From Leeuwenhoekiella polynyae (GTDB lineage: Bacteria; Bacteroidota; Bacteroidia; Flavobacteriales; Flavobacteriaceae): 51,669 bases of DNA. The position numbers and the translations under genes are program-made. Positions 1 through 51,669 of the stretch are shown piece after piece (position 1 is the stretch's first letter; every line of letters begins with the position of its first letter). The notes under the pieces were generated by a model, which was not told where the DNA came from, did no database searches, and saw nothing but the letters and a program-made list of their open reading frames with translations. Location of the stretch: positions 1-51,669 of the forward strand of contig NZ_QOVK01000025.1 in NCBI RefSeq assembly GCF_004104075.1, written 5' to 3'.

Positions 1-1627
1 GTTTGAAGTATGACAAACATTATAAGTCCAGCGGACACCTGTTTATTGGCTGGTCGGCAGGCGTCATTTAGGAGGCATGACCAGTATTTGGGCTTATTTA
101 CGGAACTCGGGAACCTGTGCCAAGATGCAAAGTGAAATGCACAATAGCGCAAACTAGAGGCAGAATAGCGAAGCTTGACACAGGGACGGATCAGTCTGTA
201 GTAGTGATGAAGTTTCTGTAATGGAAATGGAGCGAAGGGATTGACTTATTCAGTTTTATCAATTTTTACAACTCGCAAGAGGATGATTGAATTTGAGAAG
301 ACAAAATCATTACCTATTACTAAAGAAATGGTATGGGAAGCTTATCTACAGGTAAGGCGCAAAGGGAAAAGTGCAGGGGTAGATGAATTGAGTATGTCAC
401 AGTACGACCTACAAAGACATCGACACTTATACAAAGTCTGGAACCGCTTAGCCTCGGGCAGCTATTTCCCACCTCCAGTCCTACAAGTTGAAATCCCTAA
501 GAAAAACGGTTCTGTCCGTCAATTGGGGATTCCTACCATTAGCGATAGAGTAGCTCAAACGGTTATAAAGAATCAACTAGAAGAAAGACTGGAAAAGATC
601 TTTCATCCACACTCCTATGGTTATCGACCAAAACGTAGTGCTCATCAAGCACTTGATCAGGTTCGTGCAAACTGTTGGAAATACGATTGGGTGATCGACT
701 TGGATATCAAGAATTTCTTTGATGACATTGACCACGACAAGTTACTTAAAGCGCTAGGCAAACACGTGGATGAAAAGTGGGTGCTGCGATACATTGAAAG
801 ATGGCTCAAAGCTCCACTGCAAACCCGAAGAGGTGAAATTATTTCAAGAACAAAAGGCACACCGCAAGGTGGGGTGATCAGCCCACTCTTAGCCAATTTG
901 TTTTTGCATTACACCTTGGATGTTTGGCTTGGAAGATTGAACCCTTCTATTGAATTTGTACGTTATGCCGATGATATTATCATCCATTGTTCGACACAAA
1001 GTCAGGCAGAGCAAAATCTACAAGAAATCAAAGAAAGGGTGGAGCATTGTGGATTGACCTTACACCCAGAGAAAACGAAAATCGTGTACTGTAAGGATTT
1101 TAGAAGGCAACAAAAGTATGAAAAAGTGAAGTTTGACTTCTTGGGATATACTTTTCAGCCTCGCACCTCAAAATCCAAGAAAACAGGGAAACTGTTTTTG
1201 GGCTTTGATTGTGCAATCAGCATCCAGTCAAGATCACGGGTATTTGAACAGATCAGGAAAATGGAAATCCCAAGAATGCAGTGTAAAAGTATTGTTGGCA
1301 TAGCACATCACTTGAACCCAAAACTCCGAGGGTGGATACGTTACTTTGGTAAATACCGTGGCTACAGCTTATCCAAAGTGTTTTATGTACTACGCATAAA
1401 ATTGGTAAGATGGGCTAGATATCGTTACAAACGGTATAGAACTAACTTGATAAAAGCCTATAAATGGTTAGACAGGGTTCGGGAACAATATCCCAGCCTC
1501 TTTTACCACTGGCATTTGGGTTATTCGAATTAAAGGTATAAATTGAATAAGAAGAGCCGTATGATGGGAGACTATCACGTACGGTTCTGTGAGAGGCTCG
1601 GGGTGAAATTCCCCTTGCCTACTCGAC
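1..1627 (+). mobile_element. Group II intron 1 (5' end outside window)
   Basis: Most of a group II intron that carries its own reverse transcriptase. Positions 1-240 are structured non-coding domain I-III sequence, the ORF occupies domain IV, the 34-nt domain V core lies at 1554-1587, and domain VI with the 3' end at 1593-1627 ends in AC, fitting the AY rule. Aligning its left part with the second intron (shared AGCGGA..CCT anchor at 30 and 1897) puts its 5' end about 240 nt before the window. The next base starts a GTGTG motif, the usual group II 5' end, so intron 2 follows with no exon between. Confidence 0.85.
283..1533 (+). CDS. ltrA: Group II intron reverse transcriptase/maturase
   Basis: Intron-encoded protein of about 416 aa that helps its RNA fold and splice, then copies it into DNA at new sites. 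The RT fingers and palm are clear: SYGYRPKRSAH, DLDIKNFFDDIDH, GTPQGGVISPLLAN and the catalytic RYADD (codons 961-975). The C-terminal RGWIRYFGKYRGYS segment is the group II maturase domain X. No HNH endonuclease domain follows, as in endonuclease-free intron classes. I chose ATG at 283 because AAGAGG lies just upstream and intron 2 preserves the same AAGAGGATGA landmark; a TTG at 241 in the same frame would add 14 residues. The reading frame is intact, so the protein could act on its own intron and on the ORF-less neighbour. Confidence 0.9.
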   Translation: MIEFEKTKSLPITKEMVWEAYLQVRRKGKSAGVDELSMSQYDLQRHRHLYKVWNRLASGSYFPPPVLQVEIPKKNGSVRQLGIPTISDRVAQTVIKNQLEERLEKIFHPHSYGYRPKRSAHQALDQVRANCWKYDWVIDLDIKNFFDDIDHDKLLKALGKHVDEKWVLRYIERWLKAPLQTRRGEIISRTKGTPQGGVISPLLANLFLHYTLDVWLGRLNPSIEFVRYADDIIIHCSTQSQAEQNLQEIKERVEHCGLTLHPEKTKIVYCKDFRRQQKYEKVKFDFLGYTFQPRTSKSKKTGKLFLGFDCAISIQSRSRVFEQIRKMEIPRMQCKSIVGIAHHLNPKLRGWIRYFGKYRGYSLSKVFYVLRIKLVRWARYRYKRYRTNLIKAYKWLDRVREQYPSLFYHWHLGYSN

Positions 1628-2251
1628 GTGTGCTGTGAGTGGGGCATAAACCTCACGTAACTATTTATAAGATGGTGGAACCGACCCACCAGAATCTGCT
1701 TGTAGGAGCTGGTTCTAAACCACTTCTCTAATGCATTCAAAGTAATTTGTTTGTGTGAAGCGAGAGAAGAAAAGGCAGACTGGATCTGTCAGGTGTTGAT
1801 AAAAGAGATGAGCGAAAGCGAACCTTCCGATGAAGCGTCGAGAAGACAAAACATGTTGCCAAAACCGAGAAATGTCGAGTTCTCAGGGACAAGGATAGCG
1901 GAAACCTATTTACTGGCTATTCGGCAACCGTCGTATAGGGGGCATGACTTTTATCTGGGCTTATGGATGGAACGCAGGAAGCCTTACATTAATGTAAAAG
2001 GGAAAAATCAAGCAGAGCAACTGCAAGATGATTACCAATGTAGTGTAAGGTGGCGGACTAACTCGTAGTAGTGAAGAAACTCCTGTAATGGGAGTGGAGC
2101 AAAGGGGTTAGCTAATTTAAAATATGATTTGCCAACTTGAAAGAGGATGAGCTTATATTTTGTAAATTAAATTAGAAGAGCCGTATGATGGGAGACTATC
2201 ACGTACGGTTCTGTGAGAGGGGAAGGGTGAAACTCCCTTTTCCTACTCGAC
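1628..2251 (+). mobile_element. Group II intron 2, ORF-less
   Basis: A 624-nt intron with GTGTG at its 5' end, a domain V core at 2178-2211 identical to that of intron 1, and the same ...CTACTCGAC 3' end. Its domain IV is only a stub: after AAGAGGATGA (2141-2150), which matches the RBS and start codon of the intron 1 RT gene, the sequence runs almost directly into the domain V flank. The RT gene has therefore been deleted nearly precisely. The open frame at 1751-2068 is domain I RNA, not a gene. Boundaries rest on consensus ends and the comparison of the two copies. Confidence 0.8.
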
Positions 2252-2259
2252 ACCCAAAC

Positions 2260-2268
2260 GTTGGCAAC
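2260..2268 (+). repeat. GTTGGCAAC cassette-boundary motif
   Basis: GTTGGCAACAAGCT lies nine bases after the intron 2 end. A near-identical GTTTGGCAACAAGCT occurs at 4570-4583. Each is followed by AAA-rich sequence and a small gene, and each small-gene block ends in GTTGCCAAC (3088-3096; 4889-4897). The layout resembles recombination-site-bounded cassettes, but I cannot assign it to a known attC family. Confidence 0.5.
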
Positions 2269-2285
2269 AAGCTGAAATCAATCAA

Positions 2286-2648
2286 ATGGAACGTCGAACG
2301 ATAATAATAATTGGATTCCTATTCTGTTTAATCGGAATTTTGATTGCGCCATTATTTTATGAAAATACGCAATACGGAGAAATTTTCTTTTTGTTAATTA
2401 TATATCCAATTCCTGCACTGATTTTAGCAACTCTAAATGGATACCTACTTCGATTTACGGAATTGAAAACTCAAAATCTGATTTTAAAAATCGGAATTGG
2501 ATTCATTCCTATTCTAATTATGATATTGTTGGCCAATGGAAAGGAATCACCAATACAATTTATAGCAACTTTTGGAAGTATTGGAATTGGAATAACTGAC
2601 CTAATTTGGATTACAAAATTGACAAAAAGCCAATTGACAACAAACTAA
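2286..2648 (+). CDS. Small four-helix membrane protein, unknown function
   Basis: A 120-aa protein made almost entirely of four hydrophobic segments (about residues 5-24, 31-52, 67-84 and 90-107), with short charged loops. I recognise no family. Its codons are strongly AT-rich (many ATA and ATT), unlike the core genes to the right. It begins 18 nt after a GTTGGCAAC motif, and its stop is one base before the ATG of the next gene, so the two are probably cotranscribed. It is the first gene of a cassette-like block and was probably acquired horizontally. An inner-membrane location is inferred from hydropathy only. Confidence 0.6.
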   Translation: MERRTIIIIGFLFCLIGILIAPLFYENTQYGEIFFLLIIYPIPALILATLNGYLLRFTELKTQNLILKIGIGFIPILIMILLANGKESPIQFIATFGSIGIGITDLIWITKLTKSQLTTN

Positions 2649-2649
2649 A

Positions 2650-3120
2650 ATGAACGAAATTAAGAAAGTCAAAATTTTTACAATACTAATTCATTCGTTC
2701 ATAATAATTGGAGCTGGACACGGAATTGGAATTATGGGAATAATTGATTTTGCGAGTATTCCAAATTTAATAGACAATTACGGATTTACGTTAAATCGAA
2801 ATTTTGATGATGATATTATGTCAATCGGACATTTATCTCTAATTGGAAAAATATTGTTGATTTTTAGCCTGTTTATAAAAATTAATAGGATTAAAAACCT
2901 GACTGCTTTAATCGGAATTTTAATTTTATGGGTTTCAGTTTATTTTCTGACTTCTGGAAATTGGAATTATGACTCACTTTATGAATTAGCTTTTTGGACA
3001 AGTATTCCGTTTCTGATTTCATCAATAATTCTAACTTATTTAATAATTAAAAACATCAAACAAAATATAGAACGGAATAAAAAGCCAGTTGCCAACAATG
3101 TATCCTATGAAAAGCCCTAG
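2650..3120 (+). CDS. Small four-helix membrane protein, unknown function
   Basis: A 156-aa protein with four predicted membrane segments (roughly residues 9-31, 59-78, 83-102 and 114-135) and a basic C-terminal tail. No family is recognised. It starts one base after the preceding gene's stop, so the pair is translationally close. The last dozen codons (…KPVANNVSYEKP) are written across the GTTGCCAAC boundary motif at 3088-3096. The frame thus reads through the cassette end and stops 24 nt later, so the original C-terminus may have been shorter or different before this junction formed. Confidence 0.6.
   Translation: MNEIKKVKIFTILIHSFIIIGAGHGIGIMGIIDFASIPNLIDNYGFTLNRNFDDDIMSIGHLSLIGKILLIFSLFIKINRIKNLTALIGILILWVSVYFLTSGNWNYDSLYELAFWTSIPFLISSIILTYLIIKNIKQNIERNKKPVANNVSYEKP
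3088..3096 (+). repeat. GTTGCCAAC cassette-boundary motif
   Basis: Inverted partner of the GTTGGCAAC motif at 2260-2268, in the context AAAAAGCCAGTTGCCAACA. The same context (AAAAAAGCCCAGTTGCCAACA) closes the later block at 4880-4899. It overlaps the 3' end of the 156-aa gene. Confidence 0.5.
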
Positions 3121-3188
3121 TCCAGTTCTTTAAAGTTACTATTTAATTTTTAATTATCTCATAATGTTGTTTTTGGGGTGTTGAATCG

Positions 3189-3491
3189 TTGATAATTCCG
3201 ATAGGATTATCAATCATTCAATACCTATATAACTTGCTCAGCATCCTATATGTGGTCCATGAATTTTCAGTAACCGAAAATGGAACTGAAATATCAAATG
3301 GAACTTATGAGTTAATTATGAAAGAGTCTATTTACTCTGGAAAAATGGAAAGACTTATTCAATTTCCTGAAAACGAACAATATTTAGGGTTTGTGAAAAC
3401 TGGAATAATAAATATTTACAAAAACGAAAAACTCAATATTTCTGACAACAATGCTGATGGAATTGGAAGTGAATTTGTAAGAATTGAATAA
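3189..3491 (+). CDS. Hypothetical protein, possibly 5'-truncated
   Basis: An open frame of 100 codons from a TTG. The only in-frame ATG is far inside, so this may be the 3' part of a gene that lost its beginning. The predicted protein has one N-terminal hydrophobic stretch and then a polar part with repeated-looking phrases (ENGTEISNGTYELIMKES). I recognise no domain. Base use is very AT-rich, like the neighbouring cassette genes. It ends 21 nt before the first structured RNA element. Expression is uncertain. Confidence 0.35.
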   Translation: MIIPIGLSIIQYLYNLLSILYVVHEFSVTENGTEISNGTYELIMKESIYSGKMERLIQFPENEQYLGFVKTGIINIYKNEKLNISDNNADGIGSEFVRIE

Positions 3492-3512
3492 AACTACACT
3501 AAATAGCTTGCC

Positions 3513-3870
3513 TTCGTGAGGCCGTTACAGCCTGTCCCGTTGAAGAACGGGAACCCAGAATGAATACCGTGTTGACTGAACCGGTTGGTTGTCTGTTTGC
3601 TCGCTATAAGCCAACAGAGTTATGCAGGCAACATCTGCAGATTTAGGACTGATGGTTCTGCCTTACAACCTGAAAAGGTGGTTTAATCTTGGGGTATTCA
3701 AAGCTCTTGATTGCGTTATAGCGTACGTTTTAATGCTCATTAAGGCCTTTAGAAAACGTATGAGGTAAACTACAGTCTTAAAACAAAGACATTCCAATAT
3801 TCGCTTTTTGTTTTGGATATCGCAGTCACTTCAACTACTTTTATAAACAGGTGGTTGTGAGACAAACTGC
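3513..3870 (+). ncRNA. Structured non-coding element, copy A
   Basis: About 358 nt without a credible ORF, homologous over its ends to copy B at 4221-4569. Shared blocks are ACAGCCTGTCCC, GAACGGGAACCCAG, GTGTTGACTGAACCGGTTGG, TTACAACCTGAAAAGG, GGATATCGCAG and ACAGGTGGTT. Possible pairings are GCCTGT with ACAGGT (closing stem), CCCGTT-gaag-AACGGG, and TACGTTTT (3724-3731) with AAAACGTA (3753-3760) around a TAAGGCC loop. The last stem is replaced by an unrelated pair in copy B, which suggests conserved RNA structure. Strand is inferred. Tests against HEARO/omega-RNA and group I models are the obvious next comparisons; I recognise none with confidence. Confidence 0.55.
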
Positions 3871-3918
3871 CGTTAGCACCAATATTCACGAATCTGAAAA
3901 ATAAGTAAAACTTAAATA

Positions 3919-4104
3919 ATGATAAAGTTATCTAATACTGTAAAAATCACTGGATTAATTTCTATCTGTTTATGGATAATTGGGAGTATTATCTTATTCA
4001 ATGAAAAAAATGGAAGAGCCACTATTGTCCTTACTGCTGTAATTATAATAGCTGGATTGTATGCCCAAATAATTAAAGAAAGAAAAGTAAATTCGGAACA
4101 TTAA
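3919..4104 (+). CDS. Two-helix membrane microprotein
   Basis: A 61-aa protein with two hydrophobic segments (about residues 9-28 and 33-51) and a short charged C-terminus (KERKVNSEH). It has an ATG start after an AT-rich leader and lies between the two copies of the structured RNA element. No family is recognised. It resembles its neighbours at 2286, 2650 and 4608 in size, hydrophobicity and base composition, though not visibly in sequence, as expected for unrelated cargo of one cassette array. Confidence 0.5.
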   Translation: MIKLSNTVKITGLISICLWIIGSIILFNEKNGRATIVLTAVIIIAGLYAQIIKERKVNSEH

Positions 4105-4107
4105 GGC

Positions 4108-4220
4108 AAATTTTATTTTAATAAAAAACGCAACTTGTTGTTCTCTCTGAGTATTATAGTAGGACAAAATAATATTCATTGGGAACCGAGAAAATAAAGT
4201 GCGTTGCACAATAACTAACG
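4108..4220. other. Non-coding junction with attC-like dyad
   Basis: Between the 61-aa gene and RNA copy B. Imperfect inverted segments are TTTTATTT with AAAATAAA, and GCAAC near 4130 with GTTGC near 4203. They leave a long folded interior, followed by ACTAACG. The dyad is reminiscent of an integron attC hairpin, but the simple consensus is not satisfied. Confidence 0.25.
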
Positions 4221-4569
4221 TTCGTGCAGCCGGTACAGCCTGTCCCATTGTAGAACGGGAACCCAGCATGAACCGTGTTGACTGAACCGGTTGGTTGCTT
4301 GATGTCTTGATTTTCTCCTGAGTATCCTTATCGCTTCCTAAATGCTGTAGGCTTACAACCTGAAAAGGCTCATCAACCTTGGGATAGCATTCAATACTGC
4401 TATTCATTATTCAATGTCTCGTGTTTTTGGTTTGCTAAGGCCGTTAAAAGAAGAATATGCAAACGGTATTGCCTTAAGGCTACTCTTGTCTCTTCTTTAA
4501 ATTTTATTGGATATCGCAGCCACTTCAATTACTTTTAAAGAATAAACAGGTGGTTATGAGACAGACTGC
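4221..4569 (+). ncRNA. Structured non-coding element, copy B
   Basis: Diverged second copy of the element at 3513-3870, about 349 nt. It shares the conserved end blocks, while the interior differs in both sequence and length. The stem around the TAAGGCC loop is here GTTTGC (4430-4435) with GCAAAC (4459-4464), a different pair from copy A at the same place, which supports base pairing. It ends at GAGACAGACTGC, directly abutting the GTTTGGCAACAAGCT motif. An antisense open frame at 3994-4407 crosses it but looks accidental. Confidence 0.55.
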
Positions 4570-4607
4570 GTTTGGCAACAAGCTAAAATGAAAATGAATA
4601 AATTTTT

Positions 4608-4826
4608 ATGGAAAAAACTACAATAATAGTTGGGATAATTATTCTTTTAATAACAACTTTTTTCAGTTGGAAGATTTTTGGTTCTAATAATAAAAAACAA
4701 CCGGATAATAATTACAAAAAATGGAAGTCAAAATGGATTTTTTGGCAAGGTGTAATATTCCCGAGTATTATAGCAACATTTCTGATAATGTTCATTTTAA
4801 AATGGACTGGTGTATTGATTTTTTAA
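4608..4826 (+). CDS. Two-helix membrane microprotein
   Basis: A 72-aa protein with an N-terminal helix (about residues 5-23), a very basic middle (KKQPDNNYKKWKSKW) and a second helix (about 48-70). It is probably an inner-membrane hairpin with a positively charged cytoplasmic loop. It is not recognised as a family. It is the sole gene of the block bounded by GTTTGGCAAC (4570) and GTTGCCAAC (4889), which makes it the cleanest example of a cassette here. Confidence 0.55.
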   Translation: MEKTTIIVGIIILLITTFFSWKIFGSNNKKQPDNNYKKWKSKWIFWQGVIFPSIIATFLIMFILKWTGVLIF

Positions 4827-4888
4827 AATAAAAAACGGATCAGTTATGAATTTTTCGGATTATAAGGAGCACGAAGGAAAAAAGCCCA

Positions 4889-4897
4889 GTTGCCAAC
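4889..4897 (+). repeat. GTTGCCAAC cassette-boundary motif
   Basis: Right boundary of the last small-gene block, with the same GCCCAGTTGCCAACA context as at 3088. To its right, sequence composition changes toward the core genome. Confidence 0.5.
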
Positions 4898-4949
4898 ACA
4901 AATGGTAGCCGTAGCACAACCCCATAATTCTAAAAAACGTATTCATTTA

Positions 4950-4987
4950 AACCGTCCCGATAGCTATCGGGATGAGCGGTTTTTTTA
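4950..4987 (+). terminator. Rho-independent-type terminator with CCCGATAGC palindrome
   Basis: AACCG, then the 16-base palindrome CCCGATAGCTATCGGG, then CGGTT followed by a T run. It fits a terminator for the cassette region. The palindrome resembles the dispersed CCCCGAAAGC..GGGG palindrome at 34078. The rest of 4827-5218 shows no gene and no other strong signal. Confidence 0.65.
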
Positions 4988-5218
4988 GTTGTATACAGAT
5001 TGTAAATCAACAAACCAGATTTCTTAAATAAGACCTTCCCACTTCCCGTGGATTCTAAGCCCAAGTAAACCGTTGTTCTTACACTAAGGGTTTGATTTTC
5101 AAAAAAATAAAAAATAAGTCTCGGTTTTTGTTTAAATTTAGGTATTAGGTATAGAAATAATTTATCCACTATAAAAGCGTTATCTCTTTGCAATTAAATG
5201 AATTAGCCCCATATCATT

Positions 5219-8200
5219 ATGAGCAAACGTCTCCTTCTTCTTGTTGTATGGGTATGTTTTACAGCACATACGTTCGCGCAACAGGTTAGTGTTAGCAGTC
5301 CTCAACCTGCTGATAACCTGGTTAATCAACTCTTTAACGATGCCTGTGCTGAGGTTTCTAATATCTCCATTTCTGCTACACAAGCCGGTGGAATTTTCAA
5401 CAATAACGGTGGTGCTTTTCCATTAGCAAATGGTGTTGTCTTACGCACCGGTAATGCACAATTTACGGCGGGCCCCTACACAGACACTAATTTGAGTACC
5501 CAACTCAACACCAATAATGATGCATACCTCCAAAGCTTGAATGAGGCTACCGGAAACGGGGCTCAAATTGAAGAAACGACCTTTCTTGAATTTGACTTTA
5601 TACCGCTTTCCAGCAATTTTAGTTTCGATTTTATTTTCGCATCTAATGAGTATGGCGAATGGCAATGTGCTTCACAAGATATTGTAGCCTTTATATTAAC
5701 AGATTTGAGCACCGGTCAGTCTCAAAATCTTGCTGTAACTCCTTCCGGTGAATCCGTTTCGGTCCGTAATATTAGAGATAACCAGAACAATCCGTCTTGC
5801 AGTTCGGTAAATCCAGAGCTTTTTGACTCGTATGAAGTCTCTAATGCCCAATCAGTTATCAATATGCGGGGGTACAGTGAGGTTCTTAATGCCGCTTCAA
5901 CCCTTACTCCGGGAACCTCGTATACGATACGGATCGTTATCGGGGATTCTAACGATACCAATTTTGATTCAGCGATTTTTCTTGCCGGTGGAAGTTTTAA
6001 TACCCGTGTAGATCTTGGACCAGACCTCACCTTGTGTAGTGGTGATGTGGCTGTTTTAGACACGGGTCTTGACGCTTCGGTTTATGCACACAGGTGGCTG
6101 CGTAATGGTACGATCATTCCAGGGCAAACGGGAAATAGTATTACCGTAAACCAAAGCGGAACATATACGGTACGGGTAACAAATAAGGGTTGTGTCATTA
6201 CAGACGAAGTGATTGTTAGTGAACTTTCGGTAACCGAACCTCCAGATATAGAAGCATGCGCAAATGGCGGTCAGCCTTCGGCATTTGATCTCCGGGTAAA
6301 TGATACAGAAGCACTGGGATTGAACGCTGATCAATTTGATGTCGTGTATTATGCGTCACTTGCCGATTTAAATGCAGATCAACCTATAGCAGAAAATGAG
6401 ACAACTGCATACCCAAGTACAGGAAACCAGACTATTTATTTGAGATTGCGGAATACAAATACCGGTAGTTTTTGTGATGCTACTTATGATTTTGAACTGG
6501 ATGTATTACCCGAAATAGCGGTTTCAGAACCGAATCCTTTACGCGTGTGCGCTCCTGAAGGAAATGATGTTTCTGTAGATTTAACACCGATTAATAATCG
6601 TATTCTGGGAGGTCAGAATCCGGCTCTTTTTCAAATAACCTATTATGCATCTGAGGCAGATGCGAATAGCGAGACTGACCCTGTAGAATCACCCTATTTA
6701 GTTTCTGGAGGAACCGCCACAACGACACGCTGGGCACGTGTTTCTTATGTTGATCAGGATACCTGTTACGAGGCAGTAGCCTTTGATATCATGATTAATG
6801 AGTTGCCACCGGTAGATCAATTAGGAAATGTGATAACCTGTAACGCCTATGAGTTAGAAGCACTCACAAATGGAGACTATTATTCAGGGTCTAACGGTTC
6901 AGGTATTCCATACAATGCCGGTGATATCATTACTGAAGATACGGTTCTGTTTATTTACAACGGCCCCGATGCCAATGGCTGTAGCAGTCAGTCTTCGTTT
7001 AGTATCACATTTGTTTCAGAATATGACTTGGGTGAAGTAGAGGCTTGTGGCGCATTTGTAATTCCACCTACTCCTGCTGGTGCTTTTTATACCGAATCTG
7101 GAGGTCCTGATGGAACAGGTGTGCGTTTGAACACGGGAGACGAACTCACTAGCAGTCAAACAATTTATTTTTATTTTAGAGAAAACGGGTCTGTGTGTAG
7201 AGATGAAGCATTGGATATCATGGTGTATCCGCTTCCGCCGGTAGATCAGCCTGCAGACGTAGTGGCTTGTAACAGTTTTATGCTTCTAACATTAACAGAT
7301 GGTAGTTACTTTACCGAACCTGATGGCCAAGGCGCACCGCTTAATGCAGGTGATGATATTACTACGACACAATCGGTATATATTTATAACTATGATAGTA
7401 CAACTCAATGTGAAAACACCTATGAGTGGCGTATTTTTATAGTTCCGGAGTTTAGCGATCTACAAGTATGTGGTTCTTATACGATCCCTGCTGTAGAAGA
7501 AGGTGCTTTTTACACTGCGGCAATGGGAGGAGGCGCTTCAATACCTGAGGGTACTCAACTAACAAGTTCACAGCGCATCTATTACTATGTGAATACCACG
7601 GCAGGTTCTAATTGTACTGATAATTCATTTTTTGATCTGGATGTTATCGCCATCCCCGAGGTTGATACCTTATCAGATCAATTATTGTGTGAGGGAGAGA
7701 CTTACACACTTCCTGCATTAACCGATGGAGAGTATTTTGAAGAACCTGCAAGGGGAGGAGCACAGTACGTTCCGGGCGATGTTATTGACGCAACGCAAAC
7801 ACTATACATCAATAATGAAGTAAGTATTTGTCAAAGTGAAACTCAATTTACGGTTGAAATACGCCCCTTATTACCCGTTGATAATCTCAGCTTTGTATAT
7901 TCGTGTGAGGCGTATGTTTTACCAGAATTAAATGACGGCAGGTATTTTACAGAACCTCAGGGGCAGGGGACCGAATTGTTTTCAGGAACCGAAATTGCTC
8001 AAACCCAAACGATCTACGTTTATAACGCGTACGAGGACTTTCCTTCGTGTTATAGTGAGAATACCTTTACCATAAATATCTTAGGAGTAGAAGTTGAAGA
8101 GTTTGAAGATGTGGCGAGTTGTGATTCCTATACGTTGCCTGCTTTAATTGAAGGTGATTATTTTACGGAAGCTGGAGGTCAGGGAACTAGGCTCGCTCCG

Positions 8201-9283
8201 GGAGATGTTCTTACCACTACACAAGAAGTATTTATTTATGCCAGAAATGGGACGCGTTTTTTCTGCGAAGCTGAAAGCAGCTTTACGCTTACTATTTCAG
8301 AAACACCAGTCCTGGTTCCTGAACCTGATGTGGAGCAATGTGGAAGGTATACCTTACCAACATTACCTCAGGATGTATTTACTCAGGGATATTATTTGGG
8401 TCCTGATAAACAGGCGCCCATGGATCCTGCCGAATACGAATTGGTACCGGGTACGTATACCATTTACAAATATGCCGAGGCTGCTGATAATCCGGATTGT
8501 TTTGCTGAAGATGTCTTTGAGGTGATCGTTTATCCCCTGTTAGATTTTACGGTTGAAGGTGGAACCGTCTGCCGAAATGCAGCGACCGGAGCGGTTGAAA
8601 ATCCGGTGGTATTAGATTCTGGTTTAAATCCATCAGAATTTTTAGTGAGCTGGTTTTTAAACGAACAGTTGGTTGGTCAGGGGCAAACCTTTACTGCTGA
8701 AGAAGCTGGTGTTTATACCGTTTCAACCGAAAAAATAATTCCTGAGGTGGGAGCTGCCTGTAACTACAACCCCACAACAGTAGAAGTGTTTGAGTCTGCA
8801 GAGCCTATTTTTGAAGCAGAAGTCACACAGCCCTTTGCAGAGGTGTCAGCTATTGAGATTACTGTTGTTTCTGGTTTTGGAGAATATGAGTACCGTTTAG
8901 ACGATCAGTCTTTTCAAAACACCCCGGAATTTATAAATGTTGCTCCCGGAGTTCATACCGTTACGGTTAGAGGTGTGAAGGGTACGTGTGGAGAAGCTGT
9001 GTTAGAAGTTCAGGTGATTAATTACCCGAAGTATTTTACCCCCAACAACGACGGGTATCACGACACGTGGAATATAGCTTCATTAGCGGATCACCCCGAA
9101 GCACAGATCTTCATATTTGATCGCTTTGGCAAGTTGATAAAAAATATCGCACCCACAGGACCCGGATGGGATGGGACCTATCGCGGCAGAAATATGCCTT
9201 CTGATGATTACTGGTTTAGAGTAGCATATACTTTTGAAGACGAACCGGCAGAATTTAAAGCGCATTTTACCTTGAAGCGTTAG
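5219..9283 (+). CDS. T9SS type B sorted repeat protein with choice-of-anchor L domain
   Basis: A 1354-aa secreted protein. A signal peptide (about 1-20, ending AHTFAQ) is followed by a choice-of-anchor L domain (about 45-265; FDFIFASNEYGEWQ is typical), an Ig-like segment (GTYTVRVTNKGC), and then about eight copies of a ~70-residue module between residues 540 and 1105. Each copy carries C-x-x-Y-x-L-P-x-L, YFTEP, a GQG turn and TQTIYIYN. The last ~90 residues (YFTPNNDGYHDTW..FDRFGKLI..GWDGTYRG) are the gliding-motility-type C-terminal signal that sends proteins through the type IX system and anchors them at the cell surface. The likely role is adhesion or gliding; the ligand is unknown. ATG at 5219 directly precedes the signal peptide. 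Confidence 0.93.
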   Translation: MSKRLLLLVVWVCFTAHTFAQQVSVSSPQPADNLVNQLFNDACAEVSNISISATQAGGIFNNNGGAFPLANGVVLRTGNAQFTAGPYTDTNLSTQLNTNNDAYLQSLNEATGNGAQIEETTFLEFDFIPLSSNFSFDFIFASNEYGEWQCASQDIVAFILTDLSTGQSQNLAVTPSGESVSVRNIRDNQNNPSCSSVNPELFDSYEVSNAQSVINMRGYSEVLNAASTLTPGTSYTIRIVIGDSNDTNFDSAIFLAGGSFNTRVDLGPDLTLCSGDVAVLDTGLDASVYAHRWLRNGTIIPGQTGNSITVNQSGTYTVRVTNKGCVITDEVIVSELSVTEPPDIEACANGGQPSAFDLRVNDTEALGLNADQFDVVYYASLADLNADQPIAENETTAYPSTGNQTIYLRLRNTNTGSFCDATYDFELDVLPEIAVSEPNPLRVCAPEGNDVSVDLTPINNRILGGQNPALFQITYYASEADANSETDPVESPYLVSGGTATTTRWARVSYVDQDTCYEAVAFDIMINELPPVDQLGNVITCNAYELEALTNGDYYSGSNGSGIPYNAGDIITEDTVLFIYNGPDANGCSSQSSFSITFVSEYDLGEVEACGAFVIPPTPAGAFYTESGGPDGTGVRLNTGDELTSSQTIYFYFRENGSVCRDEALDIMVYPLPPVDQPADVVACNSFMLLTLTDGSYFTEPDGQGAPLNAGDDITTTQSVYIYNYDSTTQCENTYEWRIFIVPEFSDLQVCGSYTIPAVEEGAFYTAAMGGGASIPEGTQLTSSQRIYYYVNTTAGSNCTDNSFFDLDVIAIPEVDTLSDQLLCEGETYTLPALTDGEYFEEPARGGAQYVPGDVIDATQTLYINNEVSICQSETQFTVEIRPLLPVDNLSFVYSCEAYVLPELNDGRYFTEPQGQGTELFSGTEIAQTQTIYVYNAYEDFPSCYSENTFTINILGVEVEEFEDVASCDSYTLPALIEGDYFTEAGGQGTRLAPGDVLTTTQEVFIYARNGTRFFCEAESSFTLTISETPVLVPEPDVEQCGRYTLPTLPQDVFTQGYYLGPDKQAPMDPAEYELVPGTYTIYKYAEAADNPDCFAEDVFEVIVYPLLDFTVEGGTVCRNAATGAVENPVVLDSGLNPSEFLVSWFLNEQLVGQGQTFTAEEAGVYTVSTEKIIPEVGAACNYNPTTVEVFESAEPIFEAEVTQPFAEVSAIEITVVSGFGEYEYRLDDQSFQNTPEFINVAPGVHTVTVRGVKGTCGEAVLEVQVINYPKYFTPNNDGYHDTWNIASLADHPEAQIFIFDRFGKLIKNIAPTGPGWDGTYRGRNMPSDDYWFRVAYTFEDEPAEFKAHFTLKR
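6829..8540 (+). repeat. Eight tandem ~210-nt coding modules
   Basis: Diverged tandem repeats within the T9SS protein. Each begins near a V/ASC-x-x-Y motif, carries YFTEP-GGQG-L-x-GD-x-I and TQT-IYIYN, and has a second cysteine shortly after, so a disulfide per module is plausible. Nucleotide identity is low, so the expansion is old. Confidence 0.75.
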
Positions 9284-9366
9284 CTTCAAAATCATATAGG
9301 GAATCAATTTTATGTTAGTCTTCAGTAAACGGAACATTTATTGAGGTGTATTTCTAAATTCAATTT

Positions 9367-9921
9367 ATGAAACACCTGTATTCCGTTCTTGCCTTCTTGC
9401 TTGTGACCAGTTGTATTCCCTATAAATTCGCTCCTAAAATAAAAGGAGACCACGTTCAGCTTGCAAAGAAGTTCCATAGAAAACTACCGCGTCAAAATGC
9501 CTTTATCTTTGAAGACATCAAGGGTGCCGGAGAATTTTATGACTATCTGTATTTTAAATTAAGGCCAGATCCTGATTTGCATCCAGATGATTTCGCCTAT
9601 AATTTACCTGCAGATATTGAGGGAATAAAAGGCTATCTCACCTTTTATGAGGTAGAACGCTCTTCAAATACGCTCAATTTAATTCCGTTAGTAATAGACG
9701 CTGCGCTCGAGGTAAACGATTATGATGCTCTTTTAGAAGATACCTATGCGAGTAGAACCGGTCACTGGTATATTGTGATGATCTTAAGAGATGAGGCGGT
9801 AAAGGATATGTTGAATCCTGAACACGAGCACTATAAATTGGCAAAGCAATACCTGAGTGACCTTAAAAAAGAATACCTCAATACCGCTAATTACGAAAGC
9901 TTACTGCTGACCCGGCACTAA
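9367..9921 (+). CDS. Lipoprotein, unknown function
   Basis: A 184-aa protein with a lipoprotein signal (LAFLLVTSC, lipidated Cys at residue 16), so it should be anchored in the outer or inner membrane facing the periplasm. The mature part is soluble and rich in charged and aromatic residues (DYLYFKLRPDPDLHPDDFAYNL) with no domain that I recognise. It lies 83 nt downstream of the T9SS protein on the same strand. A shared transcript is possible, as no terminator is visible between them. Confidence 0.75.
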   Translation: MKHLYSVLAFLLVTSCIPYKFAPKIKGDHVQLAKKFHRKLPRQNAFIFEDIKGAGEFYDYLYFKLRPDPDLHPDDFAYNLPADIEGIKGYLTFYEVERSSNTLNLIPLVIDAALEVNDYDALLEDTYASRTGHWYIVMILRDEAVKDMLNPEHEHYKLAKQYLSDLKKEYLNTANYESLLLTRH

Positions 9922-9977
9922 CTACTTATATTAATTATAAATACCAATGCCCAAGTAAATTGTTTTCAATTCTTAAG

Positions 9978-9985
9978 TAACTTTG
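9978..9985 (+). promoter_or_regulatory. Bacteroidota -7 box TAACTTTG
   Basis: Exact TAnnTTTG match ending five bases before the ATG at 9991. If used, the transcript would be leaderless or nearly so. Confidence 0.4.
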
Positions 9986-9990
9986 CGCCG

Positions 9991-10392
9991 ATGTCAAAAT
10001 TAGTTACCTCAATATTGTCGATAATGCTATTGACCCAGAGCTTCAATTTGAGCTTTGGTGATTTTTTGCATTTTGAAGATTTGGTAAATCATTACGAGTA
10101 CCATCAAGAGACGTTTGGGGATGATGTTTTTTCATTTTTGAATAAACATTATGGCGAGCTCAAAGCGGAACACAATCTAGAACATCAGGAAGAACGGGAA
10201 GATCACGAGAAACTTCCGTTTGAGCATCAGCATTGCTGTATTCATAGCGTTGTTGCTTTTTTAACTGATTTTGAATTGTTGCCAGCGCCTAAAATTATTC
10301 CCTTAGACCAGACAACTTCTAATTTTGCTTACCGGGATTCCTATTCTTTTTCGTTAGCAAACAGCATTTTTCAGCCTCCTAAAAACGTATAG
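9991..10392 (+). CDS. Small His-rich secreted protein preceding czcA
   Basis: A 133-aa protein with an N-terminal hydrophobic signal (about 1-23) and a mature region very rich in His and Glu (HYEYHQE, HNLEHQEEREDHEKLPFEHQHCC). The HEHQHCC-like cluster (about residues 77-85) could bind divalent or monovalent metal in the periplasm. It lies 82 nt before czcA on the same strand. Similar short His-rich proteins precede Czc/Cus operons in flavobacteria, which supports a metal-sensing or buffering role; this is inference. The gap at 10393-10474 contains a weak GCATTT..AAATGC hairpin. Confidence 0.7.
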   Translation: MSKLVTSILSIMLLTQSFNLSFGDFLHFEDLVNHYEYHQETFGDDVFSFLNKHYGELKAEHNLEHQEEREDHEKLPFEHQHCCIHSVVAFLTDFELLPAPKIIPLDQTTSNFAYRDSYSFSLANSIFQPPKNV

Positions 10393-10474
10393 ATCTCTTA
10401 CCAGATTTAATACCTAGAGTGCATTTGCGTGTAGTAAATGCTACTGCTCTAATTCACGTTTTTATATTATTATC

Positions 10475-13400
10475 ATGCTTAATGCTATTATAAATTTCAG
10501 CATCAGGAATAAGTTAATTATCCTGTTGCTAACCGCTGCGATTGTTGCCTTTGGGCTGTATTCGCTTTCTCAAATATCTCTGGGTGCTGTTCCTGATGTT
10601 ACTAACAATCAGGTGCAGGTTATTACCACTTCAGACAATCTCTCTACTGTAGATATGGAGCAATTCATCACCTATCCGGTTGAATTGGAAATGGCCAATT
10701 TACCGGGGGTTAAAGAAATTCGTTCGGTATCTAAGTTTGGTCTCTCGGTGGTTACTGTCGTTTTTGAAGACGATATGGGTACCTACTTACCGCGCCAACT
10801 TTTAGCCGAAAAAATCAAGTCTGCTTCAGAAAAAATCCCTTCCAGTTTTGGAACCCCGCAAATGGGTCCTATCACAACCGGTCTTGGTGAAATTTATCAA
10901 TACGTCCTTGATGTAAAACCGGGTTATAAGGATAAATACTCAGCAACAGATCTGCGTACGATACAAGACTGGGTGGTTAAACGCCAGCTTTCGGGTATTC
11001 CCGGAGTGGTAGAGATCAATTCCTGGGGAGGTTATCTCAAGCAGTATGAGGTAGCTATCAATACCCAAAAACTCAATGCGATGGGTATTTTGGCAGCTGA
11101 GGTTTTTGCTGCATTAGAGAAAAACAACAGTATTGCCGGTGGTGGTTATATTGAGAAAGCCAATCAGTCCTATTTTATACGCGGTGAAGGCCTTGCTGCC
11201 TCGCTAGAGGATATAGAAGATATTGTGGTGACTAATCACGAGGGCATACCCGTGTATGTCAAAGACGTCGCGACTGTAGGGTTTGGTCACGCGACACGGT
11301 TTGGCGCAATTACCGGTAACGGTGAAGGGGAGAAGGTTTTGGGGCAAATAATGATGCTTAAAGACGCTAGTTCTAACGAAGTTATTAAAGCGGTAAAACA
11401 ACGGGTTAGTGAGATAGAATCTTCCCTCCCCGAGGGTGTTTACATCAATGCTTTTTTAGACCGAAGTGAACTCATCGCTAAAACTACATTTACCATTGGC
11501 GAGAACTTAATTTTAGGGTTTCTCATCGTGATTTTTGTTGTGATTTTGCTTTTGGGCAACTGGCGCAGCGGACTCGTAGTGGCTTCGGTCATTCCCTTAT
11601 GTTTGCTTTTTGCACTGGGAATGATGCATATTTTTGAGGTAGATGCCAACTTGCTCAGCCTGGGAGCGATTGACTTTGGGATCATCATAGACGGTGCCGT
11701 GATCATCGTAGAATATGTGGCTTATAAAATGGCACAAAGCCAACAAACGCTTCAAAAACGGTCTTCAAAAGAAAAACAGGATATCAAGAATGAAATCACG
11801 CGGGAGGCTGCTTCTACGATGATGAATTCAGCGGTTTTTGGGCAATTGATCATTCTTATCGTATTCATCCCTATTCTTTCTTTAAGTGGGGTAGAAGGTA
11901 AAATGTTTATACCCATGGCGCTGGTGTTCAGCTTTGCTGTAATGGGCGCGATGTTGTTGTGTTTTACCTATGTGCCGGTAGCAGCATCCCTGTTTTTAAA
12001 AGCCGAAACGCCTTCAGATCGAAACAGTTCTGTACGCCTGGTGAAGTACTTAAAGCGTCACTACGAGCGGGTTATTCACTGGGCTTTAGACTCGAGAAAA
12101 TTAGTTATAGGTCTTTCCGTAGGGCTTATGGTGATTGCGGCCTATATTTTTACGACCATGGGAGGCGAGTTTGTACCGCAACTGGATGAAGGGGATTTTG
12201 TGATCCAGCCTATATTAAAAACGGGCACTTCCCTTAGCGGAACTATTGAACGCACTACCCAAATTGAAAAAATACTGCTCGATAGTTTCCCCGAAGTTAA
12301 GCAAGTGGTTAGTCGTATAGGTGCCGCAGAAGTTCCTACAGATCCGATGTCTATGGAAGACAGTGACGTGATCATCACGCTTAAAGATAAAAGCGAGTGG
12401 GTGTCAGCGGATTCTAAAGACGAACTTGCAGCGCGTTTTAAAGAAGCCTTGAGTATAATTCCCGGAATGGGAATTGAATTTACTCAGCCGATCGAAATGC
12501 GTTTTAACGAACTCATCACCGGCGTGCGGGCAGATATCGCGATTAAGATTTTTGGCGAAGATCTGGAGGTGCTCAATCAAAAAGCAAATCAAATACGGGA
12601 CCTCATCGCTGATGTTGAGGGAGCGGCAGATATTTCGGTGGAAAAAGTGACCGGCCTGCCCCAGATGAGTGTCAACTACAACCGCGCTAAAATCGCCCGC
12701 TACGGATTGAATATTTCGGATATCAATGATCTTATTAAGATGGGTTTTTCCGGGGAAACGGTTGGGAATATTTTTGAAGGGGAGAAGCGTTTTGATCTGG
12801 TGGTGCGTCTTGAAGAATCACAACGAAAGGACATAGATAACCTGCAAAACCTGTATGTAGATACCCCTATGGCTGGTAAAGTGCGCTTGAGCGAACTCGC
12901 TGAGATCAGGTATACTAAAGGTGCAGCTAAAATATCAAGAGATGATACGCGGCGGCGTATTGTAGTCGGTGTCAATGTGCGTAAACGCGATTTACAGTCT
13001 GTAGTAGATGAAATTCAGAAACGCGTAAAAGCCAATATTAAGTTACCTGCCGGTTATACGATTGACTATGGCGGACAGTTTGAGAATTTGCAGAGTGCAA
13101 CTTCCCGGCTTCAAATAGCAGTGCCGGTAGCACTCTTACTCATTTTTATCATGCTGTATTTCGCATTCAATTCGGTTAAAGAAGCGTTGTTGATTTTTAC
13201 GGCAATTCCACTTGCTGCGGTAGGCGGAATCTTCTTATTGTGGTTGCGCGATATGCCGTTTAGTATCTCTGCAGGAGTTGGGTTTATAGCCCTTTTTGGT
13301 ATTGCGGTGCTCAACGGTATTGTAATGCTCGAGCATTTTAAAGAATTGAAAAAACAAGGGATAACCGATAGGTACGAACTCATAACACGCGGTGCAACAG

Positions 13401-14803
13401 ATCGCCTAAGAGCAGTACTATTAACAGCTACTGCAGCAGCATTAGGCTTTTTACCAATGGCAGTTTCTACAAATGCGGGTGCCGAAGTGCAACGTCCGTT
13501 GGCTACAGTGGTAATAGGCGGATTGATCTCGGCAACGTTGCTCACGCTGGTAGTCTTGCCGGTTCTGGTGTCTTGGTTTGATAAAGAATTGAAAAATGAA
13601 GGCAGTATGCGTTTAAAAAATAAAACAACATCAAGCTTACTTATTCTTATTTTAATGGGTGGTTTTGCACAAGCTCAGGAGGTAAGTGGTTTTGAGCAAG
13701 TCAAAGAGTTGGCTTATAAAAACAATGCCGGTATCAAAGCTGCCGGATTACGAACGGACGCAGCAAGTGCAGCGATTGGCAGTGCGTTCTCTTTTGATAA
13801 AACCGAAATCTATTACCATTATGACGAAAACAATCTGGCTACAAACAACAGACCTATTGATGTTTTTGGGATTAGTCAGTCGTTTGCGTTTCCTACGGTT
13901 TATTTTGCACAGGCAAAAGCAAATAAGGCCAGTTATACCGTCGCTGCAACGCGTGCCGAACTCGTAAAACTAGAACTGGAGCGTAGTTTGGCTAATGCGT
14001 ATTACACCTTGCAATATGTAAACGAAAAGCTTCAGCTGTATGAAGGTTTAGACAGTATTTATCAAAATTTTGCTTATGCGGCAAAGCGCCGGTTTGAGTT
14101 GGGGGAAAGCAATTATCTGGAGAAAATTTCGGCGCAAGCCAAACAAAAAGAAATACAAACGCAACGTAAACAAATTGTTGAAGAATTTCAGGCGGCTCAA
14201 ATACATTTGAAGCAATTGGTACAGGTAGATACGCTTTGGGTCAGACCCGGGCCCATACAACGCCTTTTACCCACTAGCACGCAAGAAAACACTGCAGTAG
14301 CCAAGGCGTTTTACGATTCTAAAATAGATCTGGCCGAGGCACAACAAAAGCTCAGTAGCCAACAACTCTTGCCAGATCTGACCGTGAATTATTTTCAGGG
14401 ATCTAATGACGGCTTAGATAAAAACCTGATTGGGTATCAGTTTGGAGTGAAGATTCCTTTATTCTTTTCTGGTGCTTCCAGTCGTATAAAAACGGCAAAA
14501 ATAGAAGCCCAGGCGGTAAGTCAGGAGGCAGCAAATTATAAAATTCAGCTTCAGGCTCGAATTACAGGTCTTCAAAGCGATCTTAATAAATATGCCGAAA
14601 GCCTTAGGTATTACGATACCGAAGGCAAAGCGCTGGCCGACGAACTCGAGAAAACAGCGGTTTCAAGTTATAAAAACGGGGAGGTAAATTTCTTTGAATA
14701 CATCCAGATTCTGCAGCAGGCGTATGCTATTAAACTCGCTTACCTGGAGAGTCTGCATCAGTATAACCAGACCGTTATTCAACTCAACTATATGCTACTT
14801 TAA
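10475..14803 (+). CDS. czcA: CzcA-family RND heavy-metal efflux pump fused to TolC-like channel
   Basis: A 1442-aa fusion. Residues 1 to ~1040 are a complete RND transporter: TM1 near residues 10-30, two large periplasmic loops, and the TM4 motif DFGIIIDGAV with D400 and D406, the proton-relay acids of the heavy-metal (CzcA/CusA) branch. From residue 1045 a second start-like stretch (MRLKNKT, then a hydrophobic helix ending FAQAQE) leads into a ~375-residue TolC-type outer-membrane factor with helical repeats. Such fusions occur in Bacteroidota. It would export Co/Zn/Cd or Cu/Ag across the envelope; the substrate cannot be read from sequence. An adaptor gene follows seven bases later. Confidence 0.93.
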   Translation: MLNAIINFSIRNKLIILLLTAAIVAFGLYSLSQISLGAVPDVTNNQVQVITTSDNLSTVDMEQFITYPVELEMANLPGVKEIRSVSKFGLSVVTVVFEDDMGTYLPRQLLAEKIKSASEKIPSSFGTPQMGPITTGLGEIYQYVLDVKPGYKDKYSATDLRTIQDWVVKRQLSGIPGVVEINSWGGYLKQYEVAINTQKLNAMGILAAEVFAALEKNNSIAGGGYIEKANQSYFIRGEGLAASLEDIEDIVVTNHEGIPVYVKDVATVGFGHATRFGAITGNGEGEKVLGQIMMLKDASSNEVIKAVKQRVSEIESSLPEGVYINAFLDRSELIAKTTFTIGENLILGFLIVIFVVILLLGNWRSGLVVASVIPLCLLFALGMMHIFEVDANLLSLGAIDFGIIIDGAVIIVEYVAYKMAQSQQTLQKRSSKEKQDIKNEITREAASTMMNSAVFGQLIILIVFIPILSLSGVEGKMFIPMALVFSFAVMGAMLLCFTYVPVAASLFLKAETPSDRNSSVRLVKYLKRHYERVIHWALDSRKLVIGLSVGLMVIAAYIFTTMGGEFVPQLDEGDFVIQPILKTGTSLSGTIERTTQIEKILLDSFPEVKQVVSRIGAAEVPTDPMSMEDSDVIITLKDKSEWVSADSKDELAARFKEALSIIPGMGIEFTQPIEMRFNELITGVRADIAIKIFGEDLEVLNQKANQIRDLIADVEGAADISVEKVTGLPQMSVNYNRAKIARYGLNISDINDLIKMGFSGETVGNIFEGEKRFDLVVRLEESQRKDIDNLQNLYVDTPMAGKVRLSELAEIRYTKGAAKISRDDTRRRIVVGVNVRKRDLQSVVDEIQKRVKANIKLPAGYTIDYGGQFENLQSATSRLQIAVPVALLLIFIMLYFAFNSVKEALLIFTAIPLAAVGGIFLLWLRDMPFSISAGVGFIALFGIAVLNGIVMLEHFKELKKQGITDRYELITRGATDRLRAVLLTATAAALGFLPMAVSTNAGAEVQRPLATVVIGGLISATLLTLVVLPVLVSWFDKELKNEGSMRLKNKTTSSLLILILMGGFAQAQEVSGFEQVKELAYKNNAGIKAAGLRTDAASAAIGSAFSFDKTEIYYHYDENNLATNNRPIDVFGISQSFAFPTVYFAQAKANKASYTVAATRAELVKLELERSLANAYYTLQYVNEKLQLYEGLDSIYQNFAYAAKRRFELGESNYLEKISAQAKQKEIQTQRKQIVEEFQAAQIHLKQLVQVDTLWVRPGPIQRLLPTSTQENTAVAKAFYDSKIDLAEAQQKLSSQQLLPDLTVNYFQGSNDGLDKNLIGYQFGVKIPLFFSGASSRIKTAKIEAQAVSQEAANYKIQLQARITGLQSDLNKYAESLRYYDTEGKALADELEKTAVSSYKNGEVNFFEYIQILQQAYAIKLAYLESLHQYNQTVIQLNYMLL

Positions 14804-14810
14804 AGACATA

Positions 14811-15980
14811 ATGATGAAAAATTCAATACAAATACTCGCGCAAATTAGTCTGATGATTTTGATGATAAGTTGCGGAACTAAAGAAAAACAAGGGGATACT
14901 ACTGACGCATCTCTTGAGCATCATGCAGATGTTACGGTAACTCAGGCACAATTTAAGAATGCAGGGATGACCCTTAGCACTATTGAAGAAACTACGTTTC
15001 CAGACTGGGTTGAGGCCAGTGGGATGATCGATGTTCCACCAGAAAACAGGGCGGTTATAACTGCATTTATGGGGGGGTATATTAAAGATAACCCGTTGTT
15101 GATAGGTGATGCGGTCAAAAAAGGACAGGTTTTAATCACGTTGGAGAATCCTGAGTTTGTAGCCATTCAGCAGCAGTTTCAGGAATTAGCAGAGCAGCTT
15201 AATTACCTGAAATCTGAATATGAGCGGCAACAAGCTTTAGTTGAAGAGAACATCACGTCTCAAAAGAGTTTTTTAAAGGCAGAAAGCGACTATAAACGCA
15301 GCGTGGCGACCTATACCGGCTTACGTAAAAAGTTGCAAATGCTACACATCAGTCCGCAACGTGTATTACAAGGTGATTACACATCTCAGGCGCGTATCTA
15401 TGCACCGATTACAGGTACCATCGCAGAGACTTTTGTGAGTAAGGGAAGCTATGTTTCGGCTGCAGATCCTATTATGGAAATCGTAGATGTAGATCATATT
15501 CACCTGGAGCTTAAAGTGTTTGAGAGCGATATGCTTAAAGTAAAAAAAGGACAAAAAATTAAATTTAAAATCCCTGAATCTTCCGATACTTTTTACGAAG
15601 GCGAAGTGCATTTAATCGGGAATTCATTGAATCAGGAAGGTAGAACGGTTACCGTTCATGGGCATTTAGAAAATGAGTCAACTAGACCTAATTTTGCAGT
15701 AGGCATGTTTATTGAAGCACAAATCGAAACCGGAGAAAGTACTGCGCTGGCACTTCCGGAAGAAGCGGTTGCGAATCTGGGGGATGCCTATTATGTGTTG
15801 CAATTGCAAGAGCACGAGCAGGGAGCTTATTTTTTTAATAGAGTTGCGGTTGAAACAGGTAAAACACGCAAGGGCTTTATTGAAATTAAAAATGCAGCCG
15901 ATTTTCCTAAGGGGGCTCAATTCTTAGTTAATGGTGCTTTTGAACTCATTAAAGAGGGTTCTGAGGGACACTCACATTGA
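14811..15980 (+). CDS. czcB: CzcB-like periplasmic adaptor lipoprotein of the RND pump
   Basis: A 389-aa membrane-fusion protein. ATG ATG at 14811/14814 sits just after the czcA stop; the longer open frame reaching back to 14694 overlaps czcA and is not credible. The signal ends in a lipobox (LMISC). A biotinyl-lipoyl-like half (GDAVKKGQVLITLENPEF), a coiled-coil hairpin (about residues 115-165), a second lipoyl half (YAPITGTIAETFVSKGSYV) and a beta-barrel follow in the usual order. It links the inner-membrane pump to the outer-membrane channel. The C-terminus ends GHSH, a possible metal ligand. Confidence 0.9.
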   Translation: MMKNSIQILAQISLMILMISCGTKEKQGDTTDASLEHHADVTVTQAQFKNAGMTLSTIEETTFPDWVEASGMIDVPPENRAVITAFMGGYIKDNPLLIGDAVKKGQVLITLENPEFVAIQQQFQELAEQLNYLKSEYERQQALVEENITSQKSFLKAESDYKRSVATYTGLRKKLQMLHISPQRVLQGDYTSQARIYAPITGTIAETFVSKGSYVSAADPIMEIVDVDHIHLELKVFESDMLKVKKGQKIKFKIPESSDTFYEGEVHLIGNSLNQEGRTVTVHGHLENESTRPNFAVGMFIEAQIETGESTALALPEEAVANLGDAYYVLQLQEHEQGAYFFNRVAVETGKTRKGFIEIKNAADFPKGAQFLVNGAFELIKEGSEGHSH

Positions 15981-16033
15981 TGGATCTAAATTAAAATCAG
16001 TAAGTTTCAGGGTATTTTGATACCGTTTTTGAT

Positions 16034-17023
16034 ATGAAAAAAAGTTTAGTATTGGTTTTAGCGCTTTTTATGGTTGCAACAGTTTTTGCGCAGCGATTTA
16101 AAGCAAAAAAGAATATTCCCTTAGATGCTATTCGGTTGAGCGACCCCTATATTTTAGCGGATGAAGCTTCACAAACCTACTATATGACCGGTACAGGAGG
16201 AAAGCTCTGGAAGAGTAAAGACCTTAAGTATTGGGAAGGACCTTTTAAAATAACAGATACAGACCCTGATTCGTGGATGGGACCCAACCCGATGATCTGG
16301 GCGGCAGAACTGCATCAATACAAAGGGAAATATTATGATTTTGCTACGTTTACGAATCGGGAAGTAATGATTGATACCGTAAATGGAAACACAATAGAAC
16401 GTCGTGCCAGTCATATTTTAGTAAGCGATACTCCAGACGGTCCCTACAAGCCTATGGAAGATGAGAGTTATTTGCCGGCAGACAAACCAACACTTGATGG
16501 GACATTTTGGGTTGACACAGACGGAAAACCCTATATGATCTATTGTTGGGAATGGTTGCAGAACGGCAACGGTACGATGGAAAAAATAGAATTGAAACCC
16601 GACTTAAGCGGTTCTATTGGAACAAGAGTCTTGCTTTTTAAAGCCAGTGACTCACCGTGGAGCCGCGAAAAAGACCAGAATGGAAAGGATAAGAAAAGTA
16701 AAGTAACAGACGGTCCTTTTTTATTCAATACGGAAACCGGAAAACTGGGGATGATCTGGACCAGCTGGATTTATGATGAGTACGTTCAAGGGGTTGCCTA
16801 TTCAAAAAGCGGTACCTTAGACGGCCCATGGATTCAGGAAGAAGAACCCATTACACCGCGTAATTTTGGCCACGGTATGCTATTCACCTCTTTTGATGGC
16901 AAGGATTTGATGGCGGTTCACAGTCACGAAGTGGTAAATGGAAATTATCATAGGGTTCCGCATTTGTTTGAAGTAGATCGGTCTGGGGATACATTAAAGG
17001 TTGTGGGGCCCTATAAGCCTTAA
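16034..17023 (+). CDS. GH43-like secreted glycosidase
   Basis: A 329-aa protein with a signal peptide (cut near residue 19, VFAQ) and a five-bladed propeller pattern typical of clan GH-F. LSDPYIL (D37) matches the catalytic-base blade, LDGTFWVDTDGKPY the pKa-modulating Asp blade, and VTDGPFLF the blade that carries the catalytic acid. In the last, Asp stands where many GH43 enzymes have Glu (EGP). A subset of Bacteroidota homologues may share this, but if not, activity could be reduced. It would act on plant or algal arabino/xylan-type oligosaccharides, or on another glycan. It stands alone between the czc genes and a convergent SDR gene. Confidence 0.8.
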   Translation: MKKSLVLVLALFMVATVFAQRFKAKKNIPLDAIRLSDPYILADEASQTYYMTGTGGKLWKSKDLKYWEGPFKITDTDPDSWMGPNPMIWAAELHQYKGKYYDFATFTNREVMIDTVNGNTIERRASHILVSDTPDGPYKPMEDESYLPADKPTLDGTFWVDTDGKPYMIYCWEWLQNGNGTMEKIELKPDLSGSIGTRVLLFKASDSPWSREKDQNGKDKKSKVTDGPFLFNTETGKLGMIWTSWIYDEYVQGVAYSKSGTLDGPWIQEEEPITPRNFGHGMLFTSFDGKDLMAVHSHEVVNGNYHRVPHLFEVDRSGDTLKVVGPYKP

Positions 17024-17025
17024 AT

Positions 17026-17066
17026 AAAAAAGGAGGTGTTGATTTGATCAACACCTCCTTTTTTAT
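17026..17066. terminator. Bidirectional terminator
   Basis: A perfect stem AAGGAGGTGTTGAT/ATCAACACCTCCTT with a three-base loop, an A run before and a T run after. It lies between the convergent GH43 and SDR genes and can serve both. Confidence 0.9.
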
Positions 17067-17077
17067 TTTTAAATGGT

Positions 17078-17842
17078 TTAAAGCATCATTCCTCCTGAAA
17101 CTTCAATACGCTGACCGTTAACCCAGCGGGCTTCCGGCGAACATAAAAAGGCAACGACACCTCCTATGTCTTCCGGTAAACCGGCACGCCCTAAAGCGGT
17201 CATACTTGCAACCATTTCGTTAGTCTTTGCGTCATCACGCACGTGACCATTACCAAAATCGGTTTCTATTGCTCCCGGTGCGACCACATTTGCTGTGATT
17301 TTACGAGCTCCCAACTCTTTTGCCAGATAACGTGTAAGGACTTCCACAGCACCTTTCATAGAGGCATAAGTTGAAGATCCCGGTAGGCTAAAACGCGCTA
17401 AACCAGAAGATATATTGATAATGCTACCACCATCATTCATAAATGGAAGCGCTTTTTGTGTTAGAAAGAACACGCCTTTATGATGAATGTTTACCATCTC
17501 GTCAAACTGCTCTTCGGTCGTTTGCATAAAAGGGGCATATAAAGCAGTCCCTGCATTGTTTATTAAAAAATCAAAATTAGGGCTGCCTGTTTCTTCTTTT
17601 AGATGCGTTGTAGCTTCAGCAATAAAATTAGCAAAGCTTGCTACTTTCGCGGTGTCTAACTGTAGCGCTAAGGCTTTTCGGCCTAGATCATTGAGCTCTT
17701 TTATCACTTCATCTGCAGCTGCTTTATTGCTGTGGTACGTAAATAGAATATCGGTTCCTTTTTTGGCAAGGCTTAGGGCCATATCTCTTCCCAAACCGCG
17801 ACTTGCACCGGTTATTAGTGCTATTTTGTTTCTAGTTTCCAT
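17078..17842 (-). CDS. SDR-family oxidoreductase
   Basis: A 254-aa classical short-chain dehydrogenase/reductase. It has TGASRGLG (11-18) for the NAD(P) cofactor, NNAG (95-98), and the catalytic Ser in ISSG (about 145) with Y159-x3-K163 in YASMK. The C-terminal EVSGGMML matches FabG-like members. Substrate unknown; cytoplasmic. It lies 102 nt downstream of an AraC-family gene on the same strand, which may control it. ATG at 17842 fits the Rossmann start. Confidence 0.9.
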   Translation of the reverse strand: METRNKIALITGASRGLGRDMALSLAKKGTDILFTYHSNKAAADEVIKELNDLGRKALALQLDTAKVASFANFIAEATTHLKEETGSPNFDFLINNAGTALYAPFMQTTEEQFDEMVNIHHKGVFFLTQKALPFMNDGGSIINISSGLARFSLPGSSTYASMKGAVEVLTRYLAKELGARKITANVVAPGAIETDFGNGHVRDDAKTNEMVASMTALGRAGLPEDIGGVVAFLCSPEARWVNGQRIEVSGGMML

Positions 17843-17944
17843 CTGTATTTTTTTAGATTAAAAGACAGTACAAAGGTCTTAGAAACGCAGTTGCTTTAGT
17901 TGCAAACATCAAAGGGTTGTTTGCAAAATTCAAATCATAAGTCT

Positions 17945-18880
17945 TCAATTTCTGAAATGGAGCGGAGAAAGATTGGTTTGTTTTTTAAAGAAGTTGGAGA
18001 AATGCGCCACTTCTTCAAAACCTAAACTAAAAGCAATTTCCGAAACGGTCCAGTCGGTTTGTTTAAGCAGGATTTTTGCTTCCTGAAGCATACGCTTGGT
18101 AATGATCTCTGTGGTCGTGTTTCCCAGATTGTCTTTTAAAACTTTGTTGAGGTGATTTACATGAATGGCAAGGCGTTCAGCATATTCTTTTGCAGAGCGT
18201 AAGCTAAGTCTTTGGTTGGGTGATTCTATAGGAAACTGACGCTCTAATAACTCTATAAATAGAGAAATAATGCGTTTAGCAGCATGTTGTCCTTCCTTGA
18301 TTTGAAGGCCCGGTTTTAGTTTTTGACCGTAGTGGATGAGTTCAATTAAATAGGTGCGTAGCAAATCGTATTTAAACTCATAATCTGAGTTTATCTCCGC
18401 TTTCATTTTATCAAAGATGCCTGCGATTTCTTTGGCCTGTTCATCAGTAATTTCAAATACCGGAAGACTTCCCGGCTTAAAGATAGGCAGTTGATCCAGC
18501 TTGATGCCGCTTTTACTTTGCATCAAAAAAGCATCGGTAAAGACACAAAAATTGCCTTGCTGATTTTCATCAAGCGGTACCCAGTGATAGGGCACTTTTG
18601 GAGTGGCAAAAAGCAACGCATTTGCGTTGATCTCGATGACCTTATCTGCATATTCCGCCCTGTTTTTCCCACGAATAAGACTTATCTTGTAATACGCACG
18701 CCGGTTGTATGGCATCTGGTTTTTCTTCTTGACTTCGCTGATGGTTTCTGCGATATCAAAAATGTTGAAATGTCCTATTTCTTTATGAATCTCAGGGGGC
18801 AAAATACTGTTGAGATCTTTACCGGTAAAGGCTGCGGCTTCTTTGTAGAAATCCTCAAGACTGGTATTCTTAATATCCAT
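17945..18880 (-). CDS. AraC-family transcriptional regulator
   Basis: A 311-aa regulator. The N-terminal ~150 residues form a cupin-like sensing region, and the C-terminal ~100 residues form a double helix-turn-helix (QRLSLRSAKEYAERLAIHVNHLNKVLKDNLG, then WTVSEIAFSLGFEEVAHFSNFFKKQTNLSPLHFR), the AraC signature. ATG at 18880 is preferred over the GTG at 18883 directly before it. A TATCTTTG -7 box lies 22 nt upstream. The SDR gene directly downstream is the natural candidate target. The effector is unknown. Confidence 0.88.
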   Translation of the reverse strand: MDIKNTSLEDFYKEAAAFTGKDLNSILPPEIHKEIGHFNIFDIAETISEVKKKNQMPYNRRAYYKISLIRGKNRAEYADKVIEINANALLFATPKVPYHWVPLDENQQGNFCVFTDAFLMQSKSGIKLDQLPIFKPGSLPVFEITDEQAKEIAGIFDKMKAEINSDYEFKYDLLRTYLIELIHYGQKLKPGLQIKEGQHAAKRIISLFIELLERQFPIESPNQRLSLRSAKEYAERLAIHVNHLNKVLKDNLGNTTTEIITKRMLQEAKILLKQTDWTVSEIAFSLGFEEVAHFSNFFKKQTNLSPLHFRN

Positions 18881-18902
18881 CACTTCGCTTAGTTGTAAAA
18901 AT

Positions 18903-18910
18903 CAAAGATA
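18903..18910 (-). promoter_or_regulatory. -7 box TATCTTTG for the AraC-family gene
   Basis: Exact TAnnTTTG on the minus strand (CAAAGATA on plus), 22 nt upstream of the chosen ATG. Confidence 0.55.
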
Positions 18911-18926
18911 AGCAAATGCATACTGT

Positions 18927-20075
18927 TTAGTTGAGGTGAAAAAACGACTTGATGAATTCTTTCTTAGGCAAACTCCAGATGATTTGTAAATCTTCTTTTA
19001 AACTACTCGTGCCGTCCAGAAATCGAAAGATTTTAGTGATAGCATTTTTTTTGAACATCTGCGTAAACAAGGCAGCACCCTGCTCATTTTTGCGGTACAG
19101 GACGTCCAGAAAAAGCTTGTCGTACCAGCGGTAGCGGTCGTTGATGTTGAATTTACTGAGATTGGTTTCCTGTTTCAGAAAGGCCACAAGTTCGGCGGTA
19201 CGCTTCAAGGTATAGCTAAAAGTAAAGCCGGTGCTGCCCCGCGTCCAGCCACCGGCCGTGCCGATGTACATCAGGTTTTTGGTGTTGTGCTGCTCAAACC
19301 GGTAGGCGGTCATTGGGATGCTGCCTTTTTCAATGGAAGTTACTTCATACTCAGATGCACCCATTCCTTCCATATAATCTTCAATAGCGGCTTCATATGC
19401 TGCGTCGGGTAAGAGGTGTTCCGAAAAAAGCGTGTATTCTACCAGCGCTTGGTTAGAAGCGGTAGGCAAGACATACATAAAACGGGTATTTCCGCGTTGC
19501 GGAATGCTAAAATCCATAAAAGTCGCGACTTCCGGGTCAAAGATGTGCTCTTGCGTACGCACTTCCCAACCGATAAAATGCTGCTGCAAAACCGGGAATT
19601 GCGTTTGATTTTTCAGCCGTTCCGGCGGAAGGATGCTGCTAAAAACCTTGGTCGCTTTATAGGTACTTTGTGAGGTAGTGACTTCAACTCCGTTCTCTGT
19701 TTCCTTCAGGTTCTGGAACGCTTCCGTTTTAAAGGTAACTTGCTTAGAAGCCTGAAGCATTTTAAAAACCGACTCGTAAAAATCGATTCCCTCTATTTTG
19801 TTATAGCTGTATTTTTTAAGCGGAATTTCAGCTTGAAAGTTTTCGCCTTTAAACAAAATCGATTCCCATTTTTTAGAAATAATCGCATCCCAATCCTGCG
19901 TATTTTCGCTCCAAAAGCACCAGGTACGGTCATTGGTGTTTTTGTCGCTTTTATCCAGAATTAAGATAGACTTATCCTTAAAGTATAGATCACTAACGAG
20001 TGCTTTAGCCAGCATCAATCCCGAGAGACCGGCGCCCAAAATGATGTAATCGTAGTCTAAAAACGTGTTTTGCAT
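18927..20075 (-). CDS. crtY: Lycopene beta-cyclase (CrtY type)
   Basis: A 382-aa flavoprotein that closes the ends of lycopene to beta-rings, the step toward beta-carotene and zeaxanthin in yellow flavobacteria. Visible features are a dinucleotide-binding GAGLSG (14-19), DRTWCFW, the conserved TFMDFSIPQ and PMTAYRF segments, and GTAGGWTRGSTGFTFSY, all typical of the CrtY/CrtL superfamily. The length is normal. No other carotenoid gene is in the window, so the gene stands apart from the usual crt cluster. Its 3' end is 44 nt from the AraC gene on the same strand. It probably acts at the inner membrane. Confidence 0.9.
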   Translation of the reverse strand: MQNTFLDYDYIILGAGLSGLMLAKALVSDLYFKDKSILILDKSDKNTNDRTWCFWSENTQDWDAIISKKWESILFKGENFQAEIPLKKYSYNKIEGIDFYESVFKMLQASKQVTFKTEAFQNLKETENGVEVTTSQSTYKATKVFSSILPPERLKNQTQFPVLQQHFIGWEVRTQEHIFDPEVATFMDFSIPQRGNTRFMYVLPTASNQALVEYTLFSEHLLPDAAYEAAIEDYMEGMGASEYEVTSIEKGSIPMTAYRFEQHNTKNLMYIGTAGGWTRGSTGFTFSYTLKRTAELVAFLKQETNLSKFNINDRYRWYDKLFLDVLYRKNEQGAALFTQMFKKNAITKIFRFLDGTSSLKEDLQIIWSLPKKEFIKSFFHLN

Positions 20076-20125
20076 AGCGGTTTAAAGCTAGAACTTATTC
20101 AACGATACCGCAAAACCAAAGGTGT

Positions 20126-20593
20126 TTATTGTTCCAAAATTTTTAAGAGTTCCCAAGAAGTATAGTATTCAAAAACGCGCTGTTTTATTCCAAATTGCTC
20201 ATCAAAAAATATAGTCACCGGTAAGGAAAAAGATTTTTCAGGTCGGGAGCCCAAAAGCAAAGCCAGGTCGTGCACGCCGTTGCGTTTGGTCAAGGCCTGC
20301 CGGTTTGTAAAGGTTCGCCCGTCAAATCGAATGGTATCTGTCGTTTCGGTGTCCATACGAACGGCGTAATAGTCTGTATTTATTTTTTTGATCACTTCGG
20401 GTTTTGTAAACACGACGCGATCTATTTTTTTACAGTAGGCACACCAGTCGGCGTGAAAAAAGACAAAGGTCTTTTTAGGCTTTGTTGCCAAAGCGCTGTC
20501 GAGTTCTTCCCAGCTTAACCAGTTGATTTGCTCCCGGTCCTGAGCTGCAAGGCTTCCGCAAGTAAGAAAAAGAAATAGGAGTATTTTTTTCAT
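20126..20593 (-). CDS. Secreted thioredoxin-like protein
   Basis: A 155-aa protein with a signal peptide (to about residue 18) and a thioredoxin fold with the redox motif WCAYC (C51, C54), in the pattern FFHADWCAYCKKID typical of DUF255/thioredoxin_7-like periplasmic proteins. It would reduce or exchange disulfides in the periplasm. It follows the TonB receptor gene on the same strand, separated by two GC-rich repeats. The receptor carries an NCQNC motif in its plug, so a redox link is conceivable but unproven. Confidence 0.82.
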   Translation of the reverse strand: MKKILLFLFLTCGSLAAQDREQINWLSWEELDSALATKPKKTFVFFHADWCAYCKKIDRVVFTKPEVIKKINTDYYAVRMDTETTDTIRFDGRTFTNRQALTKRNGVHDLALLLGSRPEKSFSLPVTIFFDEQFGIKQRVFEYYTSWELLKILEQ

Positions 20594-20603
20594 AGTAATC
20601 CAG

Positions 20604-20646
20604 TTTAGCCCGTGCGACCCGCACTTTTAGCCCGTGCGGCCCGCAC
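20604..20646. repeat. Two tandem GC-rich 21-nt palindromic repeats
   Basis: Copies at 20604-20624 and 20626-20646 differ by one base. Each contains GTGCG..CCGCAC, able to fold into a small hairpin. They abut the stop codon of the TonB receptor gene and stand out from the AT-rich surroundings, like REP-type elements. Confidence 0.7.
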
Positions 20647-23007
20647 CTAGAAGTCGCCGAAGCGAATTCCGAAGAAAAACGAGCGCGGACGATTGGGACC
20701 GTAGATATAGTCAGAATCCCGTAAAGCCCCCAGATCAAAATTTTGCTGATAACTGTCAAATATATTCTGAACCCCACCGCTAAACTCCACGTGTAGGTGC
20801 TCATCCAGATCCAGATGATAGGTAAGTTTTGCGGTCACATCCATAAAATCAGTAGTTTCTTCAAGTTTAATAAACCCCGTATCGCTAATTACGTGTGGAG
20901 CCAGCATCGTACCCGTATAGCTTCCGGTAAGATCCACATTAAAAGAATCACTTACCGTCCAGTTGGTAGTAAAAAAGCCGTAGGCATTCGGAGAGCGTAC
21001 AAACTGGTCGGTTACCACATCGGTTTCCGAAGGACTGGTTCCGTCAGCTTCAAAAAGAACCTGATCTTCATCGTAAATGGAGCGTTGCCAGGTGATTCCC
21101 GCCTGAAAAAGCAGCGCTTTACTCGGCGACAGGTTAAACTCGATATTGGTTCCGGCAACGTAGGCGCCGCTGCCGTTTCGGGATTCTTCTAAGATAGAAC
21201 CATTAGGTAAAGAAGTACCTGTGCTGACTAGCGTAAACGGATTCTCGAGTGTGGTATAAAAACCTTCTACAAGCAAACTCGTTTGTATTTTATTAAATTC
21301 CTTGCTGTAATTTAGGGAGGCGGTATAAGCGTTAGAAAACTCACTTTCTAAATCGTCAGAGAGAATCACAAAGCGTTGCTCACCGCCCACAGAACTGATG
21401 TGCAAATCTTCATTAAAAGCCTGCGGCGCTCTAAATCCGCGAGCGTAACCCCCACGAAATTGCAAGTCTTCTGTGAAATTATAAAGCAAGGTCAACCGCG
21501 GACTCAAAACTGTTTGTGTGACGTCTGAAGTTCTGTTGATATCTTGTATCTGGTAAAAGCCATCTACGTCGATGTGATCAAGACGCGCACCTATCAGTGC
21601 TGTAAAACGCTCTATAGGTTTCCACTCGTATTGGCTATATAGCCCAACGCTATTCACGTTCTGATCTACGATGCGGTTGTAACCGGGTATGGCATCTTCG
21701 GTATCGTTGAGTTGATATTCAAAGCCTGAAGTAAGCACATCGTTATTCTTAAAATTCCGCGTGAATTTCACTCCGGAAACAAAAGCCAGATCTGTTGTTT
21801 TTCCGAAGGCATTATTGGCTGCGGTGGAGTCGGCACGGGTGCGGCCACCGCCTAACCCTCCATAATAACTATCGCGGTCAGTATGTTGCACAGATGCATA
21901 CGCCGTCAAATGAGTGGTACGGTCGTTAGTAAATAAATCATAATCTACACCCGTAAACAGGGTATTGTGATCCAGTTCTTCAGTGATGTCTGTAAACTGG
22001 GGCGCGAGTTCAATGCGATCCCCGCCGCGACGGTATTCTTTAATCGCAGTAAAGTCAAAGCCTAGCTTACTGTTGTCGTTAGGACGATAAAATGCTTTAG
22101 CACCTAGTGAGTTGTTAGTCAGTTTTGTGATCTCACTAAAACCATCATCATTAGCATCATAAGCATCGCGATTGCGGTACATACCGTAAAGCGTTACACC
22201 TGTGCTGAGGTCTTCACTCACTATAGACGCGTTAAGATTAAGGCTTCGGTCGGGGGTTGTCCCGTCAATAAGTCCCAGATTGCTAGTGACTTCCCAGCTG
22301 TTATTAACCGGTTCTTTGGTGATGATGTTGATGGTTCCGGCAATGGCGCTGGAGCCAAAAAGCGCAGAGCCACCACTACGCACCACTTCAACACGGTCTA
22401 TGATGCTTACCGGTATTTGTTCCAGCCCGTAAACGCCATTTAAGGCACTAAAAACCGGGCGGCTATTGAGCAAGACCTGAGTGTATTGACCGCCCAAACC
22501 ATTAAGGCGTACCTGTGTAAAACCGCAGTTTTGACAATTAGTTTCTACCCGAACGCCAGGTTGGTAGTGGAGTCCGTCTGCTAAAGAAATGGATTGCGTT
22601 GCTTTGAACAGTTTCGGACTCAAAACAGTTACGATTACCGGGGCTTTCTTTTTACTAAGCCGATTTCGGGTGGCACTTACTACCACTTCTTCAAGACCCA
22701 GAAGATCAGGTTTTAGTGTGAAATTTAAAGGAGTATTCTGGTATTCAGAAGGAATTAGTGTTTCCCGAAGGGTTTTAAATCCTATCGCCTGAACGATCAA
22801 TGTTACAGATTCATCAGGCAATTCCAATTCAAAGTTTCCATCTCCATCAGCTGAAAATCCCACGCTTGTGTTGCTGATGAGAATGTTTGCAAAGGGTATG
22901 GGATTGTCTCCATCAGAAACCTGTCCGGTAACTTTTATGGTTTCCTGAGCAGATATATTCAGAATAAATCCTGTAAAGAAGAGTATAAAAGAGTACTTAC
23001 AAGTCAT
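20647..23007 (-). CDS. TonB-dependent receptor, probably for a metal or metal chelate
   Basis: A 786-aa outer-membrane transporter. A signal peptide (about 1-20) is followed by a carboxypeptidase-regulatory-like domain (about 22-105), a plug (about 115-235; VVVSATR, RLNGLGGQYTQVLLNSRPV, RSGGSALFGSSAIAGTINIIT) and a beta-barrel ending in aromatic FFFGIRFGDF. NCQNC in the plug is unusual and could bind metal. It is transcribed away from a DtxR-type regulator, and the operator at 23030-23045 overlaps its promoter. Manganese (or zinc) uptake is therefore the best guess; iron or a corrinoid is not excluded. Confidence 0.9.
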   Translation of the reverse strand: MTCKYSFILFFTGFILNISAQETIKVTGQVSDGDNPIPFANILISNTSVGFSADGDGNFELELPDESVTLIVQAIGFKTLRETLIPSEYQNTPLNFTLKPDLLGLEEVVVSATRNRLSKKKAPVIVTVLSPKLFKATQSISLADGLHYQPGVRVETNCQNCGFTQVRLNGLGGQYTQVLLNSRPVFSALNGVYGLEQIPVSIIDRVEVVRSGGSALFGSSAIAGTINIITKEPVNNSWEVTSNLGLIDGTTPDRSLNLNASIVSEDLSTGVTLYGMYRNRDAYDANDDGFSEITKLTNNSLGAKAFYRPNDNSKLGFDFTAIKEYRRGGDRIELAPQFTDITEELDHNTLFTGVDYDLFTNDRTTHLTAYASVQHTDRDSYYGGLGGGRTRADSTAANNAFGKTTDLAFVSGVKFTRNFKNNDVLTSGFEYQLNDTEDAIPGYNRIVDQNVNSVGLYSQYEWKPIERFTALIGARLDHIDVDGFYQIQDINRTSDVTQTVLSPRLTLLYNFTEDLQFRGGYARGFRAPQAFNEDLHISSVGGEQRFVILSDDLESEFSNAYTASLNYSKEFNKIQTSLLVEGFYTTLENPFTLVSTGTSLPNGSILEESRNGSGAYVAGTNIEFNLSPSKALLFQAGITWQRSIYDEDQVLFEADGTSPSETDVVTDQFVRSPNAYGFFTTNWTVSDSFNVDLTGSYTGTMLAPHVISDTGFIKLEETTDFMDVTAKLTYHLDLDEHLHVEFSGGVQNIFDSYQQNFDLGALRDSDYIYGPNRPRSFFFGIRFGDF

Positions 23008-23029
23008 TTATGAATTTTAAAAAATAAAG

Positions 23030-23045
23030 TTTAGGCAAACCTAAA
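23030..23045. promoter_or_regulatory. DtxR/MntR-type operator TTTAGGCAAACCTAAA
   Basis: Perfect 6-bp inverted repeat TTTAGG-CAAA-CCTAAA in the divergent promoter region, close to the known TTTAGGC..GCCTAAA shape of DtxR/MntR boxes. It covers the minus-strand -7 box of the TonB receptor and lies just upstream of the plus-strand -7 boxes. Confidence 0.8.
23036..23043 (-). promoter_or_regulatory. -7 box TAGGTTTG for the TonB receptor
   Basis: Exact TAnnTTTG on the minus strand, 28 nt before the ATG and entirely inside the operator palindrome. Repressor binding would block it. Confidence 0.6.
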
Positions 23046-23048
23046 AAA

Positions 23049-23065
23049 TATATTTGATATATTTG
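23049..23065 (+). promoter_or_regulatory. Two TATATTTG -7 boxes for the mntR-mntH-zupT operon
   Basis: Exact TAnnTTTG matches at 23049-23056 and 23058-23065, 31-47 nt before the regulator ATG, immediately next to the operator. Confidence 0.5.
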
Positions 23066-23096
23066 GTGTATTATTGCGGTATAATTAAATAATAGC

Positions 23097-23747
23097 ATGA
23101 CGTTATCTGAAGAGAACTACCTAAAATCTATTTATTCGCTACAGCGAGAACACGGTAAGGGGGTGAGTACTAATGTGTTGTCTAAATATTTAGATGCCAA
23201 GCCAGCTTCGGCAACAGAAATGATTAAAAAATTGGATGAGAAGGGCTTAGTGCGTTATCAACCCTATCAAGGAGTTTTGTTAAACGAATCCGGTGAGATT
23301 TCAGCATTAAAAATCATTAGAAAACACCGCTTGTGGGAAACTTTTTTGGCTCAGAAACTGGATTTTAGCTGGGATGAGATTCACGATGTGGCGGAGCAAC
23401 TGGAACATATAAAGTCTGATAAATTAATACAGCAGTTGGATAAATTTTTAGGATACCCCAAGTACGATCCACACGGCGATCCTATTCCTGATGAACACGG
23501 TCACGTCATTAAAATGGAGAAAAAACGGGTTTCTCAATTGCAACCTGGTGATACGGGAACCTGCATTGGGGTGAATGATACCTCGTCTTCGTTTCTTCAG
23601 TTTTTAGATCAGCAAAACATCAGATTGGGTAGCGTGATTCATATTGTGAACTTTCAGGATTTTGATAAAAGTATGACCGTGCGTATTGAAGACCGGGAGT
23701 TGATATTATCCCAGATTGCTACAGAGAATATTTATGTGCGTATCTAG
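23097..23747 (+). CDS. mntR: DtxR/MntR-family metal-dependent regulator
   Basis: A 216-aa repressor. The N-terminal winged helix (SEENYLKSIYSLQ..ATEMIKKLDEKGLV) is followed by the metal-binding/dimerisation domain (IIRKHRLWETFLAQKLDFSWDEIHDVAEQLEHIKS, holding the usual His and Glu ligands) and a C-terminal FeoA/SH3-like domain (RVSQLQPGDTGTCIGVND). It senses Mn(II) or Fe(II). It is the first gene of an operon with an Nramp and a ZIP transporter (gaps of 18 and 11 nt) and divergent from a TonB receptor. The shared palindrome suggests that it represses both directions and itself. Confidence 0.9.
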   Translation: MTLSEENYLKSIYSLQREHGKGVSTNVLSKYLDAKPASATEMIKKLDEKGLVRYQPYQGVLLNESGEISALKIIRKHRLWETFLAQKLDFSWDEIHDVAEQLEHIKSDKLIQQLDKFLGYPKYDPHGDPIPDEHGHVIKMEKKRVSQLQPGDTGTCIGVNDTSSSFLQFLDQQNIRLGSVIHIVNFQDFDKSMTVRIEDRELILSQIATENIYVRI

Positions 23748-23765
23748 TACTAACAGTATAGCCTG

Positions 23766-25646
23766 ATGAAAAACGATGCTGTAAATAAATCACTCGAGGA
23801 AGTTCACGGATCTGTAGCTACGACAACCGGTAAAAAGGGGTGGAAGCGTATCCTGGCTTTTTTGGGACCCGCATACCTGGTGAGTGTGGGGTATATGGAT
23901 CCCGGTAACTGGGCGACAGATATTGCCGGAGGTAGCCAATTTGGGTACTCGTTACTTTGGGTTTTATTGATGTCCAATCTTATGGCATTGTTGCTTCAGA
24001 GTTTGTGCTCCAGATTAGGTATTGTACGCGGTGTAGATCTGGCTCAGGCCTCGCGGGAAAACTATCCGCAATTTGTAAATTTTATACTTTGGCTTTTGGC
24101 CGAAATAGCTATCGCTGCTTGCGATCTCGCCGAAGTAATCGGGATGGCCATAGGGCTCAATTTGCTTTTTGGCCTGCCTATTTTTTGGGGCGTATGCATC
24201 ACGGTTTTAGACAGTTTTATCTTGCTTTTTCTCATCAATAAGGGAATTAGAAAGATGGAAGCCTTTATCGTTTCGTTGATATTCATCATTGGCTTATCAT
24301 TTTTTCTAGAGATGTTTTTTGCTAAACCTGATCTGGCTGAAGTTGCAGCAGGTCTGGTGCCCAGTATGCCTAATAATGCTGCGTTGTATATCGCGATAGG
24401 GATTATTGGTGCCACGGTGATGCCACATAATTTATATTTACATTCTTCATTAGTACAAACCCGAAAGATCACCCATACTAAAAAGGGAATACGGAGAGCT
24501 TTAAAATTCAACTTTATAGATTCTGCCATAGCGCTCAATCTTGCCTTTTTTGTGAATGCGGCGATTTTGATTCTGGCGGCTTCGGTCTTTTTTAAAAACG
24601 GACTTTATCAGGTTGCGGATATCAACGATGCACACGAGTTGCTTCAGGGGCTTTTAGGTACCAAATGGGCGCCTATTTTGTTTGCTGTGGCACTGATAGC
24701 GGCCGGTCAAAGCAGCACCTTAACCGGAACGCTTGCGGGACAAATTGTGATGGAAGGGTATCTCAATCTACGCATACAACCCTGGGTAAGACGCCTTGCT
24801 ACCCGCCTTATAGCAATTGTACCGGCATTAATTACCGTCGCATATTATGGCGAACGCGGCCTGGGAGAATTGCTGGTATTGAGTCAGGTGGTGCTCAGTT
24901 TACAGTTGGGTTTTGCGATGATTCCGCTTATTCATTTTGTGAGCGATAAGAAGAAGATGAAAGGATACGCCATAAAATGGCCTATGCGTATCGCGTCGTG
25001 GTTGATAACGATTGTGATTGTAGGACTCAATGCACAACTGGTAATTGATGAAGTTTCAAAATTTATGGCCGAAGTTTCAAATCCGTTTTATATCTGGATC
25101 AGCGTGGTACCTTTGATTGTAGGTGCGGGTATTTTACTGATTTACATTTCGGTTCATCCTATGCTGCTGAAGCGCAAAGAATTCAATAAATCGCATACGC
25201 CTCACATTCAGACTGATTTATCTGAACTAGCCACCCTAAAAGTATATAGGAATATTGCAGTTGCTCTGGATTTTTCTTCTGCAGACCGAAAGAGTATTGC
25301 TTCTGCCGTACAATTGGGTAAAACCGAAGCCCGGTATACCCTCATTCATAGTGTAGAATCTCCGGGAGCACTTGTTTACGGGAATGCTATAAACGATCTT
25401 GAGACTGAAAGCGATCAGGCACTGCTTGAAGTTTATGCAGCTCAAATGCGTAAACAGGGATATAAAGTAACGACCCAATTGGGTTATGGCTCACCCAAGA
25501 AGAGCCTTCCTAAAATCATTAATAAAGGCGATTATGATCTGCTAATATTAGGAGCTCATGGACATACATTTTTTAAAGATCTAATTTTTGGAACTACTGT
25601 AGACAGTGTTCGACATAAAGTAAACATACCTGTATTTATAGCTTAA
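23766..25646 (+). CDS. mntH: Nramp divalent-metal transporter fused to a universal stress domain
   Basis: A 626-aa inner-membrane protein. Residues ~25-480 are an Nramp/MntH transporter with the TM1 metal site DPGN (D45, N48) and the TM6 motif MPHN (M219); the methionine favours transition metals such as Mn(II) and Fe(II). After the last membrane segments, residues ~493-626 form a universal stress protein domain (VYRNIAVALDFSSAD .. GDYDLLILGAHGH .. GTTVDSVRHKVNIPVFI), including the G-x-H/G nucleotide-binding pattern. The USP part is cytoplasmic and may sense ATP or energy state to gate transport. The fusion is known in Bacteroidota. Second gene of the mntR operon. Confidence 0.92.
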   Translation: MKNDAVNKSLEEVHGSVATTTGKKGWKRILAFLGPAYLVSVGYMDPGNWATDIAGGSQFGYSLLWVLLMSNLMALLLQSLCSRLGIVRGVDLAQASRENYPQFVNFILWLLAEIAIAACDLAEVIGMAIGLNLLFGLPIFWGVCITVLDSFILLFLINKGIRKMEAFIVSLIFIIGLSFFLEMFFAKPDLAEVAAGLVPSMPNNAALYIAIGIIGATVMPHNLYLHSSLVQTRKITHTKKGIRRALKFNFIDSAIALNLAFFVNAAILILAASVFFKNGLYQVADINDAHELLQGLLGTKWAPILFAVALIAAGQSSTLTGTLAGQIVMEGYLNLRIQPWVRRLATRLIAIVPALITVAYYGERGLGELLVLSQVVLSLQLGFAMIPLIHFVSDKKKMKGYAIKWPMRIASWLITIVIVGLNAQLVIDEVSKFMAEVSNPFYIWISVVPLIVGAGILLIYISVHPMLLKRKEFNKSHTPHIQTDLSELATLKVYRNIAVALDFSSADRKSIASAVQLGKTEARYTLIHSVESPGALVYGNAINDLETESDQALLEVYAAQMRKQGYKVTTQLGYGSPKKSLPKIINKGDYDLLILGAHGHTFFKDLIFGTTVDSVRHKVNIPVFIA

Positions 25647-25657
25647 ACAACTAATTT

Positions 25658-26479
25658 ATGAATGATATTATTGACTATTTTGAAACGCTAGACCCAGTGA
25701 TGGGAGCATTTCTGGCAACCTTATTCACATGGGGGGTAACGGCTTTAGGAGCTGCTCTGGTATTCTTTTTTAAAGGGATGAACCGTAAAGTTTTTGATGC
25801 CATGCTGGGGTTTGCCGGGGGTGTCATGGTAGCGGCAAGTTTCTGGAGTTTACTGGCTCCGGGGATCGAAATGAGCCCGGGAGAAGGTTTTGTAAAAGTG
25901 ATTCCAGCGGCGATAGGTTTTGGTTTAGGAGCTGCATTTTTGTTTGGTTTAGATAAAATCCTTCCCCATTTACACGTCAATTTTAAAGAAGAGGATAAAG
26001 AAGGAATGCGCAGTCCCTGGCACAAATCGGTATTATTGACCTTAGCAATCACGTTGCACAACATTCCTGAAGGCTTAGCGGTAGGTGTTTTATTTGGTGG
26101 GGTTGCCGCCGGTTTTGATGGTGCGACTATAGGAGGTGCCGTGGCACTGGCGATAGGTATTGGTTTACAAAATTTTCCTGAGGGTTTTGCGGTAGCGATG
26201 CCCTTGCGCAGACAAGGCTTTAGCCGTTGGAAAAGTTTTAACTACGGGCAGCTTTCTGCCATTGTTGAGCCGGTGGCTGCTGTAGTAGGGGCATATGCTG
26301 TCATGACTTTTAAACCTATTTTACCCTATGCTTTAGCGTTTGCTGCCGGTGCGATGATCTTTGTGGTGGTAGAAGAAGTAGTGCCCGAATCCCAACAAGG
26401 TAAAAATACAGATATCGCCACACTGGGTTTTATAGGAGGTTTTATCTTAATGATGACGCTTGACGTAGGATTGGGTTAA
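25658..26479 (+). CDS. zupT: ZIP-family metal transporter
   Basis: A 273-aa inner-membrane protein of about eight helices. TM4 carries HNIPEGLAVGV and TM5 carries NFPEGFAVAMPL; these are the paired metal-site motifs of ZIP/ZupT permeases (the second has Asn instead of His). A charged loop (NFKEEDKEGMRSPWHK) lies before TM4. It would move Zn(II), Mn(II) or Fe(II) into the cytoplasm. It starts 11 nt after mntH, so it is in the same metal-regulated operon. Confidence 0.9.
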   Translation: MNDIIDYFETLDPVMGAFLATLFTWGVTALGAALVFFFKGMNRKVFDAMLGFAGGVMVAASFWSLLAPGIEMSPGEGFVKVIPAAIGFGLGAAFLFGLDKILPHLHVNFKEEDKEGMRSPWHKSVLLTLAITLHNIPEGLAVGVLFGGVAAGFDGATIGGAVALAIGIGLQNFPEGFAVAMPLRRQGFSRWKSFNYGQLSAIVEPVAAVVGAYAVMTFKPILPYALAFAAGAMIFVVVEEVVPESQQGKNTDIATLGFIGGFILMMTLDVGLG

Positions 26480-26535
26480 TATTGCAACAGTGCAGTATGT
26501 TTTAGGTCTTTATAGAAAGTTCTAATAAGTTAAGG

Positions 26536-26970
26536 ATGCGATTTTCAGCTGTTTTATTTCTTTGGGTTTTCAGTTTTGGACTTGAATCACAAGCGCAAAC
26601 GGGTACTCTTGAAGTTGATGAACCCGTACATGTACCTTAAATTGTAATAAAATTACCTTTTGGCAAGCTTATCACTTTTGGAGATATGGGGGTTAAAATA
26701 ACCAAAATCATAGATTCCCGTTGTCCATCTAATGTGACCTGTATTTGGGCAGGTAATGTGATAGTGGATTATGAAGTGTATAAGGATGGAAATTTTTTAG
26801 AAACGCGTAAGATAACGATTGAAAACAATAGTGAAGATCGTACGATGATAGATGCTGCTCAGCAATTAAAAGCGTATTCTGTGGCACCTTACCCCAGGAC
26901 TTCAATGCGAAAAATTCCGCAGGAGGATTATGTAGTCAATCTGGTTTGGGAACGTATTCAAAAGGATTAG
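26536..26970 (+). pseudogene. Secreted small protein gene interrupted by an in-frame stop
   Basis: A single frame runs from ATG 26536 to the stop at 26968. It encodes a signal peptide (MRFSAVLFLWVFSFGLESQAQ), then TGTLEVDEPVHVP, then an in-frame TAA at 26638-26640, then about 109 further residues with a conserved-looking DSRCPSNVTCIWAGN motif and no other stop. One substitution (GAA or CAA to TAA) explains it. Internal start at ATG 26686 would make a 94-aa protein without export signal. Without the stop it would be a ~144-aa secreted protein of unknown function with a disulfide-capable CPxxxxC. A sequencing error is possible. Confidence 0.65.
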
Positions 26971-26987
26971 AAAATCAACTGATTCAC

Positions 26988-27719
26988 TTAGAGTTTTGAA
27001 ATACCAATATTGAAGAAAGCGGCAGTTCTTGAATATGAAGAATTGCTTTTCAGTATATATCCGAGACTTATGGTGTCTCCTGCCTGTAAAATAAGGATAA
27101 TGTTTCCACTACTTCCCCAGTAATCAGAACCTGGTAAATTAACTTGCCCATTCGTTATGATTGATGTATTTGAATTGTTTACGGATACCTCAAGCCGATA
27201 ACTGATACTTCCAGCAGGAAGACTTGTTGTTGAAAAACCAGCAGAAATCAAATAAGTACCACTTCTTAGAATTCCGATTTCTCCATTATTTTCTGAAAGA
27301 CTATAAAATTGATCATTAGTAGACAAGGCATTGTTTTGATTTAGGGGAAAAGAAGTAATTGTATTGGTATTGGTGATGATAAAGGCATTATTTGTTTGTC
27401 CTCTGTTTAAAATCACCGAAGGGGTTTCAATTCTTACAAAGCTTTGCCAGACACCATCTTTACGAATAAACCAGTTATTTTCGGTAGTATTGAAAATAAA
27501 AGCGCCATCTAATGGTGTAGGTATAGCGTTCATTTCCGCAGTAGTCATTCGGGGTTGAACGAGGCCGCCAGAATTACTTTCTATTTGTAATGCTGAACCT
27601 GGTGCTATATCAGATGTTCCTATAGCAACACCTTTAGTAGAATTATCTGTCTGACAATATGCAGTTAAGGACAGCATTGATAAAACGAGGGCAGAAAATA
27701 GTTTCAAATGTATAGCCAT
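26988..27719 (-). CDS. Secreted protein, paralogue of the upstream gene
   Basis: A 243-aa protein with a signal peptide (to about residue 22) and an N-terminal block VAIGTSDIAPGSALQIESNSGGLVQPRMTTAEMNAIPTP (shown in part by its VAIGT..PRMT motif), common in flavobacterial surface and tail-fibre-like proteins. It then has a beta-rich C-terminal half ending AAFFNIGISKL, reminiscent of a C1q/TNF-like jelly roll. Its ATG shares a base with the stop of the paralogue upstream (TGATG), so translation is coupled. Function unknown; probably a secreted or surface trimer. Confidence 0.75.
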   Translation of the reverse strand: MAIHLKLFSALVLSMLSLTAYCQTDNSTKGVAIGTSDIAPGSALQIESNSGGLVQPRMTTAEMNAIPTPLDGAFIFNTTENNWFIRKDGVWQSFVRIETPSVILNRGQTNNAFIITNTNTITSFPLNQNNALSTNDQFYSLSENNGEIGILRSGTYLISAGFSTTSLPAGSISYRLEVSVNNSNTSIITNGQVNLPGSDYWGSSGNIILILQAGDTISLGYILKSNSSYSRTAAFFNIGISKL

Positions 27720-28435
27720 CAGAGTTTTATAATTCCAATATTGAAAAAACGGGCGTTTAAAGGGGTACCTCCATTATTGAGTACATACCGCAAACTTATT
27801 TCGTCATCAGCATGGAGTGAGAAAACCAGTACTCCGCTGGTTCCCCATTCATTAGGTTCTGTATCGAAGTTTACATTTCCGCGTACCAGATAGCCAATTA
27901 AATTAGTATTACGATAGACTCCAATAATGAATTTTTTATTGCCTGATGGAAGGTTGTTAACTGAAAATCCCGAGGAAATCATGTAATTTCCTTGTTCCAA
28001 AATTTTGATTGTACCCTCGGCTACGATCTGAAAAAAGGAGTTGTCAATAAAAGTTACATCCTCTTGCTTAAGAGGAAAATTATAATAAGTATTTGTTCCT
28101 GTTTTTACAATTCCATTAGTCGAATTTTCAGGATACTCTTTTCTTAATACTGCAGATGGCAAGTCTGGACGGGTAAGGTCATTCCAAATTCCTGAAGAAT
28201 ATAAAAATAAGGAGGATGCGGTGTTGTTGTATACTATAGAACCATCCAAAGGCGTGGGTATGGCCCGCATTTCGGCATCTGTCATTCGGGGTGGAACCAA
28301 TGCTCCTACTTTACTGTCAACTTGTAAAGCACTACCATCATCTGGAGTTGTGGTACCTATTGCAACCTGAGCATACGTTTTTGTGAATATTAAGCTGAAA
28401 AATAATCCACATGAAATATATAAAAGTGTACGCAA
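27719..28435 (-). CDS. Secreted protein, paralogue of the downstream gene
   Basis: A 238-aa protein with a signal peptide (to about residue 22, KTYAQ). The same VAIGTTTPDDGSALQ..PRMTDAEMRAIPTPLDG block and a beta-rich C-terminus ending ARFFNIGIIKL mark it as a paralogue of the next gene. The two share domain order and ends but differ in the middle. A TACTTTTG box 13 nt upstream is its probable promoter. Function unknown; a pair of subunits of one surface structure is plausible. Confidence 0.75.
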   Translation of the reverse strand: MRTLLYISCGLFFSLIFTKTYAQVAIGTTTPDDGSALQVDSKVGALVPPRMTDAEMRAIPTPLDGSIVYNNTASSLFLYSSGIWNDLTRPDLPSAVLRKEYPENSTNGIVKTGTNTYYNFPLKQEDVTFIDNSFFQIVAEGTIKILEQGNYMISSGFSVNNLPSGNKKFIIGVYRNTNLIGYLVRGNVNFDTEPNEWGTSGVLVFSLHADDEISLRYVLNNGGTPLNARFFNIGIIKL

Positions 28436-28448
28436 TTTAATTTTTTTT

Positions 28449-28456
28449 CAAAAGTA
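28449..28456 (-). promoter_or_regulatory. -7 box TACTTTTG for the paralogue pair
   Basis: Exact TAnnTTTG on the minus strand, 13 nt before the ATG at 28435. Confidence 0.55.
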
Positions 28457-28517
28457 GGGAAAAGATTTTACTTGTAAGTTTGTTGTGTAGAACTTGTGGT
28501 TTGGAATCAGCTTTAAA

Positions 28518-28658
28518 TTAATGACATCCACAGTTATCGCTTCCGCAGGATTTATCGTTAGACTTTCCGGTTAAGAAAGCTGGTTTCCAAATGTATTTGG
28601 TAACCAAATATCCTACAGCGATTAAAAAAATAAGCAGTACTAATATATTCTGTATCAT
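28518..28658 (-). CDS. FeoB-associated Cys-rich membrane protein
   Basis: A 46-aa protein: one N-terminal membrane helix (IQNILVLLIFLIAVGYLV), a short linker, and a Cys-rich tail KSCGSDNCGCH with four potential metal ligands. This is the pattern of the small FeoB-associated proteins found next to Feo systems in Bacteroidota. It lies 51 nt downstream of feoB on the same strand. It may act as a metal-binding partner at the FeoB pore, comparable in position to FeoC. The start ATG at 28658 directly precedes the helix. Confidence 0.85.
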   Translation of the reverse strand: MIQNILVLLIFLIAVGYLVTKYIWKPAFLTGKSNDKSCGSDNCGCH

Positions 28659-28709
28659 AATCGTATTCTTTTAAAGTTTTGCTTCCGCGAAAGCGTGACA
28701 AACAGACTT

Positions 28710-30812
28710 TTAAATAAGCAATTGGTATGCCACTAAAGCGACAACATAGGCAAAACCACTCATTATTACAAGTTGCAATACCGGCCATTTCCAGGTGTTG
28801 GTTTCTCGTTTTACAATGGCTAGGGTACTCATACACTGCATCGCAAAGGCATAAAACAGCAAAAGCGAAATACCACTTGCCAGATTAAATAACGGTCCGC
28901 CCAAAATAGGGTTCACCTCACCGGCCATTCTGTTTTTTATGGTTTCTTCTTCGTCACTACCTACGCTATAAATTGTGGCGAGTGTACCCACAAATACCTC
29001 ACGAGCCGCGAACGAACTCACAATAGCGATACCTATTTTCCAGTCGTAGCCTAGGGGTCTCACAACCGGTTCTATCGCTTTCCCCATATAGCCAATGTAG
29101 CTATACTCTAACTTTTCTGATGCGATGTGCTTATCTAATTCTTGCTGTGGAAACGCGCCGGCTTCCATACGGGCAATTGCGTTTTCTTCGGCATTTCTAA
29201 ATTGATCTCCCGGCCCATTTGAAGCTAAAACCCAAAGCACAATAGAAATGGCAAGGATGATTTTACCAGCTCCTAAAACGAAAGATTTTGTTTTTTCGAT
29301 CACGTTATAAGCCACATTTTTAAATAAGGGAAGCTTATAATTGGGCATCTCAATTACAAAAAAGGTACGGCTTTTTATTTTTAATATTTTGTCTAAGAGC
29401 CAGGCAGATAAGATCGCTGTACCAAATCCTATAAGGTATAACAGCATCAATACCAGACTTTGCAGGTTGAAAATGTACAATACACGTTCATCAGGAATCA
29501 CCAGAGAAATAATAATAAGATAAACCGGTAAGCGTGCGCTACAGGTTGTAAAGGGTGTTACTAAGATCGTGATGAGGCGTTCTTTCCAGTTTTCAATATT
29601 TCTTGTTGCCATAATTGCCGGTATGGCACACGCAGTACCCGAAACGAGCGGGACTACACTTTTACCACTCAAGCCAAAACGACGCATAATACGATCCATC
29701 AAAAAGACCACACGACTCATATAGCCGCTTTCTTCAAGTAGCGATATAAATAAAAATAAAAATGCGATTTGCGGGATAAAAATTACAATACCTCCCAGAC
29801 CGGGAATAATTCCTTCGGCAATAAGGTTTGTTAAAGCCCCCTGCGGCATGCTTGTTCGCACCCATTCTCCCATTGCGGCAAATGCTTCGTCAATAAGATC
29901 CATAGGGTAGGAAGACCAGTCGTAGATCGCTTGAAATATGAGCAATAAAATGGCAAAGAAAATAAGATAACCCCAGACTTTATGCGTGAGTACGCGGTCT
30001 AAACGACTGCGTAAATCTTTAGCCGCAAGATGATCTATACGTAAGGTTTCTTTTAAAATTCCGTTTATAAACTGATACCTGACAATGGTTTCTTTTTGCT
30101 GTAGGCGCTTCAGATTAGACTTGCTTTCGGTTTGAAAACTAGTGATACTCTGCATCTCGTTTCGGTCTAGTTTACCAAAATTCACATCCTGAGTAATTAC
30201 CAGCCAGAGTTTGTATAAATCCTGCTTTGGGAATGCTTTCCGCAGTCTGTCAAAATATTCCGGAGCAATTACTGAAGCATTTACACAAGGCTCAACAGAA
30301 AGCGTTTTGTAGTTGCTTATAAGCTCTTTTAACGTATCAAAACCGGTGTTCTTACGCGAACTTACCAGAGCGATTTTGGTCTCCAGACGTTCCTCAAGTT
30401 TTTCGATATCAAGACTGATGGCTTTACGCTCCATACGGTCTGCCATATTGATTACCAGAATCGTGGGGATGTGCAAATCTTTGATTTGCGTAAAAAGGAG
30501 CAGGTTTCGCTTTAAGTTCTCCACATCAGAAACCACGACGGCAACATCAGGATAATCTTTATCATTCTTATTGAGAAGCAGTTCTATAACCACATTCTCA
30601 TCTAAAGAACTCGCATTGAGACTGTAGGTTCCCGGAAGATCCAGAATGTGCGCTTTAACGCCTCTGGGCAGTTTACAGATACCTTCTTTTTTCTCAACAG
30701 TGATTCCCGGATAATTACCTACCTGTTGTTTTAAACCGGTCAACTGATTGAAAACCGAAGTTTTACCAGTGTTGGGATTTCCTATAAGGGCGACATTGAG
30801 CTGTTTACTCAT
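28710..30812 (-). CDS. feoB: Ferrous iron transporter FeoB
   Basis: A 700-aa protein. The N-terminal G domain has G1 GNPNTGKTS (11-19), the G2 region GNYPGITVEKK, G3 DLPGTYSL and G4 NMAD. A helical linker and about 10 membrane segments follow, with the two gate regions (EESGYMSRVVFLMDR and SFAAREVFVGTL) conserved. It imports Fe(II) across the inner membrane under GTP control. Its ATG overlaps the feoA stop by eight bases, giving tight coupling. The Cys-rich helper gene follows. Confidence 0.96.
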   Translation of the reverse strand: MSKQLNVALIGNPNTGKTSVFNQLTGLKQQVGNYPGITVEKKEGICKLPRGVKAHILDLPGTYSLNASSLDENVVIELLLNKNDKDYPDVAVVVSDVENLKRNLLLFTQIKDLHIPTILVINMADRMERKAISLDIEKLEERLETKIALVSSRKNTGFDTLKELISNYKTLSVEPCVNASVIAPEYFDRLRKAFPKQDLYKLWLVITQDVNFGKLDRNEMQSITSFQTESKSNLKRLQQKETIVRYQFINGILKETLRIDHLAAKDLRSRLDRVLTHKVWGYLIFFAILLLIFQAIYDWSSYPMDLIDEAFAAMGEWVRTSMPQGALTNLIAEGIIPGLGGIVIFIPQIAFLFLFISLLEESGYMSRVVFLMDRIMRRFGLSGKSVVPLVSGTACAIPAIMATRNIENWKERLITILVTPFTTCSARLPVYLIIISLVIPDERVLYIFNLQSLVLMLLYLIGFGTAILSAWLLDKILKIKSRTFFVIEMPNYKLPLFKNVAYNVIEKTKSFVLGAGKIILAISIVLWVLASNGPGDQFRNAEENAIARMEAGAFPQQELDKHIASEKLEYSYIGYMGKAIEPVVRPLGYDWKIGIAIVSSFAAREVFVGTLATIYSVGSDEEETIKNRMAGEVNPILGGPLFNLASGISLLLFYAFAMQCMSTLAIVKRETNTWKWPVLQLVIMSGFAYVVALVAYQLLI

Positions 30813-31041
30813 GGGACAGCTTTTCTACGGTGATGTGACTGGCGGTCTCTTTGCGTATAGCAAGATGACTGCCGTTTATATTGAGGTACATCGGGTCTTT
30901 AAAAGGCGCGATCTGTACCAGTTCTACTTCGTTTCCGGGCAAACAGCCCATTTCTAAAAGCTTAAGAGGTACCATATCTAAGGTAAACTCAACAATGATG
31001 GCTTTTTCGCCACGCTTTAAAAGATCTAATGAAGTAGTCAA
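30805..31041 (-). CDS. feoA: FeoA ferrous iron transport accessory protein
   Basis: A 78-aa SH3-like protein: SLDLLKRGEKAIIVEF, LLEMGCLPGNEVELVQIAPFKDPMYLNINGSHLAIRKETA is the classic FeoA core. I chose the TTG at 31041 because the TACTTTTG -7 box at 31068-31075 would start transcription near 31060, inside the longer open frame that reaches 31152. The conserved domain also begins here and no suitable ATG exists. It helps FeoB work, probably by contacting its G domain. Confidence 0.85.
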   Translation of the reverse strand: MTTSLDLLKRGEKAIIVEFTLDMVPLKLLEMGCLPGNEVELVQIAPFKDPMYLNINGSHLAIRKETASHITVEKLSHE

Positions 31042-31067
31042 TTTATTTAGATTGAATTTAAACAAGG

Positions 31068-31075
31068 CAAAAGTA
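31068..31075 (-). promoter_or_regulatory. -7 box TACTTTTG for feoAB
   Basis: Exact TAnnTTTG match, 26 nt before the chosen feoA start. No Fur-like palindrome is obvious nearby. Confidence 0.6.
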
Positions 31076-31211
31076 AAGGAAATGCAACAGATGTAAAAAG
31101 ATTTTACTCGATAATCGAGATTTAAATGTGTTAAGGCTTGTCTCGAACTCAAAAGCTGTTTATTTCGGTACTAATTGTTCGTTGGCCTATGATCATGATT
31201 AAAATAAAAGC

Positions 31212-31892
31212 TTAATCGTCAGAACGCTTTTCTATCGCTTTTAAAGTCTCGATATCTTCTAAAAGTTGCTCGATAGCCTCGGGGTCTGTACCGTCATAAA
31301 AACCTCTGATGCGTTTCTTAGAGTCGATGAGCATAAAGTTCTCGGTATGAATCATATCATATTTATCTCCGTTTCCTTGAGTTTTGACTGCGAGGTAGCT
31401 CTTACGCGCCAGCTCATAAATCTCTTTTTTAGGACCGGTGACTAAATTCCATCTGGAAGCATCAACCCCTTTTGCTACCGCATAACGCTTGAGTTGGGCA
31501 ACGGTATCGGTCGCCGGGATCACGGTATGCGATAACAATTTAACCGAAGGATCGTCTTTAAGCTGTTCCTGAATGTGTAGCATATGATCGGTCATAATAG
31601 GGCAAATCGTCTGACAGGTGGTAAAAAAGAAATCGGCTACATAAATGCCCGGATAGTCGTCCTGAGTGATCGTATCGCCATTTTGATTCACCAGTTTAAA
31701 GTCGGCTATTTTATGGTATTTTTTTACAAACTGAACCGTGCTGTCTACTAGTGATCGGTCAACCATATCAGGTTGGTAAACAGGCAAACTGGGCGCAGGC
31801 TTCATTAAGGTGTAAAACGTATAAAGAATGACTGCGGAAAGAACAGCCATCACAATGGCAAACTTTTTGTATTTAGCAAAAAACTGAAGCAT
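31212..31892 (-). CDS. SCO1/SenC-family copper chaperone
   Basis: A 226-aa membrane-anchored thioredoxin-fold protein. One N-terminal helix (about 11-29) is followed by a periplasmic domain with the copper-binding CxxxC (C93, C97 in TTCQTICP) and the conserved His (about H183 in DMIHTENF). It delivers copper to the CuA site of cytochrome c oxidase. ATG 31892 is preferred to one at 31913 because the TAATTTTG box (31911-31918) covers the latter. Confidence 0.9.
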   Translation of the reverse strand: MLQFFAKYKKFAIVMAVLSAVILYTFYTLMKPAPSLPVYQPDMVDRSLVDSTVQFVKKYHKIADFKLVNQNGDTITQDDYPGIYVADFFFTTCQTICPIMTDHMLHIQEQLKDDPSVKLLSHTVIPATDTVAQLKRYAVAKGVDASRWNLVTGPKKEIYELARKSYLAVKTQGNGDKYDMIHTENFMLIDSKKRIRGFYDGTDPEAIEQLLEDIETLKAIEKRSDD

Positions 31893-31910
31893 AATCTGCG
31901 TTTTAGGCTG

Positions 31911-31918
31911 CAAAATTA
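31911..31918 (-). promoter_or_regulatory. -7 box TAATTTTG for the SCO gene
   Basis: Exact TAnnTTTG, 18 nt upstream of ATG 31892; it decides the start choice. Confidence 0.5.
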
Positions 31919-31989
31919 CGATGCAGCAAGCGCTTTTAAAAAGTATTAGGGCACTAAGTTTTTAAAAGCCTGTAGCAGCTTGATGCAAA

Positions 31990-32023
31990 TACTTTTGTAT
32001 GCGAATGTAAAAGGTTACTTTTG
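31990..32023 (+). promoter_or_regulatory. Tandem TACTTTTG boxes upstream of rseP
   Basis: Two exact TAnnTTTG matches at 31990-31997 and 32016-32023. Either gives a leader of about 100-130 nt containing the hairpin AAGGCAT-A-ATGCCTT at 32034-32048. Confidence 0.45.
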
Positions 32024-32131
32024 TGCACTTTTTAAGGCATAATGCCTTTTAATTGTTTTCTTAATTTCTGTTTTATAAGGGGGTTAACCTTTATAACAAG
32101 TGATGGCATTGGCCACTAGTTAATAAAATTT

Positions 32132-33466
32132 ATGGATCCATTTTTTGTAAAAGGAGCTCAGTTATTTTTGAGCCTTTCAATATTGATAGTACTTCACGAG
32201 TTTGGGCATTTTATACCAGCCAGACTTTTTAAAATACGGGTAGAGAAATTCTTTTTATTCTTTGATGTCAAGTTTTCGCTCTTTAAGAAGAAGATAGGCG
32301 AGACCGTTTACGGTATCGGGTGGTTGCCATTGGGGGGGTATGTGAAGATCGCCGGGATGATCGATGAGAGTATGGATAAGGAAGCGATGGCTCAGGAACC
32401 TAAAGAGTGGGAGTTTCGTTCTAAACCAGCCTGGCAGCGACTCATTGTAATGATAGGTGGGGTGACGGTCAATATTGTATTGGGCTTTTTTATCTACATT
32501 ATGATCATTGCTAGTTATGGAGAAGAGTATTCTACTGCAGATGATCTCAAATACGGTTTTGGTTTTGCGCCTACTATGGAGCAATATGGTTTTGAACAGG
32601 GAGATAAAATACGTTCTGTAAATGGAGATCCTTTAGAAGATCAAATGGATTTCCCGCAGATGTTGATGATGCGCGATGTCGCTAAGGTGACCGTAGTGCA
32701 CGAGAATGGTAGTGAAGAAGAATTAACACTTCCTGACGACATCGGGATGGAGTTGTTTAAATCTGGTGAGATGTTTGGCGTGAATGTACCCCGCACACCG
32801 GTCAAACTTGATTCTGTTTTTGGCGGAGCCAAAAAAGCAGGAGTTTTAGGTACAGATGAGTTGGTGAGTATCAACGGTTATCCCATTAAATACAAAAGCG
32901 ATGCTACTTATGCACTGCAAAAAGAGAAAGATACGGTTGCAACAATTACGGTGCTTCGTGACGGTGTAGAACGTAAGTTTGATGTTGATCTTGGCGGTGC
33001 AGAAATGGTAGGAGTAGGGTTTAAATTTTTAGACGAAGATCATATAATGCCTGAGCGTCACAAGCGAGAATATGGTTTTGGCGAAAGCATAACCGAAGGG
33101 ATTAGTTATGGATATTGGGTATTGCACGATTATGCAACGCAATTTAAATACGTCTTTACAAAAAAAGGAGCCTCTCAGGTTGGAGGTTTTGGAGCCATTG
33201 CAGGCTTGTTTCCGGATACGTGGAACTGGTTATCCTTCTGGGAAACAACGGCCTTTATCTCTATTATTTTAGCGTTTATGAACATTCTGCCGATCCCGGC
33301 ATTAGATGGGGGTCACGTTATGTTCTTATTATACGAGATGGTTACCGGAAGAAAACCGAGCGATAAGTTTTTAGAATATGCTCAGATGATAGGGTTCTTC
33401 TTGCTAATTGCCTTAGTGTTATACGCTAACGGAAATGATATTTACCGCTGGATTACCGGTGGCTAA
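32132..33466 (+). CDS. rseP: RseP-type site-2 intramembrane metalloprotease
   Basis: A 444-aa inner-membrane protease. The zinc site HEFGH is at 22-26 in the first helix, and the third ligand is in NILPIPALDGGH near residue 390. Two PDZ-like domains lie between (about 125-285, with QGDKIRSVNGDP and GTDELVSINGYP). It cuts membrane-embedded anti-sigma factors or signal-peptide remnants after a first cut by another protease. It sits alone, with tRNA-Asn downstream. Confidence 0.93.
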   Translation: MDPFFVKGAQLFLSLSILIVLHEFGHFIPARLFKIRVEKFFLFFDVKFSLFKKKIGETVYGIGWLPLGGYVKIAGMIDESMDKEAMAQEPKEWEFRSKPAWQRLIVMIGGVTVNIVLGFFIYIMIIASYGEEYSTADDLKYGFGFAPTMEQYGFEQGDKIRSVNGDPLEDQMDFPQMLMMRDVAKVTVVHENGSEEELTLPDDIGMELFKSGEMFGVNVPRTPVKLDSVFGGAKKAGVLGTDELVSINGYPIKYKSDATYALQKEKDTVATITVLRDGVERKFDVDLGGAEMVGVGFKFLDEDHIMPERHKREYGFGESITEGISYGYWVLHDYATQFKYVFTKKGASQVGGFGAIAGLFPDTWNWLSFWETTAFISIILAFMNILPIPALDGGHVMFLLYEMVTGRKPSDKFLEYAQMIGFFLLIALVLYANGNDIYRWITGG

Positions 33467-33517
33467 TGGCAAAAAATAAAACAGCTAAAAAGCGCTAAAT
33501 ATTTTTTTGAAATTTAT

Positions 33518-33547
33518 TTTGTGGGTTTAAATAGTTGTGTATATTTG
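33518..33547 (+). promoter_or_regulatory. Promoter of tRNA-Asn (TTTG-N18-TATATTTG)
   Basis: TTTG at 33518-33521 and TATATTTG at 33540-33547 with 18-nt spacing: a strong flavobacterial promoter. The ~95-nt leader contains GTTCTTTAAA, as seen before stable RNA genes. Confidence 0.7.
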
Positions 33548-33644
33548 CATCCGCTTTCAGCAAATAAGCGAAACGTTCTTTAAAGCACAACAACCGGTAG
33601 TATTGCGATACGCCAAAGTGACTTTAAAAATTTTAAGATTAAAT

Positions 33645-33718
33645 TCCTCCTTAGCTCAGTTGGTTAGAGCATTTGACTGTTAATCAAAGGGTCCTTGGTT
33701 CGAGCCCAAGAGGGGGAG
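33645..33718 (+). tRNA. tRNA-Asn (anticodon GTT)
   Basis: 74 nt. Acceptor TCCTCCT pairs with AGGGGGA (one G-T), the D arm is GCTCAGTTGGTTAGAGC, the anticodon loop is CTGTTAA with anticodon GTT, and the T arm is CTTGG-TTCGAGC-CCAAG, with discriminator G. CCA is not encoded. A complete, functional-looking cloverleaf. Its 3' half is repeated at 34065-34118. Confidence 0.95.
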
Positions 33719-33761
33719 CATTTAAACCCAACTTATTCATTTAGGTTGGGTTTTTTGTTTG
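33695..33761 (+). repeat. 67-nt direct repeat, copy 1 (tRNA 3' end plus terminator)
   Basis: Identical to 34096-34162. Covers the T arm, the acceptor 3' strand and the hairpin terminator of tRNA-Asn. Confidence 0.95.
33724..33759 (+). terminator. tRNA-Asn terminator
   Basis: AAACCCAAC pairs with GTTGGGTTT, followed by a T run. Present again at 34125-34160 in the duplicate. Confidence 0.85.
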
Positions 33762-33786
33762 TAATCTATTCGGAAAAGTATTTTTT

Positions 33787-34071
33787 ATGCATACCGTGTA
33801 CATTTTATTCTCAGAAACGTTAAACCGTTTTTATACCGGAGAAACCACCGATTATGACCAAAGGATTGCGTTTCATAAGTATTCACCGGCAAATAAGTTT
33901 ACCGCAAATGCTAACGATTGGAAACTGTTTTTAAAATTTGAGTGCGATTGCAAACCTCAGGCCTTAAAAATTGAGCGACATATCAAAAACATGAAAAGCC
34001 AAACGTATATCAGAAATCTTCTGAAGTATCCTGAAATAATTGATAAACTTAAAAAACAATACCCCTGTTAA
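33787..34071 (+). CDS. GIY-YIG nuclease-domain protein
   Basis: A 94-aa single-domain GIY-YIG protein: VYILFSETLNRFYTGET carries the two signature Tyr-containing strands, RIAFHK the conserved Arg/His, and ALKIERHIKNMKSQ the catalytic Glu helix. This domain cuts DNA in homing endonucleases, UvrC and small URI-type proteins. It lies between tRNA-Asn and a duplicated 3' half of that tRNA, and its last codons and TAA stop are inside the duplicated tRNA segment (34065-34077). That arrangement suggests it is cargo or agent of an insertion at a tRNA gene. The function of free-standing members is not established. Confidence 0.85.
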   Translation: MHTVYILFSETLNRFYTGETTDYDQRIAFHKYSPANKFTANANDWKLFLKFECDCKPQALKIERHIKNMKSQTYIRNLLKYPEIIDKLKKQYPC

Positions 34072-34118
34072 TCAAAGCCCCGAAAGCTTTCGGGGTTGGT
34101 TCGAGCCCAAGAGGGGGA
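34065..34118 (+). pseudogene. Partial tRNA-Asn (3' half) with palindrome in the variable loop
   Basis: CTGTTAATCAAAG (anticodon arm 3' part) repeats 33677-33689. The five bases of the variable loop are replaced by the perfect 18-base palindrome CCCCGAAAGCTTTCGGGG (34078-34095). Then the T arm, acceptor strand and terminator repeat exactly. There is no 5' half, so no tRNA can form. Confidence 0.9.
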
Positions 34119-34162
34119 GCATTTAAACCCAACTTATTCATTTAGGTTGGGTTTTTTGTTTG
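34096..34162 (+). repeat. 67-nt direct repeat, copy 2
   Basis: Identical to 33695-33761, with no mismatch, so the duplication is recent or maintained by conversion. Confidence 0.95.
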
Positions 34163-34190
34163 CTATAAATCCTACTGGGCGAGAAGTTTA

Positions 34191-34287
34191 TCCCGAGCTC
34201 AGTCGAGGGAAGCCCAAGCCTGTGCTGAGCCTAGTCGAAGTAAGATGGAGCAAAATGAAGCCTTAACTATACTTGAGGCTTTTTTGT
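34191..34287. repeat. Dispersed flavobacterial repeat and terminator-like hairpin
   Basis: TCCCGAGCTCAGTCGAGGGA (34191-34210) and CTGAGCCTAGTCGAAGTA nearby look like the short GAGC..GTCGAAG intergenic repeats common in flavobacteria. AAGCCTTAA..TTGAGGCTT with a T run (34258-34287) could terminate transcription. The remainder up to 34367 holds nothing recognised. Confidence 0.5.
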
Positions 34288-34367
34288 TTTTAAAGGTTTT
34301 CAGTTAATACGAGATTTATTTAGTATCCAGACTTTGATCTTAAAAATCGATTTGCTAAATTATCCTG

Positions 34368-34481
34368 ATGGATGTATTGACAAAGGCTCAGAGAAGTAAA
34401 AATATGAAAGCCATAAAGAGTCGGAATACCAAAATGGAGGTAAAACTGGCAAAGGCTTTATGGGGAAAGGGATATAGATAG
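34368..34481 (+). pseudogene. vsr: Truncated vsr (very short patch repair endonuclease)
   Basis: 37 codons encode MDVLTKAQRSKNMKAIKSRN, then TKMEVKLAKALWGKGYR, followed by TAG. This matches the conserved N-terminus of Vsr (LT..QRS.NM..I.S..TK.E..L..ALW.KGYR). After the TAG a few Vsr-like codons (HNKG) remain before the next gene; the catalytic core is absent. Vsr nicks T:G mismatches made by cytosine-5 methyltransferases, so a restriction-modification locus probably once stood here. Confidence 0.8.
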
Positions 34482-34507
34482 CATAATAAAGGTGTTGTAG
34501 TAGTAAT

Positions 34508-35281
34508 ATGAAGAAAGGACAAAGGCTTTGGACACGTTCGGAACTAATTCTAGTAATAAACTTATACTGTAAGTTGCCTTTTGGTAGGATGCATAAAACC
34601 AATCCGGAAGTAATACTCCTTTCCGTCTTAATACAAAGGACTCCCAGTTCTGTAGCTTATAAATTGGTTAATTTTGCCAGTCTTGACCCAAGTTTAAAAG
34701 CTAGAGGAATACAGGGTGCGTCAAATACAAGTAAACTTGATAGAAAAGTTTGGAATGAATTTTATGAAAATTGGGAAGAATTATCATTTGAAAGTGAAAA
34801 ACTTCGTGCTGAAATAGAAAATAAATCAGTTGAGAATACGTTCAAATTAAGCGAAGAAAGTCTAATTGTAGAGGGTATAACCAGAGAAAGTTTAGTGAAA
34901 ACCAGAGTGAATCAATCTTTTTTTCGTAGTTCAATTCTTGCATCCTATAATAATACTTGTTGTGTAACAGGAATCAAAAAGCCAGAGCTTTTAATTGCTG
35001 GCCATATAAAGCCTTGGAGTGTCGATAGGAAAAATAGACTTAATCCTCGAAATGGAATAGCAATCAATGCTCTCCACGATAAAGCATTTGAAAGTGGATT
35101 AATGACTATCACGCCTGATTACAAAATAAAAATTTCAAGTAGTATAATTACAGATATTACTGATGACATTTTAAAAAACTATTTCTTAAAATATGATGGT
35201 AAAGAAATAATATTACCTTCAAAGTTTCTTCCAGATGAAAACTTTTTAATCTATCATAATAATGAGTGCTTTAAAAAATAA
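34508..35281 (+). CDS. HNH endonuclease
   Basis: A 257-aa protein. The C-terminal half has an HNH_2-type nuclease: TCCVTGIKKPELLIAGHIKPW (H166), NPRNGIAINALHDKAFESGLM (N182, H190). The N-terminal ~110 residues are helical (YKLVNFASLDPSLKARGIQG), similar to specificity parts of HNH restriction endonucleases in defence loci. It follows a vsr fragment, and no DNA methyltransferase is nearby, so it is either an orphan restriction enzyme or a methyl-dependent one. The region is more AT-rich than the flanking core genes. Confidence 0.82.
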   Translation: MKKGQRLWTRSELILVINLYCKLPFGRMHKTNPEVILLSVLIQRTPSSVAYKLVNFASLDPSLKARGIQGASNTSKLDRKVWNEFYENWEELSFESEKLRAEIENKSVENTFKLSEESLIVEGITRESLVKTRVNQSFFRSSILASYNNTCCVTGIKKPELLIAGHIKPWSVDRKNRLNPRNGIAINALHDKAFESGLMTITPDYKIKISSSIITDITDDILKNYFLKYDGKEIILPSKFLPDENFLIYHNNECFKK

Positions 35282-35573
35282 TTTAATGTTTGAATATTTA
35301 TACCGCGATCCAGGAAATTATAAAACATTTGGACAAATCATTTTTACTAATAAGGAGAATGTAAGGATTGAAGAAGCTACTCTAATTATAGTTAATAGGC
35401 TTATAGATAAGGAATATTTTTACCCTTTAGATGCTGGTGTGCCAATTTTGTGTGAAGATAATTTTAATGCAGAAACGGATTGGTATGAATTTATTAAGTT
35501 CTCTCATACTCCTGCTAAGATTAATGATACTCGGGATGTTAGAACTTTCCTTTCAAATTTTGAAACTTATTAA
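35262..35573 (+). CDS. Hypothetical protein downstream of the HNH nuclease
   Basis: Up to 103 aa; ATG 35262 overlaps the HNH gene by 20 nt, and an ATG at 35286 (MFEYLYRDPGNYKTFGQI) would avoid the overlap and looks like a natural protein start. No domain is recognised. It is acidic and soluble, with repeated aromatic residues. It is probably in one operon with the HNH gene and may be its partner or inhibitor; that is inference from overlap only. Confidence 0.6.
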   Translation: MSALKNNLMFEYLYRDPGNYKTFGQIIFTNKENVRIEEATLIIVNRLIDKEYFYPLDAGVPILCEDNFNAETDWYEFIKFSHTPAKINDTRDVRTFLSNFETY

Positions 35574-35612
35574 TATAAATGGAGATAAATATTGAATAAT
35601 GTATTAAAAATA

Positions 35613-35648
35613 AACAAACCCTGCCTCAGCTAAGAGGCAGGGTTTGTT
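35613..35648. terminator. Strong hairpin terminator
   Basis: A 15-bp perfect stem AACAAACCCTGCCTC / GAGGCAGGGTTTGTT with a six-base loop. It ends the HNH operon. The rest of 35574-35803 has no gene. Confidence 0.8.
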
Positions 35649-35803
35649 ATTTAAATGAAACTCGTTTTACTTTCTGATAAACAGTTTAGAATCCTGAATC
35701 AAGCATGATACCTTGTATTTCAGTAACTATTACTGTTTTAAAGATTCATCCACTTTCCTATTCTTGAACAATTCATTAATTTCTATCCCCTAAAACATTC
35801 CCT

Positions 35804-36273
35804 ATGAGAAAACTTATATTTCTCTTGCTTAACCTTCCTGTTTGGCTAACTGCACAGGGAACCACCTATACCATCAAATCCTATAAGGATGAAGGGGTTA
35901 AAGCACCCAATACGCATTATCTGGGAGAAGCCTGGCTGAGTCACGTGCTGGAAGCCGATGACACGCTGGATTATAACATCACAAAAGCTACTTTTAAGGC
36001 CAATGCTACACTTGACTGGCACAAGCACGTTACGCCACAGGTGCTTATTGTAGTGGATGGCGAGGGCTGCTATCAGGAACGGGGTAAAGATCCGGTACGT
36101 ATCAAAGAAGGGGATGTGGTACGCTGTGAACCAAATGTTGAGCATTGGCATACATCTTCTAAAAAAATGATGTAACCTATCTCCCAATCTATGGCGGGGG
36201 CGAACCCACAACCTGGACTGAAGTACTTACCCGGGAATACTACGACAGTATAGCTGAAAAACTAAGGGATTAA
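35804..36273 (+). pseudogene. Secreted cupin-domain protein with -1 frameshift
   Basis: The first frame (35804-36175) has a signal peptide (to about residue 18) and a cupin barrel: ATLDWHKHVTPQVLIVVDGEG and IKEGDVVRCEPNVEHWHTSS with the usual His/Glu/His metal ligands. It ends early as KKMM. Shifting by -1 at the A7 run before ATGATGTAA continues the protein as NDVTYLPIYGGGEPTTWTEV to a stop at 36271, the expected cupin tail. One A was lost, or ribosomal or polymerase slippage on A-AAA-AAA restores the frame. Confidence 0.7.
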
Positions 36274-36275
36274 CC

Positions 36276-37613
36276 CTACAGCGCATGGGATACACTATAA
36301 GCAGCAAGCAATACACAAAAACCAATTACGCCTTGTAATAAAGTTCCCGCAGTGTGTTTTCTATAAGCCTCTTTTACGCTCATTTCTCCCATTTGACTTA
36401 CAATCCAGAAATACGAGTCATTGGCGTGGGACACCGTTAAGGAGCCGGCACCAATGGCAAGAATTACCCATACTTTTCCCATCTCAGTATCTAGTCCAAG
36501 AGCGGGCAATAAGGGAAGCATAATAGAACTAATAGTAATGATAGCTACGGTAGAAGAACCCTGAGCAGATTTTAGCAAAGCAGCGAGTAAAAATGGAATG
36601 CTAAGTCCCAGACTGTTAGTAAAAGAATCCAGACGCAATCCTTCAGTGAGATTTGCAGACTGAATTACAGCGCCCAGAGCACCGCCCATGGCAGTTATTA
36701 AAAGAATGGGGGCCGCCTGCTGAATTCCTTTTTTAAGGATTGTGCTCATATCTTTTTTACGCTTTTTGCAACTGTAAAATGCTGCGAGCATTCCTAATAA
36801 TAGGGCAATAACAGGATCCCCCACAAATAAAATAAAGTCTGTGAAGAATTGATCTTCAGTTAGAAATAAGGGGATTATAGAAGCGGTTGCCATCAGTAGA
36901 ATGGGTAAGGCCAAAGGCCAGATAGCTTCTGAAAAAGAAGGCAGGTTTTGTTCCTGATCAAAGTGTTCAATCAAATTATTGCTGTCAAAGGTGTCGTTCA
37001 GATTGCTCTTTCTGAAAAAATAATAGGCATAAAATGCGCCGATGAGCATAAGTACAATACCAAAAATTCCACCTGCAAGTAAGAGCAGGGATAAGTTCGC
37101 TAACTGAAGATTTCCGGCAGCAGCCAGCGGACCCGGAGTTGGCGGCACCAAAACATGAGCAGAAAACAAGCCGGTAGAAAGTGCAACCGTGAGTGCATTA
37201 CGCCTGGCTGTATTGTTTGCTGAAAGTTTTTTTGTTAGCGGAGCCAAAATAACAAAAGCAGCATCACAAAAAACCGGAATAGAAACCAGATAGCCCAAAG
37301 CACTGATGACAAACGGAAGCGGGAGCAGGGTTAACTTTTTGATAATTCCTTTTGCGATTGCGGTTGTCGCATTTGTTGCTTCAAGAGCAACACCTATCCA
37401 CGCACCAAAAAGAATCAAAAGACCTATGTTTTTAAACATATTCCCAAAACCTGTACTTAGGGTCTCAGGGATTTGTGCAACGGGTATTTGCAATAAAAAG
37501 GCGAGCCCCAGGGCACCTATAAGCAATACAAAAAAAGGATGCCAGCGCAGGTAACTCGTGCCAACAATTATCCAGATAACTACGACTGCAATAAAAAGTA
37601 AATCAATACCCAT
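36276..37613 (-). CDS. GntP-family organic acid permease
   Basis: A 445-aa inner-membrane protein of about 12 helices, in the gluconate:H+ symporter family (VPPTPGPLAAAGNLQ and KSAQGSSTVAIITISS are characteristic). It imports gluconate, glycerate or a related sugar acid. It starts three bases after the stop of a glycerate kinase gene, so glycerate is a reasonable substrate guess. Its 3' end nearly touches the convergent cupin gene. Confidence 0.9.
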   Translation of the reverse strand: MGIDLLFIAVVVIWIIVGTSYLRWHPFFVLLIGALGLAFLLQIPVAQIPETLSTGFGNMFKNIGLLILFGAWIGVALEATNATTAIAKGIIKKLTLLPLPFVISALGYLVSIPVFCDAAFVILAPLTKKLSANNTARRNALTVALSTGLFSAHVLVPPTPGPLAAAGNLQLANLSLLLLAGGIFGIVLMLIGAFYAYYFFRKSNLNDTFDSNNLIEHFDQEQNLPSFSEAIWPLALPILLMATASIIPLFLTEDQFFTDFILFVGDPVIALLLGMLAAFYSCKKRKKDMSTILKKGIQQAAPILLITAMGGALGAVIQSANLTEGLRLDSFTNSLGLSIPFLLAALLKSAQGSSTVAIITISSIMLPLLPALGLDTEMGKVWVILAIGAGSLTVSHANDSYFWIVSQMGEMSVKEAYRKHTAGTLLQGVIGFCVLLAAYSVSHAL

Positions 37614-37616
37614 AGG

Positions 37617-38741
37617 TTAAATGTGGTTTTTGAGATTTTTTAGTACAGCATCTTTCAGCAATGAATAGGCATGGGTTTTGGCATAGTCTAGCGTCATCGT
37701 TTCGGTTTTAATAGCGTATGCAGCAGTGATTCCGGCACGCGTTAAAATTTCCGGCGTAGCCGAAACACTCCCGGCAAAAAGCAGTAGCGGTTTATGATAT
37801 TTTTTAGCCAGTTCGGCTAATTTGAAAGGCACTTTCCCATACTGACTTTGGTTATCTGTTTTGCCTTCTCCTGTGATCAAAAGGTCTGCTTCTCTAACCC
37901 TTTCTTCAAGAGCAGTCAGGTCGCTTAACAGATCAAAGCCCGGTTTGAGAGCACTATCAAATAACCCAAACATTCCTGCTGCAGTGCCTCCTGCAGCGCC
38001 ACCGCCTTTAATTTGTGTGAGGTCTTTATTTCTTTTCTGCTGAACCAATTTTGCAAAGTGTGTGGCGCCTTCTTCAAGTTGTGCTACAACTGCTGGAGAT
38101 GCACCTTTTTGCGGGGCATAGGTGTAAGCTGCTCCTGTTTTACCCAATAGCGTATTGGTAACATCACACGCAACAATACTGGTTGCGTTTCTGAGGTTTG
38201 TGTTTAAATTTTTAAAATCGAGTTCAGTACACCGTGCGAGATGCTCACCTTTAGCGTGTAAGCTGTTTTTAGTGGGATCTAATAATTTTCCACCTAAAGC
38301 TTCAAAAATACCAGTACCCAGATCATGGGTTGCACTACCGCCAATACCTAAGATGATAGTTGTAAAACCGTTATCAAGCGCATGATTGATTTGCAAACCG
38401 GTGCCATAGGTTGAAGTAAGCAACGGATTTTTTTCAGAATCTTTAAGCAAAGCAAGTCCTGAGGCTTGTGAAAGTTCAACCCACGCGGTCTTACCATCTT
38501 TAAATCCGTAATAAGAAGCTTTTAAAGAGCGCCGTAAGGGGTCAAACGTATCACATTCGATTTTCGCTCCTAATTTTAGAGCATCAAACAACTCAAAAGC
38601 ACCTTCACCACCGTCAGAAAACGGAAGAAGATCAATAGCTGAGTATGGATTTACTGACCGAATTCCTGCAGCAATGGCTTCACAAACTTGTGTTGCTGTA
38701 AGGCTTTCTTTAAAAGAATCTGGTGCAATTAGAATTTTCAG
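37617..38741 (-). CDS. Glycerate kinase with non-canonical CTG start
   Basis: A 374-residue frame of the GarK/GlxK family that phosphorylates D-glycerate to 2-phosphoglycerate (class I). The N-terminus KILIAPDSFKESLTATQVCE and FSDGGEGAFELFDALK are conserved, as are GIGGSATHDLGTGIFEALG and LLITGEGKTDNQSQYGK. The conserved start position is CTG (38739-38741) where ATG is expected; the codon before is ATT, and an in-frame stop lies a few codons further up. Starting at an internal TTG (38591) would cut off ~50 conserved residues. It may be translated weakly from CTG or ATT, or be dying. It is in an operon with the GntP permease. Confidence 0.8.
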   Translation of the reverse strand: MKILIAPDSFKESLTATQVCEAIAAGIRSVNPYSAIDLLPFSDGGEGAFELFDALKLGAKIECDTFDPLRRSLKASYYGFKDGKTAWVELSQASGLALLKDSEKNPLLTSTYGTGLQINHALDNGFTTIILGIGGSATHDLGTGIFEALGGKLLDPTKNSLHAKGEHLARCTELDFKNLNTNLRNATSIVACDVTNTLLGKTGAAYTYAPQKGASPAVVAQLEEGATHFAKLVQQKRNKDLTQIKGGGAAGGTAAGMFGLFDSALKPGFDLLSDLTALEERVREADLLITGEGKTDNQSQYGKVPFKLAELAKKYHKPLLLFAGSVSATPEILTRAGITAAYAIKTETMTLDYAKTHAYSLLKDAVLKNLKNHI

Positions 38742-38893
38742 AATACTTGATTTTGATGGTTAATTCAAGGGACAAGCTTTCAAGTTCTGATGCCTGACAC
38801 GAGTTGATTTTCAGCTTACAGGAAGTTATTCAAAGGTAAGTTACTCTTTTTATGCTAATTGTATGTTGAATCTTACGATTGAAAAAATTATAT

Positions 38894-38933
38894 TGTAAAG
38901 TTTGCTTTACATTCTAAAATAGTTATATATTTG
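38894..38933 (+). promoter_or_regulatory. Promoter with TGTAAAG-TTTG-CTTTACA operator
   Basis: A perfect 7-bp inverted repeat (38894-38911) whose centre TTTG (38901-38904) is also the -33 element, 21 nt before the -7 box TATATTTG (38926-38933). Another half-site, CTTTACAT, lies at 38944. It is the likely operator of the XRE regulator encoded downstream. 38742-38893 shows nothing else. Confidence 0.7.
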
Positions 38934-38969
38934 TCAAGTGAACTTTACATTAATCAAAAATCAAACAGT

Positions 38970-39359
38970 ATGAAATCAAAATTAATTGAATCTAGAAATC
39001 GCGTGGCAAAATGGTCTGTCGCTTGGATATTAACCACAGCATTAGTAACATTTGGATCTCAGTTTTTATGGGAATCCCAAATCATTACAGTTTTGACTAT
39101 TATCTTGAGCCTTGCAGTTGGAGTAGGGATGGTGATGGCAAACCGAAATTTTGTGAACGAGGGAGATGAGCTGCAACGCAAAATACAATTAGAGTCTATG
39201 GGGTTGACTTTAGGACTTAGTGTTGTTGTGGGTATCGCGTACGCTCAATTAGACACCACAGATCTAATCGCTCAGGATGCAGAAATTAGTTTTCTGGTCT
39301 TATTTATGGGACTGACCTATATTTTATGTGTCTTTTTTAATGCGCGTAAGTACTCATGA
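38970..39359 (+). CDS. Small membrane protein of an XRE-regulated pair
   Basis: A 129-aa protein with four predicted membrane helices and a central charged loop (NRNFVNEGDELQRKIQLES). ATG 38970 follows the -7 box by 36 nt; the earlier TTG at 38931 lies inside the -7 box. Its last four bases overlap the start of an XRE regulator (ATGA). The pair is a recurrent two-gene module in Bacteroidota; its role is not known. Confidence 0.75.
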   Translation: MKSKLIESRNRVAKWSVAWILTTALVTFGSQFLWESQIITVLTIILSLAVGVGMVMANRNFVNEGDELQRKIQLESMGLTLGLSVVVGIAYAQLDTTDLIAQDAEISFLVLFMGLTYILCVFFNARKYS

Positions 39360-39550
39360 AAAATAACATCAAAGAGTTGCGCAATGCAATTAAATTAACG
39401 CAGGGAGATCTGGCGGAACGTATAGAAGTCTCCAGGCAAACAATAAATGCGATTGAAAAAGGTAAATTTGATCCCAGTTTGCCAACTGCATTTAGATTAG
39501 CAGCTGTTTTTAACTGTACAATTGAAGAACTTTTTATTTACGAATCTTAA
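39356..39550 (+). CDS. XRE-family HTH regulator (YozG-like)
   Basis: A 64-aa protein that is almost entirely one Cro/cI helix-turn-helix: IKELRNAIKLTQGDLAERIEVSRQTINAIEKGKFDPSLPTAFRLAAVFNCTIEELF is the full domain (recognition helix SRQTINAIEKG). The short Cro/YozG type usually represses its own operon. It overlaps the membrane-protein gene by four bases and probably binds the TGTAAAG palindrome upstream. Confidence 0.9.
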   Translation: MKNNIKELRNAIKLTQGDLAERIEVSRQTINAIEKGKFDPSLPTAFRLAAVFNCTIEELFIYES

Positions 39551-39558
39551 TACTTTTT

Positions 39559-40251
39559 ATGCAAAAAAACCTGGTAAAACATCTTCCTAAAATAGTTTCA
39601 ATAGTAATTCTGGTAGCTGTTGTACTGGGTTATTTCTTAATTCCTGAGATGAAAGACTTTATGAACGAAGCCTGGTCTGTTCTCAGTAGTGGTGATGAGC
39701 AAAAGATTGAGAATTGGGTATCTTCATTTGGTTGGGCTGGTCCGGTGGTTTTGATCTTGGCAATGATCGCACAGATGTTTCTAATTGTGATTCCTTCGGT
39801 AGCACTTATGGTGGTTTGTATTTTGGCCTATGGTCCTGTTTGGGGTAGTTTATTAGTACTGGTTGCCGTAAGCAGCGCATCAAGCGTTGGTTATATTCTG
39901 GGAAAAAAACTGGGCTCGGGCTTAATAAATAACCTTATAGGCTCTAGCACCGAAACGAAACTGGAAGATTTTATAGAGGATTATGGGTTTTGGGCTATTG
40001 CCATCACGAGGCTCAACCCATTTTTATCTAATGATGCTATCAGTTTTGTAGGCGGAATTTTAAAAATGAATTATTTTAAATTTCTCGCCGCAACTTTGGC
40101 GGGTATTGCGCCACTAACGCTCTTTATAGCTATTATGGGTCAAAGTACTTCAGGGATGAAAAGCGGTTTGTTATGGGGTTCTGTGATAAGCCTGGTTATT
40201 TTTTGCCTCTATGTGTACTGGAGTAAAAAACGGAAAAAGAAAAAATCTTGA
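39559..40251 (+). CDS. TVP38/TMEM64-family (VTT/DedA-like) membrane protein
   Basis: A 230-aa inner-membrane protein with about six helices. The VTT core has GYILGKKLGSGLINNLIG and the conserved ITRLNPFLSNDAISFVGGILKMNYFKF, with the Arg and the re-entrant loops. Family members are implicated in lipid scrambling or undecaprenyl-phosphate recycling. It begins eight bases after the XRE gene and could share its transcript. It ends adjacent to a convergent gene. Confidence 0.85.
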   Translation: MQKNLVKHLPKIVSIVILVAVVLGYFLIPEMKDFMNEAWSVLSSGDEQKIENWVSSFGWAGPVVLILAMIAQMFLIVIPSVALMVVCILAYGPVWGSLLVLVAVSSASSVGYILGKKLGSGLINNLIGSSTETKLEDFIEDYGFWAIAITRLNPFLSNDAISFVGGILKMNYFKFLAATLAGIAPLTLFIAIMGQSTSGMKSGLLWGSVISLVIFCLYVYWSKKRKKKKS

Positions 40252-40614
40252 TTACCAGAATTTAAAGAAGAGTATAAGCGCTAATATCAAAAGATTGTAG
40301 AATATAAATTCAGAACGTTCAAAACCGGTAAAAAACCCTCTAAATCTTCCGGTATATTCATCTGTACCTGTAGAAGTATTTATATAAAATGCTTCGAAAG
40401 GCCAGAAACCATCTGGATTTTGCACGAATTCCCCAACTTGTTGCAACGAGGGATTTAAACCTGTTTCTAAATCTGTAAATAAGTATATTTCAAAAGACTC
40501 GTTTTCTGCTATCGCTTGTATTTTTGGTGTAAAACCATAATAATTTACACTAAATGCTAAGGTGTTTAATCCTAACAACAGTATAAATAGCCTGATTTTA
40601 AGTCCTTTTCTCAT
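40252..40614 (-). CDS. Hypothetical membrane protein
   Basis: A 120-aa protein with an N-terminal helix (about 8-24), a ~65-residue polar, probably periplasmic middle (NPDGFWPFEAFYINTST) and a C-terminal helix (about 103-119). No family recognised. Its stop directly abuts that of the convergent VTT gene. A TACATTTG box 17 nt upstream supports expression. Confidence 0.65.
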   Translation of the reverse strand: MRKGLKIRLFILLLGLNTLAFSVNYYGFTPKIQAIAENESFEIYLFTDLETGLNPSLQQVGEFVQNPDGFWPFEAFYINTSTGTDEYTGRFRGFFTGFERSEFIFYNLLILALILFFKFW

Positions 40615-40630
40615 GGTTTGTCATTCAGCA

Positions 40631-40638
40631 CAAATGTA
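40631..40638 (-). promoter_or_regulatory. -7 box TACATTTG
   Basis: Exact TAnnTTTG on the minus strand, 17 nt upstream of the hypothetical gene's ATG at 40614. Confidence 0.5.
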
Positions 40639-40711
40639 GCGTCGTAAACCCTGTGGAATAAGGGGATTTTCCCCCAAATAAATAGATAGCAGCAGAAATT
40701 AACATATAGAT

Positions 40712-40719
40712 TAAATTTG
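40712..40719 (+). promoter_or_regulatory. -7 box TAAATTTG for plsC
   Basis: Exact TAnnTTTG match, 46 nt before ATG 40766. It places the transcript start near 40726. Confidence 0.5.
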
Positions 40720-40765
40720 CAAGCTCAAGGCATTGTCTTTTCTTTGTGGAGTAAGTTTTGTACTA

Positions 40766-41539
40766 ATGAGAAAGTTTTTTGCTTATCCGCTAAGCGTTAT
40801 TTTTTACCTGGCTTTTGGTTTAACCATAGTTGTGTTTCATCCGGTGCAATGGGTGTGTTACAATTGGTTTGGCTATCAGGCACATAAAAAGAGTGTAGAT
40901 TATTTAAATTTTACCATTATGCGGTGTCTAAATCTTTTGGGCACACGCTTTACATTTAATAATCCCTACACGATAGAGAGGGATCAGCCCATTATTATTG
41001 TGGCAAACCACCAGGGGCAGTGGGATATCCCTTCTATAATCTGGCATATGCGCAGGTTGCATCCTAAGTTTATTAGTAAAATAGAATTAGGAAAAGGTAT
41101 TCCCAGCATCTCTTATAATCTGAGAAAAGGCGGTTCTGCTTTAATAGACCGAAAAGACAAAAGACAGTCCATAATGGCGATTCGGGATTTGATTAAAACC
41201 TTAAATAAGACAAATCGCTCGGTAGTGATTTTCCCGGAAGGAACACGAAGTAAAGACGGAGTTCCTAAAGATTTTGCAACCGGAGGATTGATCACGTTAT
41301 TTAAGTTTATGCCAGATGCAATTATCGTCCCTGTGACTATCCACAATTCCTGGAAATTAATGCGTTGGGGTGGTTTCCCGCAGGATATAGGTGTGCATGT
41401 AAGTCACACGGTTCACGAGCCTATTAAAGTTGCGGGTAAAAACCCTGAGGAACTGGTTAAGCAGGTTCAGGATAGTGTACTCGCAGATTTTCCGGAGGTG
41501 CGCACACATAAATTAAGATCTAATTCTTTGAAAACATGA
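40766..41539 (+). CDS. plsC: 1-acyl-sn-glycerol-3-phosphate acyltransferase
   Basis: A 257-aa inner-membrane enzyme adding the second acyl chain to make phosphatidic acid. The catalytic NHQGQWD (H82, D87) and FPEGTRSKDG are the PlsC motifs I and III; ALIDRKDKRQS is motif II. N-terminal hydrophobic segments (about 5-35) anchor it. ATG 40766 is preferred over a TTG 33 nt upstream. It overlaps the HD-domain gene by four bases (ATGA), so the two are coupled. Confidence 0.9.
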   Translation: MRKFFAYPLSVIFYLAFGLTIVVFHPVQWVCYNWFGYQAHKKSVDYLNFTIMRCLNLLGTRFTFNNPYTIERDQPIIIVANHQGQWDIPSIIWHMRRLHPKFISKIELGKGIPSISYNLRKGGSALIDRKDKRQSIMAIRDLIKTLNKTNRSVVIFPEGTRSKDGVPKDFATGGLITLFKFMPDAIIVPVTIHNSWKLMRWGGFPQDIGVHVSHTVHEPIKVAGKNPEELVKQVQDSVLADFPEVRTHKLRSNSLKT

Positions 41540-42213
41540 CAGCATCTTTAAAACTTCATTCAGAAGATATTAGGATTATAGAGAAAACAAGTGATTTTGT
41601 AAAAAATACCTTATCTGATGCAGAAGGGGGTCACGACTGGTTTCATACGCTTAGAGTCTACAAAAATGCACTCCATATTGCTAAAGGTGAAGATGCAGAT
41701 GTAGTTAGTGTTGCTCTGGGAGCGCTTTTGCATGATATAGCAGATTCTAAATTTAATAAGGGTGATGAGACCGTAGGACCCAGAATGGCTCGCGAGTTTT
41801 TAAAAGAGCAAAATGTATCTTTTGCTCGAATAGAGGCTGTGGTTAAGATTGTAGAAAATGTGTCTTATCGTGGTGGAAATAAAAAGTCTGATTATAATTC
41901 AATTGAATTGCAAATTGTACAGGATGCTGATCGTCTTGATGCGATTGGAGCAATAGGTATTGCTCGTACATTCAATTACGGGGGCTTTAAGAACCGTAAA
42001 CTTTACGACCCCAATATTGAACCTAAACTGGATATGACTGTAGAAGAATATAAAAAATCTGATGCGCCCACCATCAACCACTTCTACGAGAAATTACTGT
42101 TGCTAAAGGATAAGATGCACACTAAAACTGCTCTAGAGGTCGCTGAGAAGCGACATCTTTATATGCAAGAATTTTTAGATCAGTTTTATGCAGAATGGGA
42201 AGGTAGCCGGTAA
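41536..42213 (+). CDS. HD-domain phosphohydrolase (YedJ-like)
   Basis: A 225-aa cytoplasmic protein. The metal site is GGHDWFHTLRV (H33), ALLHDIADSK (H66-D67) and VQDADRLDAIGAIGIART (Asp). This pattern matches the YedJ/YpgQ group of HD hydrolases, several of which act on nucleoside di- or triphosphates. It is coupled to plsC by an ATGA overlap. Confidence 0.85.
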   Translation: MTASLKLHSEDIRIIEKTSDFVKNTLSDAEGGHDWFHTLRVYKNALHIAKGEDADVVSVALGALLHDIADSKFNKGDETVGPRMAREFLKEQNVSFARIEAVVKIVENVSYRGGNKKSDYNSIELQIVQDADRLDAIGAIGIARTFNYGGFKNRKLYDPNIEPKLDMTVEEYKKSDAPTINHFYEKLLLLKDKMHTKTALEVAEKRHLYMQEFLDQFYAEWEGSR

Positions 42214-42311
42214 AGTTACCAGGCCTTACTTTTTAATATGCTGATTAGCTTGAGTTTTACCCCCTGAAAAAAAGTTATTTACTATATTCATCAAGGTATT
42301 AAACAAGCGCC

Positions 42312-43655
42312 ATGAAATTAAATCTATTATGTATTCTTCTCTTCTTTTCAGTACTGATAAGTTGTTCTGACGAAACCCTAACGGGTATCGAAGAAAGTGA
42401 GCAGGAAGAGAATCCTGATGTCGAAGAAGAAAACCCCGGAACGTCTGAAGAAACCTACGAACTTGCAGGTGAAATCGAACTTTATAATCAAGAACTTATT
42501 GAAGACAGCTATGTTTTAGTGAATGATGCGGGTTTTAACCGGGTCTATTTAATGAATAAAAATAATGCTGAAATACTTCACGAGTGGGAGCTTGAGAGTG
42601 GTATAGGTAACGATGCAGAGCTCTTAGCTAATGGGCAGTTGCTGGTCAGCCTCATTGATGAAAATAAGCAGATAGGCTTTGGTGGATATGCCGGAAAAAT
42701 ACAATTGATTAATCCCGATAATGCTATCTCATGGGATTATACTATCTCTTCAGATACTGAAATCTCGCACCACGATGTGGAGTTATTGCCTAACGGAAAT
42801 ATTCTGGTTTTGGTTTGGGAAGGTAAAACTATAGAAGATGCTACTCAAAACTATGGCTATGCTTACGATCTGGATGAACGTATTTTTGCTGAAAAATTAG
42901 TGGAGATCAATCCAGAGACCAATGAGATTGTCTGGCAATGGAGTGCTTGGGATCACCTCGTGCAGGATAATGATGATTCATTACCTAACTATGGACTTGT
43001 CTCTGAAAATCCTAACCGAATCAATCTCAATTACCGCGATGCCCTACAAGAAGCTCATAACGGCGATATTATGCATGCTAATGGATTAGAATATGATGCT
43101 GAAAATGATCTTATTTTGATGAGCGTAAATTTTTATAGTGAAGTTTGGGTTTTAGATCACAGTACTACCACAGGAGAAGCAACAACCAGTGAAGGCGGTT
43201 CTCATGGTTTGGGAGGAGATTTGATTTATAGATTTGGCAACCCTGAAGTTTATGAGAATACTCAGGGTACGCGCAGTTTTTACCACAACCACGGTATAAA
43301 TAGTATTCCAGATACAAACAGAGCATTGATCTATGTAAATGGTGGTTTGAGTAACAATAATGATCAATCAGTAGTATATGAACTGCAGTTACCGGAAAAT
43401 TATAATTTATTAGCGGAAACCGATAACGAACTGGAGCAGTTATGGAGCTTTACCGATATCAATTTGTTTGCACCAAAAGTATCAGGAGCTTTTAGGTTGC
43501 CTAATGGAAACACATTAATTACAGAAGGTGATTACGGTTTTTGGGAAGTAACAAATGACAAACAAGTCGCCTGGAAGTTTAAAGGGAAGGGGTTTTTCTG
43601 GAGGGCTTACCCGTATCAGAAAGATGCTGATGCTTTAAACAATTTTGAACTTTAA
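42312..43655 (+). CDS. Arylsulfotransferase-like lipoprotein
   Basis: A 447-aa lipoprotein (LISCSDE lipobox, Cys ~19), with an acidic linker (EESEQEENPDVEEENPG) and a six-bladed-propeller arylsulfate sulfotransferase (ASST) fold. SHHDVELLPNGN, MHANGLEYD and FYHNHGIN carry the conserved histidines, and the last contains the residue that forms the sulfohistidine in ASST enzymes. It would transfer sulfate between phenolic compounds at the cell surface. Alone with a strong terminator after it. Confidence 0.85.
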   Translation: MKLNLLCILLFFSVLISCSDETLTGIEESEQEENPDVEEENPGTSEETYELAGEIELYNQELIEDSYVLVNDAGFNRVYLMNKNNAEILHEWELESGIGNDAELLANGQLLVSLIDENKQIGFGGYAGKIQLINPDNAISWDYTISSDTEISHHDVELLPNGNILVLVWEGKTIEDATQNYGYAYDLDERIFAEKLVEINPETNEIVWQWSAWDHLVQDNDDSLPNYGLVSENPNRINLNYRDALQEAHNGDIMHANGLEYDAENDLILMSVNFYSEVWVLDHSTTTGEATTSEGGSHGLGGDLIYRFGNPEVYENTQGTRSFYHNHGINSIPDTNRALIYVNGGLSNNNDQSVVYELQLPENYNLLAETDNELEQLWSFTDINLFAPKVSGAFRLPNGNTLITEGDYGFWEVTNDKQVAWKFKGKGFFWRAYPYQKDADALNNFEL

Positions 43656-43677
43656 ATAAACCTTCTGGAAGGTATAA

Positions 43678-43720
43678 AAAGCAAAGGGCTGAATTTTAAT
43701 TCAGCCCTTTGCTTTTTTTT
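43678..43720. terminator. Bidirectional terminator
   Basis: The 15-bp perfect stem GCAAAGGGCTGAATT / AATTCAGCCCTTTGC flanked by AAA and a T run, between the convergent ASST-like and PiT genes. Confidence 0.9.
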
Positions 43721-43724
43721 GAGA

Positions 43725-45968
43725 TTACATATGCTTTTTATGCTCTATATAATAATGTTCTAAAAGATTCATCGTTGCTTTTATAAGGTCTTCAGTTTCT
43801 TGAAGAATGCTAAAGTAAAGCATCGTGTTTTTAGGACTAGAGTCTGCAGTGCGCGTACGCTCTACTTGTTTTTCTATTTTCTGAGATACACTGTCAAGCA
43901 GGTTTTGCTTTTCTTCTAGAATAGATAATAAATCGTCAAAATTCTTAGCCTTAAACGTGTCTTCAATTCTAGAGAAAAGTTTGTCTAACTTTTCTTCAAT
44001 CTCTTTAAGATCCTTAAGTTGCGTAAACTTTAAGCCCTTGTGATTATTGTTGAGGTGGTTGTAGCTCGATATGGTTACAAAATCTATAGATTGTGTAACG
44101 TCTTGTAAATAGCCGAGTACATCAATGTAAAAACGGCTAGCTTGTACGTGAGTCTCATCTAGATTTTTAATGAAGTAATACAAACTGTTACGCAGTTCTT
44201 CTACTTCGGCATTAAGTTTTGCAATACCTTTTTTACTTTTCTTCAGTTTACCTAGATCTACTTTAGCCAGGCCTTCTATAGTACCTACATAAACTTTACT
44301 TCCGCGTTTAAAAGCAGAAGCGATATTGGTTGTGCTCTCATTAATAATTCCTTGTATAGAATTACTTACAGCACGCATTAAACGACCTTCTTCAGCTTCC
44401 GCTTCAGAACGTTTTTTGTGATTCATATAATTGCGTACTAAAATGGCAATCGCAGCAGCAAATAATAAAAAGAGTGCTATGCTTCCACCTTTATAAAGTA
44501 TAAAGGCCATAACTGCAGCGGCTGTAAAGGCACTAATGGCAGTCATAAACCAACCGCCTATTACATTAAGAACCCCAGCAACCCTATATACCGCACTTTC
44601 GCTACCCCAAGCTCTATCTGCAAGAGATGTACCCATCGCTACCATAAAGGTGACATAGGTGGTAGATAATGGTAATTTTAAAGAGGTTGCAGCTGATATA
44701 AGTACACTCGCGATCATAAGATTTACCGCGGCACGAACAAGATCAAACGCCGGCATATCTATAGCGGCAACACGAGTTGTAATTTTTGGTTTAGTGAATT
44801 TATGTTCAATATAGTTTTTGGCTCCTTGTGGCAGTACTGCGGTAAACCCTTTGTTTAGGTTCATAGCACCTCTTACTAAAGCTCTTGACAAAGCATTGGC
44901 TTTAAAACGCTCTTGCCCTTCATCTTGTCGAGAAAGATCTACAGATGTCTTAACAACACGACGCGCTTTTTTTGAGAAGAATAAGGTTAATATCATTACA
45001 ATTCCGGCAGATAGTAATAATAGCGGTTGTGTGGGTACTTTTTCTGCCAGGGATTCCATTGTAAAACTGCTGGCTGCTTCGCCACTGGCTTGCCAAATCT
45101 CATACGAGTTGTAAGCGGCCATCGGTACACCGATGAAGTTTACCAGATCATTACCAGCAAAAGCCATTGCCAGTGCAAAGGTTCCGAGCACAATGATCAT
45201 CACATAAACATTCAATTTAAACGCTTTGATCAACAGGTAAGAAATAAGAAACCAAACTACAAAGCTGATGGCTATAAAAGCCAATACGTTTGCATTAGCC
45301 CAATCTAAAAATGCACCTTGAACAAAATCCGCGCTTTTCAATCCTTTAATGATTATAAAATAAGTGATTGCAGCAGTTGAAATACCACTAAAAATAGCAG
45401 AATTCCAGGTAGGACGTTTGTCGAAATTGAACGTCAATAAAAGTCTGGTAAAAAATTGAACGAGTGCCCCAACTGTAAAGGCGATGACAACCGAGAGCAG
45501 AATACCGGTGATAATTTCAATCGCTTTATCTGAATTGATGTATTCTCCTAGATGCATGAAGGTATCAGAATTACCAGATAATTTGATGAAAGTCATACAA
45601 AAAGCTGCACCCAGAAGTTCAAATACGATTGAAACCGTTGTTGAGGTGGGCAATCCTAGTGTATTGAAAAAATCAAGGAGCAAAATATCGGTAAGCATAA
45701 CGGCCATGAAAATGATCATGATCTCGTCAAAATAAAACTTTTCAGGTACAAATATACCTTTACGGGCTACCTCCATCATTCCGCTAGAAGAAAGGGCTCC
45801 AAAAGCAATCCCTACACTGGCAACAATCATAATGGTTTTAAAACTTACAGCTTTAGAACCTATAGCAGAGTTTAAAAAGTTTACGGCATCGTTACTTACT
45901 CCAACAACTAAATCTGCAATGGCTAAAATAGCCAGAGCGATAAGCATAATCAGGTATATATTATCCAT
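43725..45968 (-). CDS. PiT-family inorganic phosphate transporter with PhoU-like tail
   Basis: A 747-aa inner-membrane symporter. The two inverted PiT repeats are GVSNDAVNFLNSAIGS..GLPTSTTVS and AGNDLVNFIGVP..LPLSTTYVTFMVAMGTSLADRAWG, the Na+/H+:phosphate signature. After the last helix, ~240 residues are predicted helical (coiled-coil-like KLNAEVEELRNSLYYFIKNL, QLKDLKEIEEKLDKLFSRI), similar to PhoU/DUF47 domains that accompany PiT proteins. The tail may regulate transport from the cytoplasm. Monocistronic. Confidence 0.92.
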   Translation of the reverse strand: MDNIYLIMLIALAILAIADLVVGVSNDAVNFLNSAIGSKAVSFKTIMIVASVGIAFGALSSSGMMEVARKGIFVPEKFYFDEIMIIFMAVMLTDILLLDFFNTLGLPTSTTVSIVFELLGAAFCMTFIKLSGNSDTFMHLGEYINSDKAIEIITGILLSVVIAFTVGALVQFFTRLLLTFNFDKRPTWNSAIFSGISTAAITYFIIIKGLKSADFVQGAFLDWANANVLAFIAISFVVWFLISYLLIKAFKLNVYVMIIVLGTFALAMAFAGNDLVNFIGVPMAAYNSYEIWQASGEAASSFTMESLAEKVPTQPLLLLSAGIVMILTLFFSKKARRVVKTSVDLSRQDEGQERFKANALSRALVRGAMNLNKGFTAVLPQGAKNYIEHKFTKPKITTRVAAIDMPAFDLVRAAVNLMIASVLISAATSLKLPLSTTYVTFMVAMGTSLADRAWGSESAVYRVAGVLNVIGGWFMTAISAFTAAAVMAFILYKGGSIALFLLFAAAIAILVRNYMNHKKRSEAEAEEGRLMRAVSNSIQGIINESTTNIASAFKRGSKVYVGTIEGLAKVDLGKLKKSKKGIAKLNAEVEELRNSLYYFIKNLDETHVQASRFYIDVLGYLQDVTQSIDFVTISSYNHLNNNHKGLKFTQLKDLKEIEEKLDKLFSRIEDTFKAKNFDDLLSILEEKQNLLDSVSQKIEKQVERTRTADSSPKNTMLYFSILQETEDLIKATMNLLEHYYIEHKKHM

Positions 45969-46166
45969 AAAAAGATAGGTCTTTTAAAGCTGCAAATTTG
46001 ATGTTTATTTTAATGCTGAATGTTATGCGAAGGTTATAAGTGTGCCCAAAATCTCCATATAAAGGCCTCATGGTGCTTTTTACCTCTTCATTTGTTAAGT
46101 GAAATCAATCTTAGCAAATGTTTTAATGAGTTAAAAAACAGCTATTTATGTGTTTAATGTAAATTT

Positions 46167-46212
46167 AATGTTACCAAAATGTAACATTATGATTAAGATT
46201 TTTATATATTTG
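46167..46212 (+). promoter_or_regulatory. Promoter with AATGTTAC-N6-GTAACATT palindrome
   Basis: An 8-bp inverted repeat with a six-base spacer (46167-46188) lies 16 nt before an exact TATATTTG -7 box (46205-46212), 31 nt before the next ATG. It is a candidate regulator site; the protein is unknown. The rest of 45969-46166 shows nothing clear. Confidence 0.6.
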
Positions 46213-46243
46213 TAAAGTTAAGTTTAACCCAAATACTATTATT

Positions 46244-46603
46244 ATGAAAAAGTTACTAGTTGCCGCAGCCCTGATAGGAGTTGTTAGCTTTGCTACAGCT
46301 CAGGAAAAAAAGAACGTTTATGTTAAAGAGGGCAATCTTATTAAAGCAACTTTGTTTCACGATAATGGGCAAATTAGTCAAAAGGGTTACTACACAGAAG
46401 ATGGAAAACTTCAGGGTGAGTGGATTAGTTATGATAAAGATGGAGTGAAAACTGCAGCTGCTAATTATGAAAATGGAGAAAAGACCGGTAAATGGTTTTT
46501 CTGGAATGATGACACTTTAAGAGAAGTAGATTACAACAATTCTCAAATCACAAGCGTAAATACTTGGAAAATTGAGGGTGAGCGTGTGGTGAGCAATGAG
46601 TAA
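46244..46603 (+). CDS. Secreted MORN/YwqK-like repeat protein
   Basis: A 119-aa protein with a signal peptide (to about residue 19, FATAQ) and three MORN_2-type units: LFHDNGQISQKGYYTEDGKL, QGEWISYDKDGVK and NYENGEKTGKWFFWND. Similar proteins are often labelled YwqK-family antitoxins, but no toxin is nearby, so that label is not supported. It has its own promoter and terminator. Confidence 0.85.
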   Translation: MKKLLVAAALIGVVSFATAQEKKNVYVKEGNLIKATLFHDNGQISQKGYYTEDGKLQGEWISYDKDGVKTAAANYENGEKTGKWFFWNDDTLREVDYNNSQITSVNTWKIEGERVVSNE

Positions 46604-46639
46604 ACGTCCCTTTAAGGAACAAAGAATTTAAAAATTATA

Positions 46640-46669
46640 AAACCCGCTGAGCAATCAGCGGGTTTTTTT
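46640..46669 (+). terminator. Rho-independent terminator
   Basis: AAACCCGCTGA-gcaa-TCAGCGGGTTT followed by a T run. Confidence 0.92.
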
Positions 46670-46710
46670 GTGGTAATTAATCAAAACTTTTATGTGCTCT
46701 AACTCATTTG

Positions 46711-46749
46711 TAAAAAGAAAGGGAATGCCGTTTTAAAGAACATTCCCTT
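46711..46749 (-). terminator. Terminator of the susCD operon
   Basis: On the minus strand AAGGGAATG..CATTCCCTT with T-rich sequence after it, 25 nt past the susD stop. Confidence 0.7.
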
Positions 46750-46773
46750 GACCAAAACAAAACTACTTTTTGA

Positions 46774-48237
46774 CTATTTTTTAGTTATTGGGTGCGGAGC
46801 ATCCCACCATAAATTTGTGTTTAGGTTGTCAGCACCTTGAGCACTAACAGCTGCTTCGTAATTAGCTGTATTAGACTGAGACCAGTCAAGATCGTATCCT
46901 TGACGCACAGGGACGTCATCACCATTAAGAGGTTCTACAGGAGGGGTAAGTTCTGGGTATCCTAATCTTCTGTATTCTGCCCAGGCTTCATAGCCTTGTA
47001 AGAATAGCGCTTTCCATTTTTCTTCAGCGATTTGTCGCATTGCTGTTGTAGGATTAGTGCTTAATGCAACTGTTGCAGCATATTCTGCACCACCTGTTGC
47101 TCCCCATTGATTGAAAGAAGCAATAATTGCTTGCTCATAATAATCACTTGCACTCCCACTAATCCAGCCTAATTGAACGGCTTCTGCATAAGAAAATAAA
47201 ACCTGAGCATAATTATAAATTACACCAGGTGCACTCTGATTGTAGATAATATCACTTGTAATAAACGAAACATCGCTTGCAGCATAACTAGAAGTCGTTA
47301 ATCCGTAAGGCATGCCTATATATTGAGGATTTCCTGCAGTTACAGAAGATCTGCTGTATGCTGCATAAGCTTCAATACGATTATCGTTATCTGCAAGTAA
47401 CCGATCTACTAATGGTTTGCTAACTGCATAATCTTCACGGGTTTCAAAACGGTCTTCCCAAGGATTGTCATACGATTGATCAGCAATAAATGGATAGAGA
47501 AGATTTTCTTCTACAGAAGTGATCGAGCCACTCATCGCTTCCTTAAATTGAGTAGCAGCAACACCGTTTGCTTCTGGATAAACATTAGATAATCGCAGAG
47601 CCATTGTAAGCTTTAAGGTGTTCGCAAATTGTCTCCAACGAGCCATATCTCCATCAAAAATCAGATCCCCTGTAGGACCTGCTTCACTCTCATTTATTAA
47701 AGTCAAAGCATCATCAATCTCATCAAAAAGAGATAAATAGATTTCCTCTTGAGAATCAAAAACAGGGGTTGTATTTTCTAAACCTTGTAAAGCTTCAGAA
47801 TACGGTAACATTCCCCACCTGTCTGTGGCAAACTGAAAAAAATATGCTTTCAATAGTTTTGCAACTGCAATCTGATTGTCATTAAAACCATAAGCAGATT
47901 GACTTAAAGCTGTTTCTTCACTAGAATTTACTTCAATGATCTTTTCAAGATTAATCAAGGGATTATAATACAGATAATCTATGTCAAAGTTTCGCGTACC
48001 ATATCTAGAAGCTTCTGTGTAGGTAATTGCAGAAACATATTGTACATAAAAATTTCCTATGTCTGAAGTAACTGCATTTCCCAGTTGAGATTCTGCGTAA
48101 GTTAGAAGTCCGCTGCTAATTACTTGAGTTGTTGCATCAGGATCAACATTCGTGTCTCCAAAATCAACCGTTTCACAAGAAGTGATTTCGAGCAATATTA
48201 GTGCTAAAAACGTTATTTTGAGTATGTTATTTTTCAT
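46774..48237 (-). CDS. susD: SusD/RagB-family nutrient-binding lipoprotein
   Basis: A 487-aa surface lipoprotein (LLEITSCETVDFGD; Cys ~21). It is the helical TPR-type SusD-like_2 group: LLKAYFFQFATDRWGMLPYSEAL, WRQFANTLKLTMALRLS and IAEEKWKALFLQGYEAWAEYRRLGYP are typical conserved blocks. It caps the SusC barrel and captures the ligand. The substrate cannot be told; no glycoside hydrolase is adjacent, so peptides or other polymers are as possible as glycans. It starts 12 nt after susC. Confidence 0.93.
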   Translation of the reverse strand: MKNNILKITFLALILLEITSCETVDFGDTNVDPDATTQVISSGLLTYAESQLGNAVTSDIGNFYVQYVSAITYTEASRYGTRNFDIDYLYYNPLINLEKIIEVNSSEETALSQSAYGFNDNQIAVAKLLKAYFFQFATDRWGMLPYSEALQGLENTTPVFDSQEEIYLSLFDEIDDALTLINESEAGPTGDLIFDGDMARWRQFANTLKLTMALRLSNVYPEANGVAATQFKEAMSGSITSVEENLLYPFIADQSYDNPWEDRFETREDYAVSKPLVDRLLADNDNRIEAYAAYSRSSVTAGNPQYIGMPYGLTTSSYAASDVSFITSDIIYNQSAPGVIYNYAQVLFSYAEAVQLGWISGSASDYYEQAIIASFNQWGATGGAEYAATVALSTNPTTAMRQIAEEKWKALFLQGYEAWAEYRRLGYPELTPPVEPLNGDDVPVRQGYDLDWSQSNTANYEAAVSAQGADNLNTNLWWDAPHPITKK

Positions 48238-48249
48238 AATTCTAATTTT

Positions 48250-51200
48250 TTAGAAACTTAATTTAAGATCTACACCTAGAGTTCGTTGACTAGGACTTTG
48301 GCCGGCCTCTACCCATCTTGCATTTCCACTTGAGAAGTAATCTTCAATTTCAGAAGGATCGATGCCATTTACCTTAGAGTAGATTAACCATAGGTTGTTA
48401 GCATAAACACTTAATTTCATACTATCAAATGGAAGTTTCTCCATTAAGGGTTTAGGAAATGTGTAACCTAAAGAGACTTGTCTCAACTTGATATAAGAAG
48501 CATCGTAAACCCATTCTTCAGCAACCCCATAAAGATTGTTAAAGTACGTACGGGGTTTTACATAATAAGAAACTTCTTGACCTGTGGTCATGTCAGCACC
48601 ATCTACGCGAATACCACCAGAAGAAGGTTGTACATTGTTTACATTAGCAGAAGTAACTTCGTTTCCTGCATTATCAATTACTAAATCTCGTATGGGGTTA
48701 CCCAGATCATTTGTTCCCACGGTTTGAGCACCGTTACCAGAACTAGCGTTAAACATTTTGGTTACAGAATAAAAATTACCTCCCTTTTGAAAGTCCATTG
48801 AGAAGTTTAAATTGAAGTTTTTATAAGTAAGCATATTGTTAAGTCCGCCTGTAAAGTCGGGCTGGATGTTAGCAACTTTCTCTATGGTATTGGTGTATTG
48901 TGGTGTACCAGATTCATCAAGAAGAATGTTGCCATTATCATCTCTTTGCCATTTTGTACCGTAAATATTTCCCCAATCATCTCCTTCGTCAGCGCGTAAA
49001 GAGGCATTCCACACACCTGCAAGTGTAGTTTGATCGGTCAGGTCATTTATTTTGATAACTTTTTTGCGGTATCTGGCAATGTTAAAAGTTACATCCCATC
49101 TAAAATCATCGTTAGAAAATGGGGTCGCAGCGAGACCCAGTTCCCAACCGTTTGTTTCATTAATAGACTCATTCCCGGTAGTTGCAGTGTATCCTGTAGC
49201 TCCGTTAATAGTTAATGAAGATGGAAGTTCACTATCTGTTCTGTTGAAATATGTGAAGTCTAAGCCAAGTTTATTCCCGAAAAACTTAAGCTCTGTACCC
49301 AATTCTTTTTCCTCTCTAATCCCTCCTTTTAGCTGAAGGTTAGCAAGTGTATTTGGAGTAGAGATACTCAACTTATCTTGATAAGAGTTTTGAATTGAAT
49401 ACGTATTGTTCAAGGTATAGTTGTCAGGAAATGAAGGTGCTTGAGCGATACCGGCTCGTAGTTTACCAAAGCTTAAGATATCATTGTTCTCAATAAATTT
49501 TGAGAAAATCAAACTTGCAGAAAGTCCATAAACATCTACGCTGTTGTCATCTAAATCAGCTGTAGAGCTCCACTCTTTTCTGTATGACCCATCTAAATAG
49601 ATAAAATTGTCATAACCTACAGATGCTGTTGCAAACATAGAGTAGTTCTTAAAACGTACATGATCTCTGTCGTAGTTGATGTTACCTACTGAAGTTCTGA
49701 TGCTGTAATAGTCTGGTATTTGAAGACCTCCTGTTGTAGCAGCATTTATGTATGAATAATTTCTTTGATTCCATTGTGCTCCAACATTAGCAACTACATC
49801 AAATGCTCCAAATTTATTATCGTAATTTAATTGAGTATATAGCTCATTAAATTCGTTAGTGATAGTTTGTTCAGAATAACCCGGTTGAGTAAGACCATAC
49901 CAGGCTGTTTTGCTACTATACTCAAAGCTATTAAAGGTACGTCTGATATCTACTAACCCGCTTAAATGATCATTATATTCATACTCTAATCCAATACTTC
50001 CATAAACAGCATTTTTAAGTTGTTCATTAGTGTTTTCAGTGGCTTCAAAATAAGGAGAATTCCAGTAAAGTGGGGAGGGGTCTGATGCAGATTTCATATT
50101 CCAGGAATAGATCTGACCATTTTGTCTGTAATTTTTCAAACGATTCATGTCTAGTTGACGCTGCCACCACTGGTTGAAGTTAGAACCTAAGCCACCGTAA
50201 CCTTGGCCCGGGAAATTTTCAGTCAATCGATACTGATAGTTGAAATTACCATTGAACTTCAATTTTTCAGAAACAGTATAAGAACCTTTAAAAGATACAG
50301 TAGTCTGCTCTCTGTTAGTATTAGGAACAATAAGAGATGTCTTGATGTTATTGATAGTGGTTTTGATATTATAATCGTCTCCACCTTTTAATAAAGAAAA
50401 CGTTAAGTTGTTTGTCGTTGCAGTTTCGTAAAAGTCTCTGATGTTATCTGGGTTAGCAGACCATGGTCTTAATTCTCCAAAAGTATCTGAATTGGGAATA
50501 AAGCTATCCCAATGTCTTACCAGTGTTCCGTCTAATCGAGGCCCCCAGGATTCATCTGCAGAAAAATTAGGGTGCAGCTGACCTTCGTAGGTTAGAAAGT
50601 TTTGATCATATCCACCTCCATATTCGTTTTGATATTCCGGAAGCAAATATAAAGTAGACATAGAGAGAGCTTCGTCAATCGTTATACGCGCTTCACCATT
50701 TTTAGCTGTTTTAGTGGTAATGATTACTGCGCCATTTCGTGCTTCTGTACCATACAATGCAGTACCTGCAACACCTTTTAATACAGAAATATCTGCTACG
50801 TCTTCCATATTTATATCTGAAGAAGAGTAGATCTTAACACCATCTACCACATATAGAACCCCGGTTTCACCTCTTAAGCGTATTAATGCATTGTCAAAAC
50901 TAGAACTGGGAGATCCTATGAGTTGTACACCAGCTATTTTACCCGCTAATGCACTGTTAATGTCTGTGTCTTTTGCTTGTACAACAGATTCACCTTTAAC
51001 AGATTGTTGCGCAAAACCAAGACTTTTCTTTTCCCGCTTAATGCCCAGCGCAGTAACGACAACCTCGTCTAGACTTTCGCCAGATTTTAAGCTTATGTTA
51101 TAATTGGTTTCTTGAGTTACGGCTACTTCCTGATCTACAAAACCCATAAAGCTTACAACCAGAACGTCTCCGGTAGCAGCATCAATGCTAAAGTTTCCGT

Positions 51201-51372
51201 CAAAGTCTGTTGAGGTACCGGTGCTGGTTCCTTTAATTACAACAGAAGCGCCTGGTAATGGTAAGCCAGTGTCGTCTACTACTGTACCGGTAAGTGTTTG
51301 CGTTTGAGCAAGGGCTAACTGTACAACTAATGCAAAGAATAGCATTAGAAATCCTTTTGTTTTGATTTTCAT
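48250..51372 (-). CDS. susC: SusC/RagA-family TonB-linked outer-membrane transporter
   Basis: A 1040-aa protein. A signal peptide (to about residue 22) is followed by a carboxypeptidase-like domain (about 25-105; TGTVVDDTGLPLPGASVVIKG), the TonB-box/plug segment (LDEVVVTALGIKREKKSLGFA) and a 22-strand barrel ending TLGVDLKLSF. It imports the ligand presented by SusD using TonB energy. First gene of the susCD operon. Confidence 0.95.
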   Translation of the reverse strand: MKIKTKGFLMLFFALVVQLALAQTQTLTGTVVDDTGLPLPGASVVIKGTSTGTSTDFDGNFSIDAATGDVLVVSFMGFVDQEVAVTQETNYNISLKSGESLDEVVVTALGIKREKKSLGFAQQSVKGESVVQAKDTDINSALAGKIAGVQLIGSPSSSFDNALIRLRGETGVLYVVDGVKIYSSSDINMEDVADISVLKGVAGTALYGTEARNGAVIITTKTAKNGEARITIDEALSMSTLYLLPEYQNEYGGGYDQNFLTYEGQLHPNFSADESWGPRLDGTLVRHWDSFIPNSDTFGELRPWSANPDNIRDFYETATTNNLTFSLLKGGDDYNIKTTINNIKTSLIVPNTNREQTTVSFKGSYTVSEKLKFNGNFNYQYRLTENFPGQGYGGLGSNFNQWWQRQLDMNRLKNYRQNGQIYSWNMKSASDPSPLYWNSPYFEATENTNEQLKNAVYGSIGLEYEYNDHLSGLVDIRRTFNSFEYSSKTAWYGLTQPGYSEQTITNEFNELYTQLNYDNKFGAFDVVANVGAQWNQRNYSYINAATTGGLQIPDYYSIRTSVGNINYDRDHVRFKNYSMFATASVGYDNFIYLDGSYRKEWSSTADLDDNSVDVYGLSASLIFSKFIENNDILSFGKLRAGIAQAPSFPDNYTLNNTYSIQNSYQDKLSISTPNTLANLQLKGGIREEKELGTELKFFGNKLGLDFTYFNRTDSELPSSLTINGATGYTATTGNESINETNGWELGLAATPFSNDDFRWDVTFNIARYRKKVIKINDLTDQTTLAGVWNASLRADEGDDWGNIYGTKWQRDDNGNILLDESGTPQYTNTIEKVANIQPDFTGGLNNMLTYKNFNLNFSMDFQKGGNFYSVTKMFNASSGNGAQTVGTNDLGNPIRDLVIDNAGNEVTSANVNNVQPSSGGIRVDGADMTTGQEVSYYVKPRTYFNNLYGVAEEWVYDASYIKLRQVSLGYTFPKPLMEKLPFDSMKLSVYANNLWLIYSKVNGIDPSEIEDYFSSGNARWVEAGQSPSQRTLGVDLKLSF

Positions 51373-51427
51373 GTTAGTGATTTAGTTAATGTGAATTTTC
51401 GATAGAAAAACGTTTTACCATTTTTCT

Positions 51428-51452
51428 ACGTTAACGAGTCTAGAGTTAACGT
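51428..51452. promoter_or_regulatory. ACGTTAAC-N9-GTTAACGT palindrome upstream of susC
   Basis: An 8-bp perfect inverted repeat, 56 nt upstream of the susC ATG. A plausible operator, although no clear TAnnTTTG box was found on the minus strand in 51373-51669. Confidence 0.5.
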
Positions 51453-51601
51453 TTCTCGAAAGTACCCTTAGTAGATCACCTCCATTATGTAAATATTATC
51501 CTTTTGTTATACAATCCTTGCTTGTTGTTGTATTTATTTTAACATATTTTAGTACGATATCGTTATCATTATGTTTAATTATATAAGAATATAGTATTAA
51601 A

Positions 51602-51640
51602 AATTGAAAAATCCATCAATTATTGATGGATTTTTCAATT
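51602..51640. terminator. 39-nt near-perfect palindrome, terminator-like
   Basis: A 19-bp perfect stem around one unpaired T. An A5 run precedes and a T5 run follows ATCCATCAAT. It probably ends transcription from the gene beyond the right edge. No ORF is seen in 51373-51669. Confidence 0.6.
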
Positions 51641-51669
51641 AGACCTATTTATAAGATAATTGTTAACGC

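Follow-up and report, generated by a model that had tools for sequence, protein, structure and literature searches.

Integron cassettes of the attC type carry an end box that pairs with their start box, and the consensus of these boxes in integrons is GTTRRRY/RYYYAAC. Clusters of attC sites without an integrase are known as CALIN. The IS91 family comprises elements with rolling-circle transposases of the Y2 type, characteristic ori and ter sites and a target tetranucleotide. According to PMC9330008 and PMC7923331, IS1111-attC elements and group IIC-attC introns prefer attC sites, and PMC8618304 and PMC9668308 count the Bacteroidota among the phyla with integrons. For the Bacteroidetes proper, PMC9024848 states that IntegronFinder 2.0 recovered a single complete integron, in Salinibacter, and that only integrases without cassettes had been known there before. 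In the open-access literature searched, PMC3478194 included, there was no account of IS91- or IS1182-type elements that home to the ends of flavobacterial cassettes.

The window analysed here is a whole contig of 51,669 b from genome G000, whose first 5 kb contain two group II introns, small ORFs and two related copies, A and B, of a short block. The initial annotation had read these copies as a structured RNA-like element and offered three origins for them: a guide RNA of the HEARO/omega kind, a new ncRNA family or an IS remnant. The last of these was borne out, although two different IS families are involved, both at cassette junctions. It is very likely that each copy consists of nested remains from two transposable elements with preferred insertion sites, lodged at a junction within an integron-like array of cassettes.

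Layout of the first 5 kb

The two introns, the first with a maturase and the second without an ORF, were located by Rfam and Pfam at 1..2251 on the + strand. Rfam RF00029 was matched at 1552-1627 and 2176-2251 and RF01999 at 1674-1794, and the ORF at 241-1533 carries the Pfam domains RVT_1 and GIIM of the maturase. The introns are arranged head to tail; the contig starts inside the first, and the boundary between them seems to lie at about 1627, the end of the first. Within 10 nt of the end of the second intron comes the cassette start AAACG|TTGGCAACAAG. The cassette upstream of copy A (2261..3095, +, from the ORF list) holds ORFs of 120 and 156 aa, the second extending to 3120; it starts with G|TTGGCAACAAG and ends with AGTTGCCAAC, the complementarity being judged by eye. 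The next ORF, at 3189-3491, is probably a pseudogene. By eye, its N-terminus seems to have been lost in comparison with a relative on the reverse strand of L029 in genome G002, where an IS1182-type right end precedes the gene start. A degenerate R''-like box at 3495..3503 (+), read from the letters and positioned by analogy, would close the cassette that precedes copy A.

The description of the copies as lying between small-gene blocks was confirmed, the order being ORF, copy A, small ORF, copy B, small ORF. The A-B cassette contains an ORF of 61 aa (3919..4104, +) with no Pfam family over cut-off, and the cassette after copy B an ORF of 72 aa (4608..4826, +), both taken from the ORF list. No nuclease gene was present among the ORFs around the copies. 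Past the array, at 4951-4987, the palindrome TCCCGATAGCTATCGGGA lies in a terminator-like hairpin, and similar palindromes were seen inside several relatives' junctions.

Copies A and B are related, with identical end blocks and a variable middle (80% mean column identity across the aligned part). The two repeats of about 350 nt that had been placed at 3513-3870 and 4221-4569 are real, but their left edges lie slightly further out, at 3502 and 4210: the left module was matched at 3502-3583 in A and 4210-4289 in B, and the right edges are at about 3870 and 4569. Partial relatives of A and B are numerous in the source genome, and relatives were found at E 0.001 in 7 of the 13 genomes of the genus. 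The left and right parts of the block were often found separately, which was the first sign that the block is composite. Two parts span A (3502-3607 and 3611-3874) and B (4210-4348 and 4352-4569) nearly end to end. The A-ORF-B block is present in G002 too, where both copies flank the same stretch, suggesting that it either arose before these species diverged or passed between them.

Identity of the left and right parts

By sequence comparison, we assign the left part of A and B to the transposase-3' end of an IS91-family element: it matches the end of a Y2-transposase element, and in the window the transposase itself is gone. The left module starts with AATAAC, typically just 3' of a cassette ORF, and is present in other genera; past it, relatives have the C-terminus of the transposase in antisense orientation. 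The left part of copy A (3502..3607, +) gave a covariance-model match over 3502-3583 with 87.6 bits, and blastn aligned it with L026 (82%, E 3e-26), L021 (86%, E 2e-28), L066 (86%, E 6e-23) and the element of G231 (85% over 48 nt, E 6e-10). L021 and L026 are copies in the window's own genome, L026 retaining a Y2_Tnp fragment; past the match, the sequence in L021 and L066 resembles L026 by eye. The sole Pfam match of the antisense ORF next to the L021 remnant was WhiB, below cut-off. In copy B the left part (4210..4348, +; covariance model 91.2 bits) carries an internal deletion. It matched L021, L026 and L066 at 88-91% and G231 at 91% over 33 nt (blastn), and its match to L026 is split (query 16-103 and 89-154 against L026 1-90 and 150-217), leaving about 60 nt of L026 absent.

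The covariance model produced 11 matches in G231, and 10 of these copies were read. The IS91-type element is about 2.4 kb long in 5 of the aligned copies, and its domains are Zn_Tnp_IS91 (4.5e-27), Y2_Tnp (2.6e-22 and 7e-32) and Phage_integrase (7.9e-14); the transposase frame was found to be split in the single IS91-type copy in which it was read. When the far end was checked in 8 of the 10 copies, 7 of them, including one in L165 lengthened by an insertion, ended in CCTTTAGGTTTAGTTC and continued directly into AACA... attC-like arms. In L163-L168 of this genome there are several IS91-type elements of 2.4 kb that are almost identical to one another and carry a tyrosine recombinase gene, apparently the product of a recent expansion. 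Relatives were few in wide searches: DNA comparison gave them in 5 of 397 genomes of the family, and the covariance model of the left module, under stricter filters, in 12 of 395 genomes of the order.

Three other assignments concerning the left module were rejected. It has a GTGYG like the 5' end of a group II intron; the introns of the window begin otherwise, and in L027 and L069 an intron-like stretch sits inside the module. Its reading as the native half of a giant attC was dropped for an IS91 end after the G231 copies had been read, and a Fulvivirga match (L074) turned out to share merely a short common hairpin in another context. The group II intron-like stretches, recognised by eye in the IS91-type end at L027 10494 (-) and L069 9807 (-), enter just 3' of the hairpin (GAACRCC|GTGTGTG...) and would constitute a third kind of mobile element at these junctions. 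Two further variants were observed: in the cassette array of G065 (L119, L130), junctions of about 430 nt, much alike, start with the IS91-type end and finish with GGATATAACGAG|TTG, and in L032 and L024 8937 (-) the left module changes after the CCCG hairpin to a different partner, a common sequence running from CCTAACGCTCCGGCA to GAGTTAACGCT.

The right part of both copies is an IS1182-type remnant, comprising the C-terminal portion of the transposase and the right end. The congener G003 has complete copies of such an element at cassette borders, one of which (L052 7319-8866) is open over 515 codons, in which Pfam recognises DUF772 and DDE_Tnp_1_6; we take IS1182 to be the proper family name for it. 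The last residues of the transposase, ...VGYRIHFNYF, are encoded by the conserved 3' block of A and B. For copy A (right part 3611..3869, +), the decayed C-terminus and right end were recognised from both protein and DNA by tblastn, blastn and translations. The 515-aa G003 transposase matched 3622-3741 and 3740-3841 in two frames (50% and 41%, E 1e-6), and the protein match covers approximately 3703-3740, which the best DNA matches do not. The tblastn matches to copy B were weak (E 0.02 and 0.29), and its right part (4352..4569, +), a degraded C-terminus with the right end from another IS1182-type lineage, was identified by blastn and translation, mainly from DNA matches to other remnants (L024 and L021, 84% over 211-216 nt, E 5e-62 or better). 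The nearest lineage by translations and blastn is L068 for A and L024/L021 for B; since the two copies carry C-termini of different transposase lineages, they have like ends and unlike middles. A 53-aa query for an intact copy of B's exact IS1182 lineage found none, the matches at E 1e-6 being confined to 2 of 299 genomes and to remnants. Relatives of the G003 transposase were present in 17 of 60 genomes of the family.

Six of the eight G003 IS1182-type copies examined were readable from the left end, and all six have CCGT on both sides, the right repeat leading into CCG|TT in 5. In copy A the left end of the IS1182-type element is gone and CCGT is seen at the right side only (3870..3873, +), as at the insertion repeat, with the cassette start G|TT at 3872|3873. 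The right junction of copy B (4569..4572, +) reads CGTT, not CCGT, and the next cassette starts there with G|TTTGGCAACAAG, which has one extra T.

Cassette boxes, integrase search and origin of the junctions

The box tests compared each site's own boxes with the boxes of other sites, at a reach of up to 2.5 kb upstream or downstream that may take in a neighbouring cassette, as at L119, where the best box is the neighbouring cassette's. In G231, where 10 of the 11 copies entered the test, 9 of 10 IS91-type copies were found directly 3' of a 9-nt box that is perfectly complementary (9/9) to an upstream G|TT box, the partner lying 458-2135 nt upstream of the copy; 8.9% of the boxes of other sites reach at least 8, and 0 of 10000 permutations were as good. 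Left modules from six genomes, tested without copy A, whose left end has diverged, and including at least one site (L061, minus strand) that may be no real site, scored at least 8 of 9 in 10 of 27 cases versus 6.8% (0 of 10000 permutations as good). The corresponding result for IS1182-type right ends from four genomes, restricted to right ends with GTT near the end by a narrow end pattern, was 8 of 22 versus 6.3% (0 of 10000 permutations). The remaining 17 of 27 left modules and 14 of 22 right ends scored under 8 of 9. Short hairpin junctions gave 10 of 17 versus 6.6% in G003 (0 of 5000) and 6 of 16 versus 5.0% in G231 (27 of 5000); the sites in G000 (1 of 3, window excluded) and G065 (2 of 3) were too few.

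Within the window, the A-B cassette fails the complementarity test. The R''-like box at its end, GTTGCACAA (4203..4211, +), is mismatched to the cassette's own start, and the best start-box score is 7 of 9, not at the cassette start. For the cassette with the 72-aa ORF, the end box AGTTGCCAAC (4889-4898) looks by eye to be complementary to its own cassette start if the extra T is skipped; the scripted search did not return this match and gave a score of 6, elsewhere. The cassette preceding A and the one following B pass a visual inspection only. Taken together, the arrays have the complementary R'' and R' boxes by which attC-type cassettes are recognised, and they behave like integron cassettes with both IS types at the cassette borders. 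The relatives indicate that the IS91-type element lies directly after an R''-like end box and the IS1182-type element at a cassette-start-like CCG|TT (5 of 6 readable copies).

A search for an integron integrase with TIGR02249 gave no match over cut-off in any of 13 congeners or 5 other genomes, the best match reaching 126 bits where 265 are required. The strongest matches were in two pieces and lacked about positions 181-237, the site of the part that is special to integron integrases. Control genomes also had matches below cut-off (14 of 14 in the congener search and 13 of 14 in the five-genome search), so that such a match means only "tyrosine recombinase". Tentatively, and as a rather unlikely extension of these data, flavobacteria may possess dispersed integron-like cassettes without a recognisable IntI alongside a recombinase-bearing IS91 element that homes to the R'' box; this recombinase or a relative of it may move the cassettes, and the IS-filled junctions may still be mobile.

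It is unlikely that each whole block is instead one giant attC, folded and cut by the recombinase of the array, with the IS pieces forming its loop. Such junctions do occupy the attC position, and cassettes after IS1182-type ends can match end boxes (8 of 22; L021, L052, L058, L068), but no integrase exceeded the family cut-off in the 13 plus 5 genomes and the A-B cassette is without a box match.

If A and B are nested remnants of two elements, as we prefer, an IS91-type element would have entered after the R'' box of a cassette junction and an IS1182-type element at CCGT before the R' box. Deletions would have cut out the middle, joining the left end of the first element to the C-terminus of the second, and the cassettes with their composite junctions would then have been passed on. 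The outer ends would be fixed because they are preferred insertion points, and the middle would vary because of deletion and decay; together, insertion preference and decay account for both ends and middle, so that an RNA function is not needed. A breakpoint near the transposase codons TKRG is common to L024 and both L068 copies, and the breakpoints of A, L027 and both G002 copies seem to derive from it. The breakpoint of B lies in ATGCTG, which is common to both parents.

The sharing of the TKRG breakpoint by several junctions, and the presence of both ends in order at ten (A, B, two in G002, L024, L058, L061, L063 and two in L068), would also be in keeping with a miniature element, that is, a single non-autonomous transposon composed of the left module and an IS1182-type right end and moving as a unit. 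We regard this as improbable, because the complete G003 IS1182-type copies possess a left end of their own and lack the left module, and because the left module is joined to other right parts in G065, G322 and L069 and also forms the end of IS91-type elements.

RNA structure and comparison with known systems

The structural signal attributed to the copies was retained in part. A covarying hairpin is present in the left 80 nt or so, but it belongs to the IS91-family terminus and not to the stems that had been proposed. From 39 nhmmer matches, 4 and one duplicate were skipped and 3 from G065 were added to give 37 trimmed modules, of which 30 made up alignment A3, 7 broken or unrelated ones being left out. 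The hairpin was drawn from these same sequences, and in A3, which represents a single family, its support was modest (82.1% of cells paired versus 80.0% in shuffles; 7 double changes versus 4.4, reached in 32 of 500 shuffles). Alignment A4, which takes in more genera and was fitted to that structure, contains 58 matches in 53 distinct rows and gave a covariation score of 0.202 versus 0.107 shuffled (0 of 500 as high), with 73 cells changed on both sides versus 21.1 in shuffles and 85.7% of cells paired versus 27-46% when the structure was slid. RNAalifold returned no pairs for the 30 left modules, gapped columns being the probable reason. In both A and B one covarying pair (A3 columns 25/61) is broken as C-A, as dead ends would show, although it is also broken in a few other rows.

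The stems themselves exist as letters, TACGTTTT/AAAACGTA in A and GTTTGC/GCAAAC in B. They were thought to be one stem with its pairing kept; in the 11-sequence alignment they occupy different columns, 72-79/101-108 in A and 83-88/112-117 in B. The inference of selection on RNA structure from compensatory changes also failed, as among the 11 homologues neither stem had a covariation score above the shuffled mean, and the A stem was paired in 65.1% of cells versus 68.1% in shuffles and the B stem in 53.1% versus 49.9%. Chance occurrence was estimated from 500 shuffles that kept two-base blocks intact: 85% of the shuffled B sequences had one or more 6-bp stems (loop of 5-30 nt), and 12% of the shuffled A sequences had one or more 8-bp stems. 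A stem like that of A is thus uncommon by chance, yet it is without a counterpart in other lineages. Both stems fall in dead transposase codons, and in L027 the TAAGGCC stretch is within the in-frame codon string for RLAKALRRRICKLY.

Rfam had been suggested as a check, and neither copy matched any family at the gathering score. At E up to 10 there were just seven matches around the copies, far under gathering scores, with HEARO and omega RNA absent. The proposal of a HEARO/omega guide RNA is therefore left without an Rfam match for a region that matches an IS1182-type transposase, and that of a new ncRNA family with stems that are non-homologous and not conserved in relatives; A and B very probably do not represent a new RNA gene. 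That both encode a structured ncRNA, whether an IscB/TnpB-like guide or scaffold or a new family, is hardly credible: the covarying hairpin of the left 80 nt, one L069 junction (left module, no IS1182 part) that folds better than shuffles (z -3.15) and the two 8-bp stem windows of copy A (shuffled mean 0.16) are outweighed by the lack of Rfam matches, the lack of conservation of the proposed stems, the transposase codons in the right half and the location of the hairpin at a transposon end in G231. This negative outcome for RNA spares follow-up work.

The useful outcome concerns A and B as transposon remnants, namely that two transposon families seem to prefer cassette junctions. The test of start box against end box recognises cassettes without any attC model. 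Should the flavobacterial arrays prove to be genuine cassettes, searches that rely on the integrase may overlook a reservoir, and it becomes a testable question which enzyme moves the cassettes. Both the targeting of cassette ends by two families of transposons and the missing integrase deserve a second look.

Compared with known systems, the copies have nothing in common with HEARO/omega RNA (IscB) beyond length and hairpins, there being no Rfam match and no nuclease gene nearby. The IS1111-attC elements and group IIC-attC introns belong to other families, whereas the elements here are IS91- and IS1182-type. The arrays resemble integron cassettes and CALIN in their small ORFs, R''/R'-type complementarity, hairpin junctions and G|TT position; they differ in that no IntI exceeded the TIGR02249 cut-off in 18 genomes and in that their boxes depart from GTTRRRY/RYYYAAC. 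The right part is like IS1182-type DDE elements in its relatives' 515-aa protein with DUF772 and DDE_Tnp_1_6, inverted ends CAGACTGTCTCAAAAC / GTTTTGAGACAGACTG and 4-bp flanking repeat, and unlike them in that all 6 readable copies have CCGT as this repeat, which runs on into CCG|TT in 5, and that the window contains C-terminal remnants only. With the IS91 family and its ISCR relatives, the left part shares Zn_Tnp_IS91 and Y2_Tnp in the G231 relative and a hairpin at the transposase-3' end, whereas the G231 element is distinguished by an adjoining tyrosine recombinase gene and by its location at cassette R''-like boxes.
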